From positions 1 through 59,580 of the forward strand of contig NZ_BCSG01000029.1 of the NCBI RefSeq assembly GCF_001570745.1: a DNA stretch of 59,580 bases, read 5' to 3'. Both the position numbers and the translations under genes were made by a program. How positions within the stretch are numbered: the first letter of the stretch is position 1; each line of letters begins with the position of its first letter. Below are positions 1 to 59,580 of this stretch, in pieces. Under the pieces are notes generated by a model. It saw only the letters and a program-made list of their open reading frames with translations. It was not told where the DNA came from and made no database searches. Source of the DNA: Alicyclobacillus mali NBRC 102425. Its GTDB lineage: Bacteria; Bacillota; Bacilli; Alicyclobacillales; Alicyclobacillaceae.

Positions 1-81
1 ACGACCGAATCTCCCATATTCGCGGCTCTGCCGATGTTGTATGATAGACATGCGCTGTGGCCAGGTCCGGGAGGTTGAAAT

Positions 82-1347
82 GTGAGTCAACAGACGTTGC
101 GATATGACGTGGTGGTGGTCGGCGGCGGGAGCGCTGGCGTGGCCGCTGCGGTAGGGGCGGCAAACGTTGGAGCAAAGACGCTCATCGTGGAGCGCAATCC
201 GTATTTTGGCGGGGCGGCGACGCATGCCTCCGTCCTGACCATCTGCGGTTTATTCGCGCAGCGGGAGCCGCTCGAGGCCGTCGTCGGCGGCGTGGGCCAG
301 CGGCTGCTTGAGAAGCTGGACGAGATCGGAAGGTACTATGGCCCACTCCGAAACCCGGGTTCAGGCAATGTGATTGTTCCGCTGGACGCAGAGGGAACCA
401 AGTTTGCCCTCGATCAACTGATCCTCCAAGCCGGCGTCGATGCGAGACTGCACACGACGGTCATCGGCTGTGATGTGGAGCGCGAGCGCATCCGGGCCAT
501 TCACTGTTTCCATCACGGCGGCGTGTTCTCCATCGAAGCCGCCTCGTTCGTCGACGCGAGCGGCGAGGCGGATCTCGCCTTCATGAGCGGCAACGGCGTC
601 CGCTACGGCGACGAAGAAGGCCGCGTGCAGGCGGGAACGTTGGTGATGCAGTTCGGCGGCGTATCCCCGGAGGTGCAGCTTCACCGTCACCAGTTCACGG
701 CCGCCGTGTGGCAGGCCAAACGGCAGGGAGACACCGTGCTCACCAAGGACCGAGGCATGGTGGTGCGGCTGCCGGGATCGCAACACGTGCTCGCACTTTT
801 CGCAGACGAGGCAGTCAACGGGCTGGATAGCGCCAGCCTCACACAGGCTGAGATGTCGGCGCGGCAGCAGGCGTGGGCGTACCTCGAAGCGTTCCGCCAA
901 CATGTTCCAGGTTTCAAAGACGCGTACCTCGTAGCAACCGGGCCCAGCATCGGCGTTCGCGAGACGCGCCACATTGATGGAGAGTATCGGCTTTCAGGGG
1001 AAGAAGTCCTGAACGCGGCCACGTTTCCGGACGCCATCGCGCGAGGCGGGTGGCCCGTCGAGGTGCACCAGCCAGGCGAACCGCCGCGCTATCAACACAT
1101 CCTGGATCGCGCGTACTACGAGATCCCACTCCGGTCGTTGAAGGCGCGCGATCGCGCCAATCTTTGGTGCGCTGGTCGCGTGATCGACTGCGATCCGACG
1201 GCCTTCGCGTCGGCGCGCGTCATGGGAACCGCACTCGCCACGGGTCATGCTGCTGGCGTCGCCGCCGCGCTTCAGGCGTCGTACGGTGAAGCGCCATCGT
1301 CCGCGGCTGTGCGCGAAGAGTTGCAGCGGCAAGGCGCGATTGTATAA
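82..1347 (+). CDS. FAD-dependent oxidoreductase
   Basis: A 421-residue flavoprotein. The N-terminus has a Rossmann dinucleotide fold: a hydrophobic strand, GGGSAG (about residues 14-19), then an acidic strand end (VERN). The C-terminus has a second FAD contact region (CAGRVIDCDPTAFASARVMG), typical of the broad FAD-dependent oxidoreductase family (PF12831-like). The substrate cannot be read from sequence. GTG start chosen because GGGAGG lies 7 bases upstream and an overlapping ATG runs straight into a stop. It is convergent with the NRAMP gene, with a shared hairpin between them. Confidence 0.8.
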   Translation: MSQQTLRYDVVVVGGGSAGVAAAVGAANVGAKTLIVERNPYFGGAATHASVLTICGLFAQREPLEAVVGGVGQRLLEKLDEIGRYYGPLRNPGSGNVIVPLDAEGTKFALDQLILQAGVDARLHTTVIGCDVERERIRAIHCFHHGGVFSIEAASFVDASGEADLAFMSGNGVRYGDEEGRVQAGTLVMQFGGVSPEVQLHRHQFTAAVWQAKRQGDTVLTKDRGMVVRLPGSQHVLALFADEAVNGLDSASLTQAEMSARQQAWAYLEAFRQHVPGFKDAYLVATGPSIGVRETRHIDGEYRLSGEEVLNAATFPDAIARGGWPVEVHQPGEPPRYQHILDRAYYEIPLRSLKARDRANLWCAGRVIDCDPTAFASARVMGTALATGHAAGVAAALQASYGEAPSSAAVREELQRQGAIV

Positions 1348-1366
1348 TCCACGCCAAATGGGCGAA

Positions 1367-1400
1367 GGGCCTGCGCCGTCAGACGACGATCTGCAGGCCC
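1367..1400. terminator. Hairpin between convergent genes
   Basis: An 8-bp perfect stem (GGGCCTGC with GCAGGCCC) and an 18-base loop lie at the junction of the FAD oxidoreductase and NRAMP genes, overlapping the transporter's last codons. No T-tract follows on either strand, so a role as a bidirectional terminator is inference. Confidence 0.4.
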
Positions 1401-2638
1401 ATATATACGCCAAACGCCATTACGATGAAAGAGAGCCCAGTCACCACCCACCGGTACGCCCCGCGCATTCGATACTCGGGCGGAAGTGCGCGGCGCTCCA
1501 GCAGCAGCAGGAAACCGAGGACGATGGGCAGCAGGAGCGAGTTCATGACCTCGGTGTCGACCGAGAGCGTGATGAGATTCAGGCCGCTGAACACGAGGAG
1601 CGCCCCGCCGATGTGTGCCAAGCTGTACACGGTGTAGAACGCCTTCGCGTCCTTCCAACGGGTGTTCAGGCTATGGCGAATGCCCGTGACTTCGCCGATG
1701 CCCCACGCGCCCGCGAGTGACACGACAAGGGCCGCTACGAAGCTCGCACCGAGCATCCCAAGGCCAAAGATGACCTTGGCGGCGGCTGCACCGAGAAACG
1801 GCGTCAGGCCCTGCGCGATATCTCCCACCGTCTCGAGCGGCGCGTTGGGCCGCGTGCGACCCACGGTCGCCGCAATCATGATCACCACCGCGATCATGAT
1901 CACTTGCGTCAGAATGGACCCGAGGAAGGTGTCCCAGCGGGCAAATCGAAGGTCGCGCAAGGTGAGCTTGCGATCCACCACCGCCGACTGCTGGTAGAAG
2001 ATCATCCAGGGCATGATGACCGCGCCGACATTTGCCGCAAGCAAGTACACGTAGCTCGGATGATTGAGCGGTACCGTGGCGAGCCCCTGCACAAGCTGAT
2101 GCCACGACGGATGCGCAAGCAGCGCACCTGGCACCAGGGCGAGTTCAAACAACCCCATGGCGATCCCGATCCGCTCCACGCGCTTGTAGCTCCCCGTCAG
2201 GGCCAAGGCAATCAAGAGAATCGTCGCTATCGAAACCGTGTAGTACGGCGAGATGCCAAACAACGCTCCCACGCCAGCGATGCCGGCAAATTCCGTCACC
2301 AGTGCTCCGATGGCTGACAAGAACAGTGTGGAAACGGACAGCCACGCCCATCCACGGCCAAAGTGACGGCGGATTAATTGTCCATGGCCCTGACCTGTCA
2401 CGAGGCCAAGGCGCACTGTGATTTCCTGTACCAAATAGACAATCGGAATGAGGACCAGTTGAGGCAACACCATCGCATAACCCCAGACCGCCCCGGATTG
2501 CGCTGCCGTGATAATGCACCCCGCGTCGGTGTTGGCCAGCATCACAATGACACCTGGCCCCACCGTCGACAGAAGCCGCCACCAAACGCCTCGCGCTGTC
2601 CGAGGCGCCTCCGCCTGCATCACGTCCGTTTGTCCCAT
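1379..2638 (-). CDS. NRAMP-family divalent metal transporter
   Basis: A 419-residue polytopic membrane protein of the NRAMP family (proton-coupled Mn2+/Fe2+ uptake in classical members). The TM1 metal-site motif, usually DPGN, reads TDAGC (residues 37-41). The TM6 motif keeps the Met-Pro pair (M209-P210) but continues WMIFYQQ instead of H-N-L-Y-L-H. It therefore belongs to a divergent branch and its ion selectivity is uncertain; some NRAMP-related proteins carry Mg2+. Start at the third in-frame ATG because AGAGGA is 9 bases upstream. The upstream region has a DtxR/MntR-like box over the -10, which supports metal-dependent control. Confidence 0.85.
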   Translation of the reverse strand: MGQTDVMQAEAPRTARGVWWRLLSTVGPGVIVMLANTDAGCIITAAQSGAVWGYAMVLPQLVLIPIVYLVQEITVRLGLVTGQGHGQLIRRHFGRGWAWLSVSTLFLSAIGALVTEFAGIAGVGALFGISPYYTVSIATILLIALALTGSYKRVERIGIAMGLFELALVPGALLAHPSWHQLVQGLATVPLNHPSYVYLLAANVGAVIMPWMIFYQQSAVVDRKLTLRDLRFARWDTFLGSILTQVIMIAVVIMIAATVGRTRPNAPLETVGDIAQGLTPFLGAAAAKVIFGLGMLGASFVAALVVSLAGAWGIGEVTGIRHSLNTRWKDAKAFYTVYSLAHIGGALLVFSGLNLITLSVDTEVMNSLLLPIVLGFLLLLERRALPPEYRMRGAYRWVVTGLSFIVMAFGVYMGLQIVV

Positions 2639-2718
2639 CAGGTCCATTCCTCTCGTTGCAAACACCATCTGGCCGCGGGTAGGATATGGGATAGACGGAG
2701 TTTGCCCAATCTCTTTTC

Positions 2719-2737
2719 TATCGTTAGTCTAACCTAA
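2719..2737 (-). promoter_or_regulatory. DtxR/MntR-like operator
   Basis: On the minus strand the 19 bases read TTAGGTTAGACTAACGATA. This matches the DtxR/IdeR consensus (TTAGGTTAGSCTAACCTAA) at 15 of 19 positions, with a perfect GTTAG-A-CTAAC core. It covers the proposed -10 of the NRAMP gene, as expected for occlusion by a metal-loaded DtxR-family repressor such as MntR. The regulator itself is not in the window. Confidence 0.6.
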
Positions 2738-2755
2738 CACGAAACTTGATTGCAA
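2726..2755 (-). promoter_or_regulatory. Promoter of the NRAMP gene
   Basis: TTGCAA (2755-2750), 18-base spacer, TAGACT (2731-2726), minus strand. The -10 lies inside the DtxR-like palindrome. On the opposite strand a weaker TTGCCC-17-TAGTCT (2702-2730) could drive csaA, so both divergent promoters may share the operator. Confidence 0.45.
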
Positions 2756-2784
2756 CGGTCAACATTCGCTGGAGGGGTGCAGAA

Positions 2785-3117
2785 ATGGCACAGATGGACG
2801 ACTTTCAAAAACTCGACATACGTATTGGGACGGTCGTTCGAGCGGAACCGTTTCCTGAGGCGCGGAAACCGGCCATCAAACTGTGGATTGATTTTGGAGC
2901 GGATCTTGGAGTGCGTTCCTCCAGTGCGCAGATCACGCGGCGATACACGCCGGAACAGCTCGTTGGACGACAAGTCGTAGCGGTCACAAACTTTCCACCG
3001 CGTCGCATCGCCGGCTTCTCGTCCGAGGTGCTCGTTCTGGGGGCATTGCCCGAAGAAGGAGATGTTGTGCTTCTGAAACCGGATGTGCCGGTGCCGAACG
3101 GCACGCCTATCGGATGA
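2785..3117 (+). CDS. csaA: CsaA-like tRNA-binding-domain protein
   Basis: A 110-residue single-domain protein with the OB-fold seen in CsaA and the C-terminus of methionyl-tRNA synthetase: DIRIGTVVRAEPF near the N-terminus, SSAQIT in the middle, and AVTNFPPRRIAGFSSEVLVLG. Length equals the usual CsaA length. Bacillus CsaA binds tRNA-like substrates and has export-chaperone activity. ATG at 2785 chosen because GGAGGGG is close upstream; the frame is open 13 codons further up without an SD. It is divergent from the NRAMP gene and convergent with the lipase gene. Confidence 0.9.
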   Translation: MAQMDDFQKLDIRIGTVVRAEPFPEARKPAIKLWIDFGADLGVRSSSAQITRRYTPEQLVGRQVVAVTNFPPRRIAGFSSEVLVLGALPEEGDVVLLKPDVPVPNGTPIG

Positions 3118-3126
3118 AGGACATTC

Positions 3127-4083
3127 TCATGCCCGTCCGGAGCCGACGGCGGTCGACTCGACGCCGTCGGCATACGGATAAAAGTAATGGTAAAACTCGT
3201 ACATCTGATGTTTGTCATAGACGGACGCATCCGGATTCGGATTCGGAACGTCGATGACGCTGCCCAGCGACGATCCATATCGGCTGAACACGTCTCCGTC
3301 GAAATGGTAATCCTTCACGAGCACGGATGGAGACGTGATGGACTGAAAGCCTGTGCCGATGGAGTTAAATACGACCACGCCAGAGATGACCCACGGACCA
3401 GGGGCGTTTCGCTCGTCGAGATACACGGACTGCGCGAGCCATCCTCCCATCGAATGGCCCGTTAGAACCGCGTGAATCGATGCCCCATGAACATTCGCCG
3501 ATGCCTGGGTGCACGCCCGTTCGAAAAACGATTTCGCGGGTCCCAATTGGTCGATCATGTTGGGTACGCTCAGATAAATGCCCGCATCCGCGACCAGGTC
3601 CATCACGTTGTTGGTGGTGCCCCGGTAGGAGATGACGACGTCGCTTCCCTTCTGGTACGCGACAGCGTAAAAGCCTGCCTCCGCCTCCTGGTTGTCCACG
3701 GCGAGGACTCGCCACCCTTGCAAATCGGAAAAGAACTCCTTGACGGCCTGCGCGTACGGCACATGCCAATCCATACTGTCCACGCGATCAATTTCTGCAA
3801 GGAGGGCCTGCGGACCACGGTGAACCATGGCTTCCCGCTCCAATTGTCCGAATGATGCGCCCACTTCGCTCGCCCAATTGATGTAGGACATATCCGTCAT
3901 CTTCATCAACACGCCGTCGTAGATGCCGTCCGTGACGTCGGAGTTCTCAGATGCCGACGCCGTCGGCTTCGATACAGGCGCGCGGACAATCGCATTCACG
4001 GTCAGAAATCGGAAGGGCACGACGAGCATCGCGGACGCGGCCGTAAAGGCGAAGAATCGCTTCCAAAAAGACGGCGAACGCAT
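3127..4083 (-). CDS. Secreted lipase-like alpha/beta hydrolase
   Basis: A 318-residue protein with a basic-hydrophobic N-terminus (residues 1-33, RSPSFWKRFFAFTAASAML) acting as a signal peptide or anchor. The nucleophile elbow GHSMGG puts the serine at about residue 211, and ISYRGTTNN lies upstream as in class-3 lipases. Asp and His candidates follow in DVFSRYG and DKHQMYEFYHYF. It probably hydrolyses esters or lipids outside the cell; the substrate is unknown. Start chosen because GGGAGGAGG lies just upstream; the open frame extends 40 codons further without an SD. An extended -10 promoter lies immediately upstream. Confidence 0.8.
   Translation of the reverse strand: MRSPSFWKRFFAFTAASAMLVVPFRFLTVNAIVRAPVSKPTASASENSDVTDGIYDGVLMKMTDMSYINWASEVGASFGQLEREAMVHRGPQALLAEIDRVDSMDWHVPYAQAVKEFFSDLQGWRVLAVDNQEAEAGFYAVAYQKGSDVVISYRGTTNNVMDLVADAGIYLSVPNMIDQLGPAKSFFERACTQASANVHGASIHAVLTGHSMGGWLAQSVYLDERNAPGPWVISGVVVFNSIGTGFQSITSPSVLVKDYHFDGDVFSRYGSSLGSVIDVPNPNPDASVYDKHQMYEFYHYFYPYADGVESTAVGSGRA
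3142..3171. terminator. 10-bp hairpin inside lipase 3' end
   Basis: Perfect 10-bp stem (GCCGACGGCG with CGCCGTCGGC) and 10-base loop, 24 bases after the csaA stop and inside the last codons of the convergent lipase gene. No T-tract follows. It may end csaA transcription or protect the mRNA end; this is inference. Confidence 0.35.
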
Positions 4084-4115
4084 TCGCTGCGCCTCCTCCC
4101 TTCTCTGACGCCTGC

Positions 4116-4124
4116 AGTATATCA
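4116..4124 (-). promoter_or_regulatory. Extended -10 promoter of lipase gene
   Basis: TGATATACT on the minus strand (TG, one base, TATACT), about 33 bases upstream of the lipase ATG. There is no good -35, typical of extended -10 promoters. Confidence 0.5.
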
Positions 4125-4197
4125 TACCCGTCCTGCATAAAGGCTGTATCTTGCGCGCAAATCCCCTATATATTTGTTGCCACGATTCGACTCGGAC

Positions 4198-4239
4198 AAA
4201 CAAGAGGCGGTCGCGCCTTGAATCGGCCGCTCCCGCCTC
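4198..4239 (-). terminator. Possible terminator of zinc-finger gene
   Basis: GAGGCGG and CCGCCTC form a 7-bp stem with a 22-base loop, followed on the minus strand by TTGTTTG. It lies 33 bases after the stop of the small zinc-finger gene. The loop is long and the T-tract broken, so the call is moderate. Confidence 0.4.
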
Positions 4240-4271
4240 GCATTCCCATTTCGCTCTGTCACGAATTGCAT

Positions 4272-4511
4272 CTATAGGTGAAACTTACGCGATTTCGATA
4301 AAAGCCGATCGGTCAACAGCTGTGAATTCAAAAAGTCCCGCGGACTAATGGTCGGCGTTTGAATGGCATGATTGGAAGCGAACGTGAGAAATAACCGCTT
4401 TGGCTTGCCGTATTTCTCGATCACGCTCGCCTTCGTCATGCCGTGGCGCGTCATGCAATGCACGGACGTCAGTTCCTGCAACAGTTCGTTGCAGATCGGA
4501 CAGGTGACCAC
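4272..4511 (-). CDS. Small C2H2 zinc-finger protein, Ros/MucR-like
   Basis: A 79-residue protein. Residues 4-23 fit C-X2-C-X10-H-X4-H (CPIC at 4-7, H18, H23), followed by HGMTKASVIEKYG. This resembles the zinc finger and HGMT-EYRxKFG tail of bacterial Ros/MucR DNA-binding proteins. The C-terminal 35 residues are basic and polar with no motif I recognise. GTG start with AAAGGGG 8 bases upstream. Function is unknown; a small DNA- or RNA-binding regulator is a reasonable guess. It is monocistronic, with about 170 bases of non-coding DNA up to murF holding an A/T-rich stretch (TAAAATAAAA) that may include its promoter. Confidence 0.65.
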   Translation of the reverse strand: MVTCPICNELLQELTSVHCMTRHGMTKASVIEKYGKPKRLFLTFASNHAIQTPTISPRDFLNSQLLTDRLLSKSRKFHL

Positions 4512-4682
4512 GTGGCATTCCCCTTTCGCCGCCTAGCCGAGTTTCCGTTGCGACAGATGAGATCCCGCGGTGCGATTTACGAAGGTGCGATAGTTTTATT
4601 TTACTCGAAAATACTGACGAAGCTAGGCAAATCAGCGTAAAAATCTCGTAACGGCTCGGCGGCGAGGCGGGGATCCATCGGA

Positions 4683-6050
4683 TCACCCGCCCGCGAGGAC
4701 GTCCACGGCTCGATCCAGTTGAATGCCACGGGAAGCTTTGACGAGCACCACATCGCCCGCTTGGAGATAAGACCGAAGTGAGGCCAGGAGCTCATCCAAG
4801 TGACTGAAGTGGCGCACGTCTGGCACACCCGCCTCTTCGGCGGTACTTGCTATCTCTGAAGCCAGTTGACCCACGCAGAACAGGCGATCCACGCCGGCCG
4901 TGGCCGCCCGGCGCCCCACCTCCCGGTGGGCCTCAACCGACAACGCACCGAGTTCCAGCATGTCGCCGAGCACCGCCACTCGGTGTCCGCGCGGGGCGAT
5001 GCGCTCCAGGACCTCCAGACTCGCAGCGACGGAAGAAGGACTTGCGTTGTATGCGTCGTCGATCACCGTCAGTTCGCCAGCGTTCACCAGGCGCAGGCGG
5101 CCTCGCTGCGCTTCCACGCGGCTCAGGCCCGCCTGAATGTCTTCGAAAGAGATTCCGAGCGCATGCCCGACCGAGACAGCGGCGAGTGCGTTCATGACAT
5201 TGTGCTGGCCCAAGAGGCGAATGCGCAGCGCCGCGGATCCCTGTGGAGTGTCGACGTGGAACGACATGCCTTCCTGCGACCACGCTACCGACGTCGCGCG
5301 GATGTCACACCCGTCGCTCATCCCATACCACAGGATCCGCGCGGCCGTTCGATGCTGCAGCCGCCGAAGCCAGGGATCATCTCCATTGAGAATCGCTAGC
5401 CCGCTTGTCGGCAAGCTTGCGATAAGTTCGGTCTTCGCCATGGCGATGTTCTCTTGGCTTCCCAGCAATTCGATGTGGTTGTAGCCGATGTGGGTGATGA
5501 CGCCGATGTTCGGGTGCGCGATGGAGCATAGCTCCTCAATTTGTCCCAAACCTCGCATCCCCATCTCAAGAACCATGGCACGATGCGAGGCATCCCGCTG
5601 TAGAATGGTGAGGGGTAAGCCCAATTCGTTGTTTTGATTCGCCGCGGTGTACACGCAGGGCCCCAGAGCGCCGAGGACGGCCGCAACCATCTCCTTGGTG
5701 GTCGTCTTGCCGTTCGACCCGGTGATTCCCACCACGGGACCGTCAAATTGGTCGCGCTCCCATCGGGCGAGAGCCTGCACGGCCTCCAGGGCGTTGTGTA
5801 CCCGAACGCACGGCCCAAGCGCCGTCTTGACGTCGTTGGTGACGACGGCTACACTGGCTCCGCGGCGAAACGCTTCATCGACAAACTGATGTCCGTCGGC
5901 GCGCTGCCCCACAAACGCGACGAACGCGTGGCCCGGCTGAACGTGTCGATGATCAATGGCCACGCCCGTGACGGTGACGTCAGGGGCTTCGTCCACCAGG
6001 GGGATGCCGCCCACCGCGCGCACGAAGTTCGCAAACGACATGGGTGTCAT
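4683..6050 (-). CDS. murF: UDP-MurNAc-tripeptide--D-Ala-D-Ala ligase MurF
   Basis: A 455-residue Mur ligase that adds D-Ala-D-Ala to UDP-MurNAc-tripeptide in the cytoplasm, the last soluble step of peptidoglycan precursor synthesis. It has an N-terminal UDP-binding domain (DHRHVQPGHAFVAFVGQRADGHQF), the ATP P-loop GITGSNGKTTTKE (about 108-120), NNELGLPLTIL, and the C-terminal YNASPSSVAASL and VLGDMLELG motifs typical of MurF. Start at 6050 with AAAGGA upstream; the frame is open further into the ddl side. It is divergent from ddl with only 49 bases between starts, unlike the usual ddl-murF tandem. Confidence 0.95.
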   Translation of the reverse strand: MTPMSFANFVRAVGGIPLVDEAPDVTVTGVAIDHRHVQPGHAFVAFVGQRADGHQFVDEAFRRGASVAVVTNDVKTALGPCVRVHNALEAVQALARWERDQFDGPVVGITGSNGKTTTKEMVAAVLGALGPCVYTAANQNNELGLPLTILQRDASHRAMVLEMGMRGLGQIEELCSIAHPNIGVITHIGYNHIELLGSQENIAMAKTELIASLPTSGLAILNGDDPWLRRLQHRTAARILWYGMSDGCDIRATSVAWSQEGMSFHVDTPQGSAALRIRLLGQHNVMNALAAVSVGHALGISFEDIQAGLSRVEAQRGRLRLVNAGELTVIDDAYNASPSSVAASLEVLERIAPRGHRVAVLGDMLELGALSVEAHREVGRRAATAGVDRLFCVGQLASEIASTAEEAGVPDVRHFSHLDELLASLRSYLQAGDVVLVKASRGIQLDRAVDVLAGG

Positions 6051-6099
6051 ATGGGTCCTTTCCCCTCTACGCACGTTTTTGAAAAGGAGATGTGTGTCT

Positions 6100-7251
6100 G
6101 TGTCCACTCGAAAGCTGAGGATCGGCGTCATCTTTGGTGGAAAATCCGGCGAACACGAAGTGTCTCTCCAGTCAGCCAGGTCGGTGATGGATGCGCTTGA
6201 TCCTCTCCACTATACCACGATACCGATTGGGATTTCGAAGGACGGGCGTTGGCACGTCGGCAAAGGCGCGTGGAAGGCGCTCGAGGCGAAGCAACCTGCC
6301 GCATTGCCGAGCAAAAGCGCCGAGAGCACACCTTCTTCCGCGAAACGGTTCATCAACTCACAAATTCAAGGGTTGTCTCCCGTCGAAGCCAAGCGCTCGC
6401 CCGATTGGTTGCCTCCGGCGCTCGTGAACGAAGTCGACGTTGTCTTTCCGGTGCTCCACGGGACCTTCGGCGAAGACGGCACCATTCAGGGCCTGCTGGA
6501 GATGGCGGGTGTCCCCTACGTGGGAGCTGGCGTGCTTGCATCGGCCTTGGGCATGGATAAAGTCGCGATGAAACAGTTGTTTTCGGCGGTCGGCATCCCG
6601 CAGGCGCGTTGGGTGGGATTCACACGCGCTTCCTGGTCACAGGATGAAGGGCGGATTGTGCGAGAGATTGAGGAACAACTCGGGTACCCGTGTTTTGTCA
6701 AGCCAGCCAATCTCGGTTCAAGCGTCGGAATCTCCAAAGCGCGAAACCAGCGCGAACTGATCGAAGCCGTGCGCCTCGCTCTGTCCTATGACCGGCGCGT
6801 GATCGTCGAAGAGGCCATTGACGCCCGCGAAATTGAAATTGGCGTCCTCGGCAATGACGCTCCGATTGCATCGGTGGCTGGCGAGATCGTTCCAAAGCAC
6901 GAATTTTACGATTACGAAGCGAAATACAAAGATGGCGGTGCGGAACTGCGCATCCCCGCAGACCTCTCGCCTGAAGAGCGAAAGGCCGTGGAATCGTACG
7001 CCATCCGGGCTTTCCAGGCCATCGACTGCGCGGGACTCGCCCGGGTGGACTTTTTCCTGGAGCGAGGAACCGGCCGCGTGCTGGTCAACGAGATCAACAC
7101 GATGCCTGGTTTCACGCGTTTCAGCATGTATCCGAAACTCTGGGAGGCCTCTGGCTTGGCCTATGATAAGCTGCTTGACCGGCTCATTGAGTTGGCGCTC
7201 GAGCGGCACGCGGAACGCAGTCAGCTTCTGCGGTCATACGACAAGGCGTAA
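6100..7251 (+). CDS. ddl: D-alanine--D-alanine ligase
   Basis: A 383-residue ATP-grasp enzyme making D-Ala-D-Ala for MurF. Seen: GVIFGGKSGEHEVSLQSA at the N-terminus, LHGTFGEDGTIQGLLE, the ATP-grasp segment CFVKPANLGSSVGISKA, and the metal/ATP site LVNEINTMPGFT near the C-terminus. Two GTG starts (6094, 6100) follow AAGGAG (6084-6089). 6100 gives 10-base spacing and is preferred; 6094 adds two residues. Its promoter must lie within or very near the murF start because the intergenic space is tiny. Confidence 0.95.
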   Translation: MSTRKLRIGVIFGGKSGEHEVSLQSARSVMDALDPLHYTTIPIGISKDGRWHVGKGAWKALEAKQPAALPSKSAESTPSSAKRFINSQIQGLSPVEAKRSPDWLPPALVNEVDVVFPVLHGTFGEDGTIQGLLEMAGVPYVGAGVLASALGMDKVAMKQLFSAVGIPQARWVGFTRASWSQDEGRIVREIEEQLGYPCFVKPANLGSSVGISKARNQRELIEAVRLALSYDRRVIVEEAIDAREIEIGVLGNDAPIASVAGEIVPKHEFYDYEAKYKDGGAELRIPADLSPEERKAVESYAIRAFQAIDCAGLARVDFFLERGTGRVLVNEINTMPGFTRFSMYPKLWEASGLAYDKLLDRLIELALERHAERSQLLRSYDKA

Positions 7252-7255
7252 AGCG

Positions 7256-7280
7256 GCGCGGCCGGTACCCCGAGCCGCGC
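7256..7280. terminator. Hairpin between ddl and dnaD
   Basis: GCGCGGC and GCCGCGC form a 7-bp stem around an 11-base loop, just after the ddl stop and before the end of convergent dnaD. No T-tract is present, so termination is inferred only from position. Confidence 0.35.
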
Positions 7281-7306
7281 GCTCCTCCGTCGAAGGGTCT
7301 CAATCG

Positions 7307-8062
7307 TCAATCGGGAAAAAGTTCATAAAAGCTCGCGTATCGCTCGTCGCGGGCGGATTCTCGGGCACCTGTGCGCGGAGGCGAGGGCCGCGATCTCGGC
7401 TTCGTCGGCCCTGCCTGTGCGTCTCCGCGCACCTGACTCTGGCGTTCTCGGTATTGCACCCGATACTGTTCGAGGTCCTGCCTCGAGCGAACATTGTTCT
7501 TTTGCCACGTGTAGAGGACGCGATCGATGTAGCGAAAGCTGTATTTGTTGGCGAGCACGCTTTCCTTCAACGCTTCCACCACGAGCCACTCGGGATAGCC
7601 GTGTTCGCCGAGCCAAGCCCTGAGCTGATCACACTCCAGGGACGAAAGCGGGCGACCAAACTCTTCCTCGAACAGGCTGACGAGGTCCTGCCCGGAAGGC
7701 TGAGGCTGGATCGTCCTCTGGCGCCCCTTCAACTTGTCCCACAGCGGCTGAAGATCGAAATAGGTCACGTGCGCCCCTTGATCGTCGTACCGCTCGCCGA
7801 TGGCGAGGAACCCCTCCGTCACGAGGCGCTCCACACATGCCATGACCTCCTTGCTCGACATGCCGCAGCGCTCGCCGAGCTCATGCGGAGACAGTTCTGT
7901 CGTCCCCTCGGTCTGTCCGCTCGCGAGGATCTGCAGGAGCACAACGAGCTCGTGCGGATGCAGGCCGAGCTGAGCGAATCGACGCAACAGTTCGCGCGGC
8001 ACGGCGACGAATGGAGCGCTGAGATAGTCACTGTTGCCGCCTTGCCGGCCCGAAGGTTCCAT
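7307..8062 (-). CDS. dnaD: DnaD-domain replication initiation protein
   Basis: A 251-residue protein homologous to Bacillus DnaD, a primosome protein that remodels DNA with DnaA, DnaB and DnaI at initiation. It has an N-terminal winged-helix half (PRELLRRFAQLGLHPHELVVLLQI, LSPHELGERCGM) and a C-terminal DnaB/DnaD domain with the YxxxIxxW-like segment YSFRYIDRVLYTWQKNNV, then a basic Arg/Pro-rich tail. ATG at 8062 is preceded by GGGGAGG at 7 bases and lies 20 bases after the asnS stop. The asnS-dnaD pairing is conserved in Bacillus; nth does not follow here. Confidence 0.9.
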   Translation of the reverse strand: MEPSGRQGGNSDYLSAPFVAVPRELLRRFAQLGLHPHELVVLLQILASGQTEGTTELSPHELGERCGMSSKEVMACVERLVTEGFLAIGERYDDQGAHVTYFDLQPLWDKLKGRQRTIQPQPSGQDLVSLFEEEFGRPLSSLECDQLRAWLGEHGYPEWLVVEALKESVLANKYSFRYIDRVLYTWQKNNVRSRQDLEQYRVQYRERQSQVRGDAQAGPTKPRSRPSPPRTGARESARDERYASFYELFPD

Positions 8063-8082
8063 TCGCTCGCCTCCCCGTGCGC

Positions 8083-9378
8083 TCATGGCGCCATTCGATA
8101 GAGCATGCGAGGAAACAGAGTCGCTTCTCGGACGTGATCGAGCCCACAGATCCATGCGATAGTCCTTTCCAGGCCGAGGCCGAACCCGGAGTGCGGCACA
8201 GAACCATAGCGCCGCAAATCGAGATACCAGCCGTAGGTCTCCTCCGGCAGCCGATGTTCCTCGAAACGGGCTTTCAGAAGTTCGTAGTCATGAATGCGCT
8301 GGCTGCCCCCGATGATTTCGCCGTAGCCTTCCGGCGCCAACATGTCGGCGCACAACACCACCTCTGGGCGATCCGGGTCCGGCTGCATGTAGAACGCCTT
8401 GAGCTTCGTGGGATACCGCTCAATGAACACCGGAGTATCGAACTGCTCCGCAAGCGCCGTCTCGTGCGGTGCGCCGAAGTCGTCTCCCCAGGCGATGTCG
8501 AATCCATGATGGCGCAACCAGCCAATCGCGTCGTCATACGAGAGGCGAGCAAAGGGAGCGCGGACCCGCTCCAGCCGCGCAATGTCTCGGCCCAGCAGCT
8601 CAAGCTCGGGTGCGCAGCGGTCGATCACCGAGTGCACCACGTGCTCGACCAGCGCCTCCTGCACGCGCAAGTTCTCCTCGTGCTCGACAAAGGCCATCTC
8701 AGGCTCCACCATCCAAAACTCAATGAGATGGCGCCTCGTCTTGGATTTTTCTGCCCGGAAACACGGGCCAAAGCAGTACACTTTCCCGAGCGCCATGGCC
8801 GCGGCCTCCATGTACAACTGGCCGCTCTGCGTCAAATATGCCGTGTCGTCGAAGTAGCGCGTCTCAAACAGCTCGGTCGTGTCCTCGCATGAGGCCGGCG
8901 TCAGGATGGGCGCGTCCACGCGCGTAAACCCGTTGTTGTCCAAAAAGGCCTGGATGGCGCGCTCGATCTCGGCGCGAATGCGGAGAATCGCCCGCTGCCG
9001 CGGCACGCGGATCCATAGATGGCGATGGTCGAGAAGGAAGTCGATCCCGTGCTCCTTCAACGCGATGGGATACTCGTGCGCCAGGTGGACAGGCTCAATG
9101 CGCCGCACGTCGATTTCGTAACCGCCCGGGGCACGCGCATCCTGACGCACCGTTCCCTCCACCACCAAGGAAGATTCCTGCGTCAGCGCGTCGCTTGCCG
9201 CAAACGTATCCTCCGCTACATTTGCCTTCACCACGACGCACTGAACCAAGCCTGTGCCGTCGCGCACCTGAAGGAAGTGAATTTTGCCGCTTGAACGCTT
9301 GTTGTAGAGCCATCCCCGCAGCCGCACGTCCTGACCGACGTGGTCGGCGAGTTGGCGAACCGTGGACCATTCAGCCAC
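8083..9378 (-). CDS. asnS: Asparaginyl-tRNA synthetase
   Basis: A 431-residue class IIb aminoacyl-tRNA synthetase that charges tRNA-Asn. It has an N-terminal OB-fold ([24 protein letters not shown] split over residues 15-40), class II motif 2 ([12 protein letters not shown]) and motif 3 ([16 protein letters not shown]). Length matches Bacillus AsnS (430). GTG start chosen because GGGGGAG lies 5 bases upstream; an ATG 15 bases up overlaps that SD. An extended -10 promoter overlaps the upstream terminator. No T-box fits in the short leader. Confidence 0.95.
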
Positions 9379-9419
9379 GCCGTCTCCCCCCATATACGTA
9401 CCAAACGCGATACGCACCG

Positions 9420-9428
9420 ATTATAGCA
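9420..9428 (-). promoter_or_regulatory. Extended -10 promoter of asnS
   Basis: Minus strand TGCTATAAT (9428-9420): a perfect TATAAT with an extended TGN, about 42 bases upstream of the asnS GTG. It sits in the T-tract end of the preceding terminator. No consensus -35. Confidence 0.6.
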
Positions 9429-9459
9429 AAAACGCGCAGGGGCTTGGCTTCCCCTGCGC
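9428..9459 (-). terminator. Intrinsic terminator of the FtsH-like operon
   Basis: GCGCAGGGG and CCCCTGCGC form a 9-bp perfect stem with an 8-base loop, then GTTTTTGC on the minus strand. It lies 13 bases after the FtsH-like stop codon. Confidence 0.85.
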
Positions 9460-9472
9460 AGACAACGAGATC

Positions 9473-10984
9473 TCACTCACCAGCGGTCGTCATGGCAGAC
9501 GCGAGCTCGGCCTGCGCGAGCCCGTCCAGCCACCGGCGGAATTCTGCCCCATCCACGCTTTCTTCGCGCACGACTTGTTCCGCCAGTCGAGCGATCTCGC
9601 CATGATACGGGCGCAAAACCTCTCTCGTCGCCCGCTCGCGCTCGGCCAGGATGAAGCGCACTTCCCGCTCGAGAAGCCGCTCCGGCAGGTGCTCTTCATC
9701 CACGATGCCGAGCCTCGACAACCCGCACCTCACCATGGTCCGCGCCAACTGAGACGCCTGCTGAAAATCATTCTGAGCGCCCGTGCTCCGGTTGCCGTAC
9801 TGGAGTTCCTCGGCCAGACATCCGGCCAGGGCGATATCAATCTGCTGTTCCAACTGCTCTTTCGTATAGAGATACTGGTCGTCGTCTGGAATTTGCCGGA
9901 CAAAACCGAGTGCGCGGCCTCGAGGCGCAATCGTGATGTGAGACACTGCTCCAGGCCTCCGAAGCTCGGTCACGATAGCGTGTCCAATTTCATGGACCGC
10001 CACGCGCTCGAGCTCCTCGTCGGTCGGACGTCGGCCTGTCTTTTCACCCATCAGGACCTTATCGACGGCATCCCGAAACATCTCCTGACGAATCACCGAC
10101 TCGCCTTTGCGGAGCGCCATGATGGCCGCTTCGTTGACGACAGCTTCAAGTTGCGCGCCGGAAAACCCAAAGGTTTCTCGGGCGATGTGCTCGAGGTCCA
10201 CGTCTGGTGCGAGGGGTTTGTTTTTCGTCTGGATTCGAAGGATATGCAGACGCCCCTCTTTGTCCGGCAGGTCGACCCGAATCTGCCGATCAAACCGACC
10301 CGGTCTGAGCAACGCCGGATCGAGCATATCAGGGCGATTGGTGGCGGCCATCACGAGTACGAACGGGTGTTGCGACGTGTTCATTCCGTCCATCTCAGTC
10401 AGAAGTTGATTGAGCGTCTGGTCATATTCCTGATGGCTGTGCTGACCGCGTCGCCCACCCACGACGTCGATCTCGTCCAGGAAGATGATGGCGCTGTCTT
10501 TGTTTTCTCGCTTCGCCAGCGCCCGGGCTCGACGAAACAGGTCGCGCACGCGGCTCGCCCCCACGCCCACGTACATCTCGACAAATTCGGAGCCGGAGGC
10601 GGACAGGAACACGGAGTCCGTGTAGGTTGCAGCAGCTTTCGCCATCAAGGTCTTGCCAGTTCCGGGAGGTCCAGTGAGCAGGATGCCTTTGATGGGTCGA
10701 ATGCCGAGCTCCGCGATGCGGTCGCGATATCGCAAAAAGTCAAGCGCCTCCATCAGTTCCCGCTTGGCGGACTCCTGTCCCCCAATCTCGTCAAACGACA
10801 GGTTGGGACGCACCGCCACATCTCGGCCTGCCGGAGACTGAGCGTTCCGCCTATCCAAGACCACCCACAACATCGCTCCCAACCCGGCGAGGAAGAGGAC
10901 CGGGATGATCTGAATCACGTGTAGCATGCCCAAGAATGCTAGCACAGCAATCCCGGTTCCGATGAGCCATTCGCGCATGGTCAT
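9473..10984 (-). CDS. FtsH-like AAA+ zinc metalloprotease, no ectodomain
   Basis: A 503-residue membrane AAA+ protease. A TM hairpin (residues 5-43) has almost no loop, whereas FtsH has an extracytoplasmic domain of some 70 residues between its two TMs. The AAA module has Walker A GPPGTGKT (105-112), Walker B IIFLDEID (about 167-173) and LLRPGRFDRQI. The M41 protease has HEIGH (330-334) and the third zinc ligand D405 in TGAQNDFQQAS. The protease is therefore probably active. Its start overlaps the stop of the 179-residue bitopic gene by 4 bases (ATGA), so translation is coupled. It occupies the place of aspB in the Bacillus order. Whether a separate full-length FtsH exists cannot be seen here. 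Confidence 0.85.
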   Translation of the reverse strand: MTMREWLIGTGIAVLAFLGMLHVIQIIPVLFLAGLGAMLWVVLDRRNAQSPAGRDVAVRPNLSFDEIGGQESAKRELMEALDFLRYRDRIAELGIRPIKGILLTGPPGTGKTLMAKAAATYTDSVFLSASGSEFVEMYVGVGASRVRDLFRRARALAKRENKDSAIIFLDEIDVVGGRRGQHSHQEYDQTLNQLLTEMDGMNTSQHPFVLVMAATNRPDMLDPALLRPGRFDRQIRVDLPDKEGRLHILRIQTKNKPLAPDVDLEHIARETFGFSGAQLEAVVNEAAIMALRKGESVIRQEMFRDAVDKVLMGEKTGRRPTDEELERVAVHEIGHAIVTELRRPGAVSHITIAPRGRALGFVRQIPDDDQYLYTKEQLEQQIDIALAGCLAEELQYGNRSTGAQNDFQQASQLARTMVRCGLSRLGIVDEEHLPERLLEREVRFILAERERATREVLRPYHGEIARLAEQVVREESVDGAEFRRWLDGLAQAELASAMTTAGE

Positions 10985-11520
10985 GCCGTCGCACCTCCCG
11001 CGCGCGACGCGTAAGGAATCACGCGATACAAATAGTAAGGGCCTTTTTGCAACTGGAGGTAGATGAACGAATTGTCCATCGTCAACCGATAGGCCACGTG
11101 GTTCGACTTCGCCAAGCGCGCTACGTCGGACGCCATTTGCGTGTAGTCCTCTTTGGCAATGCCCTGTTGGATATAGAGCTCAAAGGCGCCTTCGAAAAGC
11201 TGCGTCAAGGGCCCCTCGTGCGCATCGCCAATGCGAACACTGACGTTCGTGCCCAGTTTGTGCTCTATCTCGTCGGATATGGCGTCGTACGTCATCTGGA
11301 GATCTCCGTCTTTCAGCGTTTGAAAGGGCCCCAGTTGAATGACCACCACATCCGGGCTTCCCGTCGTGATATCGACCTTTTCCACACCGGCGACCGACTG
11401 CAGGCTTTGTTTGAGCGGGTTCAGCAAGTTATAGTGTTGATAGGCCTGCCAGCCGCCGATGAGAAGCGCGAGCATCAGGAGTGCCGTCACGAAAATCGGC
11501 ACAATGCGGATGCGAGACAA
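10981..11520 (-). CDS. Bitopic membrane protein, unknown function
   Basis: A 179-residue protein with one N-terminal TM (about residues 6-24, VPIFVTALLMLALLIGGWQ) and an extracytoplasmic region of about 150 residues with repeated beta-like segments (VEKVDITTGSPDVVVIQLG, NVSVRIGDAHEG). I do not recognise the family. TTG start at 11520 with GGGGG 8 bases upstream; its stop overlaps the FtsH-like start. Coupling suggests it works with that protease, possibly supplying the missing outer domain; this is inference. A -35/-10 pair and a leader inverted repeat lie upstream. Confidence 0.65.
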   Translation of the reverse strand: MSRIRIVPIFVTALLMLALLIGGWQAYQHYNLLNPLKQSLQSVAGVEKVDITTGSPDVVVIQLGPFQTLKDGDLQMTYDAISDEIEHKLGTNVSVRIGDAHEGPLTQLFEGAFELYIQQGIAKEDYTQMASDVARLAKSNHVAYRLTMDNSFIYLQLQKGPYYLYRVIPYASRAGGATA

Positions 11521-11541
11521 AGACCTCGCCCCCTTCTATCG

Positions 11542-11567
11542 CTGGTCTGTGCGGCTCTTGAGACCAG
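11542..11567 (-). promoter_or_regulatory. Leader inverted repeat
   Basis: CTGGTCT and AGACCAG (7 bp, 12-base loop) directly follow the -10 of the bitopic/FtsH-like operon, so the transcript would begin within or next to it. It could be a 5' stabiliser or an operator. Nothing more can be said. Confidence 0.35.
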
Positions 11568-11594
11568 TATAGCATGCTGTCGAACATGTGTTCA
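11566..11594 (-). promoter_or_regulatory. Promoter of bitopic/FtsH-like operon
   Basis: Minus strand TGAACA (11594-11589), 17-base spacer, TATACT (11571-11566) with TGC in front, an extended -10. It lies between the tseB stop and the TTG start of the 179-residue gene. Confidence 0.6.
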
Positions 11595-11624
11595 GCCGCA
11601 CTTGTTTCCCGCGCTTCCAGCTGT

Positions 11625-12137
11625 TCAAGAACGCACGAGCGAGTACTGCCACAAAAGTCGTCCAGTCGTCGCATCGAAATACAAAAAGGTCAGGTGCCCC
11701 TGCGAGCGACCCATGACCTCATACACGGCGGTCCCCGATTTCGCCCAAGTCGGAGCACTTGGATTGCTCGCGACGTAGCCGAGCGAAATGGACTGCACAA
11801 CGAGTCCGCGCGCAGCGGCGAGCCTTTTCACCGCAGCGTCGGACAATACAGCGCTCGAAGGCAACGTGAATGCCCTACCCATGGACGGCACATAGAAGGC
11901 ATACCAAGTACGACCAAACCCGTCCTGCCCCTGAAACACGTCCTCGACCCCTGCCGCGGTAAACACGCTGTACGACTTCAACCGGTCGAGCGGCGTGTGG
12001 TCCAAAACGTAGGCCGCCGCCTTTTCTTCGGCAGCCCAGTAGGGGCTCAGCAAGTTCCAAAAGTAGGTGAGAACGCCGATGCCGATCACGGCCACCGCGA
12101 TCGGCACCAACATCCACAAGGCCCTTCGTTTCGTCAT
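11625..12137 (-). CDS. tseB: TseB/YpmB-like cell-wall elongation protein
   Basis: A 170-residue bitopic protein: N-terminal TM (about 8-28, MLVPIAVAVIGIGVLTYF) and an extracytoplasmic PepSY/DUF5590-like domain ending YFDATTGRLLWQYS. Position (after ypmA, before asnS), size (YpmB 161) and topology match Bacillus YpmB, now TseB, a partner of penicillin-binding protein PBP2A in elongation. Sequence identity is modest, so the call rests partly on gene order. ATG overlaps the ypmA stop by 4 bases (ATGA). Confidence 0.7.
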   Translation of the reverse strand: MTKRRALWMLVPIAVAVIGIGVLTYFWNLLSPYWAAEEKAAAYVLDHTPLDRLKSYSVFTAAGVEDVFQGQDGFGRTWYAFYVPSMGRAFTLPSSAVLSDAAVKRLAAARGLVVQSISLGYVASNPSAPTWAKSGTAVYEVMGRSQGHLTFLYFDATTGRLLWQYSLVRS

Positions 12138-12313
12138 GCTTCATCCGTCCGGTAGATGGTAATTTGAACTTTGTCGGGGTGCTGTTCAGACTTGGCCATC
12201 CCGAAGATGACGTCCTTGTCTTTGAGGTTTCGATTCAAGAAGTCGATGACTCGATACAGATCTTCGGAGTTGGAACACACCATCGTCGCGTAGACGCTCC
12301 ACTTAGGATCCAA
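12134..12313 (-). CDS. ypmA: YpmA-like small protein (DUF4264)
   Basis: A 59-residue protein readable on the minus strand: it includes DLYRVIDFLNRNLKDKDVIF, FGMAKS and the ending TIYRTDEA. The DLY(R/K)xIDxLN-xLK...FG and terminal IYRT signatures match the Bacillus YpmA family, whose function is unknown. TTG start at 12313 inferred from homology length; the first ATG would leave only 49 residues. It lies between surE (19-base gap) and tseB (4-base overlap), the same ypmA-ypmB pair as in Bacillus. Confidence 0.75.
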   Translation of the reverse strand: MDPKWSVYATMVCSNSEDLYRVIDFLNRNLKDKDVIFGMAKSEQHPDKVQITIYRTDEA

Positions 12314-12332
12314 ACCATTCCACCCGCCGTCA

Positions 12333-13085
12333 TCAGCTAGATATCATGTCTCGCAAGAACTGGTCGTTCGTGAAGTGATATCGCAAAGGCGTTAAGCTAA
12401 TCTTCCCTGACCGCACCACGCCGATGTCCAAGAGACCTTCGCCGACCTCGTCGATGATATCTCCACCATAACGATACACCTCGTGCCCTTCCACGTCGAG
12501 TTCGCGCGAAAAAATGTCGTGGTACCTGCGCACACCCAGGTCACACCACACGATGTCCGCCCGAGTCCAGATTTTCTGGCCAACAAAGGGAATATTGGCA
12601 CTGAGGAAGGTGTCGGCCGGTAGAGCGAGATCGATGGCGAGTTCGATGAGCAGCCGAGAAGCTGCCTGCGCGGCGGCGAAGTCAAACGGCGGTCCAACGT
12701 GGGACAGGGCGAGGGCCTTCACGCCCTGTAGAGCCGCCTCGCCCGCAATGGCGACGGTCCCGGAATACAGCACGTCCGTCGCGAGATTCGCTCCGGCATT
12801 GATGCCTGACAGCACGAGATCGAACGGACGCTCGGCGTGCAGAACGGCGAGCGCCCATTTGCAACAGTCCACAGGCGTTCCAGACAACGCGAACGCATCG
12901 GCCGCCCCCGGAACCTCGCGCCGTTCGACCCGAATCGTGCGGTGCAGACTGATGCCGTGACTCGAAGCGCTGCGCTGCCTGTCCGGGGCCGCCACGACCA
13001 CGTCTCCAAAGCTAGATGCGACTTCCACCAATGCGAACAAGCCCGCGGCCTGGATGCTATCGTCGTTGCAGATCAAAATGCGCAT
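12333..13085 (-). CDS. surE: 5'/3'-nucleotidase SurE
   Basis: A 250-residue metal-dependent nucleotidase. It has the family N-terminus MRILICNDDSIQAAGL (the Asp pair binds the metal), APDRQRSASSHGIS, SGTPVDC and SGINAGANLATDVLYSGTV. SurE enzymes dephosphorylate nucleoside monophosphates in the cytoplasm. The usual TNDDG is CNDDS here. ATG at 13085 with AGGAG 9 bases upstream. It is first gene of a surE-ypmA-tseB unit, divergent from a 55-residue gene. Confidence 0.92.
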   Translation of the reverse strand: MRILICNDDSIQAAGLFALVEVASSFGDVVVAAPDRQRSASSHGISLHRTIRVERREVPGAADAFALSGTPVDCCKWALAVLHAERPFDLVLSGINAGANLATDVLYSGTVAIAGEAALQGVKALALSHVGPPFDFAAAQAASRLLIELAIDLALPADTFLSANIPFVGQKIWTRADIVWCDLGVRRYHDIFSRELDVEGHEVYRYGGDIIDEVGEGLLDIGVVRSGKISLTPLRYHFTNDQFLRDMISS

Positions 13086-13174
13086 GACGACGTTCTCCTC
13101 TCTCATCACCTCACGCCTCATACGACCGCGGCGCGCCGCTCATACTTAGAAGTACGATACCGGGAGGTGGGCAT

Positions 13175-13342
13175 ATGACTGAACGTGAAGAGGCGCTTCT
13201 CCATTGGACCAACCGCGCATCGTCGCGTGAAGACGTCCGCCGCTTCGTGTTTGAGGCGTACATGGATATCGCGCTCGCCGACATGTTGGACGCGGAGACA
13301 CGTTTGGAATCCGAAGCCGACGTGCAAATGGAACGCGATTAG
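13175..13342 (+). CDS. Small protein, unknown function
   Basis: A 55-residue acidic protein (begins MTEREEALLHWTNRASS, ends QMERD) of mostly helical character, with no motif I recognise. A strong SD (GGGAGGTGG, 13162-13170) precedes the ATG. Its TAG stop overlaps the stop codon of convergent mtaD by 4 bases. Support is from the SD and codon use only. Confidence 0.55.
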   Translation: MTEREEALLHWTNRASSREDVRRFVFEAYMDIALADMLDAETRLESEADVQMERD

Positions 13343-14655
13343 CCGCGCGTCAGCAGGTCCTTGAGGCGCCGTGCCTCGAAGCGGATGCGCTCCGCATCGA
13401 GCGCCGTGGGTTCACGGTTTTGCAGAACCCACTCGCCCGCAACTATCACGTCAAGGACGTCGTCGGCTCCCGCCGCGTATACCAGATCTGACAGCAGATC
13501 GTGGGACGGCGTGAAATGCGGCGAGTGCGCGTCCAGCAAGACCATGTCACAAGGCGCGCCGGGACGCAGCGTGCCGTGGTTTTCCGGCAGGAAGATGGCG
13601 CGAGCACCGAGTTCCGTGGCGAGCGCGAACGCGGTGGCGGCATCGACGGTCGTCGCGTCCTCGCGCACGCCCTTGTGCAGCGTCGCCGCGAGGCGCATTT
13701 CTTCGAACATATCCAAGTTGTTGTTGCTCGCCGCGCCATCGGTGCCAAGGCCCACCGTGACGCCGCGATCGAGCATGTCGGGGAGCGGCATGATGCCAGA
13801 ACCCAGCTTCAGGTTGCTCTGTGGATTGTGGGCCACGCGGACGTCGTGGGTGCGCAAGATTTCAATGTCGTTCTGCGTGGCGTGCACGCAGTGCGCGGCG
13901 AGCGTGGGCAGGTTCAACAGGCCGGCCCGCTCCGCCAATCCAATCGGCGTGAGTCCCTCCTGGGAGAGAAATTGATCCACCTCACCTCGGGTCTCGCTCA
14001 GGTGGATCTGGATGCCGACGCCAAGCTCAGCGGCGAGATCGGCGACTTGCGTTAAGAACGGTTCCGGACAGGTATACGGCGCGTGCGGTCCAAGCGCCAC
14101 CTGAATCCGACCGTCCCCCTTCCCATGCCATGCCTGCACAAACGCGCGGCTTGCCTCGAGCTTTTCGGCCTGCACATCCGCCTCCGTCGCGGCAAGGCCG
14201 ATGGACAAAAGCGCCCGCATGCCCGACTCCGCCGCCGCTTCCGCGGCGTGATCCATCATCATGTACATGTCGGCATAGGCAGTGGTACCCGACAAGAGCA
14301 TCTCCCAGCACGCGAGCTGTGTGCCCCAGTATACGCACTCGGCCGTGAGACGCGCCTCAATGGGGAAAATTCGCTCGGTAAGCCACGTCATGAGCGGCAG
14401 GTCGTCTCCCACGCCGCGAAGCAGCGTCATCGCCGCGTGGCCGTGTGCATTCACGAGGCCCGGAATGGCGATTCTGTCCCGCTTGCGCCACCTCCGCACC
14501 ACCACTTCGCCGGGCTCCGGTTCATAATCGCCCTCCCCATGCCGGACGATGTGGCTCCCTTCGATCACGAAGTACGCGGGACCCGCATAGAACGTGTGTC
14601 GATCCACGACGGCACCGCCCACCTCGAGTACGGTGACGGATCGTTCATGTGCCAT
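13339..14655 (-). CDS. mtaD: 5-methylthioadenosine/SAH deaminase-type amidohydrolase
   Basis: A 438-residue amidohydrolase of the TrzN/MtaD group. Metal ligands: NAHGHAAMTLLRG (HxH), GPHAPYTC, a His in HLSETRGE, and GTDGAASNNNLDMFEEM. MtaD converts MTA to S-methylthioinosine and SAH to S-inosylhomocysteine. Position directly after mtnA in a salvage operon supports an MTA/SAH role, though specificity in this family is hard to read. It ends tail-to-tail with the 55-residue gene. Confidence 0.85.
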   Translation of the reverse strand: MAHERSVTVLEVGGAVVDRHTFYAGPAYFVIEGSHIVRHGEGDYEPEPGEVVVRRWRKRDRIAIPGLVNAHGHAAMTLLRGVGDDLPLMTWLTERIFPIEARLTAECVYWGTQLACWEMLLSGTTAYADMYMMMDHAAEAAAESGMRALLSIGLAATEADVQAEKLEASRAFVQAWHGKGDGRIQVALGPHAPYTCPEPFLTQVADLAAELGVGIQIHLSETRGEVDQFLSQEGLTPIGLAERAGLLNLPTLAAHCVHATQNDIEILRTHDVRVAHNPQSNLKLGSGIMPLPDMLDRGVTVGLGTDGAASNNNLDMFEEMRLAATLHKGVREDATTVDAATAFALATELGARAIFLPENHGTLRPGAPCDMVLLDAHSPHFTPSHDLLSDLVYAAGADDVLDVIVAGEWVLQNREPTALDAERIRFEARRLKDLLTRG

Positions 14656-14684
14656 TCGCCTTCATCCTTCCGAATTCGTCTTCG

Positions 14685-15707
14685 TCAACGCGTGCCACAC
14701 AACCGTATCAGCGACACTTCAAACGGTGGCACCGCAACGCCGCGCTCCGTGACGATGGCCGTGATGAGGTGATGCGGCGTGACATCAAACGCCAGGTGTC
14801 TCGCCGAAGCGCCTTCGGGCGCAATGGGCCTCCCCATCCAATGCGTGACCTCAGTTGCACTTCGTTCTTCAATCGGAATGTCATCGCCGGAGGGTGTCGA
14901 CAGATCGATGGTTGTCGTCGGCGCCGCCACGTAGAACGGAATCCCGTGATGCGAGGCCAGGACCGCGAGAGAATAGGTGCCGATTTTGTTCGCCGTATCT
15001 CCGTTTCGAGCGATTCGGTCCGCGCCGACGATCACGGCGTCGATCCAGCCGAGCTTCATGGCAAATCCAGCGGTGGAATCCGTGATGATGTCGAATGGCA
15101 TGCCCTCTTCCTGCAGTTCGTACGCCGTGAGGCGCGCACCCTGCAGGTACGGACGCGTCTCGTCCACGTACACGTGTTCCAGCGTCCCCGCTTCATGCAT
15201 GGCCCGAAGGATGCCGAGAGCAGTTCCGTATTCCACGGTCGCGAGCGAACCCGTGTTGCAGTGCGTCAACACGCGCCCCCCGTGCTTGGCGATCCATTGC
15301 GCGCCGATCTCGCCGATGCGGCGATTCGTCTCGATGTCGCGCTCCGCGATGGCGACGGCGCGCTGGTACAGCGCATCCGCCTCCCATCCCGGCGGCGCCT
15401 CCTCGAGCGCCGCCATCACCTCGTCGACGGCCTGCATCAGGTTGACAGCAGTCGGGCGAGCGGTCTTCATCCACGCCGCAACTTCTGGCAGCCGGGATCG
15501 CGCATCAGTCGGCTCGAGCCGCCTGGCCTCGAGCGCAAGGCCGAATGCGGCCGCGGCGCCGATGGCCGGCGCCCCTCTCACCTGCATCGACCGAATGGCA
15601 TGATACACGTCCTCAGCCGTGCGGCATGTCAACCAGACCGTCTCATGAGGGAGCCTCGTTTGGTCGAGCAACTCCAGCCTATCCGGCTGATATCGGATAG
15701 CCCTCAC
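14685..15707 (-). CDS. mtnA: Methylthioribose-1-phosphate isomerase
   Basis: A 340-residue eIF2B-fold isomerase converting methylthioribose-1-P to methylthioribulose-1-P in methionine salvage. Seen: MQVRGAPAIGAAAAFG, THCNTGSLAT (catalytic Cys), DSTAGFAM, GADRIARNGDTANKIGTYSLA. The Cys and Asp of the catalytic pair are present. GTG start at 15707 has GGGGGAG 8 bases upstream and overlaps the mtnP stop by 4 bases (GTGA). With mtnP it gives the route from MTA without a separate nucleosidase and kinase. Confidence 0.95.
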   Translation of the reverse strand: MRAIRYQPDRLELLDQTRLPHETVWLTCRTAEDVYHAIRSMQVRGAPAIGAAAAFGLALEARRLEPTDARSRLPEVAAWMKTARPTAVNLMQAVDEVMAALEEAPPGWEADALYQRAVAIAERDIETNRRIGEIGAQWIAKHGGRVLTHCNTGSLATVEYGTALGILRAMHEAGTLEHVYVDETRPYLQGARLTAYELQEEGMPFDIITDSTAGFAMKLGWIDAVIVGADRIARNGDTANKIGTYSLAVLASHHGIPFYVAAPTTTIDLSTPSGDDIPIEERSATEVTHWMGRPIAPEGASARHLAFDVTPHHLITAIVTERGVAVPPFEVSLIRLCGTR

Positions 15708-16501
15708 GCTTCGCTCTCCCCCACAAGCGGCACCTGGCCGCCCACCGCCGAACCGCATGCACAATCCCGCACAGCCTTATCGCGCGCGATATACGCGAAA
15801 AACAGGCGCCGGATGTCCGCCACGTTCTCCCGCATCGCCTCGAGGACCTCCTCGTGGGACAGCGGCTTCGCCGCCATGCCAGCCGCCCAGTTGGTGACCA
15901 TGCACACCGTCGCGTAGCACAGTTCAGCTTCCTTTGCCAGCGCGGCCTCCGGCATGCTGGTCATGCCCACCAAGTCGCCGCCGAGGCGCGCGAACAACGC
16001 GATTTCAGCCTTCGACTCGAACCTGGGCCCTTCCGCGCAGACGTAAACGCCGCCGTGATGCACGCGAAGGCCGAGATCGCGCGCCGTCTCGACCAGGCCT
16101 TTCCGCACGCGCGCGCAATAAGGGTCGGAAAAGTCGATGTGCACAACTGGTCCCTGCTCGAAAAACGTGGAAGGACGTCCCTTGGTCCAGTCGATCACGT
16201 CGTCAATCACGACGAGATCGCCGGGGCGAAACAGGCGGTTGAGCGAGCCAACGGCCGCTGTCGCCAAAACCGTTTCGACGCCGAGTTGCTTCAAGGCCCA
16301 AATGTTGGCCCGATAATTTACGCGGTGCGGGGGCACGCTGTGGCCACTTCCATGGCGAGGGAGGAACGCCACCTCCTTGCCTTCGTAGGTTCCGAGTGTC
16401 ACTTCGACCTCCCCGTACGGGGTATGTACTCGTTCGCGCGTGGCCCCAGGCAGATCTCCGGGCTGATAGACGCCTGTGCCGCCGATGATGCCGTAACGCA
16501 T
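15704..16501 (-). CDS. mtnP: 5'-methylthioadenosine phosphorylase
   Basis: A 265-residue PNP/MTAP-family phosphorylase cleaving methylthioadenosine to adenine and methylthioribose-1-P, the substrate of MtnA. Seen: YGIIGGTGVYQP (phosphate loop), LPRHGSGHSVPPHRVNYRAN, EGPRFESKAEI, and GMTSMPEAALAKE. ATG at 16501 with GGAGG 8 bases upstream. A sigma-A promoter lies 35 bases upstream, inside the ligD-polymerase 3' end. It is the first gene of mtnP-mtnA-mtaD. Confidence 0.93.
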   Translation of the reverse strand: MRYGIIGGTGVYQPGDLPGATRERVHTPYGEVEVTLGTYEGKEVAFLPRHGSGHSVPPHRVNYRANIWALKQLGVETVLATAAVGSLNRLFRPGDLVVIDDVIDWTKGRPSTFFEQGPVVHIDFSDPYCARVRKGLVETARDLGLRVHHGGVYVCAEGPRFESKAEIALFARLGGDLVGMTSMPEAALAKEAELCYATVCMVTNWAAGMAAKPLSHEEVLEAMRENVADIRRLFFAYIARDKAVRDCACGSAVGGQVPLVGESEA

Positions 16502-16535
16502 GACGACTTCCTCCACTCTTCGGGTCTTGTCCTCG

Positions 16536-16564
16536 ATTATACTGGACGGACGCGTGTTTGTCGC
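16536..16564 (-). promoter_or_regulatory. Promoter of mtnP-mtnA-mtaD
   Basis: Minus strand GCGACA (16564-16559), 17-base spacer, TATAAT (16541-16536). The leader to the mtnP ATG is too short for a SAM riboswitch. Confidence 0.7.
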
Positions 16565-17451
16565 CAACGCGGGGGAAGCGTATCGTGAATCGCCTGCACG
16601 CGCGACGACGGGTGGCGTGCGGCGATGGCCATCAAGTCGCCCATCCGGGCCAATCGGTCGGGCACCGCATGCAGTGGAAAATGGTCTGGCCTCACGCCTG
16701 CCTCGAGTTCGGACCAGGTGACGGGAACGGACACCAGTGCGTTCTCGACAGCGCGCGCGCTGTAGGCCGCGATCAGCGTGCGCGTTGGCCCGTGCTGAGG
16801 TGCGTCCACGTATACGCGGCGACCGCGATGGCGAACGAGCCGTTCGGTGGTGGCGAGGTTCGGCCAACGCGATGCACAGTAAGCCGCGATAAAGCTCACG
16901 ACCGGCCGCGTCACGGCATATGGGAGTGGATGCGCCAGCGGGACGAACACTTGCAGGCCAGATGCGCCCGTGGTCTTGGGGAGGCCGTCGAGCTCGAGCC
17001 CACGAAGCACGTCTCGCAGTCGTAGTGCAAGTTCGCGCACGCGCTCGAAGTCGCCCGGGTCGGAAGGATCGAGATCGAACGTCAGCGCGGTGGGACACCC
17101 GGCTTGAGGGCCCTCAAGAAGGTGCAGGCCGGCATGAAACTCGACGGCACCCAAGTTTCCGTAGTACAGGAGCGTATCGACGTCGGATATGGAAATGAGT
17201 GGGCGTTCACCCTCTTCACGAAATCGGCGCGGCAGGCTCGTCGGAGCGTGTGGCGGAAGATGGCGCTGATAGAATCGTCGGCCCATCACCCCGCCGGGGC
17301 ATCGAACCAACGTGATGGGCCGATTGCGAAGGTGCCGGACCAAGTGTTCGCCGATTTGGGCAAGATAGGTGAGGTAGTCGCGTTTGGACAGGCCTGGAGC
17401 CGGAAAGTAGACCTTGTCACCATGCGTGAGCTTCGCCGCGGGACGCTTCAT
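16537..17451 (-). CDS. Stand-alone LigD polymerase domain (NHEJ)
   Basis: A 304-residue archaeo-eukaryotic primase-type polymerase matching the Pol domain of LigD. Seen: VYFPAPGLSKRDYLTYL, the metal motif LTFDLDPSD (DxD), KTTGASGLQVFVPL, and YSARA with VSVPVTW near the C-terminus. Such enzymes fill gaps, often with ribonucleotides, during end joining. It is unfused: the ligase is encoded divergently 61 bases away. ATG preceded by GAGGTG. Confidence 0.9.
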   Translation of the reverse strand: MKRPAAKLTHGDKVYFPAPGLSKRDYLTYLAQIGEHLVRHLRNRPITLVRCPGGVMGRRFYQRHLPPHAPTSLPRRFREEGERPLISISDVDTLLYYGNLGAVEFHAGLHLLEGPQAGCPTALTFDLDPSDPGDFERVRELALRLRDVLRGLELDGLPKTTGASGLQVFVPLAHPLPYAVTRPVVSFIAAYCASRWPNLATTERLVRHRGRRVYVDAPQHGPTRTLIAAYSARAVENALVSVPVTWSELEAGVRPDHFPLHAVPDRLARMGDLMAIAARHPSSRVQAIHDTLPPRWRQTRVRPV

Positions 17452-17512
17452 TCATGTCACCTCACGACTAGCTTGCGCAGCGGCATCTGTTGTCATCAAG
17501 GAGGGGCCAAGC

Positions 17513-18457
17513 GTGGCATTCTTTCGGCCGTTCGAACCCATTTCAAGCGCCGAGGTACCCGCGGGCGACGGGTGGATTGCACAGGTCAAGTGGGACGGGG
17601 TACGCGCCGTGGCCGACGTATCCAAAGACGGGGTGCACCTCTGGAATCGGCATGGAAGACCGAGGACGGAGCGGTTTCCCGAGATTGCATCTTCACTCGC
17701 CCCTTTTCAGGGCTGCGCATTTGACGGCGAGGTCATCGCGTTTTCAGGAGGCAGACCTGACTTTTACCGAGTTCTTCGCAGGGATCAAGCTGGCCATTTG
17801 AGCATCATTCCAAAGCTTGCGCACGAAATCCCCGTGTGGTATGCCGTGTTTGACGTCGTGCAAATAGGTGGAACGTGGGTGGGAGAGTGGCCATTGGCGA
17901 AGCGGCTCGAGTGGCTGACCAAGCACCTTGCGGGCGTTCCACACGTCTTGGCGGTGGAAGGCGAAGCGGACAGCGAAGCCCTCTTCACAGCCACGAGGCA
18001 AATTGGACTCGAGGGCATTGTTTGCAAACGGATGAATTCGACCTACGCCCCTGGCCGCAAGGACGGGCGCTGGGTCAAAGTGAAACATGAGCGAAACGCC
18101 GTCGCGGCCGTTGGCGGCGTCATGTACCGCGAGGGCACCCCAAATGCGCTGGTCCTTGGCCTGTTTGATGAGAGAGCACGGCTGTTTCATGTCGGCAACG
18201 TTGGGGCCGGTCGCCTTTCGCATCGGGAATGGCAACAGCTCGTCGAACGGGTCCTTGCCGAGGAGACATCGGCTCACCCGTTCGCCCGCCCACCGAAAGT
18301 TCAGAAAATGTGCCGATTTGCACGGCCCGCGGTCGCCGTGAAGGTCCGCTTCTCCGAATGGACACCACACCTGACCTTTCGCCACCCCGTGCTCCTTGGA
18401 TGGTTGGATCATCCGGTTACCCCTATGTTGTGCAGTTTTTCGCAGGCAGACCCGTAG
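17513..18457 (+). CDS. ATP-dependent DNA ligase (LigD ligase domain)
   Basis: A 314-residue ligase with nucleotidyltransferase motif I at VKWDGVRA (adenylated Lys), FDGEVIA (motif III/IIIa), EGIVCKR (motif IV), WVKVKHERN (motif V), then a C-terminal OB-fold (EWTPHLTFRHPVL). This matches the LigD ligase module without Pol or phosphoesterase domains. GTG start with AAGGAGG 8 bases upstream. It is convergent with ku (5-base gap) and divergent from the Pol gene, so the set likely performs NHEJ, in Bacillus a spore and stationary-phase function. Confidence 0.9.
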   Translation: MAFFRPFEPISSAEVPAGDGWIAQVKWDGVRAVADVSKDGVHLWNRHGRPRTERFPEIASSLAPFQGCAFDGEVIAFSGGRPDFYRVLRRDQAGHLSIIPKLAHEIPVWYAVFDVVQIGGTWVGEWPLAKRLEWLTKHLAGVPHVLAVEGEADSEALFTATRQIGLEGIVCKRMNSTYAPGRKDGRWVKVKHERNAVAAVGGVMYREGTPNALVLGLFDERARLFHVGNVGAGRLSHREWQQLVERVLAEETSAHPFARPPKVQKMCRFARPAVAVKVRFSEWTPHLTFRHPVLLGWLDHPVTPMLCSFSQADP

Positions 18458-18462
18458 CAGCT

Positions 18463-19287
18463 TCAAGACGTCTTTCGCTGCCTCCGTTTCCTCGGCTGCG
18501 ATGTTTCGGCCTGTTTCGCAAGCTGCACGCTCTTTTTCAGCGCCTCCATCAGATCCACGACCTCTCCCGTTGCTTGCACGCCAGGCTTCTCCGTCCCTCC
18601 CTCTCCGCGCCGCTCGGCTATCCACGCCTCCAATCGCACTCGACTCTCGTCTCGATAATCGTTTGGCACAAACGGCTTGGTCAATTGCCGGATGAGCGTC
18701 TCCGCCACTTCGAGTTCGTTCGCATCGATGTCCACGGCCTCCCGAACGTACGGGAGCTCCCCCGTGGAGCGGACGTCCTCCGGCCATGCCAGTGCGTGTA
18801 CCACCAAGACTTCTCCGCCGGCATCACTCGCCCGCACGAGCGCGAGTGACTCCGCGTTCCTCAGCGTCATCCGGGCAACCCCTACGCGGCCCGACGCCTG
18901 AAGCGCCTTCCACAACAGCCGATACGCCTTCTTGCCACCAGCCTCAGGCGCGAGATAATACGCGCTCTGAAACATCACCGGGTCGATCTCGCCTGCGTCG
19001 GCGAATTGGACGAGATCGATGGTCTCGGCCCGGCGTCCCTGAAACGCCGTCAGTTCCTCGTCCTCCACCACGACAAACTCGCCCTTCGCGTATTCAAACC
19101 CGCGCACGATCTCGTCCTGCCCCACTTCCACCTGGCACCGCGGGCAGAACTTCTTGTACGTGATGGGGGTCCGACAGTCTCTGTGCAACTGCCGAAAATG
19201 AATCCCGCCCGTCTCCGTCGCCTTATACAGCCGCACAGGAATGTTCACGAGCCCGAAGCTCACTGATCCTCGCCACATCGCATGCAT
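18463..19287 (-). CDS. ku: NHEJ protein Ku
   Basis: A 274-residue bacterial Ku that binds DNA ends and recruits LigD. Seen: MWRGSVSFGLVNIPVRLYKA, a Cys-rich segment (HRDC, FCPRC) and EIVRGFEYAKGEFVV, then a Lys/Arg-rich C-terminal tail (RKRRQRK) that commonly aids DNA binding. Start at 19287 gives an 11-base spacing from GAGGGGG; an ATG 9 bases up would sit too close to that SD. It is only 27 bases downstream of dinG on the same strand, so probably co-transcribed with it. Confidence 0.93.
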   Translation of the reverse strand: MHAMWRGSVSFGLVNIPVRLYKATETGGIHFRQLHRDCRTPITYKKFCPRCQVEVGQDEIVRGFEYAKGEFVVVEDEELTAFQGRRAETIDLVQFADAGEIDPVMFQSAYYLAPEAGGKKAYRLLWKALQASGRVGVARMTLRNAESLALVRASDAGGEVLVVHALAWPEDVRSTGELPYVREAVDIDANELEVAETLIRQLTKPFVPNDYRDESRVRLEAWIAERRGEGGTEKPGVQATGEVVDLMEALKKSVQLAKQAETSQPRKRRQRKTS

Positions 19288-19314
19288 ACCACTCATCGCC
19301 CCCTCGCTACGCGA

Positions 19315-22170
19315 TTAGGGTGAGAGCGAAGCGCGCACCCCATGCTCGGAAGAGGAAGGCGTGCTTTGTAAAAACTTCCGCACCTCAGCGACGAGATCGC
19401 GCTCCGGCACAGCGCGAGGCCGAAGGCCAGGGATAGACTTCCAGAACATCGATCCATATCGCTGCGTCACAATGCGCTTGTCAAATACGACGATCACGCC
19501 GCGGTCCTGCTGTGTTCGAATCAGGCGGCCGACACCCTGACGAAAGCGCACGACCGCCTCGGGCAGGCTGAGCGCGCGAAATGCGTTCTGCCCGCTTGCC
19601 TCCAGGCGTTCCAAGCGAGCGGCCGTCACCGGATGAGTCGGCGGAGCGAACGGCAATCGCACGATCACGAGAGCTGTCAGCTGATCGCCCGGCAGATCAA
19701 TGCCTTCCCAGAACGTTTGCGCCCCAAACATCACGCTCTCAGGGTGCGCCCGAAACGCCTCGAGCAGCGCCGCTCGACTCCCATCCAAGTCCTGCGCAAG
19801 CAGGTTCAGGCCTCGTTCGGCGAGGACTGAACGTGCAAGGCGCGCCGTCTCGCGCAAAAGCGCGTGGCTCGTGAACAGCACGAGCATCCGGCCATTCGAC
19901 ACCTCGGCAAGGCTGGAGATAGATGCGGTGAGCCACGCCGCAGCTTCCTCCGGCGGCGCCGCCGCAATGTCCGGGACATCGTTCGGAACAAACAGGCGCG
20001 CCTGTCTCTCCATTGCGAAGGGAGACGGGACAGTCCGCGCAATGACGCGGTCTTCGCGCGCGTGTTCGTCAAGCCCGAGCTTCCGAATGGCGAAGTCGAA
20101 CGCCCCGTTCACGGCGAGCGTGGCCGAGGTCAGAATGACCGAGCGCAGCGGATCGAAGAGGTGCTGCTTGAGGACGCGAGCCACGTCCACAGGCGCCCGA
20201 TGCACACTCACGCGCGTGCGCGAGCCGCCCGCCTGCACCTCCACCCAGGTCACGTCGTCCGGGCTCTCGTCCAACACCTCCTGCATGCGCGCGATCCCGT
20301 CGAGCCACGATCCCAGAAAGCCTGCGGCGTCGACGACGCGCCCGACGTGATCATCCGACGGAAGCGACTTCACGAGCTCCACCAGCCGAGCGCGCAAATC
20401 GTGCAGCCGTTTCACGCCCGCCTGCGTCTTGTCCAGCGCCTCCCTGTACGCCTGAAACGAGGCGCTCTGCCGCCACGACGCGTCAAGGCGAAACTCCGAC
20501 TGGCCCGTTGGGACCTGCGCAGCGAGGGCCTGGAATGCTGCGTCCACATCTGCGCTGACAGTCCCCACCCATTCCTTTGCCTCTTCCAGCAGATCGAGCG
20601 TGGAACCCTCGATGTGCAGTTCCTCCAACATGCGCATGACGTCGGCCAGCACACCCGCCCGGCCGCGATCTCGCACAAGTCGGTGCGCCAAAGCGGCCAT
20701 GCCGCCGCTTTGGACTTCGAAACCGAGGTGACTGGTGGCCTGCTCCTCGAGGTGATGCGCCTCGTCCACGACCAAATGCTCATATTTGGGCAATACGCGG
20801 TGATCTGAGGCCAGATCTGACATGACGAGCGAGTGGTTGGTCACGATAAGATGCGCAGCCTGGGCTGCCTGTTTGGTCCGAAAGTAGTAGCACGGCTGGA
20901 AAAACGGGCAGCGCCGATTGATGCACGATTCGCTCTCGCTGCGGACGCGCGCCCAGAGCCCCACGCCCACCGACGACTTCGACAGCGTCTCCCGCGTCCC
21001 GTCCGGCGTCTCGGTAAGCCAGACCAAAAGCGCCATCACGCCCTGGATCTCGTCCACAGGCGTAGCCATCGTGGAAAGGCGCGCTTCGCTGCGCACCTTT
21101 CGCAGACAGACGTAATTATTGCGGCCCTTTTGGACCACGAGACGCAGGTCCTCACCGAAGATGCGACGGAGAAGCGGAAAGTCGCGCTCAGCAATCTGGT
21201 CCTGCAGGGAGAGCGTGTGGGTGCTCACGACGACGGGATCGCCCGTCTTCATCGCCAGAAGCGCGGCGGGGACCAGATATGCAAGCGACTTGCCCGTCCC
21301 CGTCCCAGCCTCCACCATGGCGTGCTTGCCCTCCGCGAGCGCCTCTGCCACGGCGTCGACCATGGCCAACTGTCCCGGACGAGCTTCAAAGCCAGGCATC
21401 GACGCCGCCAGCGGACCGCCGGGCGCAAGCACCTCTCTGGCCTTGCTGGCGATCTCGTCGAGTTGGGCGCGATTGGGCATGGAAGTCGAGCGCTCCTCGG
21501 GCCTCAATGGCATGTTCGGCTTTGTGTAGTAAAGGCCCTGCCGCTCTTCGAGCTCTGGTCCGTGGTGTCCTTGGTGCCGCCGCAAAACCTCTTCAAACCA
21601 AGCCGCGGTGAGCGGGGAGTACAAGCCTGCGAGCCCCGCCAGCAACTCGATGACGCCCTCGGGCAGTCGCCGTGCCTTTTCTTCCAAGCGGGTGAGCAGT
21701 TGGTGAGTCGTGTGTGCGTCGGCGAGTGCCCGGTGGCTCACTTCAGCGCGCAAGCGCAGACGACGGGCCAGATATTCAAGGCGATGACTCATCAGCCGAG
21801 GTGCCAAGATGCGGGCGAGGGTCAACGTGCAAAGCCCGTCGCCTGGCTCGAGTGGCAGATGATATTGCGCGGCGCGATGGCGCAAAAAACTGCGCTCGAA
21901 CGCCCAGTTGTGCCCTGCCATCGGTGTATCTCCAACAAATGCCGCGAAGCGCATCAGCGCCTCGCGCTCGAGCGGCGCGCCCGCGAGAGCCGAAGCGGAA
22001 AGGCCGGTCAGCCGCGAGATTTCATCCGGAATTGGGCGCTCGGGCGTCACAAGCGTGTGAAACGTATCGACGATGTCGTGATCGCACACCCTGAGCGCGC
22101 CGATCTCCAGAATTTCGCCGCGCTCAGGGTCAAGCCCCGTCGTCTCCAAATCCACGATGATCCATTCCAC
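19315..22170 (-). CDS. dinG: DinG-type helicase fused to DnaQ-like exonuclease
   Basis: A 951-residue protein. The N-terminal 3'-5' exonuclease domain has DLETTG (7-12), HNWAFERSFLRH (87-98) and HRALADAH (146-153). The C-terminal XPD-like helicase has Walker A GTGTGKS (289-295) and DEAH (469-472). Four cysteines fit an iron-sulfur cluster: C355, C416, C421, C427, the last three spaced CX4CX5C as in E. coli DinG. GTG start with GGGAG 10 bases upstream; it overlaps the TPR gene end by 41 bases. Probably handles displaced or R-loop DNA in repair. Confidence 0.92.
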   Translation of the reverse strand: MEWIIVDLETTGLDPERGEILEIGALRVCDHDIVDTFHTLVTPERPIPDEISRLTGLSASALAGAPLEREALMRFAAFVGDTPMAGHNWAFERSFLRHRAAQYHLPLEPGDGLCTLTLARILAPRLMSHRLEYLARRLRLRAEVSHRALADAHTTHQLLTRLEEKARRLPEGVIELLAGLAGLYSPLTAAWFEEVLRRHQGHHGPELEERQGLYYTKPNMPLRPEERSTSMPNRAQLDEIASKAREVLAPGGPLAASMPGFEARPGQLAMVDAVAEALAEGKHAMVEAGTGTGKSLAYLVPAALLAMKTGDPVVVSTHTLSLQDQIAERDFPLLRRIFGEDLRLVVQKGRNNYVCLRKVRSEARLSTMATPVDEIQGVMALLVWLTETPDGTRETLSKSSVGVGLWARVRSESESCINRRCPFFQPCYYFRTKQAAQAAHLIVTNHSLVMSDLASDHRVLPKYEHLVVDEAHHLEEQATSHLGFEVQSGGMAALAHRLVRDRGRAGVLADVMRMLEELHIEGSTLDLLEEAKEWVGTVSADVDAAFQALAAQVPTGQSEFRLDASWRQSASFQAYREALDKTQAGVKRLHDLRARLVELVKSLPSDDHVGRVVDAAGFLGSWLDGIARMQEVLDESPDDVTWVEVQAGGSRTRVSVHRAPVDVARVLKQHLFDPLRSVILTSATLAVNGAFDFAIRKLGLDEHAREDRVIARTVPSPFAMERQARLFVPNDVPDIAAAPPEEAAAWLTASISSLAEVSNGRMLVLFTSHALLRETARLARSVLAERGLNLLAQDLDGSRAALLEAFRAHPESVMFGAQTFWEGIDLPGDQLTALVIVRLPFAPPTHPVTAARLERLEASGQNAFRALSLPEAVVRFRQGVGRLIRTQQDRGVIVVFDKRIVTQRYGSMFWKSIPGLRPRAVPERDLVAEVRKFLQSTPSSSEHGVRASLSP

Positions 22171-23056
22171 TCGCGTCGCACTCCCGCCCACGGTTTGTCC
22201 GATGTTCCTGCGCATCCATTGTACTCGACGCCTGACCATGATGCCCATGGAACCCTGCGCCTCTATTTCCGGCTTCCATCGCCAAGTAGACGAGCGCATG
22301 GTGTTGCCCGCCGGCCATCACCGCCTTCTTCGCGAGGCATGCAGAGGCAGCCATGTCACCCTCCAACCACGCGAGCAGAGCCCGTACTTCGTGCTCGATG
22401 GGGGCAAACCTCGCGTCTGACGCGCACTCTTGCGCCCAGTTCAGCGCCAACTGCTGCTCGCCGAGCGCAACGGCGAGCGCTCCCAAGGCGCGGGCATGTC
22501 GAGGTGTCGATACGCCTTGCCGAACAGCCAGATGAAGGTGGCTCGCCGCGACACGGGGCATGCTTGCGAGATAGGCGCACACCGCGGGGAGCACCCAGTC
22601 GTCACCTTTGCCGCCTCGTGCGCACGTTCGAAACGCCATTTCTGCAGTTCGGTAGGCCCCGCTATACGCAGACGCCAACCCCAGACGATACCAGCCGCGG
22701 TCCCACTCGGGCCGCAGGGCAAGCGCCTGCTGCCATGCTGTGACCGCGCCAGGATAGTCACCGCGGCGAAACGCAATCTCGCCCGAGACGCGAAGCAAAG
22801 TAAACGCATCTTGCGCCGAGCGGGCAAAGCTCCAGCCGAGGGCCATCGCTCGTCGCGCATGGTCCCACTCGCCCTCCGCGGCGCACGCCACGGCGAGATC
22901 TCTGTACGCGGAACTCGTGCGCCAGCCAAGCGCGATGGCGCGCGCAATGGCTCGCTTCGCCCTGCCGTACAACCCAAGGGTCATCGCCCCTCGAGCCTCC
23001 ACCAGCGAAGACTTCACGCGCGCCCGATGGCCCGCCCCCTGGGACCACCCCGTCAT
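22130..23056 (-). CDS. TPR-repeat protein
   Basis: A 308-residue soluble protein with tetratricopeptide-like helix pairs, clearest in GEIAFRRGDYPGAVTAWQQA followed by LALRPEWDRGWYRLG. No enzymatic motif is seen. TPR proteins usually act as protein-binding scaffolds. ATG at 23056 chosen for the GAGGGG SD 9 bases upstream. It lies between birA and dinG where Bacillus has panBCD, and its last 41 bases overlap dinG in another frame. Confidence 0.7.
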   Translation of the reverse strand: MTGWSQGAGHRARVKSSLVEARGAMTLGLYGRAKRAIARAIALGWRTSSAYRDLAVACAAEGEWDHARRAMALGWSFARSAQDAFTLLRVSGEIAFRRGDYPGAVTAWQQALALRPEWDRGWYRLGLASAYSGAYRTAEMAFRTCARGGKGDDWVLPAVCAYLASMPRVAASHLHLAVRQGVSTPRHARALGALAVALGEQQLALNWAQECASDARFAPIEHEVRALLAWLEGDMAASACLAKKAVMAGGQHHALVYLAMEAGNRGAGFHGHHGQASSTMDAQEHRTNRGRECDASGMDHRGFGDDGA

Positions 23057-23148
23057 AGGCATCGCCCCCTCGGGGATAAGGTTTGACCCGCATCCCAGGG
23101 ACATGCCCGGAAAATACGCGCGTTGAACGGGGAATCCTGACGATTGCG

Positions 23149-24150
23149 CTACACTTGCTCGCGCGCGGAGAAGAGGACCTCACCGCTGACGACCGTTCGC
23201 GTCACGCCGGGGCTCGTCTCAAGCACCAGGCTTCCGTCGGGTTCGATGGACCGCGCGATGCCGCGTAGGCGCTCCTCGCCCATCGCGACTTCCACTTCCT
23301 GTCCGACGGTCGAACACAGGGCCGTCCATTCGGCGTGGACTGCCTGAAACCCGCGCCCATCTTGGAGATCGCGGTACAGTGCATCAAGCTGTGTCAGAAT
23401 CCGCGCGAGCACCTTCGCCCGATGAATGGGCGTCCCCATCTCATGCAGAATGGTTGTGGCACGATGGCGGATGTCCGCCGGCAGCGCTTCGATGGAGAAG
23501 TTCGCGTTCAGGCCGATACCAATCACCGCGTGATCGACCAATTCCCCCTCCGCCCGGATCTGTGCCAGGATACCGCCTATCTTTTTGCCATTGAGGAGCA
23601 GGTCGTTGGGCCATTTGATCTGGGCGGGAACCCCTTCCACACGAAGGGCGCGGCACACGCCAAGAGCCGCCAGCAACGTGAGATCGGGCGCGTGCCGAAG
23701 GGCGCACGGATTGCGCACGAACACTGTAAACCACATGCCGCCGCGCGGAGACGCCCAGGCGCGATCGCGCCGACCTCTGCCACCCGTCTGCTCGCCGGCC
23801 GTCACCACGCCGCCGTGCGGAAGTCCCTTCGCCGCCAGTTCGAGAGCTGTGTCATTGGTCGAAGCCCTCGAAGCTGCCCACAAAATGGGCGATCCGAGCA
23901 GACATTCGGGTGGCAAATGAGGCCGAACCAATGGCGCCATCAGCTCGTCCGGAATTCGGATGGCTCGGTAACCGACACGGGGTGACGCCTCAAACTCGAA
24001 TCCCACCTGTTCGAGTGCCTTCACCTGTTTCCACACGGCCGTTCGGGAGAGGCCCAGGCGATGGCTCAGTTCCTCGCCGGAAATCGGGCCGTCGGCCGCC
24101 AGAAACGCCTCCACAAGCTGGTCCCTCACGCCGGTGTCATCCACGGCCAC
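23149..24150 (-). CDS. birA: Bifunctional biotin ligase/repressor BirA
   Basis: A 333-residue class II biotin protein ligase. The N-terminal winged helix (ISGEELSHRLGLSRTAVWKQVKALE) suggests DNA binding and control of biotin genes. The catalytic core has GEQTGGRGRRDRAW (biotinyl-AMP loop), PAQIKWPNDLLLNGKKIGG, GIGLNAN, and the C-terminal SH3-like domain. GTG start with GAGGGG 8 bases upstream; it overlaps cca by 14 bases. Biotinylates acetyl-CoA carboxylase BCCP. Confidence 0.95.
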   Translation of the reverse strand: MAVDDTGVRDQLVEAFLAADGPISGEELSHRLGLSRTAVWKQVKALEQVGFEFEASPRVGYRAIRIPDELMAPLVRPHLPPECLLGSPILWAASRASTNDTALELAAKGLPHGGVVTAGEQTGGRGRRDRAWASPRGGMWFTVFVRNPCALRHAPDLTLLAALGVCRALRVEGVPAQIKWPNDLLLNGKKIGGILAQIRAEGELVDHAVIGIGLNANFSIEALPADIRHRATTILHEMGTPIHRAKVLARILTQLDALYRDLQDGRGFQAVHAEWTALCSTVGQEVEVAMGEERLRGIARSIEPDGSLVLETSPGVTRTVVSGEVLFSAREQV

Positions 24151-25360
24151 GGTTATCGCCCCTCTTCACCCACGCCGCCGCTTCGCGGCGCAGAGCTTCG
24201 AATTGATTCTCGATCTCGCCACGCAGAACGCGGCGCACCAGGCTCATCTGACATTGGCCGATTTCCTTGCCTTGCAAACCCAGGGCTATCAACTCAGCCG
24301 CCGGCAAGGCGAGATCGGACCTGTCCCAGACCTGCTGCAAGCGGATAGCGCGCTTCCAACGCGCCATCTCAAACAGGTCCCCGCGCGCCAGAAACGAGAC
24401 CATGCGAGCGGCCATTTCGGCAGGCGCGCGCCCGGCTTCGTACAGGCTCTCGGCGGACGTGGCATTTTCACCGCGCGCCCAGGCCTGGATCAGTGCCACA
24501 GCCCGCTCGATGTACCGAGCCGCGTCCTTTCCGTACGCAAGTTCCTCCGCGAATCGGCGCGCACGGAGAGGCCCGTCGTCCACGCCGACAAACCAAAGTG
24601 CGAGACTCGCGAAACCCGGTGGAGGAGCGAGCGCAAAGTGGCCCTGGCTCGCGAGCCAGGCAAACCCCGATTCCAACCAGGAGAGAGGTTCCCCCTTCTG
24701 CCGCCAGAGCGGCGTCGAAGCGAGCACGTCGACATGGGCGTGCCATGGCGCCTGCGAAAGGCGCTCCAGTTCTCGTCCGATTCGCTCTAGGGCAACCGGA
24801 CGGATGGCGCCGGCCGCCTCGACAAGCGCCGCCTCCGTGGCGGGATCGAACGTCAGATGAAACTGCGCGGCAAACCGAACCGCGCGGACGAGGCGCAGCC
24901 CATCCTCGCGGAAGCGTGCGACGGGATCGCCCACCGCGCGCAGAACTCCGCGCAAAAGGTCGCCGCGGCCGTCAAACGGGTCCACGAGCCGGCCTTCCAA
25001 GTCAATTGCCATGGCGTTCATGGTAAAGTCTCGCCGGGCGAGATCCGCTTCCACGTCATCCACGAAGCGCACGAAATCGGGACGGCGCCCGTCGCCGTAC
25101 GGCCCTTCGGACCGAAACGTGGTGACTTCAAGCCAGACCCCCGCAGACTGCACCGAGACGGTTCCGTGGCGAATTCCCGTGTCGATGGTGCGCGCAAACA
25201 GCGACTTGACCTGCTCCGGCCGCGCGCTCGTCGCGACGTCGAGATCCGCGGGCTTTCTTCCGAGCAAAAGGTCTCGCACCGCGCCGCCGACCAAATAGGC
25301 GGAATAGCCAGCGCCATGCAGAACCTGCATCACTTCACGCGCCGGGGCGGGGATGCGCAT
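24137..25360 (-). CDS. cca: CCA tRNA nucleotidyltransferase
   Basis: A 407-residue class II nucleotidyltransferase that adds or repairs the tRNA 3' CCA. Seen: YLVGGAVRDLLLG, PADLDVATSA (DxD metal site), RRDFTMNAMA, FDGRGDL, REDGLRLVRAVRFAAQF. The order bshA-cca-birA equals Bacillus. The ATG has a poor SD and overlaps bshA by 26 bases; translational coupling is likely. A poly(A) polymerase role is less likely given the family motifs and the neighbours. Confidence 0.93.
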   Translation of the reverse strand: MRIPAPAREVMQVLHGAGYSAYLVGGAVRDLLLGRKPADLDVATSARPEQVKSLFARTIDTGIRHGTVSVQSAGVWLEVTTFRSEGPYGDGRRPDFVRFVDDVEADLARRDFTMNAMAIDLEGRLVDPFDGRGDLLRGVLRAVGDPVARFREDGLRLVRAVRFAAQFHLTFDPATEAALVEAAGAIRPVALERIGRELERLSQAPWHAHVDVLASTPLWRQKGEPLSWLESGFAWLASQGHFALAPPPGFASLALWFVGVDDGPLRARRFAEELAYGKDAARYIERAVALIQAWARGENATSAESLYEAGRAPAEMAARMVSFLARGDLFEMARWKRAIRLQQVWDRSDLALPAAELIALGLQGKEIGQCQMSLVRRVLRGEIENQFEALRREAAAWVKRGDNRGRG

Positions 25361-26489
25361 GATTGCCGGATTCAGCCGCCATCACCTCACGGTACAGAGC
25401 CTCGTATTCGCCGACCTTCTGGTCCACGTGGAACGCGTTGACCGCACGTTCCCGGGCTCGCGACGAGAACGCCCGATACATGGCGTCGTTCTGCAGCAGT
25501 TGACAGGCGAGATCGGCCATGTCGTCGACGCAACCGACGGGCGCCAGAAAGCCGGTCTCGCCGTGGACCACCACCTCCGGAATGCCGCCGGCGGTCGATC
25601 CGACCACGGGCACGCCGCACGACATCGCCTCGAGCGCAACCAGGCCAAAGCTCTCGCTTGCCGACGGCAGGAGGAATAAATCGGCAGCGGCAAACAGCGG
25701 CGCCACCTCGTCCTGACGCCCCAGGAAATGGACGACATTCCCGAGCCCGGCCTCTTCCATCTGGCGTTTGGCCGCCCCGAGATCCGGCCCTTCTCCCACC
25801 AGCAGCAGCTTGGCGGGAATCCTCCTCACCACGCGCTCGAACACGGCGATCACGTCGTGCAACCGTTTGACCGGCCGGAAATTCGAGATGTGAAGCAGGA
25901 CGCGTTCACCATTCGGCGCAAAGTGGCGCTTCAATTCGCGCCCGCACTCCGGCCGAAACTCGCCGGGATCGACGAAGTTGTAAATGCAGCGAATGGGCTT
26001 GTCAGTCTCGAACAGGCGAGCCGTGTCCAGGACCAGACTCTGGCTGACGGCCGTCACTGCATCGCTTCGCTCGATGCCGAGCTTGATGATGGATTTGAGG
26101 CTCTGATCCTGAGCCAGCACCGTGATGTCCGTGCCATGCAGCGTGGTGACCACGCGAACCGGATGGTGCGCCATCTCGCGCGCCAAGTACGCGCACACCG
26201 CGAACGGCAAGGCGTAATGCGCGTGCAGAACGTCGAGTTGATATTCGTCGGCGACTCTCGCCATGAGGCTGGCGAGCGCAAAGTCATACGGCGGCGTCTT
26301 CAAGACCGGATACGTGACAGGCTCGATTTGATGAATGTACACGTGTTCCACGAAGGCGCCGAGCCGAAACGGCACGTCCGTCACGATGAAGTGGACCTCG
26401 TGTCCACGCCGGGCGAGCGCCTTGCCGAGCTCGGTTGCCACCGCGCCAGATCCGCCCACCGTCGGGTAACAACTGATTCCGACGCGCAC
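25335..26489 (-). CDS. bshA: N-acetyl-glucosaminyl L-malate synthase BshA
   Basis: A 384-residue GT-B, family 4 glycosyltransferase for the first step of bacillithiol synthesis (UDP-GlcNAc plus L-malate). Seen: [21 protein letters not shown] at the N-terminus (donor-loop GGSG), [12 protein letters not shown], and the C-terminal [20 protein letters not shown] with the EX7E glutamates. GTG start with AAGGAGG 7 bases upstream. Gene order with dapB and cca matches Bacillus, but the deacetylase bshB and mgsA that lie between dapB and bshA there are absent. Confidence 0.93.
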
Positions 26490-26520
26490 CGGCGCACCTC
26501 CTTTCGGCCACCCGTTTTTT

Positions 26521-27249
26521 TCACCAGAGGAGTTTGTCCAGTCCATACACCAGCTCGCGCAAGGTCATGACGCGCCTCACAGCCAGGATGAGACCGGGCA
26601 TGAAGCTCTCGCGGCTGAGCGAATCGTGCCGGATGGTCAGCACCTCGCCAGTGCCGCCGAAGATGACTTCCTGGTGTGCCACAAGTCCCGGCAAGCGCAC
26701 GCTATGTATCGGCACGTCGTAATCCACTTCCATCATGGACTTCGTGCGCTGCGCTGTGCCGGACGGTTTATCCCGCTTGCCGTCGTGATGCAGCTCAATA
26801 ATCTCCCCACGCGGCATGAAACGAGCCGCCTCTCGCGCGAATCGCATCATGAGAAGTGCTCCGATGGCGAAGTTCGGGCATACGGCCGCGCCGACCTGCC
26901 GCGCCCGCGCCATCTCTTCCCACCGGCGCACGTCCTCCTCCGTGTAGCCGGTGGCACCGACCACGGTCCGCACGCCGCGAACCAGGGCGAGATCGACGTC
27001 ACGGACCACCGCGCCCGGCCCCGTCAGATCAACCCACACGTCCGGCTGTTCCGTGTCGAGAAGCCGTTCTGGATCGTCATACACCGCGCCGTAGGCGGAA
27101 AGCTTTTGCTCGGTCTCTTCATCAGCTCGGCGCACCAAAAGCCCGCAGATGGCGATGTCGTCCTCCTGTCGCAGCGCCTTGAGCGCCTCCTGTCCCATGC
27201 GTCCCAGCGCCCCCGCCAAAGCAACCCGAATCACGCCTGCGTCACTCAT
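26521..27249 (-). CDS. dapB: 4-hydroxy-tetrahydrodipicolinate reductase
   Basis: A 242-residue NAD(P)H reductase of the lysine and diaminopimelate (and spore dipicolinate precursor) pathway. Seen: VALAGALGRMGQEAL (dinucleotide site), GATGYTEEDVRRW, and the active-site block ELHHDGKRDKPSGTA. ATG at 27249 with GGGGAGG 7 bases upstream; start overlaps the mazG stop by 8 bases. Confidence 0.95.
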   Translation of the reverse strand: MSDAGVIRVALAGALGRMGQEALKALRQEDDIAICGLLVRRADEETEQKLSAYGAVYDDPERLLDTEQPDVWVDLTGPGAVVRDVDLALVRGVRTVVGATGYTEEDVRRWEEMARARQVGAAVCPNFAIGALLMMRFAREAARFMPRGEIIELHHDGKRDKPSGTAQRTKSMMEVDYDVPIHSVRLPGLVAHQEVIFGGTGEVLTIRHDSLSRESFMPGLILAVRRVMTLRELVYGLDKLLW

Positions 27250-27598
27250 CCTTGCGCCTCCCCTCACCGTGTTCATCCTGGCGATCTCGGCGCGTCCAGC
27301 GGTCGCGATCTCGCGTGCGGAACTTGTGCATGGTCGCCGAAAACGCGTCGTCTAGATCAATGCCCAGCCGATTCGCCATGCACGCGAGTACGAACAGAAT
27401 ATCGCCCATTTCGAGCGCGATGTCCCCCTCCGGCTCGTCGGCCTTCTTCGGCTTTTCCCCGTAATGATGATTGATCTCCCGCGCCAGTTCACCAAGCTCC
27501 TCGGCAAGCCGCACGACGAGTGTCATCGGGTGAAAATAGCCCTCTTGAAACTGGGATATGTACCGATCGACTTCCTGCTGCAGTTCGGACAGTTGCAC
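27242..27598 (-). CDS. ypjD: MazG-like nucleotide pyrophosphohydrolase (YpjD)
   Basis: A 118-residue all-helical MazG-fold enzyme. The signature EELGELAREI plus DIALEMGDILFVLACMAN supplies the EExxE and ExxD metal ligands. Family members hydrolyse (d)NTPs to monophosphates; the true substrate is unknown. Position immediately before dapB matches Bacillus ypjD. GTG start with GGAGGAG upstream. A TATAAT lies 25 bases upstream. First gene of the long unit running to dinG and ku. Confidence 0.88.
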   Translation of the reverse strand: MQLSELQQEVDRYISQFQEGYFHPMTLVVRLAEELGELAREINHHYGEKPKKADEPEGDIALEMGDILFVLACMANRLGIDLDDAFSATMHKFRTRDRDRWTRRDRQDEHGEGRRKDE

Positions 27599-27621
27599 GT
27601 CGTTCTCCTCCTCGCGTCCCC

Positions 27622-27627
27622 ATTATA
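27622..27627 (-). promoter_or_regulatory. -10 element upstream of mazG/ypjD
   Basis: Perfect TATAAT on the minus strand, 24 bases before the GTG start of mazG. The -35 region is poor, so this is a partial promoter call. Confidence 0.45.
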
Positions 27628-27726
27628 CCGGACCGGCTCTCACAAACATAAAAGACGAGGCTTGTCATAAGCATGTATGGACGATTTCGGGCCCGTACCA
27701 GGGTCCGACAAGGGAGGGAAGGGCAC

Positions 27727-29016
27727 TTGCGCGAAGAGAGACGCGGGCACCGGAGCACCGTCCTCCTGGCCGCCATGGCTGTGGTGTTTACGCTGGCGCT
27801 CGTGATCTATCCGAAAGTAGGGTACGAAGCCGGCATGCAGGGCCTCAAAGTGTGCTGGGAGATCATCATTCCGTCGCTTCTGCCGTTCTTCATTGTCTCC
27901 GAGCTGCTGCTCGGCCTCGGCGTGGTTCGCGGCTTCGGCGTTCTCCTCGAGCCGCTCATGCAACCGCTCTTCAGCGTCCCGGGCGTCGGCGCGTTCGCCC
28001 TGTCCATGGGGCTCGCGGCCGGGTACCCCATGGATGCCGTCATCACGGCGCGATTCCGCCAGACGAAGCAATGCACCCGGATTGAAGGAGAGCGGCTGTT
28101 GGCCTTCACCAACACCGCAGATCCGCTGTTCATGTTTGGCGCCGTGGCCGTGGGCATGTTCAAATCGCCGGCGCTCGGCGCGTTGTTCGCCGTCGCACAC
28201 TACATTTCCTCGTTTTTGGTGGGCGTGACGTTCAAGCTGTGGGGACGGCGCGATCCCGACCACCTCAGGGAAGTGAAAGATCGCGAAGAGGTGCGGCCGA
28301 AGGGAAACCTGTTTGCGCGCGCTTACCGCGAGATGCTGGTGGCGCGTGAAGAGGATGGGCGTGCATTTGGCAAGCTGCTTGGCAACGCAGTGAGCGAGTC
28401 GGTTCAGACCATCCTCATGATCTCCGGGTTCATTGTGTTTTTCGCGGTCGTGATCGAGATTCTTGAAGTGAACGGCATTATGGCGGTTATTGGATGGCCT
28501 CTGATGGAAATCTACCGACTGTTCGGCATCCACACGGGGCTCGTACAGCCGACGCTGGCAGGTGTGCTCGAACTGGATATCGGCAGTGCCCAGACGGCGG
28601 CGGTTCCCGCGCCGCTCATTCAGAAACTCGCGCTGGTGAGCGGAATCATTGCCTGGAGCGGCCTCAGCGTTCACGCGCAGGTCGCAAGTGTGCTGACCCA
28701 AACCGACATCCGGATGCGCCCGTATTTTCTCGCGCGCTTCCTGCACGCCGCGCTCGCAGCGCTGCTCACCGTCCTCCTCTACGGCATGGGTGTCGGTCGC
28801 AGCTCCCAAGGCGCCATGGCGAGTTTGGCGCACCATCTTCCCGTGATGTCTTCCGCCTTCGAACAGAACGGGTTTTGGCCGACCTTTGCACACGCGATGT
28901 CAAACAGCGTGGTGTGGTGGGCGGCCATTTTCGCGGCACTCGTCGCCCTGTCCTTCGGCGCACTGCTCATCCGGCGGATCCGCGTGATTGCGTTCTTCGT
29001 CCGCTCACACGGTTGA
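27727..29016 (+). CDS. ylbJ: YlbJ-family sporulation membrane protein
   Basis: A 429-residue polytopic membrane protein of the nucleoside-recognition (Gate-domain) type. Seen: KVCWEIIIPSLLPFFIVSELLLGLG, GLAAGYPMDAV and LLAFTNTADPLFMFGAVA, which fit Bacillus YlbJ, a mother-cell protein needed for normal spore cortex. TTG start at 27727 preferred because GGGAGGG is 8 bases upstream; the frame is open earlier. Upstream ACATAAA and CATAAGC at about 13 bases faintly resemble a sigma-E promoter. An intrinsic terminator follows. Confidence 0.85.
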   Translation: MREERRGHRSTVLLAAMAVVFTLALVIYPKVGYEAGMQGLKVCWEIIIPSLLPFFIVSELLLGLGVVRGFGVLLEPLMQPLFSVPGVGAFALSMGLAAGYPMDAVITARFRQTKQCTRIEGERLLAFTNTADPLFMFGAVAVGMFKSPALGALFAVAHYISSFLVGVTFKLWGRRDPDHLREVKDREEVRPKGNLFARAYREMLVAREEDGRAFGKLLGNAVSESVQTILMISGFIVFFAVVIEILEVNGIMAVIGWPLMEIYRLFGIHTGLVQPTLAGVLELDIGSAQTAAVPAPLIQKLALVSGIIAWSGLSVHAQVASVLTQTDIRMRPYFLARFLHAALAALLTVLLYGMGVGRSSQGAMASLAHHLPVMSSAFEQNGFWPTFAHAMSNSVVWWAAIFAALVALSFGALLIRRIRVIAFFVRSHG

Positions 29017-29029
29017 CAGAAATAAGAGC

Positions 29030-29068
29030 GGCCAGGTGTCCCGGAAAGGGGCTGCCTGGCCATTTTTT
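29030..29068 (+). terminator. Intrinsic terminator of ylbJ
   Basis: GGCCAGG and CCTGGCC (7-bp stem, 18-base loop region with further internal pairing) followed by ATTTTTT, starting 14 bases after the ylbJ stop. Confidence 0.85.
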
Positions 29069-29086
29069 ACGACGCACACCGTCGCG

Positions 29087-29890
29087 TCACGCGAGAGGGG
29101 GAAAGAACCGGTGCTGAACCAGTTGATCGAATAAGATCCACGCCGAGAGCGCGAAGGTATACACCGCGAACCAGCGCATTCTGGCGCGTGAGACCAAGGA
29201 CTTGGTCCACCGCACAGACAGATACCCCGTGACGAGCGCCGCCAACATGCCCGCCATCATCGGACCCGACGACAGCGCTGCCGAGTGATGCGCTTCGACG
29301 AGATCGTCAAGCTTGACGAGCACGCCGCCGAGAATCGCCGGGATGGACAAGAGAAAGGAAAAACGCGTCGCCGCCTCCCGATTCAGGCCTCGCCACAGTC
29401 CGCCGGCGATGGTCAACCCGGAACGGGATAGCGCCGGAAGAATAGCGGCGCCTTGGAGCGCGCCGATCCACAGGCTGTCGGCCACAGTCATCGTCTTCTC
29501 GTTCTTTTTGCCTGCCTCGACGGCGTCCATCCACCACAGGATGACGCCCGTCAGCAAAAATTCGAGGCCGATGGTCGCGCCTGATTCAAACAGATCATCA
29601 AACCATTCTTCGAACAGCGCGCCGATCACGGCGGTCGGCAATAGCGCCACGACGATCATCCATGTCTCCCGGGCCTTCGGATGCTGGATGAGCCAGCGGA
29701 CCTCCCTGCGCATCGCATACAGGACCGCGAGCAGAGTGCCCACGTGAAGCATGAGCACGAACGCCGTATTGCCTTCGACATTGACGTGAAGCAGTTTCTC
29801 CAAGAGCACAATGTGGCCCGAGCTGGAGACGGGCAAGAACTCGGTCAAACCCTGCACGGCCCCGAATAGCACGGCATCGCCGTACGTCAT
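29087..29890 (-). CDS. uppP: Undecaprenyl-diphosphatase UppP (BacA)
   Basis: A 267-residue polytopic enzyme that dephosphorylates undecaprenyl diphosphate to recycle the peptidoglycan lipid carrier. The two signature segments are present: QGLTEFLPVSSSGHIVLLE near the N-terminus and LPALSRSGLTIAGGL (usually PGxSRSG; here PALSRSG). ATG at 29890 with GAGGGGG upstream. It is divergent from ykvI, with two palindromes between the starts. Confidence 0.93.
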   Translation of the reverse strand: MTYGDAVLFGAVQGLTEFLPVSSSGHIVLLEKLLHVNVEGNTAFVLMLHVGTLLAVLYAMRREVRWLIQHPKARETWMIVVALLPTAVIGALFEEWFDDLFESGATIGLEFLLTGVILWWMDAVEAGKKNEKTMTVADSLWIGALQGAAILPALSRSGLTIAGGLWRGLNREAATRFSFLLSIPAILGGVLVKLDDLVEAHHSAALSSGPMMAGMLAALVTGYLSVRWTKSLVSRARMRWFAVYTFALSAWILFDQLVQHRFFPPLA

Positions 29891-29943
29891 CGTGCTACCC
29901 CCTCGTATGACGACCTCCCTCCCGCAGACGCCGTGAGTCGTCG

Positions 29944-29961
29944 TTCCGTACATGTGTATGG
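29944..29961. promoter_or_regulatory. Palindrome in uppP/ykvI intergenic region
   Basis: TCCGTACATGTGTATGGA: 18 bases with half-sites TCCgTACA and TGTAtGGA, one mismatch. Possible operator for the divergent pair; the binding protein is unknown. Confidence 0.35.
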
Positions 29962-29974
29962 ACGGGCCGGTCAG

Positions 29975-29996
29975 AACATGTCCGAGCTTCGGCATG
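29975..29996. promoter_or_regulatory. Second palindrome upstream of ykvI
   Basis: An inverted repeat with arms ACATG-CCGA and TCGG-CATGT around GCT (one bulged T), 14 bases from the first palindrome. It could be a second operator or a DNA hairpin. Confidence 0.35.
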
Positions 29997-30057
29997 TCTT
30001 ACGCACGGTTTCCATAGGATGTATCGACGCACGATGACGTCGCAAGGAGGGTCGAGG

Positions 30058-31104
30058 GTGAGGGCTGTGAGGCTGGCATTTCAGATTGCCGCGGTTTACA
30101 TCGGGACCGTCGTGGGCGCAGGATTCGCGTCTGGGCAAGAGGTGTATCAGTTTTTTGGGCGTTTCGGCGCATGGGGATTCCTGGGCATCTGTGTGGCCAC
30201 AGGTTTGTTTGCCTGGTGGGGCTATCGCCTGTTGGAGCTCGGCGCCGAGTGTCGCGCAAGGTCATTTCAGGATGTCACGGCTCGCGCCCTGCCGCGTTGG
30301 CTCGCCCGTGGAATCGACGCGCTCGTCATCGCCATGTTGTTGGGAACTACGACGGCGATGCTGGCGGGAACCGGCGCGCTGTTTCGTGAACAACTCGGTC
30401 TGCCGTACGGACTCGGCGTGCTGTGCGCGATGGCGTTCGCGGCCATGACGACGGCGTTTGGCATTCGCGGGCTCTTCGGCGCCAACGCTGTCATCGTACC
30501 GGCGCTCTGCATCTTCGCGGTCGGATTGGCACTCGCCAGCGTGTCGGATCCTTCGCACCGGTCCGCTATCCTCCATTTGCACACAGCGAACGGATCCATC
30601 GCGTCAGCCATTCTCTCAGCGCTCCTCTACGCAGCTATGAACGTGGGCTTGTCCATCGGCGTGCTGGTTCCACTTGGCGGACGAATTGGAGAACGCCGCG
30701 CGCTCCGGCAAGGATCCGCACTCGGCGCCGTGGGGCTCGGCTGCCTGCTGGCAGCGGTCACCATCACGCTCGCCGCACACGCCCCAGACGCATATCGATA
30801 CGCGGTACCCATGGGGCGCATTGCAGCCACCTATCCACGAGTCGTGGCCGTGCTGTTTATCGCCGTGCTGTTTGGGGAAATCTACTCCACACTGGTCGGC
30901 AATCTGTATGGACTTCTCGGTGAGCGGCTCGCCACGCAAAAAAAGCGGCTCGCCGCAGCAGGGATGGTGCTCGCCACCTGTGCGGCATTCACGGCATTTG
31001 GATTTCGGGCCATTGTCCAGTACGGCTACACGGCGTTCGGCTGGATCGCGCTATGGCTCCTCACCCTTCTGACCTTGGCGCGGCGCCCATTGAAGTTACC
31101 GTGA
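30058..31104 (+). CDS. YkvI-family polytopic membrane protein
   Basis: A 348-residue protein with about ten TM segments and the N-terminal motif YIGTVVGAGFASGQE, which is characteristic of YkvI-like members of the APC-type transporter superfamily (unwound TM1 with GAGFASG). Substrate unknown. GTG start at 30058 with AAGGAGG 7 bases upstream. A yitT promoter lies across its stop codon. Confidence 0.75.
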   Translation: MRAVRLAFQIAAVYIGTVVGAGFASGQEVYQFFGRFGAWGFLGICVATGLFAWWGYRLLELGAECRARSFQDVTARALPRWLARGIDALVIAMLLGTTTAMLAGTGALFREQLGLPYGLGVLCAMAFAAMTTAFGIRGLFGANAVIVPALCIFAVGLALASVSDPSHRSAILHLHTANGSIASAILSALLYAAMNVGLSIGVLVPLGGRIGERRALRQGSALGAVGLGCLLAAVTITLAAHAPDAYRYAVPMGRIAATYPRVVAVLFIAVLFGEIYSTLVGNLYGLLGERLATQKKRLAAAGMVLATCAAFTAFGFRAIVQYGYTAFGWIALWLLTLLTLARRPLKLP

Positions 31105-31119
31105 TCCCGCCCGTATAAT
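31090..31119 (+). promoter_or_regulatory. Promoter of yitT/ypjC-like gene
   Basis: TTGAAG (31090-31095), 18-base spacer, TATAAT (31114-31119), 41 bases before the start codon. Confidence 0.7.
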
Positions 31120-31159
31120 GGCTCATAGTACCAGCCACGTGGCAAGGGAGTCACACATC

Positions 31160-32038
31160 ATGAAAATATTCGAACGAGCAATCCAATGGGGCGCCATCGC
31201 CGTGGGCGCCCTCATCTACGCTCTGGGGCTGAACGGATTCCTGGTGGCGAACCACCTCGCGGAGGGCGGCTTTGTAGGCATTTCCCTTCTCTTGTTGTAC
31301 AAGTTGCACGTGCCAATTGGCATCTCGTTTTTCATTTTAAACATCCCACTCCTCATCGTGGCATGGAGGCAATTCGGCCACGAATTCGTGCTGAAGACAG
31401 CCGCCGGCGTCGCCGGTGTTTCCGTCTTCAGCGAAATCACGCAACCCGTTCGAATTCCGCTTCACGATCCCCTGCTGGCCGCGTTATACGCGGGCGTGAT
31501 CACGGGCATCGGACTCGGGCTCATCTTTCGCGCAGGCGGCACCACGGGCGGATCCGATATCATTGCGCGCCTGCTCAGGCATCACCGGGGCATCGGCATG
31601 GGGCGAACCCTGTTTGCCATCGATTTTATCGTGATTCTGTCCGTCATCGTGCTCATCGGCAAGGAAGTCGCGATGTACTCACTCGTGGCACTGTTTGTGG
31701 CGAGTCGCGTCATCGACTTCGTCATTGAGGGAGCCTCGAGCGGCCGCGCGATGATGATCGTCTCGGACCACCATCACACCATCATCGAAGCCATCCATCG
31801 CGAGCTCGATCGCGGCACCACCTTGCTTCAAGCCCGCGGCGGTTACACAGGGACAAGCCGCGAGGTCATCTACTGCGTGGTCTCGCGCGACGAAGTCTCC
31901 CGCGTGCAACGCATCATTGAGGCCATCGATCCGTATGCCTTTGTTACGGTGAACCCGGTGCACGAAGTCCTGGGCGAAGGCTTCACGTTCGACGGCGAGG
32001 CAAATTCGCCAAGCAGGCGGCGCAAAAAATGGCTGTGA
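31160..32038 (+). CDS. ypjC: YitT/YpjC-family membrane protein
   Basis: A 292-residue protein: five or six TM helices (YALGLNGFLVANHLAEGG, GLGLIFRAGGTTGGSDII) and a C-terminal cytoplasmic DUF2179 domain (DRGTTLLQARGGYTGTSREVIYCVV). Function unknown. In Bacillus a member of this family, ypjC, lies beside ypjD-dapB, which matches the position here. ATG at 31160 with AAGGGAG upstream. Its last codons contain the T-tract of the terminator of the opposite-strand ypiB gene. Confidence 0.85.
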   Translation: MKIFERAIQWGAIAVGALIYALGLNGFLVANHLAEGGFVGISLLLLYKLHVPIGISFFILNIPLLIVAWRQFGHEFVLKTAAGVAGVSVFSEITQPVRIPLHDPLLAALYAGVITGIGLGLIFRAGGTTGGSDIIARLLRHHRGIGMGRTLFAIDFIVILSVIVLIGKEVAMYSLVALFVASRVIDFVIEGASSGRAMMIVSDHHHTIIEAIHRELDRGTTLLQARGGYTGTSREVIYCVVSRDEVSRVQRIIEAIDPYAFVTVNPVHEVLGEGFTFDGEANSPSRRRKKWL

Positions 32039-32057
32039 GGCTCGAGGCCGCACAGCC
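32024..32057 (-). terminator. Intrinsic terminator of ypiB
   Basis: GGCTGTG and CACAGCC form a 7-bp stem, with ATTTTTT on the minus strand. It is 17 bases past the ypiB stop and lies across the 3' end of the convergent yitT coding region. Confidence 0.8.
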
Positions 32058-32074
32058 AACACCGACGCATTCGG

Positions 32075-32647
32075 TCAGGCGGGAGAATCTTCGAGAGATT
32101 CGCCGCGATCAAACTGGATGAGTCGCTCGCTCGCCGCGAGAAAAGCGCGTTTGTCGCCCGCATCCAAGGCGGCATCCACCGCCCGCATCAGCTGGTCCCG
32201 CCGATACGCCCGAAGCGCTTGCTCGATGACGAGATCTGCCTGGACGGACAGCATCTCGCGGATGGCCGGGTCAAGGTCCGGACGTGCAGGCTCCTCAAGG
32301 ACCGAGGCAAACTCGGGGCACGTGCTTCGATCTTTGAAGAACAGCCCCACGTAGATGTCTTCGTCCGGGTGCTGATACAAGTCCATGAATGCCTGCTCGA
32401 CATCCGTGGTCACCGGCTTGTTCCGACGGTAATAGCGAAACGGCGCGACGTGCACGCAGGTCGTCGACACCACGATGACGCGCGAGAACTGGCGAAAATT
32501 GTCTACGAAGTGAACGCGCTCGAGGATGTTTTCGCGCGACATCATGTAGCGCAGCAACATCTCGGCTTCACGGCTCTGCAATCGGTAGTTGGCTAGAAAC
32601 CAGCGCAGGAAATGCTTCTTCTCAGCGACGCTCACGGTGGTTCCCAT
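32075..32647 (-). CDS. ypiB: YpiB-family protein (UPF0302)
   Basis: A 190-residue soluble protein. The N-terminal AEKKHFLRWFLANYRLQSREAE with VHFVDN and the DQLMRAVDAALDAGDKRAFL C-terminal helix are hallmarks of the YpiB/UPF0302 family. Molecular function is not established. Bacillus places ypiB two genes after aroE at the end of the aro-trp supercluster, consistent with its position here. ATG at 32647 with GGGAGGAG 7 bases upstream. A TACAAT at 32722-32727 may be its -10. Confidence 0.85.
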   Translation of the reverse strand: MGTTVSVAEKKHFLRWFLANYRLQSREAEMLLRYMMSRENILERVHFVDNFRQFSRVIVVSTTCVHVAPFRYYRRNKPVTTDVEQAFMDLYQHPDEDIYVGLFFKDRSTCPEFASVLEEPARPDLDPAIREMLSVQADLVIEQALRAYRRDQLMRAVDAALDAGDKRAFLAASERLIQFDRGESLEDSPA

Positions 32648-32780
32648 AGCCATTCTCCTCCCTGCTTCCCGAGGTCTCGGAAGCGTCCAGCGAGCATCCG
32701 CAAGTTTCGAATTGTGTGTTCATTGTATTCTGTGAGCGAGCCCGCTTTTCCTGCACCCGGTGTGTTTTTCCCTTGCCACC

Positions 32781-34178
32781 CTACGCCCAGGACTCGCCCG
32801 GCTCAACGTCGTGAGCCTCCAGCTCGAGGCGCGCGGCCTCCGCCCAGCGCACCAGCATCCGGTCCACGTTCTGCGGAATTCCGTACAGTGCATGCCGCGC
32901 GACGCACGCCCGCCACGCATCGAAGTCGTGCCCAGCGCGGACGCCTTGAGCGACGGTATGAGCCAAGACCCGATAGGCGCGAACTCCGTCCGACGGAATT
33001 CTCTCCACGAACGGCGCGAGGGTTTCCTCCAGGCGCGGATCTGGCGACACGACGACCAGTTCAAAATTGGGCTGGACCACGAGCGCCGGCCGGCGTTCGA
33101 TGAGGTCGGCGGTCGACTCCTCGTCGCCTCGTGATAATAATTCTTGACCGAGTTCGGTCGTTTGAAACCATTCAGGAGGACATTCTGGCGCATCCGAACC
33201 AAGTCTGGCGATACCCAGGTGGACAAGCATTTTGACAATTCTCGTCCGCCAAACATCTGACATCGAATCGTAATAAAAAGGGTTCAGGAAAGGGAGACAC
33301 AGGTCGTAGAGTGAATCGAGGTGAAGCCAATCGTCGCCAAGGCGAAGGATGAGGCGCAACACGTCGGGCAGCCGCGGAATCGGTCCACGATAACTTATGA
33401 CGTAATGGCGCAACAGCCGCCGAAGTTTCACGACGGTCAGGCGAGACTTCCACGCGTGCCAGCGCGCGTCGTCCACCTCCACGCGGCCATCGTGCTCGAT
33501 GAGCAGCCCTTCGTCGCACGCGAAGTCGTACACGAGCGCCAGGCGGTCTGGATAGGCGAACGTCCGCTTGCCGTATCCGAACCTCCACCTTGGGAGCTCG
33601 AGCGACTCCTCTATCTTGAACAGTTGCATCACTTGTTCGAGATTGCGTTTGTAGAGCGCGCCTGTGGTCGTGAGGCGGACGTCGTGATCGCGCACGTAGG
33701 CGACAAGCGTCTCGAGGTCCGCGAGAATGGCATCCTCTTCGTCGAGCACGCAGGGCGGGTCGTCCGAGCGCATCGCGACCTTCGACCGCCAGTTCGCCAC
33801 GTAGTGGGCGTGACACGCCTGGCAGACGTCTTCTGGCACAATCAGCGGGAATTTCGTCGCGGGGTCCGGATGGACGTACAGCCAACCGGCTTCGAGCGCC
33901 CGGTCAACGGCCCCATCGCCGTATGGCGCCAAAAGCGAGGCCATTTCCTCACGCGCAAACGCGTGGCGCGGCAGCAGCACGATGCGCCGCATGGCGGCGT
34001 CCCAGTCCGCACACCACCGATGTACCATGGTTTTGCGCGCGTCGGGATCGAGCCACGCCTCCAGAATCGACTGCAGGATATCGAGCTTGGAATACGGCAC
34101 ACAGGCCACGTGGAGCGATTTGGCGATTCGCTGGAGTGTGGGGACGGACGCGTGGTTCAGGCATTCATTCAGGCGCAT
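32781..34178 (-). CDS. Helicase-associated-domain protein, function unknown
   Basis: A 465-residue protein without helicase motor motifs. The C-terminal part (RPALVVQPNFELVVVSPD, then PYRVLAHT-like segments) resembles the XPB/Ssl2-type helicase-associated domain found alone in many Bacillota and Actinobacteria. The N-terminal half is helical, with a CxxC pair (VCQACHAHY). Function unknown; a DNA-linked role is only suggested by the domain. ATG at 34178 with GGAGGG 7 bases upstream. It occupies the position of TPR gene ypiA in Bacillus but is not TPR-like. Confidence 0.65.
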   Translation of the reverse strand: MRLNECLNHASVPTLQRIAKSLHVACVPYSKLDILQSILEAWLDPDARKTMVHRWCADWDAAMRRIVLLPRHAFAREEMASLLAPYGDGAVDRALEAGWLYVHPDPATKFPLIVPEDVCQACHAHYVANWRSKVAMRSDDPPCVLDEEDAILADLETLVAYVRDHDVRLTTTGALYKRNLEQVMQLFKIEESLELPRWRFGYGKRTFAYPDRLALVYDFACDEGLLIEHDGRVEVDDARWHAWKSRLTVVKLRRLLRHYVISYRGPIPRLPDVLRLILRLGDDWLHLDSLYDLCLPFLNPFYYDSMSDVWRTRIVKMLVHLGIARLGSDAPECPPEWFQTTELGQELLSRGDEESTADLIERRPALVVQPNFELVVVSPDPRLEETLAPFVERIPSDGVRAYRVLAHTVAQGVRAGHDFDAWRACVARHALYGIPQNVDRMLVRWAEAARLELEAHDVEPGESWA

Positions 34179-34301
34179 GCGGCTTCCCTCCGCACCGTTT
34201 TCGCCTAGCATGCCCGAAGAGATGAAATATTATCCTTGCAAAGATCATTTTGGCACGTCGTTTCAGCAGCCCTCCTCCATTGGCCTCCCCAGGATGAAGG
34301 C

Positions 34302-34334
34302 AAAAAAGAGGGAACTCGCGCGAAGCGAATTCCC
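34302..34334 (-). terminator. Intrinsic terminator of the aroG-tyrA unit
   Basis: GGGAATTCGC and GCGAGTTCCC (10-bp stem with one T-G pair, 5-base loop) followed by TCTTTTTTG on the minus strand, 115 bases after the tyrA stop. The 34335-34448 stretch shows nothing else I can assign. Confidence 0.85.
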
Positions 34335-34448
34335 AACACAGGAGATTCTGCTAGGAGTGGAGAGAAATCAGAACATAACACCCTTCGACTTGAATCATAC
34401 ACCGCTCTGTAAACGCTGTCAATACCACATCTGCTCCGATTTTTCAGA

Positions 34449-35294
34449 TTACTCCGTGTTTCTCGCGGCTTCAGCCCGCTTGCGCCTCCGCCTCGCTTCG
34501 TCAAGCAACATGTTCAATTCCGCCTCGTCTTCTCGCTCGAGGGTCGCGCGAAACGCCTGGGCCGCCGCTTCGAATCGTCTCAGCCAAGAGATGACGTGAT
34601 CGCGATTGGCCGCGAGTGTCTGAATCCAGAACTCCGACGGCGATGAGGCCAATCGGGTCACATCCCAAAAGGCGGGGCCCGCCATCTCCGCAAGGGCATC
34701 CGGCGCGCTCTCGGCCGCGAGGATGGCGCACTGGCTCGCAAGGTGAATGCCGTGGCTGACCTCTGCCATGCGCCGATCGTGCGCCTCGGCATCGGGGACC
34801 CATACGGTGCGAGCGCCGACGCGCTCGACGAGGTGCAGGACTTCTTCCGGCGGGCGGTGCGTCTCCAGGAATAGCCACGGCCTCTTCTCAAACAGCGATT
34901 CTTCCGCAGCGAGCGGCCCCGCCTGTGCCTTCCCCGCCATCGGGTGCGACGGTACGCCGCGCGATCCGGTGAGGACGCGATCCATCGCCTGCACAATCGG
35001 GCGCTTCACGCTGCAGACGTCCATCACCCGCGTTGCTTTGCCACGCACGCGAGGTAACATCTGAACGGCAGCGTCGACCGGCACGGCCAGCACGGCGAGA
35101 TCGTAGTCAGACGGCGCGCTCTCCAGGGCGTGCCACACACGTGCAAACGCGCCAAGCCGTCCCGCCTGCTCGCGATAGACAGCGTTTTGCTCTACGGCAT
35201 CGACTTCAAGGTGCGGCATGCGACGGGAAAGGGCGAGGCCCATCGACCCGCCGATGAGTCCCGCCCCCACAATGAGAACACGTTTCAGCGCCAT
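34449..35294 (-). CDS. tyrA: Prephenate dehydrogenase, no ACT domain
   Basis: A 281-residue NAD-dependent enzyme of tyrosine synthesis. Seen: VLIVGAGLIGGSMGLAL (NAD site), DVCSVKRPI, SHPMAGKAQAGP, and the catalytic-region SHGIHLASQ and PAFWDVTRLASS. Bacillus TyrA is about 370 residues with a C-terminal ACT domain; this protein ends at the dehydrogenase fold, so tyrosine feedback through ACT is absent. ATG at 35294 lies 5 bases after the aroG stop, with an alternative GTG overlapping that stop. Confidence 0.93.
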   Translation of the reverse strand: MALKRVLIVGAGLIGGSMGLALSRRMPHLEVDAVEQNAVYREQAGRLGAFARVWHALESAPSDYDLAVLAVPVDAAVQMLPRVRGKATRVMDVCSVKRPIVQAMDRVLTGSRGVPSHPMAGKAQAGPLAAEESLFEKRPWLFLETHRPPEEVLHLVERVGARTVWVPDAEAHDRRMAEVSHGIHLASQCAILAAESAPDALAEMAGPAFWDVTRLASSPSEFWIQTLAANRDHVISWLRRFEAAAQAFRATLEREDEAELNMLLDEARRRRKRAEAARNTE

Positions 35295-35299
35295 GGCCC

Positions 35300-36331
35300 T
35301 CACACCAAGCTGGCGGCGGGCTGGAACGTCTTCATCAATTGGTGAATCGCCCGCACCTGATGCGCCAGTTGATCGAATTCTTCGAGGGTAATCGTCTGGT
35401 TGCCGTCCGACCACGCCTGCGTCGGATCCTTGTGCACCTCGACGATCGCGCCGTGTGCGCCAGCCGCGATCCCCGCCCGCGCCATGTCCGTCACGTAGCG
35501 AGCGTGACCCACGCCATGCGACGGATCGACGAGAACGGGCAGGTGAGACAAGTGCTTCACCACGGGCACGGCGTTCAGGTCCAGCGTGTTGCGCGTGTAC
35601 GTCTCAAACGTCCGGATCCCGCGCTCACAGAGAATGACATTCGGGTTTCCCTCTGCCATGATGTATTCGGCCGACATGAGCCACTCCTCAATCGTGTTGG
35701 AGAAGCCTCGCTTTAGCAGAACTGGTTTGCCCGTGCGCCCAACGGCCTTGAGCAGCGGGAAGTTTTGCATGTTGCGAGCGCCAATCTGAAGGACATCGAC
35801 GTACTCGGCGACGAGCGGCACGAGGCCCGGCTCCATGACCTCCGATACGATGGCGAGCCCGGTCTCCTCCCGCGCGTCCGCCAGGTACTTCAGGCCCTCC
35901 TCGCCGAGCCCTTGGAACGAGTACGGGGACGATCTCGGCTTAAACGCGCCGCCCCGCAGCATGTGCGCCCCGCTTCGCTTGATAGCGCGCGCGATCTCGA
36001 GCAACCCCTCCCGCGTCTCTACCGAACACGGCCCCGCGATAAGCGTCGGCTCCGGACCGCCGACAACGTGACCGCGAATCTCAATCCGCGTGTCGTCCGG
36101 GTGAAAGGGGCGACTCGCGAGCTTGAACGGATAACTCACCGTCACCAGCTTCTCCACGCCCGGCAACGTCTCGATGCCAAGCTCATGCACCTTCTCCTTC
36201 GCGCCGATCACGCCGATCACGGTCGTCTCCTCGCCGACAGACAGATGCGCCCCAAGCCCCTTGCTCTTGAGCAGCTCCATCACGCGCTCGATCTCTGACT
36301 GCGACGCGCCCTCCTTCATCACGACGATCAT
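35300..36331 (-). CDS. 3-deoxy-7-phosphoheptulonate (DAHP) synthase
   Basis: A 343-residue type I-beta DAHP synthase, first step of the shikimate pathway. The N-terminal ferredoxin-like regulatory domain (about 1-70, [17 protein letters not shown]) precedes the barrel with [35 protein letters not shown] and [13 protein letters not shown]. The regulatory domain can mediate Phe/Tyr control, as in Thermotoga. ATG with GGAGGAG upstream; own promoter and a palindrome over the start site. Followed by tyrA. Confidence 0.95.
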
Positions 36332-36363
36332 GTTTCTCTCTCCTCCAAGCATTTTTTGTACGA

Positions 36364-36378
36364 TTCAAATGGTTTGAA
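36364..36378 (-). promoter_or_regulatory. Palindromic operator candidate for DAHP synthase-tyrA
   Basis: TTCAAA-CCA-TTTGAA on the minus strand, a perfect 6-bp inverted repeat. It starts one base after the -10 and would overlap the transcription start. Likely a repressor site; the regulator is unknown. Confidence 0.5.
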
Positions 36379-36379
36379 A

Positions 36380-36408
36380 AGTCTATCACAATCGGCGAAA
36401 GAGGACAA
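36380..36408 (-). promoter_or_regulatory. Promoter of DAHP synthase-tyrA
   Basis: TTGTCC (36408-36403), 17-base spacer, TAGACT (36385-36380) with TGA in front (extended -10), in the gap after trpA. Confidence 0.65.
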
Positions 36409-36413
36409 TCCCG

Positions 36414-37217
36414 TCAACGCGGGTGAGTGGATTCCCTCGCCGCTTGTTTGAGTTGTTCGGTGAACGAGCGCACCGCGTCGACGGGGTCTCGCCCCTCGCG
36501 GAGCGCGTCGCCGATGCGCCGCACATAGGCACTGCCCACGATGACGCCGTCCGCGAATTCCGAGATTTCGCGCACGTGCTCAGGCTGGCTCACGCCAAAT
36601 CCCACGCACGCGGGCAGGTCCGTGTGCTTGCGGACGAGATCGACGAGCTCGCGGACCTGCCGCGACACCTGCTGTCGCTCCCCCGTGACGCCGAGCGACG
36701 AGACGCAGTACACAAAACCTCGCGCCGCTTGGACAATCGCGCGCACCCGTTCCTCGCCCGAGGTAGGTGCGACGAGCGGGATGAACTGAATTCCGTGAGC
36801 CTCGGCTGCGGAGGCCACCTCACCCGCCTCCTCGAGCGGAACGTCTGGGACAATCACGCCGTCGCCGCCGGCAGCCGCGAGTTCACTGAAAAAGCGCTCC
36901 GCCCCATATTGAATGAGCGGGTTGACGTACGTGAAGGCGACGAGCGGCTTTGGCGATCGCGCTCGGACGTCCCGCACGAGGCGAAGGCAGTCCACGAGGC
37001 GCGTGCCTTGCTTCAGACTACGTACCGCGGCCGCCTGAATGACTGGGCCGTCGGCCAGCGGGTCGGAATACGGAAAGCCGATTTCGAGCATGTCCGCCCC
37101 TGCATCCAGAATGGCGGTCGCGATATGGAGTGAGCGCGCGTAGTCCGGATCGCCAGCCACGACGAAGGGAACGAGAAGCTTGTGACTTGCTTGAAACGCA
37201 TCACGGATGCGATCCAT
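36414..37217 (-). CDS. trpA: Tryptophan synthase alpha subunit
   Basis: A 267-residue TIM barrel cleaving indole-3-glycerol phosphate to indole, channelled to TrpB. Seen: [29 protein letters not shown] (catalytic Glu and Asp), [12 protein letters not shown], and [10 protein letters not shown] (phosphate loop). Start at 37217 chosen for the GAGGGGG SD; it overlaps trpB by 17 bases. An ATG 9 bases up is inside the SD. Confidence 0.95.
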
Positions 37218-38415
37218 TGACTTCATCCCCCTCTCGCGCAGCCACCTGTTCGACGTCCTTGTCGCCGCGGCCAGAGAGGCAGACGACGACGACGTCATTG
37301 GGGCCGTATCGACCCGCTTCCCGCATCAGGTACGCGACGGCGTGCGCGCTCTCGAGCGCCGGAATGATGCCTTCCAGCTTCGACAGAAGAAAGAACGCCT
37401 CGAGCGCCTCGTCGTCTGTCACGGGCACGTACGTGGCGCGACCCGTCGCCGCGAGATGAGCGTGTTCAGGACCAATGCCCGGATAGTCGAGTCCCGCCGA
37501 GATGGAATGGGCGGGTTGGACCTGACCGTACTCGTCCTGCAGCAGCATGGTCTTGGCTCCATGCAGGACCCCCGGTCGCCCGCGCGCGATGCTCGCGGCG
37601 TGATAAGCCGTGCCCAACCCGTGTCCTGCGGCCTCGCAGCCAATGAGTTCCACGCCGTCATCCTCAATGAACGGGTAAAAGATCCCCATGGCGTTCGAGC
37701 CGCCGCCGACGCAGGCCACCACGCTCGTGGGCAGGCGGCCTTCCTGCTGAAGGATTTGAGCCTTCGCCTCGTCGCCAATGATCCGCTGAAAATCGCGAAC
37801 GATCATGGGATACGGATGGGGCCCTACGACGGACCCGATGATGTAATGGGTGTCGTCGACGTGCGCCACCCAGTGGCGAATGGCCTCATTCGTCGCGTCC
37901 TTGAGCGTCCTCGTCCCCGACGTGGCCGCCACCACTTCGCCGCCAAGCATCCGCATCCGAAACACGTTCAGCGCCTGCCGGCGCATGTCCTCTTCGCCCA
38001 TGAACACCGTGCATTCCAAGCCAAACCGCGCGGCCACCGTCGCCGTCGCCACCCCGTGCTGACCCGCGCCCGTCTCTGCGATCACGCGCCGCTTGCCCGT
38101 CCGAAGTGCGAGCAGAGCTTGGCCGATGGCGTTGTTGATTTTGTGAGCACCGGTGTGATTCAGGTCTTCGCGCTTGAGGTAGACCTTCGGCCCACCAAGG
38201 TGCTTGGTCAGGCGCTCCGCGTAATACAGCGGCGTCGGCCTGCCCGCATATTGCTGCAAATAATACTTGAGTTCCTCTTGAAACGACTCGTCGCGCGAGA
38301 GGCGCAGGTAATCTTGCTCCAACTGCAAGAGAGCCGACATGAGCGTCTCGGGGACGTATCGCCCGCCGAACGCGCCATATCGCCCCGATTCGTCAGGAAA
38401 CGGATAATGACTCAT
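37201..38415 (-). CDS. trpB: Tryptophan synthase beta subunit
   Basis: A 404-residue PLP enzyme joining indole and serine. Seen: [27 protein letters not shown] (PLP lysine), [29 protein letters not shown], and [16 protein letters not shown]. All signature residues are present. It overlaps trpF by 23 bases. Confidence 0.97.
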
Positions 38416-39091
38416 GGCCCCACGCCTCCATCGCCTGGATCAACTGCTCAATCCGGCGGACATCCTTTCGCCCGCCCACTTCGACGCCCGACGACACATC
38501 GATGCCGACAGGTTGCACCCGGTTCAGCAATTCCCGAACGTTTTCCGGCGTAATACCACCTGCGACCCACCAGTCGAAGCTCAGTGCCGGCGCCACTTCG
38601 ACCAAGCCATCCCAGTCGAACGCTCGACCGTGCCCGCCCGTAACGCCTGGCTCCGCATTCGCGGGAGGTTTGGCATCCAAGAGGATGGCGTCCGCGGAAG
38701 ATGCATGCGACCTCAAAACATCCAGAAACGACGTCGCGTCGTCTCCGGGGTCGAACGCGACCGCGCGCCACACTCGAAATCCGGCCTCGCGAAGCCGCAC
38801 AGCGACGTCCCGCGGCTCCCCGCCGTGCAACTGTACCACGTCGACACCCGCCCGCCTTGCAGCCTCAGCGACGTCTTCGCCCAATCCACCCGACACCACC
38901 GCCACGGCGATCACGTCCGGCCGAATTCGCTTGGCGGCGCGGACAAGTTGGCCCGCCTCGTCCGGGGACACGTTGCGCCTCGATGCCGGGACCATTACGA
39001 CGCCGATGTGCGACACGACAGAGTGGCGCAGAAACGACAGATCGTCACCAGGCCGAAGCCCACAAATTTTCAGATGCGGTACGCGCTTCAC
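38393..39091 (-). CDS. trpF: Phosphoribosylanthranilate isomerase
   Basis: A 232-residue TIM-barrel isomerase. Seen: [11 protein letters not shown] (catalytic Cys), [16 protein letters not shown] (catalytic Asp), GTGxxFDW-like [12 protein letters not shown], and [10 protein letters not shown]. Start overlaps the trpC stop by 4 bases (ATGA). Confidence 0.95.
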
Positions 39092-39891
39092 TTTGCCACC
39101 GCCCCAAGCGGGACGCGGAGATCCGCCACCTGCGTCCGCACAGACGCGAGATCCGCGTGGCGCATCAGCAGTTCGCCAACCAGGATGCCTCGCGCGCCCG
39201 CCGCCGCCATCCGCTGAGCGTCTTCTCGCGTCATGATGCCGCTCTCGGCAATGGCGAGCGTCCCTTCCGGCAACCGTTGCAGCACGCGCTCCGAGGTTCC
39301 TAAATCCACCTCGAACGTCCGCAGGTCGCGGTTGTTGATCCCAATCAAGGTTGGTTCGGCTGCGACCGCCGCCTCTACCTCATCCTCTCCATGGACTTCG
39401 AGCAGAACCTCAAGTCCCCGGGATCGCGCGTACCTCGATAGCTCCCCCAGCCGAGCCGCAGGCATGGCTGCAGCAATCAGCAACAGGATATCCGCACCTG
39501 CCGATACCGCCTCATCCACCTGTACCTCGTCAATCACGAAGTCCTTGCGCAACACGGGAAGTTGCACGGCCGAGCGGGCAACTCGCAGGTCCGCAAGTGC
39601 TCCGTGAAAATACGTCTCGTCCGTCAGCACGGAGATGGCGGAAGCGCCGCCCTGTTCATACACCCTCGCGCGCTCCGCAGGATCCACGTTCGCCTGTAGC
39701 ACACCTTTCGACGGACTCTTGCGCTTGATTTCGGCGATCACGCCCAGCCGCTCATCCTGGCGCAGGCGCTGCGCCAGGGAGCGAAAGGGCACAGTCCGCT
39801 CTGGAAGTGGACCTTCGCGGTCTATGCGCTGGCGCAGCACTTCGACCTCGCGGCGCTTGGTTTCTAGAATCCGTTCCAAGATGGTCGTCAC
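39088..39891 (-). CDS. trpC: Indole-3-glycerol-phosphate synthase
   Basis: A 267-residue TIM barrel. Seen: VIAEIKRKSPSKGVLQ (catalytic Glu/Lys), VLTDETYFHGALADL, VLRKDFVIDEVQVDEA, IGINNRDLRTFEVD, and AESGIMTREDAQRM. GTG start overlaps the trpD stop by 4 bases (GTGA). Confidence 0.96.
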   Translation of the reverse strand: MTTILERILETKRREVEVLRQRIDREGPLPERTVPFRSLAQRLRQDERLGVIAEIKRKSPSKGVLQANVDPAERARVYEQGGASAISVLTDETYFHGALADLRVARSAVQLPVLRKDFVIDEVQVDEAVSAGADILLLIAAAMPAARLGELSRYARSRGLEVLLEVHGEDEVEAAVAAEPTLIGINNRDLRTFEVDLGTSERVLQRLPEGTLAIAESGIMTREDAQRMAAAGARGILVGELLMRHADLASVRTQVADLRVPLGAVAK

Positions 39892-40937
39892 GGGCTCACC
39901 GCCTCCTCTGCGCCCGCAAGTTGTCGGGAGCCCTCGACAAACGCCTCCAGAACCGCATAGGCGCTTCCGCTATCCACGATCTCGGCGGCCATTTCCACGC
40001 CTTCTCGCACCGAGGCTGCCTTGCCGCCCACGTACAGGGCCGCCCCGGCGTTGTAGAGGACCACGTCGCGCTTCGGCCCGCGCTCGTCGCCGGCGAGGAC
40101 GCGGCGGACGATTTCGGCGTTCTCCTCCGGTGTTCCGCCTCGCAACGCTTCGACGGGTGCCGCACAGAGACCCACATCCTCCGGGACAAGCCGATACGCC
40201 CGAACGGCGCCGTCTTTGACCTCCGCCACGAGCGACGGACCGGCGAGCGACAATTCATCCAGTCCGCCGGCGCCATGCACCACCAGCGCATGCTCTGAAC
40301 CGAGCGCCGCGAGCGCGTCTCCGACGACCGAGACCAGCTTTTCGTGAAAGACACCGAGGACCTGGCGCCTGGCGCCCGCTGGGTTCGTCAAGGGGCCGAG
40401 GATATTGAAGATGGTCCTGAACCCAAGTTCCTTCCGCACTTGGGCTGCGGCCTTCATTGCGGGGTGGTACACTTGCGCAAACAGAAAGCAGACGCCCGTT
40501 TCGCGAAGCAGGATCTGCGATGCGGACACAGGCAGATCAATGACCGCGCCAAGCGCCTGCAGCACGTCGGCGCTGCCGCTCCTGCTGGAAGCCGCCCGGT
40601 TGCCGTGCTTCGCAACAGGGATACCCGCGGCCGCAGCGACAAAGGCAACGGCGGTCGAGATGTTGAACGTGTCCTTGCCGTCTCCACCGGTGCCGCAGGT
40701 GTCAAGCGACCCCTCAGGGGCTTCGAAGCGAACCGCGCGGCTGCGCATGGCTCTCGCAAAGCCCGCGATCTCGCAGGCCCGCTCTCCGCGATAGGCCATC
40801 ACGCTCACGAGCGCGGACGCCTGCACGGGAGACACGTGACCATCCATCCACGCGCTAAGAAATGCTTCCGCTTCCGCTTCATCCAATATTTTACCAGAAA
40901 CGACAGCACCAATTGCATTCCGAACGATGTCCTGCAT
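39888..40937 (-). CDS. trpD: Anthranilate phosphoribosyltransferase
   Basis: A 349-residue enzyme joining anthranilate and PRPP. Seen: DTCGTGGDGKDTFNIST (PRPP loop), VAKHGNRAASSRSGSAD, FLFAQVYHPAM, RTIFNILGPLTNPA. ATG at 40937 with SD GAGAGGAG 7 bases upstream. This SD is embedded in a series of (G/T)AG triplets, so TRAP binding would block initiation. It is the first gene of trpDCFBA here; trpE and trpG are not in the window. Confidence 0.96.
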   Translation of the reverse strand: MQDIVRNAIGAVVSGKILDEAEAEAFLSAWMDGHVSPVQASALVSVMAYRGERACEIAGFARAMRSRAVRFEAPEGSLDTCGTGGDGKDTFNISTAVAFVAAAAGIPVAKHGNRAASSRSGSADVLQALGAVIDLPVSASQILLRETGVCFLFAQVYHPAMKAAAQVRKELGFRTIFNILGPLTNPAGARRQVLGVFHEKLVSVVGDALAALGSEHALVVHGAGGLDELSLAGPSLVAEVKDGAVRAYRLVPEDVGLCAAPVEALRGGTPEENAEIVRRVLAGDERGPKRDVVLYNAGAALYVGGKAASVREGVEMAAEIVDSGSAYAVLEAFVEGSRQLAGAEEAVSP

Positions 40938-40939
40938 GA

Positions 40940-41002
40940 CTCGACTCCTCTCAACTAAGCGCCATAAGGGGCGCACTCCCCTACCTCAACTCAGCTCGAC
41001 TG
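40940..41002 (-). promoter_or_regulatory. Putative TRAP-binding site over the trpD SD
   Basis: Minus-strand leader triplets: CAG 41002-41000, GAG 40997-40995, GAG 40992-40990, GAG 40987-40985, TAG 40983-40981, GAG 40978-40976, TAG 40957-40955, GAG 40952-40950, GAG 40947-40945, GAG 40942-40940. Spacers are 2 bases except one of 1 base and one interruption of 18 bases that holds a GCGCC/GGCGC hairpin. TRAP binds NAG triplets (G or U first) at 2-3 base spacing. The SD lies in the second block, pointing to translational repression when tryptophan is plentiful. mtrB itself is in this window. Confidence 0.75.
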
Positions 41003-41025
41003 ACGTCCACAGAGCTGTTACGACT

Positions 41026-41054
41026 ATGTTAGCCGCCACGATCTCATTCGTCAA
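41026..41054 (-). promoter_or_regulatory. Promoter of trpDCFBA
   Basis: TTGACG (41054-41049), 17-base spacer, TAACAT (41031-41026), between aroH and trpD. The predicted start near 41019 gives a leader of about 80 bases with the TRAP site from about +17. There is no terminator hairpin in the leader. Confidence 0.75.
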
Positions 41055-41092
41055 CCAAGGCCATGAAAGTTGGGCAGAGAGAAATGATGGCT

Positions 41093-41461
41093 TTATCGCG
41101 TTGCGATGTCTGGGCGCAGTTGCACGGCTTCGCCCAGATAGACGTGGATGAGCTCGTCCTGGCGCTTGTCGGTATTCAGATGCACCAACACGCGAATGCT
41201 GCGAGGCAGCGAACCCGGCACGTCGATTTCCGTCGCGCACATGAGGGGCACCCACTGCCAGCCAGGAAGCTGCCGAACAGCAAAAGCGGGAAACGCAGCG
41301 TTCAAATCAGGCGTCATGGTCAGGATGACGCTTGCTACATCGTCCACGTCGATCTCGTTGACACGAACGATTTCCTGCATCAGTTCGCGAGTTGCCCGCA
41401 GAATCTCCTCTCGGTCGTTGCGGGTCACCGTCGTGGCCCCGCGCAGTCCTCGCACCTTCAT
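41093..41461 (-). CDS. aroH: Chorismate mutase, AroH type
   Basis: A 122-residue trimeric AroH-fold chorismate mutase making prephenate. Seen: [12 protein letters not shown] (active-site Arg), [32 protein letters not shown], and [11 protein letters not shown] (second Arg). Start overlaps the aroB stop by 4 bases. Length equals Bacillus AroH (127) within a few residues. Confidence 0.95.
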
Positions 41462-42549
41462 GGATGGTGTCCCTCCCTCGCCTCTTCGTATGCCTGCCTC
41501 ACCTCATCGGGCTGAACCTTGCAGATTTCCACCCGACCAATGGCAGCGGGCAGCGCGAACGTCCACCCGTCGTGTGTGTGTTTCTTGTCAACCTCAATCA
41601 GCCGCAGCACCGCGTCCACGTCCGGATAAGGCGGGCGCGTGGGCAACGCGTGCCGGGCGAGCACGGCCGCGATGCGCGCGGCATCTACCTCCGGCAGGCA
41701 GCCTCGCCTCGCGGCGATGATGGCCTCGACCACCAACCCGATGGCCACAGCCTCGCCGTGGCCCAGGGAATAACCCGAATACTGCTCGACCGCATGACCC
41801 ACGGTGTGCCCGACATTCAGCACCTGCCTGAGCCCGGTCTCCCGCTCATCCTGGTTCACCACATCCACCTTCACCCGCATCGCGCGCGCGAGCACGTCCA
41901 CGAACTCAGCCGGATCGCCAAGGCCCGCCACGGGGTTTGTCTCCAGCTGGTCAAACAAGATGATATCCGCGATGATGGCGTGCTTGATGACCTCGGCCAT
42001 CCCGTTGCTCCACTGGCGGGAATCGAGCGTGGAGAGCGCCTCGGTATCAAACAGCACAGCGCGCGGAGGATAGAACGCGCCGACCAGGTTTTTGCCCTCC
42101 TCGAGGTTGACGCCCACCTTGCCGCCGATGGCGCTGTCGTGCGCGAGCAACGTCGTCGGCACCTGCACGTACGGGACGCCCCGCATATACGTCGCCGCCA
42201 CGAAACCGGCCAGATCGCCCACCACGCCGCCGCCTACGGCCAGGATGACGTCACCGCGGCGAAACCCGTGCCTGAGCAGGCCGTGATAGATTTGCACGGC
42301 CGTTCCCAGGTTCTTGTGCGCATCGCCAGCCGGAAACGCGAGCTCGAACACCCCTCGCCCCACCTTCGCCAGGGCGTCCACCAGCTCCCGCGCAAACGCC
42401 GTCTTTTGCACCATCTCGTCCGTGATGACCGCGACCTTCCGGTCCGCCAGTCCGAGCTCCTGCAAGAGCCCGGGCAGCAAGCGCCTGGCTCCCGCGTCGA
42501 CGAGGACGGGATACGCCCCTTGGGCGCTTCGTACGTCGAGGCGGATCAT
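41458..42549 (-). CDS. aroB: 3-dehydroquinate synthase
   Basis: A 363-residue NAD/zinc enzyme, second step of the shikimate pathway. Seen: [52 protein letters not shown], and the zinc ligands in [24 protein letters not shown] and [10 protein letters not shown]. It overlaps aroC by 4 bases (ATGA) and aroH by 4. Confidence 0.97.
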
Positions 42550-43700
42550 CGCTGACTCACCCGCGCCTGATATGCCTGGAAGGCATCCTCAATCTGCTCC
42601 AGCGAGTCTCCGGCGAATTTCTCCAAAAACGCGTCGGCGATAACCCAGGCGACCACGTTTTCCCCGACGACGGACGCTGCCGGAAGCGCACAGATGTCAG
42701 AGCGCTCGATGGCCGCGGGCTCTACCTCCTTCGTCTTCATGTTCACGCTCGGAAGCGGATTGTACAACGTGCTGATGGGCTTCATGGCGGCCCGGATGAC
42801 GATGTCTTCCCCGTTGGTCACCCCGCCCTCGAGTCCGCCAGCCCCGTTATGCGAACGTACGTAGCGTGTGCCGCTGTACAAGATGGGATCGTGCACCTTG
42901 GAGCCCATGCGCCGGGCCGCTTCAAAGCCGAGCCCAATCTCCACACCCTTGATGGCCTGAATGCTCATCAGGGCTGCGGCGAGCCTCCCATCCAGCTTTC
43001 GATCCGGCTGCGCGTAGCTGCCAAGCCCAATGGGACAGCCCCGCACAATCACCTCGAAGATGCCGCCGACCGTATCCCCGGCCGCCTTGGCCTCGTCGAT
43101 GCGCGCCATCATCTGTTCGGCTGCCGCCTCGTCCGCGCACCGCACCGGAGAGGCGTTCGCGCGCGCCTCGAGTTCCTCCAGCGTGTCGGGAAATTGGGCC
43201 GCCTTCACATCGCACAACTCGACCACGTGCGCCGCGACCTGAATGCCGAAATGCTCCAGGAGCTGCCTGGCGAGCGCGCCCGCCGCCACCAGCGTCGCCG
43301 TATTGCGCGCGCTTGCGCGCTCAAGGACGTTGCGGATGTCCTCGTGATCGTACTTGATGGCCCCGGCGAGATCTGCGTGCCCTGGCCGCGGGCGATAAAT
43401 CTCCCTGAGATTTTCCGGCTTGTCACCAAACGGCGCCATCTTCTCCGACCAATTTTTGAAGTCTCGGTTCTGAACGACCAGCGTGATGGGCGTGCCGAGC
43501 GTCTTCCCGAAGCGAATCCCGCTCGTCACCTGCACCTCGTCCGACTCGATTTGCTGGCGATAACCGCGACCATACCCCTGCTGTCTGCGTCGCAATTGTT
43601 CGTCAATTTTCTCTTTGCGGATGGTCACGTTGCTCGGAAAGCCGTCAATCACCACGGTCAAGGCCGGGCCATGCGATTCTCCTGCCGACAAGTAACGCAA
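42546..43700 (-). CDS. aroC: Chorismate synthase
   Basis: A 384-residue FMN-dependent enzyme producing chorismate. Seen: RYLSAGESHGPALTVVIDG, RRQQGYGRG, RPGHADLAGAIKYDHEDIRNVLERASARNT in segments, and DRKLDGRLAAAL. TTG at 43700 gives the family N-terminus (M)RYLSAGESHG and has GGAGGGG 8 bases upstream. A GTG 18 bases up is a weaker choice. First gene of aroC-aroB-aroH, with an extended -10 promoter at 43763-43771. Confidence 0.95.
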   Translation of the reverse strand: MRYLSAGESHGPALTVVIDGFPSNVTIRKEKIDEQLRRRQQGYGRGYRQQIESDEVQVTSGIRFGKTLGTPITLVVQNRDFKNWSEKMAPFGDKPENLREIYRPRPGHADLAGAIKYDHEDIRNVLERASARNTATLVAAGALARQLLEHFGIQVAAHVVELCDVKAAQFPDTLEELEARANASPVRCADEAAAEQMMARIDEAKAAGDTVGGIFEVIVRGCPIGLGSYAQPDRKLDGRLAAALMSIQAIKGVEIGLGFEAARRMGSKVHDPILYSGTRYVRSHNGAGGLEGGVTNGEDIVIRAAMKPISTLYNPLPSVNMKTKEVEPAAIERSDICALPAASVVGENVVAWVIADAFLEKFAGDSLEQIEDAFQAYQARVSQR

Positions 43701-43762
43701 CAAAGGCTGCCCCTCCACTTCCTGCTCTCTCCCATAAGCGTTCGTCTCTGCGAATTACCGGT

Positions 43763-43771
43763 AGTATAGCA
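43763..43771 (-). promoter_or_regulatory. Extended -10 promoter of aroC-aroB-aroH
   Basis: Minus strand TGCTATACT, TGN followed by TATACT, about 63 bases before the aroC start. No clear -35. Confidence 0.55.
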
Positions 43772-43778
43772 TACTCGA

Positions 43779-43797
43779 GGCGGGCCACGCGCCCGCC
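43779..43797 (-). terminator. GC hairpin after the M42 operon
   Basis: GGCGGGC-GCGTG-GCCCGCC, 7-bp perfect stem, 8 bases after the stop of the last M42 gene. No T-tract follows. The aroC -10 starts 8 bases further on. Confidence 0.4.
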
Positions 43798-43804
43798 CCT
43801 CGCA

Positions 43805-44788
43805 TCAGCCCAACAGAGTCTCCGCCGTCGCCACGGCGAGATCCACCAGACCCTTCGCGTCCGACACGTCCGCCGTCGCGGCGAAAGCGCCCGCGCGGCG
43901 CACGGGATACCCGAGCCCGATGGCCATACAACCCGCCTTTGCCAGTTGAATGGCGCCGGTGTCGCTCCATGCATCGCGCGACACCTCGTGTTGAAGCAGC
44001 AGATGTAATCCATCCGCCGCTTGTTCCACGGCGCGCTTGCCCTCGAGCGGCACCACACTCGCCCGGTCCATCACCTTCAGAACGGGTCCCTTGCCCAAAG
44101 AGATGGCCGGGTCATCGTGCCACACGTCGTCCGCTGCCGCTCCGTCGATCACGAGTGCGTACTGCGGCTCGAGCTGAAAGGCCGCAGCCTGCGCGGCCCT
44201 CGCCCCAACCGCGTTCTGCGCCGTGAACGCCACACTCACGTTCAACCCTCTTGCGGCGAGCTTGCGAAACACCTCCGCGGCAACGGCGCACCCCAGGCGA
44301 TTGTCGATGGCGCGCCCCATCACCATGTCATCCCCCCACGTCACATGGGGAACGTGCACCGCGCCGGCTGTTCCAATGGGCGCCATGCGCTCGGCCTCTT
44401 CGCGCGATCGCGCCCCGACGTCGACGACCAGAGCATCAAAGTCGAGATCGCCCTTTGCCGACGGATCTGCGTGGACGAGCCCCTCCGTGCCATTGGTGAA
44501 ACGGACCACCCGTCCGGCGCATTCGCGCGCATGCACGTCTCCGACGGAGACCACGCGGAGATAACCGCGGTCGTCGATGTCAATGACCATAACTCCCGGC
44601 TCGTCGACGTGCGCGGCCAGCATGAGGTGAGGCCCCTCGCCCCGCTTTCGCGCCATCCCGTTGCCGAGCGCGTCCACCCAGGTCTCGTCCGCCGCGTCCC
44701 GGACGTGATCCAAGAGCGCCTGGACCACGGCCGCCTCACTTCCGCTCGGCGCGACGAAGTCCATCAACCGCATCACCCAGTCCCTCAT
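43805..44788 (-). CDS. Degenerate M42 peptidase homologue
   Basis: A 327-residue M42 aminopeptidase fold. Two metal ligands remain: H60 (AAHVDEPG) and D162 (RAIDNRLG), and D215 is plausible. The EE pair (base and ligand) in the QEExGxRG motif reads Q191-N192 (TAQNAVGARAA). The C-terminal His of the usual R-Y-I/M-H motif is missing (PVRRAGAFAATAD). Peptidase activity is therefore doubtful; a structural or regulatory subunit of a mixed M42 shell is a guess. ATG with GGAGG upstream, overlapping the preceding M42 gene by 4 bases. Confidence 0.85.
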   Translation of the reverse strand: MRDWVMRLMDFVAPSGSEAAVVQALLDHVRDAADETWVDALGNGMARKRGEGPHLMLAAHVDEPGVMVIDIDDRGYLRVVSVGDVHARECAGRVVRFTNGTEGLVHADPSAKGDLDFDALVVDVGARSREEAERMAPIGTAGAVHVPHVTWGDDMVMGRAIDNRLGCAVAAEVFRKLAARGLNVSVAFTAQNAVGARAAQAAAFQLEPQYALVIDGAAADDVWHDDPAISLGKGPVLKVMDRASVVPLEGKRAVEQAADGLHLLLQHEVSRDAWSDTGAIQLAKAGCMAIGLGYPVRRAGAFAATADVSDAKGLVDLAVATAETLLG

Positions 44789-45825
44789 GGGCGAAATCCT
44801 CCCTTTGCGATCTCGTCGAGTACCGCGACCACGAGATCGATGGCATGCATCACATCGTCGAGCGACACCACCTGCGTCGGCGCGTGGATGTACCGCACGG
44901 GCACCGAGATGGCCCCGCCCAGCACCCCTTTGCCGACGCGGTGAATGGCGCCAAAATCGTTGGTGCCACCCTTGACTCGGCGCCACTGGACCGGAATGTT
45001 GCGCGTCTTCGCCGTCTCCCAGAGAAATTCGGCGAAGCGCCGATGCGCCACGGTCTGTCCGTCCTGCACCGTGATGGCCGGGCCCTTGCCCACCACCGTC
45101 GACTGACCGTGCGCGGGCGTGCCGACGACGTCGTGCGCCACGGTGCCTTCGAGCGCGATGGCGATGTCGGGCTGAATCTGATACGCCGCCGCGTGCGCGC
45201 CACGCAGGCCAATCTCCTCCTGCACGGTGAACGCGCCAAACACCGGCAGAGCGCCCTTCCACCGGCGCAATGCTTCGAGCAGGATGTAGCAGCCGACGCG
45301 ATCGTCAAACGACTTCGCCTTCGCCATCCGGTGCGGAAGCTCGTCGTACGCGGTGGCGAACGCGACCGGATCGCCTGGTTTCACGTGGCGCCTGGCGTCG
45401 TCCGCGTCGCGGGCGCCGATGTCGATGTATAGCTTCTCCATGGGGATGGGCTTCTCCCGTTCGCTCGGCTGCTGCAGGTGAACGGGTTTGGCGCCGATCA
45501 CGCCGGGAATACGACGCTCGCCAACGAGCACTGGCTTGGACACGAGCACCCGGGGATCCACGCCGCCAAGCGGTCGAAATCGAAGCAGCCCACCGTCTTC
45601 TCGGCCTTCGCCGATGTGGGTCACCATGAGGCCCACCTCGTCCATGTGCGCGTCGAGCATCACGCGCGGCCCGGGATGGTGTTCTCCCGTGGACGCGATG
45701 ACATTCCCCAGGACGTCCGTGCGCACCGACAGCCCCATCGCGTCGAGCTCGCGGCGCGCCACGCCGCGCACCTCGTCTTCAAAACCCGTTGGGCCGAAGG
45801 CCTCCGTGAGTTCCTTCAGTAACAT
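44785..45825 (-). CDS. M42-family aminopeptidase
   Basis: A 346-residue metallo-aminopeptidase of the TET/FrvX/YsdC type, which forms dodecameric shells degrading peptides. Ligands are present: H60 (LDAHMDEVG), D174 (KSFDDRVG), E203-E204 (VQEEIGLRGA), E226 (ALEGTVAHD), and a C-terminal His in RYIHAPTQVV. ATG with GGAGGAG upstream, overlapping the preceding gene by 10 bases. Substrate preference is unknown. Confidence 0.9.
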   Translation of the reverse strand: MLLKELTEAFGPTGFEDEVRGVARRELDAMGLSVRTDVLGNVIASTGEHHPGPRVMLDAHMDEVGLMVTHIGEGREDGGLLRFRPLGGVDPRVLVSKPVLVGERRIPGVIGAKPVHLQQPSEREKPIPMEKLYIDIGARDADDARRHVKPGDPVAFATAYDELPHRMAKAKSFDDRVGCYILLEALRRWKGALPVFGAFTVQEEIGLRGAHAAAYQIQPDIAIALEGTVAHDVVGTPAHGQSTVVGKGPAITVQDGQTVAHRRFAEFLWETAKTRNIPVQWRRVKGGTNDFGAIHRVGKGVLGGAISVPVRYIHAPTQVVSLDDVMHAIDLVVAVLDEIAKGGFRP

Positions 45826-46877
45826 GTCAACTCCTCCACCTGCAGAGCGTCCACCTCTGCCACATAATGGGCCAGAAGCCGCGCGCACTGCCATATGTCG
45901 TCGTAGGCGACGGTCTCGACCGAGGTGTGCATGTACCGAATCGGCGGTCCGATGAGGGCCGCCGCGAGGCCGGGGCCGGCGATTTGAAATGCGTTGGCGT
46001 CCGCGCCCACCGGCCTTTGCGACAACTCGATTTGATACGGGATCCGATGCCGTTCGGCGCAGTCCACGAGCCGCCGAAACACGCGCCGATGGAGGTTGGG
46101 GCCAAAGGAGATGGCGACGCCGCCTTCGAGCGGAAACGACTCATCGGGCGCCTGCCCGGGAAACGCCCCGAAGGTCACGTCCACGGCGATGGCGATGTCC
46201 GGCGCGAGACCAAATCCGGCCGTTCTGGCCCCTCGCAAGCCGACTTCCTCCTGCACCGTGAACACGGCGTAGAGATCCGCGCTGTGCACCATGCTCTTCA
46301 GCAAGGCAAGCGCCTCAAGGAGCACCGCCGCGCTCGCCCGGTTGTCGACCGATTTGCCCGCGATCCGGCCGTTCAGAAGATCCACGGGCGCGCGGCGAAG
46401 TGTGACGCGATCGCCGATTCGAACGCGAGCGCGAACGTCCTCCTCGGGGAGGGCGAGATCGATGTACAGCTCTTCCAGTTTGGCAGCCTTCGACCGCTCG
46501 GAAGGAGGCGTGAGATGCGGCGGTTTGGCCCCGATGACACCCCAGACCCGGCCGCTTTGGGTATGAACCAAGACCTCTTGCCCGACGAGCGCCCGCGGAT
46601 CAAATCCCCCCGCCTGCGCGACGCGGAGAAAGCCACCCGATTCGATGCGGGTGACGACCAGCGCGATTTCATCGATGTGGGCGGACACGAGCACCCGCGG
46701 CCGCTTGCCTTCACCCGCACCCGGGATGAGGCCGACGAGATTGCCGAGCGCGTCGGTCCAAATCTCCGCCGCGTAATCCGATAGATGTGGAAGAATCAGA
46801 TTGCGCACGTCCTGTTCGAAACCTGGCCCGCCGTGCGCTTCGAGCAGCTGCTTAAACACGCTCTGGTACTTGGCCAT
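45816..46877 (-). CDS. M42-family aminopeptidase
   Basis: A 353-residue M42 metallopeptidase, first of three in tandem. Seen: SAHIDEIALVV (His ligand), GVIGAKPPHLTPPSERSK, GKSVDNRASAAVLLEAL (Asp), FTVQEEVGLRGART (Glu base and ligand), AVDVTFG (Asp), and RYMHTSVETV (His). A full active-site set is present. ATG with GGGAGG 9 bases upstream; 34 bases after the pseudouridine synthase gene, so likely the same operon. Confidence 0.9.
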   Translation of the reverse strand: MAKYQSVFKQLLEAHGGPGFEQDVRNLILPHLSDYAAEIWTDALGNLVGLIPGAGEGKRPRVLVSAHIDEIALVVTRIESGGFLRVAQAGGFDPRALVGQEVLVHTQSGRVWGVIGAKPPHLTPPSERSKAAKLEELYIDLALPEEDVRARVRIGDRVTLRRAPVDLLNGRIAGKSVDNRASAAVLLEALALLKSMVHSADLYAVFTVQEEVGLRGARTAGFGLAPDIAIAVDVTFGAFPGQAPDESFPLEGGVAISFGPNLHRRVFRRLVDCAERHRIPYQIELSQRPVGADANAFQIAGPGLAAALIGPPIRYMHTSVETVAYDDIWQCARLLAHYVAEVDALQVEELTCY

Positions 46878-46911
46878 TGGAGACACCTCCCTGATACCGC
46901 GCGCCACCTGC

Positions 46912-47946
46912 TTAAAGATCCGTAGACCCGTAGATGGGATCCGCCGGGGGCTCGACGTCCTGCGCTTTGTCGCACCACGCTTCAATGTCGTCCCGGCCGG
47001 CGACGGTAAGCCAGAGCTCGCGCATGTCGTCGGCGATGCGCGCGCGAACCTTGCACGTGGCGCGGTCCTCCACGCGCGGCCACGAGAGCGCGTACGCGTG
47101 AAGCGCCTGGCGGCCAAACGCCTTTTCGTAAAACGAAGCTTGCCCCAAGGGATCGCGACGGTTGGCGAGCACATAGGTGTAATCGCGATCGCCCACAAGC
47201 GGCATGCCGTGGGAGGCCATCTGCACCCGAATCTGATGGGTCCGGCCCGTTTCCAGGACGAGCGCCACCAATGCCAGCGGCCCAGCCTGCACCAGGGGTA
47301 GCGCGTGCGTGACCGCGCGATCCCCCCGTTCGGGGGGCACGACAATGCGCCGCGACGGGCGATGTGGATTCGGCGCCAAGCCATCCACGAACGTGAGCCA
47401 CCGCCCCGTTTCACAGCCCTCGGGCGCATACACGATGGCCACGTACCGCCGGTCGACGAGACCTTGGCGAAGCGCGCGGTCCAACTGATGGTGCGCGTGA
47501 GCATGTTTTGCGACCAAGACCGCACCCGATGTGTACTTGTCCAATCGGTGAACCGCGTGCGGCACACCGCCCCGCGGGCGAAGGTAATGCGCGGCCGCCC
47601 CCAAGAGCGAGCCGCGCCGCTCGTGCGGAGACGGATGTGTCAACATTCCCGCCGGCTTGTTGACGACGATCACGTCATCGTCTTCATAGCAGATCTCGAG
47701 CGGGATATCCTCGGGTTCGACGGCGACGTCCTCCTCGGGACGCTCCCACGTGACGCGATCTCCGTCCTGCACGGTCACAGAGAGATACACCGGCTCCCCG
47801 TTCAGATAAAATCCCCCCGCCTGAATGATGCGCCGGAGCATCCTGCGGGACATGCCAAGACGTCCACTCAGCACGGCCGACAAACGCCGGCCCGCGAGTT
47901 CGCTCGGCACCACATATTCTTCCAACAACCGTTCCCACCCCCACAT
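46912..47946 (-). CDS. RluA/RluD-family pseudouridine synthase
   Basis: A 344-residue RNA-modifying enzyme: an N-terminal S4 RNA-binding domain (LSAVLSGRLGMSRRMLRRII), then the catalytic core with PHAVHRLDKYTSGAVLVAKH (catalytic Asp in HRLD), DRRYVAIV, and LETGRTHQIRVQMASHGMPLVGD. The RNA target is unknown. The ATG overlaps the stop of a 33-codon membrane peptide gene (TGATG) and has no clear SD, so initiation probably depends on coupling. Confidence 0.9.
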   Translation of the reverse strand: MWGWERLLEEYVVPSELAGRRLSAVLSGRLGMSRRMLRRIIQAGGFYLNGEPVYLSVTVQDGDRVTWERPEEDVAVEPEDIPLEICYEDDDVIVVNKPAGMLTHPSPHERRGSLLGAAAHYLRPRGGVPHAVHRLDKYTSGAVLVAKHAHAHHQLDRALRQGLVDRRYVAIVYAPEGCETGRWLTFVDGLAPNPHRPSRRIVVPPERGDRAVTHALPLVQAGPLALVALVLETGRTHQIRVQMASHGMPLVGDRDYTYVLANRRDPLGQASFYEKAFGRQALHAYALSWPRVEDRATCKVRARIADDMRELWLTVAGRDDIEAWCDKAQDVEPPADPIYGSTDL

Positions 47947-48047
47947 CACAGGCCGAGGTGGCGCACGGCGAAGTACACGTACGCCACTCCGATGGCGATA
48001 AGCCCGCCGAGAACCGCCGCATACAGCAATTTGTCCAGGGTGCGCAT
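47946..48047 (-). CDS. 33-residue membrane peptide
   Basis: Reads MRTLDKLLYAAVLGG at the start and FAVRHLGL at the end, with one TM helix in between. SD AGGTGAG lies upstream of the ATG at 48047. Its TGA overlaps the pseudouridine synthase ATG by one base. Function unknown; it may be mainly a leader for translational coupling. Confidence 0.55.
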   Translation of the reverse strand: MRTLDKLLYAAVLGGLIAIGVAYVYFAVRHLGL

Positions 48048-48163
48048 GTCAACTCACCTCATTTTAACTTTCGCGGCCCGACCTCGCCCTATGCGTTTGC
48101 GCGAAGCGAGAACAGGCCATAAAGAAAATGGGCAGGTTTGCCCGAAGACGAGGTGCTTGACAC

Positions 48164-48367
48164 ATGACCACCCTACCCTACACCTACCGAGTGGTTGGCC
48201 GCGAAGCCGCGGTTTGGCATACGTCGCCCTGCGCTCACGGGTGCGATTATATCATTCAAATCCTCGGACCGGACCAGGATGTGCACATGGAATTCTGCTC
48301 GCTCGATGCGGAGCAGTTCGCGGGGCTGTTGCTCGACGCCGTCGAATGGAGTCATCGGTCCGACTAG
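48164..48367 (+). CDS. Small hypothetical protein
   Basis: A 67-residue soluble protein (begins MTTLPYTYRVVGREAAVWH), with a small Cys/His cluster (SPCAHGCDY) and a compact alpha/beta composition. SD GAGGTG lies 8 bases before the ATG. I do not recognise the family. It lies 78 bases before the LysM gene on the same strand. Confidence 0.55.
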   Translation: MTTLPYTYRVVGREAAVWHTSPCAHGCDYIIQILGPDQDVHMEFCSLDAEQFAGLLLDAVEWSHRSD

Positions 48368-48445
48368 CTTGTCATACTTGTCCCGCTTCGCGCGTACATC
48401 TCTCCATAAAACAGGCCGCGAGGCTTGGTCAAAGGGGAGATGCGA

Positions 48446-49519
48446 ATGTTTCGCTGCCGTTGGCAGGCTTTCATGGCCAGCGCCCTCGCGTTCATCGCTG
48501 CCGTCGGACTCTGGACCGGCGACCGAGCGAACCGCGCACCGGCTGCCATGGCCCCCGTCGTCGACGCGCGCACAGCGCCCGAGCGTTCATCCCTACCAAC
48601 GTTGTTGCCGCGAGTGGAATGGGCGGTTCTGCGGGCACATTCAGGCGAACCTTCTCGCACGGAAGTCCTCGACATCAGGCTCACGCACAGTCCTCAGGCC
48701 GCGTCCATCGCGCAGATTGCGATGCGCGCCAGATCTGCCATTGGCGCGAGGGCAGCGCGTCCAACGATGCGCGCAATGACGGTCTGCGTCCGTAAGGGGC
48801 AGTGCCTGTGGAGCATCGCAGAAGCTCATCACACCACCGTGGGCAACGTGATGCGGTACAACCGCCTCCACTCCACAGTTCTGCGCGTGGGACAAGTATT
48901 GCGCCTGCCACCGAGCGCGCGTCCGACCGCCGCGCTGCCGAAGTCGCCGGAAGCGAGTTCCTCGCCGCTCCTGCCGAGCCTAACCTACACCGTTCAACCG
49001 GGGGACTCGCTTTGGGAGATCTCGAACATCTTTGGCGTCTCCATCTCTGCCATCTGCAGCGCGAACCACCTTACACAAACCGCCATCTATCCTGGGGAGC
49101 GACTCGTGATTGAGCCTTCGAGTGCATTCGGCGGATGGCAAGCGCAAAGCGTGCTGTTGCGCGAAGCGCCATCCTGGCTCATCCCTGTCTACAAGGCCGC
49201 CGGCGCAAAGTACGATATCCCATGGACCGTCCTCGCCGCTATCCACAAGGTTGAGACGGATTTCAGCACGAATGGCGACATCGAATCGTATGCAGGCGCC
49301 ATCGGCCCGATGCAGTTCATGCCATCGACCTTTGCCATCTTCGGCGTGCCCGCACCAGGTCACACGACGCCAGACATTCATAATGTCGAAGACGCGATTT
49401 ACTCGGCCGCCAACATGCTTCACCAAGAGGGTTTCAGCACAGATCCATATTACGCCATCTGGACGTACAACCACTCGGCGACTTATGTCGAGGACGTCTT
49501 GCACTTGGCGGTCACCTGA
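48446..49519 (+). CDS. LysM lytic transglycosylase
   Basis: A 357-residue exported protein. Signal peptide at 1-25 (RCRWQAFMASALAFIAAVG), two LysM repeats (CVRKGQCLWSIAEAHHTTV and YTVQPGDSLWEISNIFGVS) binding peptidoglycan, then an SLT/MltB-like domain with AAIHKVETDFS (catalytic Glu) and GAIGPMQFMPSTFA. It likely cleaves peptidoglycan, possibly in growth or sporulation. ATG at 48446 with AAAGGGGAG upstream. Convergent with the VWA gene (8-base overlap). Confidence 0.88.
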   Translation: MFRCRWQAFMASALAFIAAVGLWTGDRANRAPAAMAPVVDARTAPERSSLPTLLPRVEWAVLRAHSGEPSRTEVLDIRLTHSPQAASIAQIAMRARSAIGARAARPTMRAMTVCVRKGQCLWSIAEAHHTTVGNVMRYNRLHSTVLRVGQVLRLPPSARPTAALPKSPEASSSPLLPSLTYTVQPGDSLWEISNIFGVSISAICSANHLTQTAIYPGERLVIEPSSAFGGWQAQSVLLREAPSWLIPVYKAAGAKYDIPWTVLAAIHKVETDFSTNGDIESYAGAIGPMQFMPSTFAIFGVPAPGHTTPDIHNVEDAIYSAANMLHQEGFSTDPYYAIWTYNHSATYVEDVLHLAVT

Positions 49520-51347
49520 GCTCTGGCACGGCGCCGCGCAAAATCTGTTTCAGCGCGCGCTCCATCGCAAGCGGCAAATCCTTGGGAGACCTGGCGACGG
49601 CAAATGCATGCCCGTACAGGTAACGCACGGCGTCTACGAGCGCCGCGTCCACCTCGCTTGCAACCACCAGGTGAACGACTTGAATACCGCGCGCTCTGGC
49701 CTCTGCCACAGCTCGCCGCGTATCCTCGTAGGCGCCGACGTAACCCTCCGCCGCAGGCCTGGCGTCGCTCACCACCAGCATCCACTTGGTAGCCTTGGCG
49801 AAGCGCGCCAGACGCCAGGCGACATGACGGATGGCCGCACCGTCCCGGTTGTCCAACTCCGGCTTAAGCGCCCAAACCGCAGCGAGCGCGGCCGGATCGT
49901 GCGACTTATGAAACGGCACGACGTCCCAGATGACGGTCTCCAACGCCGAAGCGCCCATTGGGGCGTCGTCTTCCCAGTACGCGGCGACGCCAAATTTCGC
50001 CCCGAGTACGCGCAGGACGTCGCCCAACATCACAATGGCCTCCTTGCACGCTTGCAGGTAAGGCTCCATGGAGCCAGAGACGTCCAGCAGGATTTGCACC
50101 GCGGTATCGCGCGCTGCTGGCTGATCTTTTCGTGCCAGCACCCGCGGATAGGGCTCGAACGTCACTCGCTCCACGTTCTTGAGCGCGCGGCCGTGACGGG
50201 AGAGGCTGCCTCGCCATGCTCGGCGCCGCTCGAGGTACTTTGCGAGAAGGGTCTGGAGCCGTCGGCGTTCGCCAGCCTGGGCGCGGCGCACCGAACGCAG
50301 CCACTCCTCAGCTTCCGTCGTCGGAGGGACATAGTCGCGCTCCCGGATGGTGTACATCTGGTCGGAGCCATCGCCTTGCATGTGCGTGTGCCCCTTCACA
50401 TGACCTTCGTGCTCGCCTCGGACGTGACTGCGCCGGGGCGGCCCCGACATGCGAGACGACGCTGTCCGCCCGACCGTCTCCACCTCGTCTTCGCCAAGCC
50501 TCCCGCCGCGCGAAGCTGGCGCTGCTTGATTGGTTGCGCTCGACGGACCTTTCAACAAAACGCCCTTTTCATCGTGTCGAGGCTGTGTCCAGATCTCCAC
50601 GCGCTGCTTCGATGCGCCATCCGCCTCTTTTCCCTCACGAAGCGCGTTGCGCGAGCGCGAGAACCCGCTCGATGCGTCCGGGGTGATGCCACCTTCTGCA
50701 GCGTCCCAGGCGAGATCGAACCAGACGTCCGTCAAATCCGTGACGGATCGCCCCGCCATCGCGGCGCGCAGGCCTTCCGCGGCCCAGCGGGCGGCAACTT
50801 CAGTGTCTCCCGACAGCGCAGAGCAGCTTCCCTTTCCTTGCGCGAGCAGATTCCCGAAGAGTTCCAGGTAGATACCTTCGGCGCTGTCGATCCGGCCGCG
50901 GTTCCGAAGGCTCCACGCCGCCTGCCGCACAACGCGCCGGCGGTGAAACGCCATCCGCTTTGCAAAAAGCCTCCCTATCCCCGGCCGCTCTTGAGACAAC
51001 ACGAACATGAGGCGCGCGTCCTCCACGGTGAGCAGCCATTGCCAGGCGAGCCTCGGCGCTTTACACGCGGCGAATTCCCGGCGCGCACCGCGAAGTGCGG
51101 CGAAGTTGGTCAGCCGAGCGCTGCCTGCGGCGCGCAGATAGACTTCCGCGCGTTCGAGCAGACGGCGCTCGGTGTTGCCCGCGCTCCGGTACGCATCGGG
51201 TAACTGGAGGATAGCTGTCTCAAGGTTGAGACTCGAGACAGGGCCATATCGACACTGAAGCCGTGGATGACGGGACAAGGTGCGAGCGAGACCCGTGTAC
51301 AGTGAGAGTGACGGCTCGTCCTCATACGGGCTCGTGAAGCGAAACAC
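49512..51347 (-). CDS. VWA-domain protein paired with MoxR ATPase
   Basis: A 611-residue soluble protein. A von Willebrand A domain occupies the C-terminal third, with the MIDAS motif LLDVSGSME (about residue 420) and VVSDARPAAEGY. The N-terminal half is Arg-rich and helical, without known motifs, then a polar linker rich in His/Gly. MoxR-VWA pairs (RavA-ViaA, NorQ-NorD) act as chaperone-like metal-cofactor or complex remodellers; the client here is unknown. GTG start with AAGGAGG 7 bases upstream, 13 bases after the ATPase gene. Confidence 0.8.
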   Translation of the reverse strand: MFRFTSPYEDEPSLSLYTGLARTLSRHPRLQCRYGPVSSLNLETAILQLPDAYRSAGNTERRLLERAEVYLRAAGSARLTNFAALRGARREFAACKAPRLAWQWLLTVEDARLMFVLSQERPGIGRLFAKRMAFHRRRVVRQAAWSLRNRGRIDSAEGIYLELFGNLLAQGKGSCSALSGDTEVAARWAAEGLRAAMAGRSVTDLTDVWFDLAWDAAEGGITPDASSGFSRSRNALREGKEADGASKQRVEIWTQPRHDEKGVLLKGPSSATNQAAPASRGGRLGEDEVETVGRTASSRMSGPPRRSHVRGEHEGHVKGHTHMQGDGSDQMYTIRERDYVPPTTEAEEWLRSVRRAQAGERRRLQTLLAKYLERRRAWRGSLSRHGRALKNVERVTFEPYPRVLARKDQPAARDTAVQILLDVSGSMEPYLQACKEAIVMLGDVLRVLGAKFGVAAYWEDDAPMGASALETVIWDVVPFHKSHDPAALAAVWALKPELDNRDGAAIRHVAWRLARFAKATKWMLVVSDARPAAEGYVGAYEDTRRAVAEARARGIQVVHLVVASEVDAALVDAVRYLYGHAFAVARSPKDLPLAMERALKQILRGAVPELR

Positions 51348-51360
51348 TGGACCGCCTCCT

Positions 51361-52197
51361 TTACGTGCCGCCGAAGTAGCTCGAAGCGAGTTCGATGACG
51401 AGATCCTGTTCACGTGCATCGCTGAGCTTACCGGCGACGGCGTAGCGCACCGCGCGCAGGGGCGGCATCTGGGTGGCGAGATCGCATGCATCGAGCAGGG
51501 CGCGGATGGACGCCGCTTCGGCGGGCAGTTCACCGACTTCGCTCGCCCGAACGAGATCCGCCGAGAACCGGACAAATCGATCGATTTGCGGCAGGCTGGA
51601 CAAGGCGGTGCCCTCGCGAATCAGTTGTGCCAGCGCGTCGCCCTGTACATAGTGCACGTCAAAAACGACGAATCGATTCAGCAGAGCTTCGTTGAGAGGC
51701 GATGTGCCGGCGTATCCTTCGTTAATGGCGGCTACGACGCAGAAACGCGGATCCGCTGTGACGACCTCCGCCGTGAGCGGGTTGGTCAACTGCCGCCGAT
51801 GATCGAGCGCGCCGTGCAAAATGGGGAGAACCTCGGGCCGCGCGACGTTCAGTTCGTCGACGTAGAGCATGCGGCCGAGCCGCATCGCCCGCACGACGGG
51901 GCCTTCCACGTATTCCACCACCGTTTGCCCATCCGCGATGCCGAGCGTGCGATGGCCGAGCAGAGCCTCCAAATCGAGGTCGACCGAGCAATTCACGGAC
52001 TCCATCTCGAGTCTGAGCCGCTCGGCGAGCACCTCTGCAAAGCGTGTCTTTCCGCTCCCGGTCGGCCCTCGCAGGAGGAGGTGCTTGCCGAGCCTGAGCG
52101 CCGCCAGAGCATCTTCCACGAGGTGCGGCGGATCTGCGAAAAAGCGCGGCGACGCGTGCCTCACGAGCGTCGTTTCCCGCTCGCTGTCGACGTCCAT
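51361..52197 (-). CDS. MoxR-family AAA+ ATPase
   Basis: A 278-residue AAA+ ATPase of the MoxR/CbbQ/NorQ group: Walker A GPTGSGKT (44-51), GHRTLGIADGQTVVEYVEGPV (beta-hairpin insert), Walker B MLYVDELN, sensor AAINEGYAGTSPLNEALLNRF. Probably acts with the adjacent VWA protein. ATG with AAAGGAG upstream. Confidence 0.88.
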   Translation of the reverse strand: MDVDSERETTLVRHASPRFFADPPHLVEDALAALRLGKHLLLRGPTGSGKTRFAEVLAERLRLEMESVNCSVDLDLEALLGHRTLGIADGQTVVEYVEGPVVRAMRLGRMLYVDELNVARPEVLPILHGALDHRRQLTNPLTAEVVTADPRFCVVAAINEGYAGTSPLNEALLNRFVVFDVHYVQGDALAQLIREGTALSSLPQIDRFVRFSADLVRASEVGELPAEAASIRALLDACDLATQMPPLRAVRYAVAGKLSDAREQDLVIELASSYFGGT

Positions 52198-52295
52198 TTG
52201 TCCATCGCTCCTTTCGGAATACGGGCGCGTGTCCTTGGCGCACGGATCTCAAACGGCGTAGGATATGCCAGAACCGCGAGGAGGAGGTGGCTGAT

Positions 52296-52403
52296 ATGTA
52301 CGGCGTGTTTGGTAGCTACACGCAGTGGGCCGTCGTGTTTCTGATCATCTTCGTGCTGTTCTTCCTCCTGGTGCCCGCTTACGGCGCCGCTGCAACCTGC
52401 TGA
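52296..52403 (+). CDS. 35-residue membrane protein
   Basis: Starts MYGVFGSYTQW, then one strongly hydrophobic helix (FLIIFVLFFLLV) and a short AAATC tail. SD GAGGAGGAGGTGG. Size and layout recall the tiny sporulation membrane proteins (YjcZ-like) of Bacillus, but the Gly-rich N-terminal motif is not well kept. Followed by a terminator. Confidence 0.6.
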   Translation: MYGVFGSYTQWAVVFLIIFVLFFLLVPAYGAAATC

Positions 52404-52414
52404 GTATGCGGAAA

Positions 52415-52440
52415 GGCCGCCCCGCCGGGCGGCCCGTTTT
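52415..52440 (+). terminator. Intrinsic terminator of the 35-residue gene
   Basis: GGCCGCCC-CGCC-GGGCGGCC (8-bp stem, 4-base loop) followed by CGTTTT, 12 bases after the stop codon. Confidence 0.75.
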
Positions 52441-52469
52441 CGCGTGACGCGACGCGCGCATGAAACGCA

Positions 52470-52519
52470 CCCCAGCGTGAAAGATTAAGTCCGCAATCCG
52501 AAATCGACGTGCGCTGGGG
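52470..52519 (+). promoter_or_regulatory. Inverted repeat masking an SD
   Basis: CCCCAGCG (52470-52477) can pair with CGCTGGGG (52512-52519). The second arm contains part of the SD (TGGGGG) of the 27-residue gene, so the fold would hide it. Confidence 0.3.
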
Positions 52520-52527
52520 GATACGAC

Positions 52528-52611
52528 ATGGTGTTCATTGCGTGGTTCATTGTGGCGTTTGTCGCGGCTGCTCTCATCGTGTACTTCGCAAATCCGCGCC
52601 GACGCAAGTGA
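52528..52611 (+). CDS. 27-residue membrane peptide
   Basis: Reads MVFIAWFIVAFVAAALIVYF then ANPRRRK: one TM helix and a basic tail. SD TGGGGG lies 7 bases upstream and is partly in an inverted repeat. Convergent with the lipoyl-domain gene (2-base gap). Support is moderate. Confidence 0.4.
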   Translation: MVFIAWFIVAFVAAALIVYFANPRRRK

Positions 52612-52613
52612 AC

Positions 52614-52850
52614 TCAACCTTCCTCGATCCGGCAAAGCACATCGTCCATCTGAACGCGATGGCCCTCTTTGGCCACGATCTCCTTCACCACCCCGCTGAC
52701 CTCCGACGGCACTTCGACGGTCACCTTGTCCGTCGTCACCTCCAGCAGCGGTTCGTCCTTCTCCACGCGGTCTCCCTCGGCTTTCAGCCAGGACGTCACA
52801 ACTGCCTTGGTCACACTGTCCCCCAACTGGGGCAGGCGTACCTCCACCAT
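52614..52850 (-). CDS. Stand-alone lipoyl-domain protein
   Basis: A 78-residue protein consisting of one biotinyl/lipoyl domain as in E2 acyltransferases: VEVRLPQLGDSVTKAVVTSW and EVTTDKVTVEVPS, where K42 is the lipoylation site. Separate E2 catalytic and binding domains are missing and no 2-oxoacid dehydrogenase genes are near. SD GGAGG 7 bases before the ATG at 52850 shows it is a gene and not a fragment. Possibly a swinging-arm carrier or a lipoate reservoir. Confidence 0.82.
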   Translation of the reverse strand: MVEVRLPQLGDSVTKAVVTSWLKAEGDRVEKDEPLLEVTTDKVTVEVPSEVSGVVKEIVAKEGHRVQMDDVLCRIEEG

Positions 52851-52864
52851 GAGCACCCCTCCTT

Positions 52865-53566
52865 TCAGTCCGCCCGAAGCTCAATGGGCTCACGCCATAT
52901 GGCCTCCGCCTTCGACGCTGACAGTTGCCCGTCGTCCACCATGTTTTCAAGTACGACCTGCTGGCGCGATCTCGCGAGGGCGAAATGAGTCAACGGGTCG
53001 TACGCGGACGGCGCGTTCGGCAGGCCAGCCACGAGCGTGAGCTCGCCCGCATTGCAATCCCACGGCGGCTTGCCAAAATACGTCTCACACGCATTATACA
53101 GCCCGTACGCGCCATGGCCAAAGTACACCACGTTGGCGTACAGGGTGAAGATCTCCTGCTTGGACATCGTGTCATAGAGTCCGATGGCGTACCAAGCCTG
53201 CAACAGTTTGCGGCGCAGCGTCTTCTGCTTGCCGAGGATTGTATTGTCGACCAACTGCTGCGTCAGGGTGGATCCGCCCTCGACATAACCGTCCTTCTCT
53301 ACATCCACCACGACACTCCGCGCGATGCCAATCGGATCAATGCCGGGATCGGACCAGAAGCGTCGGTCCTCGGTGGCGATCACGGCCTGGCGAAACACGG
53401 CAGGTATTTGGCCGTATTGGACGGGATGCACACGCTTCTCGCGCATGCGCAGATCTGCCGCCTGCCTCACGCGCGAGGCGACGGGGTTCACCGCGTGAAA
53501 GTACACGTCCTGGCCTGCCCACAGGGCCGCAAGCAGAACGAGCGCCCGAATCCAAACGCGTCTCAA
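52865..53566 (-). CDS. Monofunctional peptidoglycan glycosyltransferase (GT51)
   Basis: A 233-residue membrane-anchored enzyme: N-terminal TM (about 5-20), then AVIATEDRRFWSDPGIDPIGIARS (catalytic Glu) and EGGSTLTQQLVDNT, and AGLPNAPSAYDPL. It matches the transglycosylase half of class A PBPs without a transpeptidase. It polymerises lipid II glycan chains. TTG start at 53566 with GAGGCGG about 7 bases upstream; moderately sure. Next gene upstream is darB. Confidence 0.9.
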   Translation of the reverse strand: MRRVWIRALVLLAALWAGQDVYFHAVNPVASRVRQAADLRMREKRVHPVQYGQIPAVFRQAVIATEDRRFWSDPGIDPIGIARSVVVDVEKDGYVEGGSTLTQQLVDNTILGKQKTLRRKLLQAWYAIGLYDTMSKQEIFTLYANVVYFGHGAYGLYNACETYFGKPPWDCNAGELTLVAGLPNAPSAYDPLTHFALARSRQQVVLENMVDDGQLSASKAEAIWREPIELRAD

Positions 53567-53578
53567 TCCCTCACCGCC

Positions 53579-54034
53579 TCAGGGCCGCTTTCTCCCTTTG
53601 CGAATCACCCCATTGAGGTACGCGAGAATGCCATGGCGCGTGAGCAACCCCACGAACTTTCCACCTTCGTCTTCGACGCACAAAAAAGGCGCGTCGATAC
53701 TGAGTTGAAGGGCGCGCAAAAAAGGCTCGCCTCTGCCGATGCGGTGGAAGTCCGTGCGCATCACATCCTGAACTGTGAAGGACGAGAGCGCCTCGAACTC
53801 AATGCGCTCCAGCCCCAGAATCCTGTCCAGGATGAGCGTCTTGCTGATAATGCCCACGACCCGGCCGTCGCTCGAGACAACCGGGATGGCCGAATAGCCA
53901 GATTTAATCAAAACCAACAGCGCGTGCTCGGCGCTGTGTTGCGGATGTACGCAGGCCACGTCGTCCGCGTCGATGATGAGGCGCGCGATGTCCTCGTCCT
54001 GCAACGTCAAAGACTGCATAGTCTCCATAGACAT
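53579..54034 (-). CDS. darB: CBS-domain protein, DarB/CbpB-like
   Basis: A 151-residue protein of two CBS motifs. EHALLVLIKSGYSAIPVV and LGLERIEFEALSSFTVQDVM are close to Bacillus YkuL (DarB), which binds c-di-AMP and controls the (p)ppGpp synthetase and pyruvate carboxylase. The same role is inferred. ATG with GGGAG 10 bases upstream. A TGGTAAAAT extended -10 and a CAGGCTGAGCCTG palindrome lie upstream. Confidence 0.82.
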   Translation of the reverse strand: MSMETMQSLTLQDEDIARLIIDADDVACVHPQHSAEHALLVLIKSGYSAIPVVSSDGRVVGIISKTLILDRILGLERIEFEALSSFTVQDVMRTDFHRIGRGEPFLRALQLSIDAPFLCVEDEGGKFVGLLTRHGILAYLNGVIRKGRKRP

Positions 54035-54085
54035 AGACGAACGTCTCCCTGAAGCCCAGGCTGAGCCTGTCGGTGTTCGCCTCGT

Positions 54086-54094
54086 ATTTTACCA
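54086..54094 (-). promoter_or_regulatory. Extended -10 promoter of darB
   Basis: Minus strand TGGTAAAAT, TGN plus TAAAAT, about 50 bases upstream of the darB start. No good -35. Confidence 0.4.
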
Positions 54095-54134
54095 GAACGC
54101 GGTCGCCGCCGATATGGCGACGACGCGCCTCCCA

Positions 54135-54338
54135 TCACGACACGGGTCCCACGCGACGGTGCGTCATGTCGGGCGGCGGCACGACAGCCGGGTCCAGCCG
54201 TTCATGCGCGATTTCGGGTGCGACGCCTCCGTCCTGTTGCAACCGGTCGATCCCGTCGTACACCGAATCCAGGTAGACCTCGCTCCCGTGCGCCTGGTTG
54301 CCATCCGACACAGGCGTGTGGCCGCGCTCGTCCGCCAT
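54135..54338 (-). CDS. Small acidic hypothetical protein
   Basis: A 67-residue polar protein (begins MADERGHTPVSDGNQ, with VYLDSVYDGIDRLQQDGG in the middle). No recognised domain. AAGGAGG lies 8 bases before the ATG at 54338, the main support. Possibly a small spore- or stress-linked protein; no evidence for that here. Confidence 0.55.
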   Translation of the reverse strand: MADERGHTPVSDGNQAHGSEVYLDSVYDGIDRLQQDGGVAPEIAHERLDPAVVPPPDMTHRRVGPVS

Positions 54339-54433
54339 GGCTCTCGCCTCCTTCGCATGGATTCCCATCTGTATCGTGACCACGAAGGGGCGGCGTTATT
54401 CGACATGAAGGACGGCGAAGGCGCGAATGGCGT

Positions 54434-55198
54434 TCAACCCTCAGCCTCCTTTTGGTAGATGAAGGGGGCCACAAGACGAAGGCCACACGGATGGATTCCG
54501 ATCAACTGCTCGGTGCTGCCCACGAACAGATGACCTCCAGGCTTCAATGCGCGTGAAAACCCGGCGATAATTCGCTGTTTCGCCGGCTCCGTCAAATAGA
54601 TCAACAAATTGCGGCATACGATGAGATCAAGATCATGGGGATACGGATCGGAGAGCAAATTATGCCGCTCCAAGCGGACACGGCGGCGAATGGCTGTGTC
54701 CACCTGCCATCCGCCAGAAACCGGTTCGAAAAATCGCGCCAGGCGCTCAGGAGAAACGTTCACCAGGGCGCGCGGCGGATACACGCCTCGCGCAGCCACC
54801 TGCAGCGCACGCTCGTCGAGGTCCGTCGCCCAGATGTCGATGTCCAGGCCGAGTTCGGCACAGAGCACAGCGAGGCTGTAGGGCTCCTCGCCGTTCGCGC
54901 ATCCCGCGCTCCAGGCGCGAAGCGGCGTGATCGCGGCCGCTTTGAGTCTTGCGCGGAGATCATCCCAGCGCTCCGGGTTACGAAAAAATTCAGACACTTG
55001 AATCGTGACGCGATCGACCAATTCCCTGAGAAGCGAGGCATCGCGCGCGAGGGCCGCGGCGTAAGCGGAGAAGTTCGAAAAGCCGCGGCGATCGCGCAGA
55101 TGGGTCACGCGGCGTTCCATCTGCGGACGCTTGTATGAGTTCAAGTCGATTCCCGTCAATCGTCGGACGTGTTCCACAAATTCCAGATAGGGATCCAG
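54434..55198 (-). CDS. cheR: Chemotaxis methyltransferase CheR
   Basis: A 254-residue SAM-dependent methyltransferase of chemoreceptor glutamates. The N-terminal helical domain (LTGIDLNSYKRPQMERRVTH) precedes the SAM fold: RAWSAGCANGEEPYSLAV, IWATDLDERAL, DLIVCRNLLIYL, GGHLFVGSTEQL. CTG at 55198 aligns with the Met of Bacillus CheR (residues 1-20 line up without gaps) and has GGAG 9 bases upstream. The GTG at 55177 is the conventional alternative. No other chemotaxis gene is in the window. Confidence 0.92.
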   Translation of the reverse strand: MDPYLEFVEHVRRLTGIDLNSYKRPQMERRVTHLRDRRGFSNFSAYAAALARDASLLRELVDRVTIQVSEFFRNPERWDDLRARLKAAAITPLRAWSAGCANGEEPYSLAVLCAELGLDIDIWATDLDERALQVAARGVYPPRALVNVSPERLARFFEPVSGGWQVDTAIRRRVRLERHNLLSDPYPHDLDLIVCRNLLIYLTEPAKQRIIAGFSRALKPGGHLFVGSTEQLIGIHPCGLRLVAPFIYQKEAEG

Positions 55199-55227
55199 TG
55201 TGACTCACTCCACAAAGGCGGGTGTGC

Positions 55228-56097
55228 GTGGTGGAGACAAAGTGGAACCTGGGCATCGCCCTGTCGGGAGGCACGCTGAAGGCCGCCGCGCACGTCGGTG
55301 TGCTTTCGGCACTCGACAAGCTGGGCATACGCCCGGACGCGGTCGCAGGCACAAGCGCCGGATCGCTCGTCGGTTGTCTGTACGCCTACGGGTACCGCGC
55401 GGAAGATCTCGAGCGTCTCGCGCGCTCGTTCCCAGGTTGGCGCCTGATGGACTACGGCTTCCCTGTCGTTCAGTCCTTGGCGGCCATCGCCACGAGCCGA
55501 ATGGGCATCGGCTCTCGGCGGCCCCCCGTCCCTCCGGGCCTGCTGCGCGGCCAGCGACTTCGCGAGTACATCGAGCGCCTGCTCGCGAATCGCAGACCCC
55601 AGATGCCCATCTTCGTGCTTGCCACGGACCTTCTCTCCGGCCGGCCAATCGTCTTCACCCCGCAGGAGGTGCGAACGGACATGTTCCACCAGACAGAGTC
55701 GATGGCTATGGCCGTCGCCGGAAGCTGCGCACTGCCTGGGCTTTTCCCGCCCGTGAAGCACGGGCCGTACCTGCTTGTGGACGGCGCCATGCGCCACTAC
55801 GTACCGGTGTCCGTGCTGCGCCAAGTGGGCTGTCGTCGAATTCTGGCGATCAACCTGTACCGACTGCCCGCCGAATTCCACCCCAACACGCTGATCGACG
55901 TGTTTCTACGCGCGTTCGACATTCTCCTGCGTGAAACCATTGACAACGATCTCGACGTCCCGTCCGTGCTGCTCCTGGAACCTGATCTGACCTCCGTCAA
56001 GGGGCAGCCTTTTGAGCGCCTGCCAGCGTACATTCGAGCGGGCCAGATCTGTGTGGAACGCCATGCCGAGGCCATAGCGCAGTTTATCCGCGCCTGA
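55228..56097 (+). CDS. Patatin-like phospholipase
   Basis: A 289-residue acyl hydrolase. Seen: LGIALSGGTLKAAAHVGVL (oxyanion hole), GTSAGSLVG (catalytic Ser about 43) and VDGAMRHYVP (catalytic Asp). Most similar in outline to the RssA/YchK bacterial patatins; lipid target unknown. GTG at 55228 follows AAGGCGG by 7 bases; GTGs at 55222 and 55231 are alternatives. Transcribed opposite to its neighbours and placed between ndk and cheR, which are adjacent in Bacillus. Confidence 0.85.
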   Translation: MVETKWNLGIALSGGTLKAAAHVGVLSALDKLGIRPDAVAGTSAGSLVGCLYAYGYRAEDLERLARSFPGWRLMDYGFPVVQSLAAIATSRMGIGSRRPPVPPGLLRGQRLREYIERLLANRRPQMPIFVLATDLLSGRPIVFTPQEVRTDMFHQTESMAMAVAGSCALPGLFPPVKHGPYLLVDGAMRHYVPVSVLRQVGCRRILAINLYRLPAEFHPNTLIDVFLRAFDILLRETIDNDLDVPSVLLLEPDLTSVKGQPFERLPAYIRAGQICVERHAEAIAQFIRA

Positions 56098-56103
56098 GCC
56101 ATG

Positions 56104-56127
56104 AAAAAACCCGCGCGCAAGCGCGGG
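56104..56127 (-). terminator. Intrinsic terminator of ndk
   Basis: CCCGCGC-TTGC-GCGCGGG (7-bp stem) followed by TTTTTT on the minus strand, 5 bases after the ndk stop. The mirror orientation is close to the patatin stop but has no T-tract. Confidence 0.85.
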
Positions 56128-56132
56128 CCATC

Positions 56133-56582
56133 TCACGCCAGCCAGGCGTCCACGGTGCGTTCGTACGTCAGCGCCCCTTCAGAAAACCACAACTCAATTT
56201 CCCGTTTTGCGCTCTCAGGCGAATCAGAACCGTGCACGACGTTCATGCCGATGGTGAGGCCGAGATCGCCACGAATCGTCCCCGGCGCCGCCTCAGCTGG
56301 GTTTGTTTTGCCCATCATCGTGCGAGCCACCGCAATGGCATTCTCGCCTTCCAGGATCATGGCGAACACCGGCGACGACGTGATGAACTGAACGAGCTCG
56401 CCGAAAAAGGGGCGTTCGCGGTGCTCCGCGTAGTGCGCCTCCGCAAGCTCCTTGGATACCTGCACGAGCTTCGCGGCAACGAGCTTCAGCCCCTTGCGCT
56501 CAAATCGCGCCACGACTTCACCGACGAGTCCGCGCTGCACGCCATCGGGCTTCACCATGACAAACGTCTGTTCTCGGGCCAT
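56133..56582 (-). CDS. ndk: Nucleoside-diphosphate kinase
   Basis: A 149-residue phosphotransferase balancing NTP pools. Seen: [49 protein letters not shown], and [17 protein letters not shown] (catalytic His). Full length. ATG with GAGGG 9 bases upstream; own promoter just downstream of hepT. Confidence 0.97.
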
Positions 56583-56637
56583 GTCTTCCATCCCTCGCTC
56601 CATGCTTGTTGTCCGCGGCCAGGCCACAGACGGCGCT

Positions 56638-56667
56638 ATTGTAAGAAATTCTCCGCTCCGATTGCAA
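56638..56667 (-). promoter_or_regulatory. Promoter of ndk
   Basis: TTGCAA (56667-56662), 18-base spacer, TACAAT (56643-56638), between hepT and ndk. Confidence 0.65.
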
Positions 56668-56668
56668 G

Positions 56669-57634
56669 TCAATATCGTCGGCGGATGATAAACGAGGTCA
56701 GGCCCATCAGCTGCTCTCGGACCGCCTCCCGCGTGACCGCGCCAAGCAGATGTCTGGATTTTTCGAGGTATCGCTCCGCCAGTCGCTCAGCCTCCGCCAG
56801 CGCTCCCGACGCCACGACAAGCCGAATGGCTTCCTCCGCATCTTCGTCCGGCATGCCCTCCCGCACCAGGGCCCTTAGGCGTTGCCCAAGCTCAGGGCGA
56901 GAAGCTGCCAGCAGGGCCGGCAGTGTCAGATTCCCCTGGCGCAAATCCCCTCCCACGGGCTTGCCCACGATCTCGGCCGCCCCCGTGAAGTCGAGCAGAT
57001 CATCCACAATCTGAAATGCCATCCCTGCCGCGTGCCCGAATCGCGCGAGCGCCGCGACCTCCCGCTCCTGCGCGCCGCCGACCATCGCTCCCAACTGACA
57101 ACTCAGCGAGATGAGCAGCGCCGTCTTCCGGTGGATGCGGCGCAGATACGTCATCACGCCCTGCGACCAATTGTAAAAGTCCTCAATTTGCTCGATCTCG
57201 CCCTCGCACAAAAGCACAATTCCCCGGGCCATCAGCCGATGAACCGCGAGGTTGTCCACTTCGGCGAGAAGTTGGATGGCGCGCGCGAACAGGTAATCGC
57301 CTGTGTACATCGCGGCGAGGTTGCCGTAGCTCTTACGGACAGTGGGCTTGCCGCGCCGAAGATCGGCTCGGTCGATCACGTCGTCATGCACCAAGGTCGC
57401 CATGTGGATCATCTCAAGCGCCGCGGCGACCTTGGCGACGTCTTCAGACCACGCGCGTTCCCCCAGCCCGCAGATCAGCGCAAACAGGGGACGAATGCGC
57501 TTGCCGCCGGCTTCCAACAGCGTTCGACCTGCCTTTGCGAGGTCCGAGTGTTCCGCATGGGCCCGCTCGTCCAACAGCTGTTCCACGCGTTCCAATTCAC
57601 GCCGGTACAGGAGATAAATATCGTGAAATTCCAC
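56669..57634 (-). CDS. hepT: Heptaprenyl diphosphate synthase component II
   Basis: A 321-residue trans-prenyltransferase, the catalytic half of the two-part enzyme making the C35 side chain of menaquinone-7. Seen: [29 protein letters not shown] (first DDxxD) and [10 protein letters not shown] (second). GTG start with GAGGAGCGG upstream. Works with HepS in the same operon. Confidence 0.93.
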
Positions 57635-57646
57635 GCCGACCGCTCC

Positions 57647-58351
57647 TCATTTCCATCCGATGTGGAAGGCCGCGATACCAAACGTCAATGGGCGGCTCCA
57701 CACGTCGCGCAAGCCGACGCGACGAAAAATCTCCTCAAGCCCCTTCCGATCCGGAAAGTCGATAAGTGACTCGGGCAGCCACTCGTACGGCGCGCGATCC
57801 CCTACCACGAGCTCGCCGATTTTGGGGAGAATGCGGTAAAAGTAAAAGTAATACAGTCGACGGAACCACGCGGCCTCCGGCTTCGATAGTTCGAGCGACA
57901 CGACGGCGCCGCCGGGCTTCACCACGCGAGTCATCTCTCGCAGACAGCCTTCCGCACTTGGCATATTCCGCAGTGCGAAGCCAATGGTACACAAATCGAA
58001 CGTGTTATCCGGAAACGGCAGGTTCATCGCGTCGCCGTGGACGAACTGGACGCGATCGCGAAAAGGAAATTGCAGACGCCGTTCCTCCGCCACCTCAAGC
58101 ATGGCCTCAGTGAAGTCGAGCCCAATCACCCGCCCCCCAGACCCAAGCCGTTTGGCGATGGCAAACGTCCACGCGCCCGTACCCGCCGCCACGTCAAGCA
58201 CCTGGGAGTTCGGCGCGAGCGGCAAGCGGCGCATCGCATAGTTTCGCCAGAGGCGATGCTGTTGAAAGCTCAATACCGAGTTCATCGCATCGTATCGCCT
58301 GGCGATTTTCGAAAACACGTCGTGGACATACGCTGACTTATCGCCTTGCAT
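57647..58351 (-). CDS. menG: Demethylmenaquinone methyltransferase
   Basis: A 234-residue UbiE/MenG-family SAM methyltransferase, final step of menaquinone synthesis. Seen: YDAMNSVLSFQQHRLWRNYA, LDVAAGTGAWTFAIAKR (SAM loop), DAMNLPFPDNTFDLCTIGFALRN. Length equals Bacillus MenG (233). ATG is 1 base after the hepS stop, with AAGGGAAG upstream. Confidence 0.95.
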   Translation of the reverse strand: MQGDKSAYVHDVFSKIARRYDAMNSVLSFQQHRLWRNYAMRRLPLAPNSQVLDVAAGTGAWTFAIAKRLGSGGRVIGLDFTEAMLEVAEERRLQFPFRDRVQFVHGDAMNLPFPDNTFDLCTIGFALRNMPSAEGCLREMTRVVKPGGAVVSLELSKPEAAWFRRLYYFYFYRILPKIGELVVGDRAPYEWLPESLIDFPDRKGLEEIFRRVGLRDVWSRPLTFGIAAFHIGWK

Positions 58352-58352
58352 C

Positions 58353-59117
58353 TCAACGCTTCCCTTCCGCTGCCTGAAGCCCTTTCGGCTCTTCGGGAAG
58401 GGCGTAATCAAAAACCGACCATGTCCCGCGCAGCCTGGCGGCATCCTTCGCTGAAAACAACAGGCCTTCGCGCGCCCGAGAAGAAACGGTGCCGCGCGTG
58501 AACACCCGGACCCTCGCGCCGCCCGCGAGAATGTGATTGCGCACTGCCTCGTCCACCTGCGCCATCCACGCCCCTGAATTTGGATGATAATGGCGAACCA
58601 AAGCTCGCAACAACTCCGCTTCGATGGTCGACATGCGCTCCATATACACGTCCAGAGACAGCGGAGACGCCATCAACAGGTCCATCTTCGCCTCGTTGAT
58701 TCGGACGACCGCCTCACACAATTCGTGCATGAGCTGACGATCTCCAAGCTCCGCAAGGATCAGGTAGTATTTGCTGCTGTCATAGTCCCCGGCCAACACC
58801 ACAAGCCCTTGTTGCTCCGCGCCCCACTCGTCGATTTCGTCATGAATCGACAATCCCTGTTCCAACAAAAGAACGGCGGTGAGGACGCGCTCCGCCTCGC
58901 TTTCCGGCACCGCAGCTGACTGCAGGATGGCGTAACCGAGATCGAAATGAAATGGACTCACCGCCTGGCGGACCTTCCGCTTGGCCAAGTAGTCGTGATC
59001 CATATGCGCCTTGGCGCAACGCGTGACGCGTTGAAACATTGCCTCCCGTGCGTCCGTCAAGCCGGTGTCATCTCCTTCGAACGGGCCGACCCTTGTATGC
59101 TGCGGATAGTATATCAT
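58353..59117 (-). CDS. hepS: Heptaprenyl diphosphate synthase component I
   Basis: A 254-residue HepS-family subunit, needed with HepT. The AHMDHDYLAKRKVRQAV and SIHDEIDEWG segments fit the family (Bacillus HPYLAK and DTHDEV). ATG at 59117, 13 bases after mtrB, has no SD; a TTG at 59060 with AAGGAG 11 bases upstream would better match the Bacillus length. The true start is uncertain. Confidence 0.85.
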   Translation of the reverse strand: MIYYPQHTRVGPFEGDDTGLTDAREAMFQRVTRCAKAHMDHDYLAKRKVRQAVSPFHFDLGYAILQSAAVPESEAERVLTAVLLLEQGLSIHDEIDEWGAEQQGLVVLAGDYDSSKYYLILAELGDRQLMHELCEAVVRINEAKMDLLMASPLSLDVYMERMSTIEAELLRALVRHYHPNSGAWMAQVDEAVRNHILAGGARVRVFTRGTVSSRAREGLLFSAKDAARLRGTWSVFDYALPEEPKGLQAAEGKR

Positions 59118-59130
59118 AAATGATGGACGC

Positions 59131-59364
59131 TCACGCGTCCTCGTCGGTGCGCACAATCCCGTACCGAGTGTAGATGACGGCCTTTCCCCGGATCTTGATG
59201 GCCGACGTGTGCTCCGTGAACTGTGCAATCATGACTTCGCTCTTGTCCAATTTCTCAGCATGATGAAATCGCGTCTGAGGGCCACGCGTCATGCCGTTCA
59301 CCTGAACTCCGTTTTCAAGGGCCCGAATCACCACGTAATCGCCGCTGTAGGGCGTGTCAGCCAA
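59131..59364 (-). CDS. mtrB: Tryptophan RNA-binding attenuation protein TRAP
   Basis: A 77-residue subunit of the 11-mer TRAP ring. The RNA-binding residues of Bacillus MtrB are kept: E37-K38 and D40 (EKLDK), K57 and R59 (IKIRG). The tryptophan pocket (GMTRG...[16 protein letters not shown]) is also intact. With tryptophan, TRAP binds (G/U)AG repeats. A matching site precedes trpD in this window. TTG start with AAGGAGG (59379-59373) 8 bases upstream. It follows tRNA-Pro and a terminator hairpin with no room for its own promoter. Confidence 0.95.
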
Positions 59365-59390
59365 GGCCGCAGCCTCCTTCGAATCCGCCT

Positions 59391-59423
59391 AAAATACGAA
59401 GACCAGCGCTCAACACGCTGGTC
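59391..59423 (-). terminator. Terminator after tRNA-Pro, before mtrB
   Basis: GACCAGCG and CGCTGGTC (8-bp stem, 7-base loop) followed by TTCGTATTTT, an interrupted T-tract. It starts 2 bases after the tRNA CCA and ends 11 bases before the mtrB SD. It may be a leaky terminator that lets mtrB be transcribed. Confidence 0.7.
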
Positions 59424-59425
59424 AC

Positions 59426-59502
59426 TGGTCGGAATGACGGGATTTGAACCCGTGACCTCTACCTCCCCAAGGTAGCGCGCTACCAGGCTGCGCCACATCC
59501 CG
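59426..59502 (-). tRNA. tRNA-Pro (GGG)
   Basis: 77 bases including encoded CCA. Acceptor CGGGATG pairs with CATTCCG (one G-T). Anticodon arm CTACC-TTGGGGA-GGTAG gives anticodon GGG. T-arm has GGGTTCAAATCCC. Own promoter upstream. Confidence 0.95.
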
Positions 59503-59535
59503 ACGTCCTTCGCTCTTTTCGTGAAGCCGTTGATG

Positions 59536-59564
59536 ATTGTAACACGCGACTCTGGTTTCTGCAA
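59536..59564 (-). promoter_or_regulatory. Promoter of tRNA-Pro (and probably mtrB)
   Basis: TTGCAG (59564-59559), 17-base spacer, TACAAT (59541-59536), minus strand, 34 bases upstream of the tRNA 5' end. Confidence 0.75.
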
Positions 59565-59580
59565 GTGGCGAGCGCCTGAC

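Follow-up and report, generated by a model that had tools for sequence, protein, structure and literature searches.

A putative split TRAP site over the Shine-Dalgarno sequence of trpD in Alicyclobacillus mali and its relatives

Background

Can an operon that begins with trpD and contains no trpE be controlled by TRAP directly at its ribosome-binding site? This question is raised by the trpD leader of Alicyclobacillus mali NBRC 102425, where a sequence-only reading had noticed a series of (G/T)AG triplets which extends over the Shine-Dalgarno (SD) sequence. In Bacillus subtilis, TRAP controls the main trp operon mainly by an early end of transcription (attenuation). According to passages of the respective papers, the trp leader of Bacillus contains 11 triplets separated by spacers of 2-3 nt (PMC3913778), and individual spacers of a TRAP site can occasionally be longer (PMC5378976). 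Passages of two further papers report that TRAP of B. subtilis directly blocks the ribosome-binding site (PMC4347634) and that TRAP sites cover the SD sequences of trpG, trpP (yhaG), and ycbK (PMC11255114). Among the matches listed for the open literature, none dealt with TRAP in Alicyclobacillus or with trpD as the location of a TRAP site, although subscription reviews may mention either; likewise, no open paper combined 'trp RNA-binding attenuation' with 'Alicyclobacillus'. The DNA studied here, called the window in the following, is a stretch of 59,580 nt, which constitutes contig 29 (NZ_BCSG01000029.1) of the 2.79-Mb genome.

Results and discussion

The trpD leader and its operon

Nine (G/T)AG triplets and one CAG are present in the leader between positions 41002 and 40940 of the minus strand, and an insert of 18 nt divides them 5+4 (6+4 if the CAG is counted); the coordinates of all features are compiled in Table 1. 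Apart from the insert, all gaps comprise 2 nt, the only exception being a 1-nt gap before the TAG at 40983-40981. The array has the 9-11 (G/U)AG triplets, mostly 2-3 nt apart, that characterize a TRAP leader. In addition, triplets are located over the SD and the initiation region, as is characteristic of a site that blocks the SD: Four of them lie at most 20 nt upstream of the trpD start, and the last one ends 2 nt upstream of the ATG (40937-40935). Re-reading the coordinates confirmed what the sequence-only reading had stated about the number, spacing, and division of the triplets, and about a second block that holds the SD and stops 2 bases short of the start codon.

A promoter scan upstream of trpD gave one match, compared to a mean of 0.2 for shuffled sequences. 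Because the examined range 40937..41054 reaches up to this TTGACG/N17/TAACAT match, it comprises both promoter and leader. The gene order on the minus strand is aroC-aroB-aroH, followed by a gap of 155 nt and trpDCFBA.

Table 1. Features of the trpD locus and the TRAP gene in the window
Feature	Positions	Strand	Remarks
Promoter match TTGACG (41054-41049), 17 nt, TAACAT (41031-41026)	41026..41054	-	predicted sigma-A-type, between aroH and trpD
TRAP-type block 1: CAG 41002-41000, GAG 40997-40995, GAG 40992-40990, GAG 40987-40985, TAG 40983-40981, GAG 40978-40976	40976..41002	-	five-triplet pattern match 40976-40997
Insert between the blocks, 18 nt	40958..40975	-	GCGCC (40974-40970) opposite GGCGC (40963-40959)
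TRAP-type block 2, on the SD: TAG 40957-40955, GAG 40952-40950, GAG 40947-40945, GAG 40942-40940	40940..40957	-	four perfect triplets, 2-nt spacing
trpD SD, AGGAG	40945..40949	-	within block 2, holds GAG 40947-40945
trpD, ATG start	39888..40937	-	first gene of trpDCFBA; TIGR01245, 409 bits, above cut-off
Gene block downstream of trpD, trpC to prephenate dehydrogenase	34449..39891	-	
trpC	39088..39891	-	NCBIfam best match
trpF	38393..39091	-	NCBIfam best match
trpB	37201..38415	-	NCBIfam best match
trpA	36414..37298	-	NCBIfam best match
DAHP synthase	35300..36352	-	after trpDCFBA; NCBIfam best match
Prephenate dehydrogenase	34449..35414	-	after trpDCFBA; NCBIfam best match
Upstream aro genes	41093..43718	-	
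aroH	41093..41461	-	NCBIfam match
aroB	41458..42549	-	NCBIfam match
aroC	42546..43718	-	NCBIfam match
mtrB (TRAP), 77 aa	59131..59364	-	TTG start inferred; PF02081, 125.5 bits; NF009724, 131.4 bits, over cut-off

A second site upstream of trpG

The operon indeed starts without trpE: A trpE-like gene was found behind trpG on contig 37 and therefore trpE is not part of the main trp operon. This gene reaches 384.9 bits as anthranilate synthase component I, which is below the curated cut-off of 517.7 and well above its scores with the aminodeoxychorismate synthase models. The match of trpG to the TrpG/PabA subfamily is over the cut-off of a model that does not separate TrpG from PabA; both genes were named by their best family match. 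Two further chorismate-binding genes are located elsewhere in the genome.

Just upstream of trpG, in the leader immediately above position 3580 of contig 37 (minus strand), there is a second TRAP-type site. Here, an 18-nt insert carrying a 5-bp stem separates four upstream triplets from five downstream ones, the last of which stops 2 nt short of the ATG; the trpG-trpE operon has its own promoter match. Both operons thus possess the same type of element. The proposed TRAP-site interpretation is supported, and the evidence extends it to a second operon and, as described below, to the genus.

Conservation of the triplet pattern and expectation by chance

The triplet pattern was rated by means of a chain score, which rewards 2-nt gaps and permits one long interruption. 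With a score of 7.25, the trpD leader was the best of 11,888 overlapping 140-nt windows taken from both strands of the window (mean 1.17, standard deviation 0.54, runner-up 5.75), and none of 300 dinucleotide shuffles reached this value. The runner-up (18581-18720, minus strand) was dropped, as it falls within a coding sequence which, by eye, resembles Ku. In the complete genome, a pattern of four perfect triplets at 2-nt spacing had three matches at two sites, and a relaxed five-triplet pattern had two matches at the same two sites, which are the trpD and the trpG leader; every true match of both patterns in this genome lies before trp genes. The genome-wide count is not in excess, as the reversed patterns gave 12 (versus 3) and 3 (versus 2) matches. 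It is therefore not the number of matches that is informative but their position, exclusively in trp leaders. Note that in a five-triplet scan of 41 genomes the reversed control is weak, because GAG read backwards is again GAG.

The comparison of trpD leaders covered 55 genomes: 15 belong to the genus, 24 to other genera of the family, and 16 to a sister family. Two genomes of the family whose contig ends cut trpD (G033, G037) were excluded, as was one paralogue locus (L073). The split array is kept in 15/15 trpD leaders of the genus, whose genomes are related and not independent of one another, with chains of 8-11 triplets, 3-5 of which follow the insert. The trpG leaders of the genus contain chains of 6-10 triplets, again in 15/15 cases. 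For any of these leaders, at most 6 (trpD) or 4 (trpG) of 300 shuffles scored as high. The scores range from 5.9 to 8.15 for trpD and from 4.05 to 8.2 for trpG, compared to 1-1.4 and 0-1 for the respective reverse-complement strands. Gaps of exactly 2 nt, which the score favours, account for 79 of the 117 gaps in trpD chains and for 62 of 102 in trpG chains. A promoter match of the form TTGACG-N17-TAnnAT precedes all 15 trpD arrays of the genus, with the first triplet 27-33 nt past the -10 element; a looser promoter pattern was found in 4 of the 40 trpD leaders from outside the genus.

It had been suggested to search related genomes for a conserved triplet spacing with varying bases in between. 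An inspection by eye showed that the inserts, and the spacers between subclades, vary in sequence and length while the pitch holds. The six closest genomes are almost wholly conserved, so that triplets and spacers cannot be separated among them; the expectation was borne out between subclades, and the nearest relatives are too alike to contribute. Could the triplets have arisen by chance, or simply because a ribosome-binding region is rich in purines? GAG belongs to any strong SD, and the frequency of the reversed patterns points in the same direction. However, the number, pitch, and order of the triplets exceed those of shuffles, the leader has the best score of the window, and the pattern recurs exactly at trp genes, both in this genome and in the genus. 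On the basis of the shuffles, the window score, the reverse-complement scores, and the match locations we have set aside this explanation, which is very improbable.

The genomic context is largely the same throughout the data set: A match to aroB or aroH was found upstream of trpD in 50 of the 55 loci, and queries with trpE and trpG matched none of the 55 within at most 1500 bases upstream. One genome (G035, 97% complete) has a triplet array before trpD (locus L046), yet no TRAP match and no close trpE match; this combination is due either to assembly gaps or to recent loss.

Terminators in the genus and in sister genera

No Bacillus-type attenuator, i.e. no hairpin with a U-run after the triplets, was found in the 250 nt upstream of the trpD start. 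In line with the stated lack of anything like the attenuator terminator of Bacillus trpE, a search of positions 40800-41300 gave no terminator-like element, although shuffles themselves gave only 0.4. In the comparison of leaders, a script retained the strongest hairpin with a T-run within 250 nt upstream of the start. In the genus, it detected such an element between the first triplet and the start in 0/15 trpD and in 0/15 trpG leaders. In five trpD leaders of the genus (L024, L028, L033, L062, L065), a strong hairpin with TTTT at its end occurs downstream of the promoter match, just before the first triplet and near the expected transcript start. This hairpin could be a 5' stem-loop, which the trp leader of B. 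subtilis also has, or the terminator of aroH.

The sister-genus leaders with terminators resemble those of the genus in that the order aro genes, leader, trpD is the same, the TRAP gene is present in most cases, and triplets occur upstream and often near the start. They differ in that their hairpin is accompanied by a T-run, whereas in the genus the hairpin between the blocks lacks a T-run. Of the 24 trpD leaders that represent other genera of the family, 20 contain a hairpin with a T-run, which is preceded by triplets and located 58-101 nt upstream of the start; the four without it stem from three genomes of one genus and from one of another. In the sister family, 15 of 16 trpD leaders have a terminator-like hairpin at most 115 nt from the start, and in the sixteenth it is located farther up. 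Among the trpG leaders from other genera of the family, 7/11 pass the terminator test; in the remaining four, a stem and a T-rich run are visible by eye and the script picked another hairpin. The sister family provides only four trpG rows, two of which (G045, G053) are weak (E about 1e-35), lie beside other genes, and are uninformative on trpG.

In a tree of TrpD and TrpC, 12 rows of the genus form one clade (100/100), which is placed beside a terminator-bearing genus (90/91), while the backbone is open. The tree covers 49 of the 55 rows, as six (three of them from the genus) were dropped due to a stop in the translated stretch. The simpler, though not proven, assumption is that the genus has lost the terminator.

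In minimum-energy folds of terminator-bearing leaders, the terminator formed in most cases, irrespective of whether the triplets were masked; a switch of the fold upon masking was rare (G026 and G051 for trpD, G047 for trpG). Several trpD leaders of other genera (e.g. L006, L008, L018, L050) contain a hairpin ATCCGCA...TGTGGAT with a T-run between the array and triplets near the start. This arrangement looks like a combination of TRAP attenuation and SD blocking; an antiterminator is not clear in the folds.

The insert and its hairpin

The trpD insert of this genome folds at z -3.75 relative to shuffles. Inserts in the genus are 18-67 nt (trpD) and 8-29 nt (trpG) long; 20 of the 30 fold at z -2 or lower, and the mean z is -2.36. 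Among the ten that miss this value are the trpG inserts of G003 and G009, which were shortened by the script because a GAG sits in the hairpin loop. Little or no folding excess was found for the trpD inserts of G004, G013, and G014 and for the trpG inserts of G006, G008, and G011; the trpD inserts of G001 and G007 are at about -1.5.

With respect to the GCGCC/GGCGC hairpin that had been noted between the blocks, the inverted repeat is present; only a minority of the free leader RNA is predicted to form the hairpin, with a pair probability of about 0.22 at 37 °C and 0.25 at 60 °C. The free trpD leader is predicted to fold in such a manner that triplets and SD are partly covered. The hairpin appears in the fold once the triplets are held unpaired, as is to be expected on TRAP. 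Compensatory changes were not found among the six closest genomes (94.4% paired cells versus 93.6% in shuffles), so that it is the folding which speaks for the hairpin. The passages of the TRAP literature consulted here describe no natural SD-covering TRAP site that contains a conserved hairpin.

The TRAP gene

According to the sequence-only reading, mtrB is intact. In agreement with this, the gene passes a curated cut-off, its product aligns over nearly the full length with solved TRAP chains, and it contains the stretches EKLDK and KIRGKA, in which we take the RNA-contact residues of TRAP to lie. The apparent TTG start (59362-59364, minus strand) has a GGAGG upstream and follows shortly after a tRNA gene (59429-59502, minus strand). 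A TRAP match was obtained for 38 of 41 genomes of the family and for 54 of 59 of the order; one of these genes is broken. In this case, the assembly matching the A. acidocaldarius type strain (G002), 67 bp are missing inside the coding frame in comparison to G003, which puts it out of frame (L216, C1:1760000-1764500). Provided that the assembly is correct, this strain lacks a functional TRAP, and repression of its trp genes by TRAP should be absent; the TRAP-type sites of trpD and trpG are present all the same. G002 would then constitute a natural test.

Mode of control

We consider the element in the trpD leader a TRAP binding site that represses translation of trpD, and assign to this reading a probability of about 0.77. 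It is based on the triplets and their conservation in the genus, on the promoter match and the complete TRAP gene, and on the fact that no attenuator-like terminator was found; the blocking of ribosomes is proposed in analogy to the reports on trpG, trpP, and ycbK of B. subtilis. If tryptophan is plentiful, tryptophan-loaded TRAP would wrap the trpD leader around itself via nine to ten triplets, and the insert would bulge out between the two halves of the site on the TRAP ring. Block 2, when bound to the ring, would hide the SD and hold down trpD and, as a consequence, the expression of trpDCFBA. The site of the same build at trpG-trpE would act alike, such that the two pathway operons would be switched together.

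As in the passages on the three B. subtilis sites, (G/U)AG triplets occupy the initiation region; in the present case, we infer TRAP binding, its dependence on tryptophan, the blocking of ribosomes, and the effect on downstream genes, and a further effect on transcription would be compatible. In contrast to those sites, the one described here would target the first gene of the main trp operon, trpD, and its two halves are kept apart by a structured insert of 18 nt; since longer spacers are known from passages on other TRAP sites, the split differs only in degree. With the attenuator of the Bacillus trpEDCFBA operon, the leader has the regulator and the triplet code in common. It differs from it, as neither a terminator or U-run nor, in the operon, a trpE gene was found and the array is located on the SD and not upstream of an attenuator. 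That a trpD-led operon using SD masking would be a variant is borne out: blocking of the SD by TRAP was known, and the variation lies in the trpD target and the split site.

An alternative is that TRAP binds to the leader and mainly halts the polymerase without an attenuator hairpin, the overlap with the SD being secondary. In B. subtilis, TRAP still lowered read-through about 12-fold after removal of both the U-stretch and the stem of the attenuator, as stated in a passage of PMC3913778, and triplets with a terminator-like hairpin are usual in sister-genus leaders. A site serving termination only need not, however, place its second block on the SD and end 2 nt before the ATG, as is the case for both trpD and trpG, and neither type of genus leader has a terminator-like hairpin after the first triplet; we regard this alternative as improbable. 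Somewhat less unlikely is a dual control, in which blocking of the SD is combined with TRAP-induced termination or mRNA decay, and which overlaps with the preferred explanation. It has a parallel in trpE of B. subtilis, which is controlled at the levels of transcription and translation according to a passage of PMC11255114, and in other genera of the family, where leaders with triplets and a terminator-like hairpin have another triplet block close to the start of trpD; the lack of any terminator found in the genus speaks against it. The sequence fits SD blocking and hairpin-free termination alike, and both may act.

Returning to translational repression as the preferred reading, a more far-reaching and still tentative idea is that the genus swapped TRAP attenuation for ribosome blocking at two unlinked operons in parallel. 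The terminator which sister genera have between triplets and gene would have been reduced to a small extruded hairpin, and a two-part leader would have become one split site with an internal RNA loop. If so, the whole tryptophan pathway would be switched at the level of translation only.

A genus that apparently controls both trp operons at the ribosome-binding site, beside sister genera with terminator-like hairpins, represents a natural series, which allows one to ask how the same protein shifts between transcriptional and translational control. In addition, the split site raises the question whether the TRAP ring tolerates an interruption by a hairpin. The interest is that of specialists, as the site is a variant of translational control by TRAP and not a novel type of system.

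Other regulatory elements

The Rfam T-box model gave no match at the gathering score in the window. Genome-wide, there were seven matches at E 0.001 or lower, one of them over the gathering score and none on contigs 29 or 37; a T-box control of trp was thus found neither in the window nor at the six genome matches whose downstream gene is identified (all but L041). For anti-TRAP (PF15777), this genome gave no match. The model matched 6 of the 41 genomes of the family, 5 of them over the cut-off; it is not specific, as it also matched 4 of 14 control genomes, including E. coli. One genome of the data set (G008) shows, by eye, a triplet array that separates an anti-TRAP gene from the start of a methyltransferase-like gene (locus L224, reverse complement, approximately positions 1710-1745) and is possibly a further target of TRAP.
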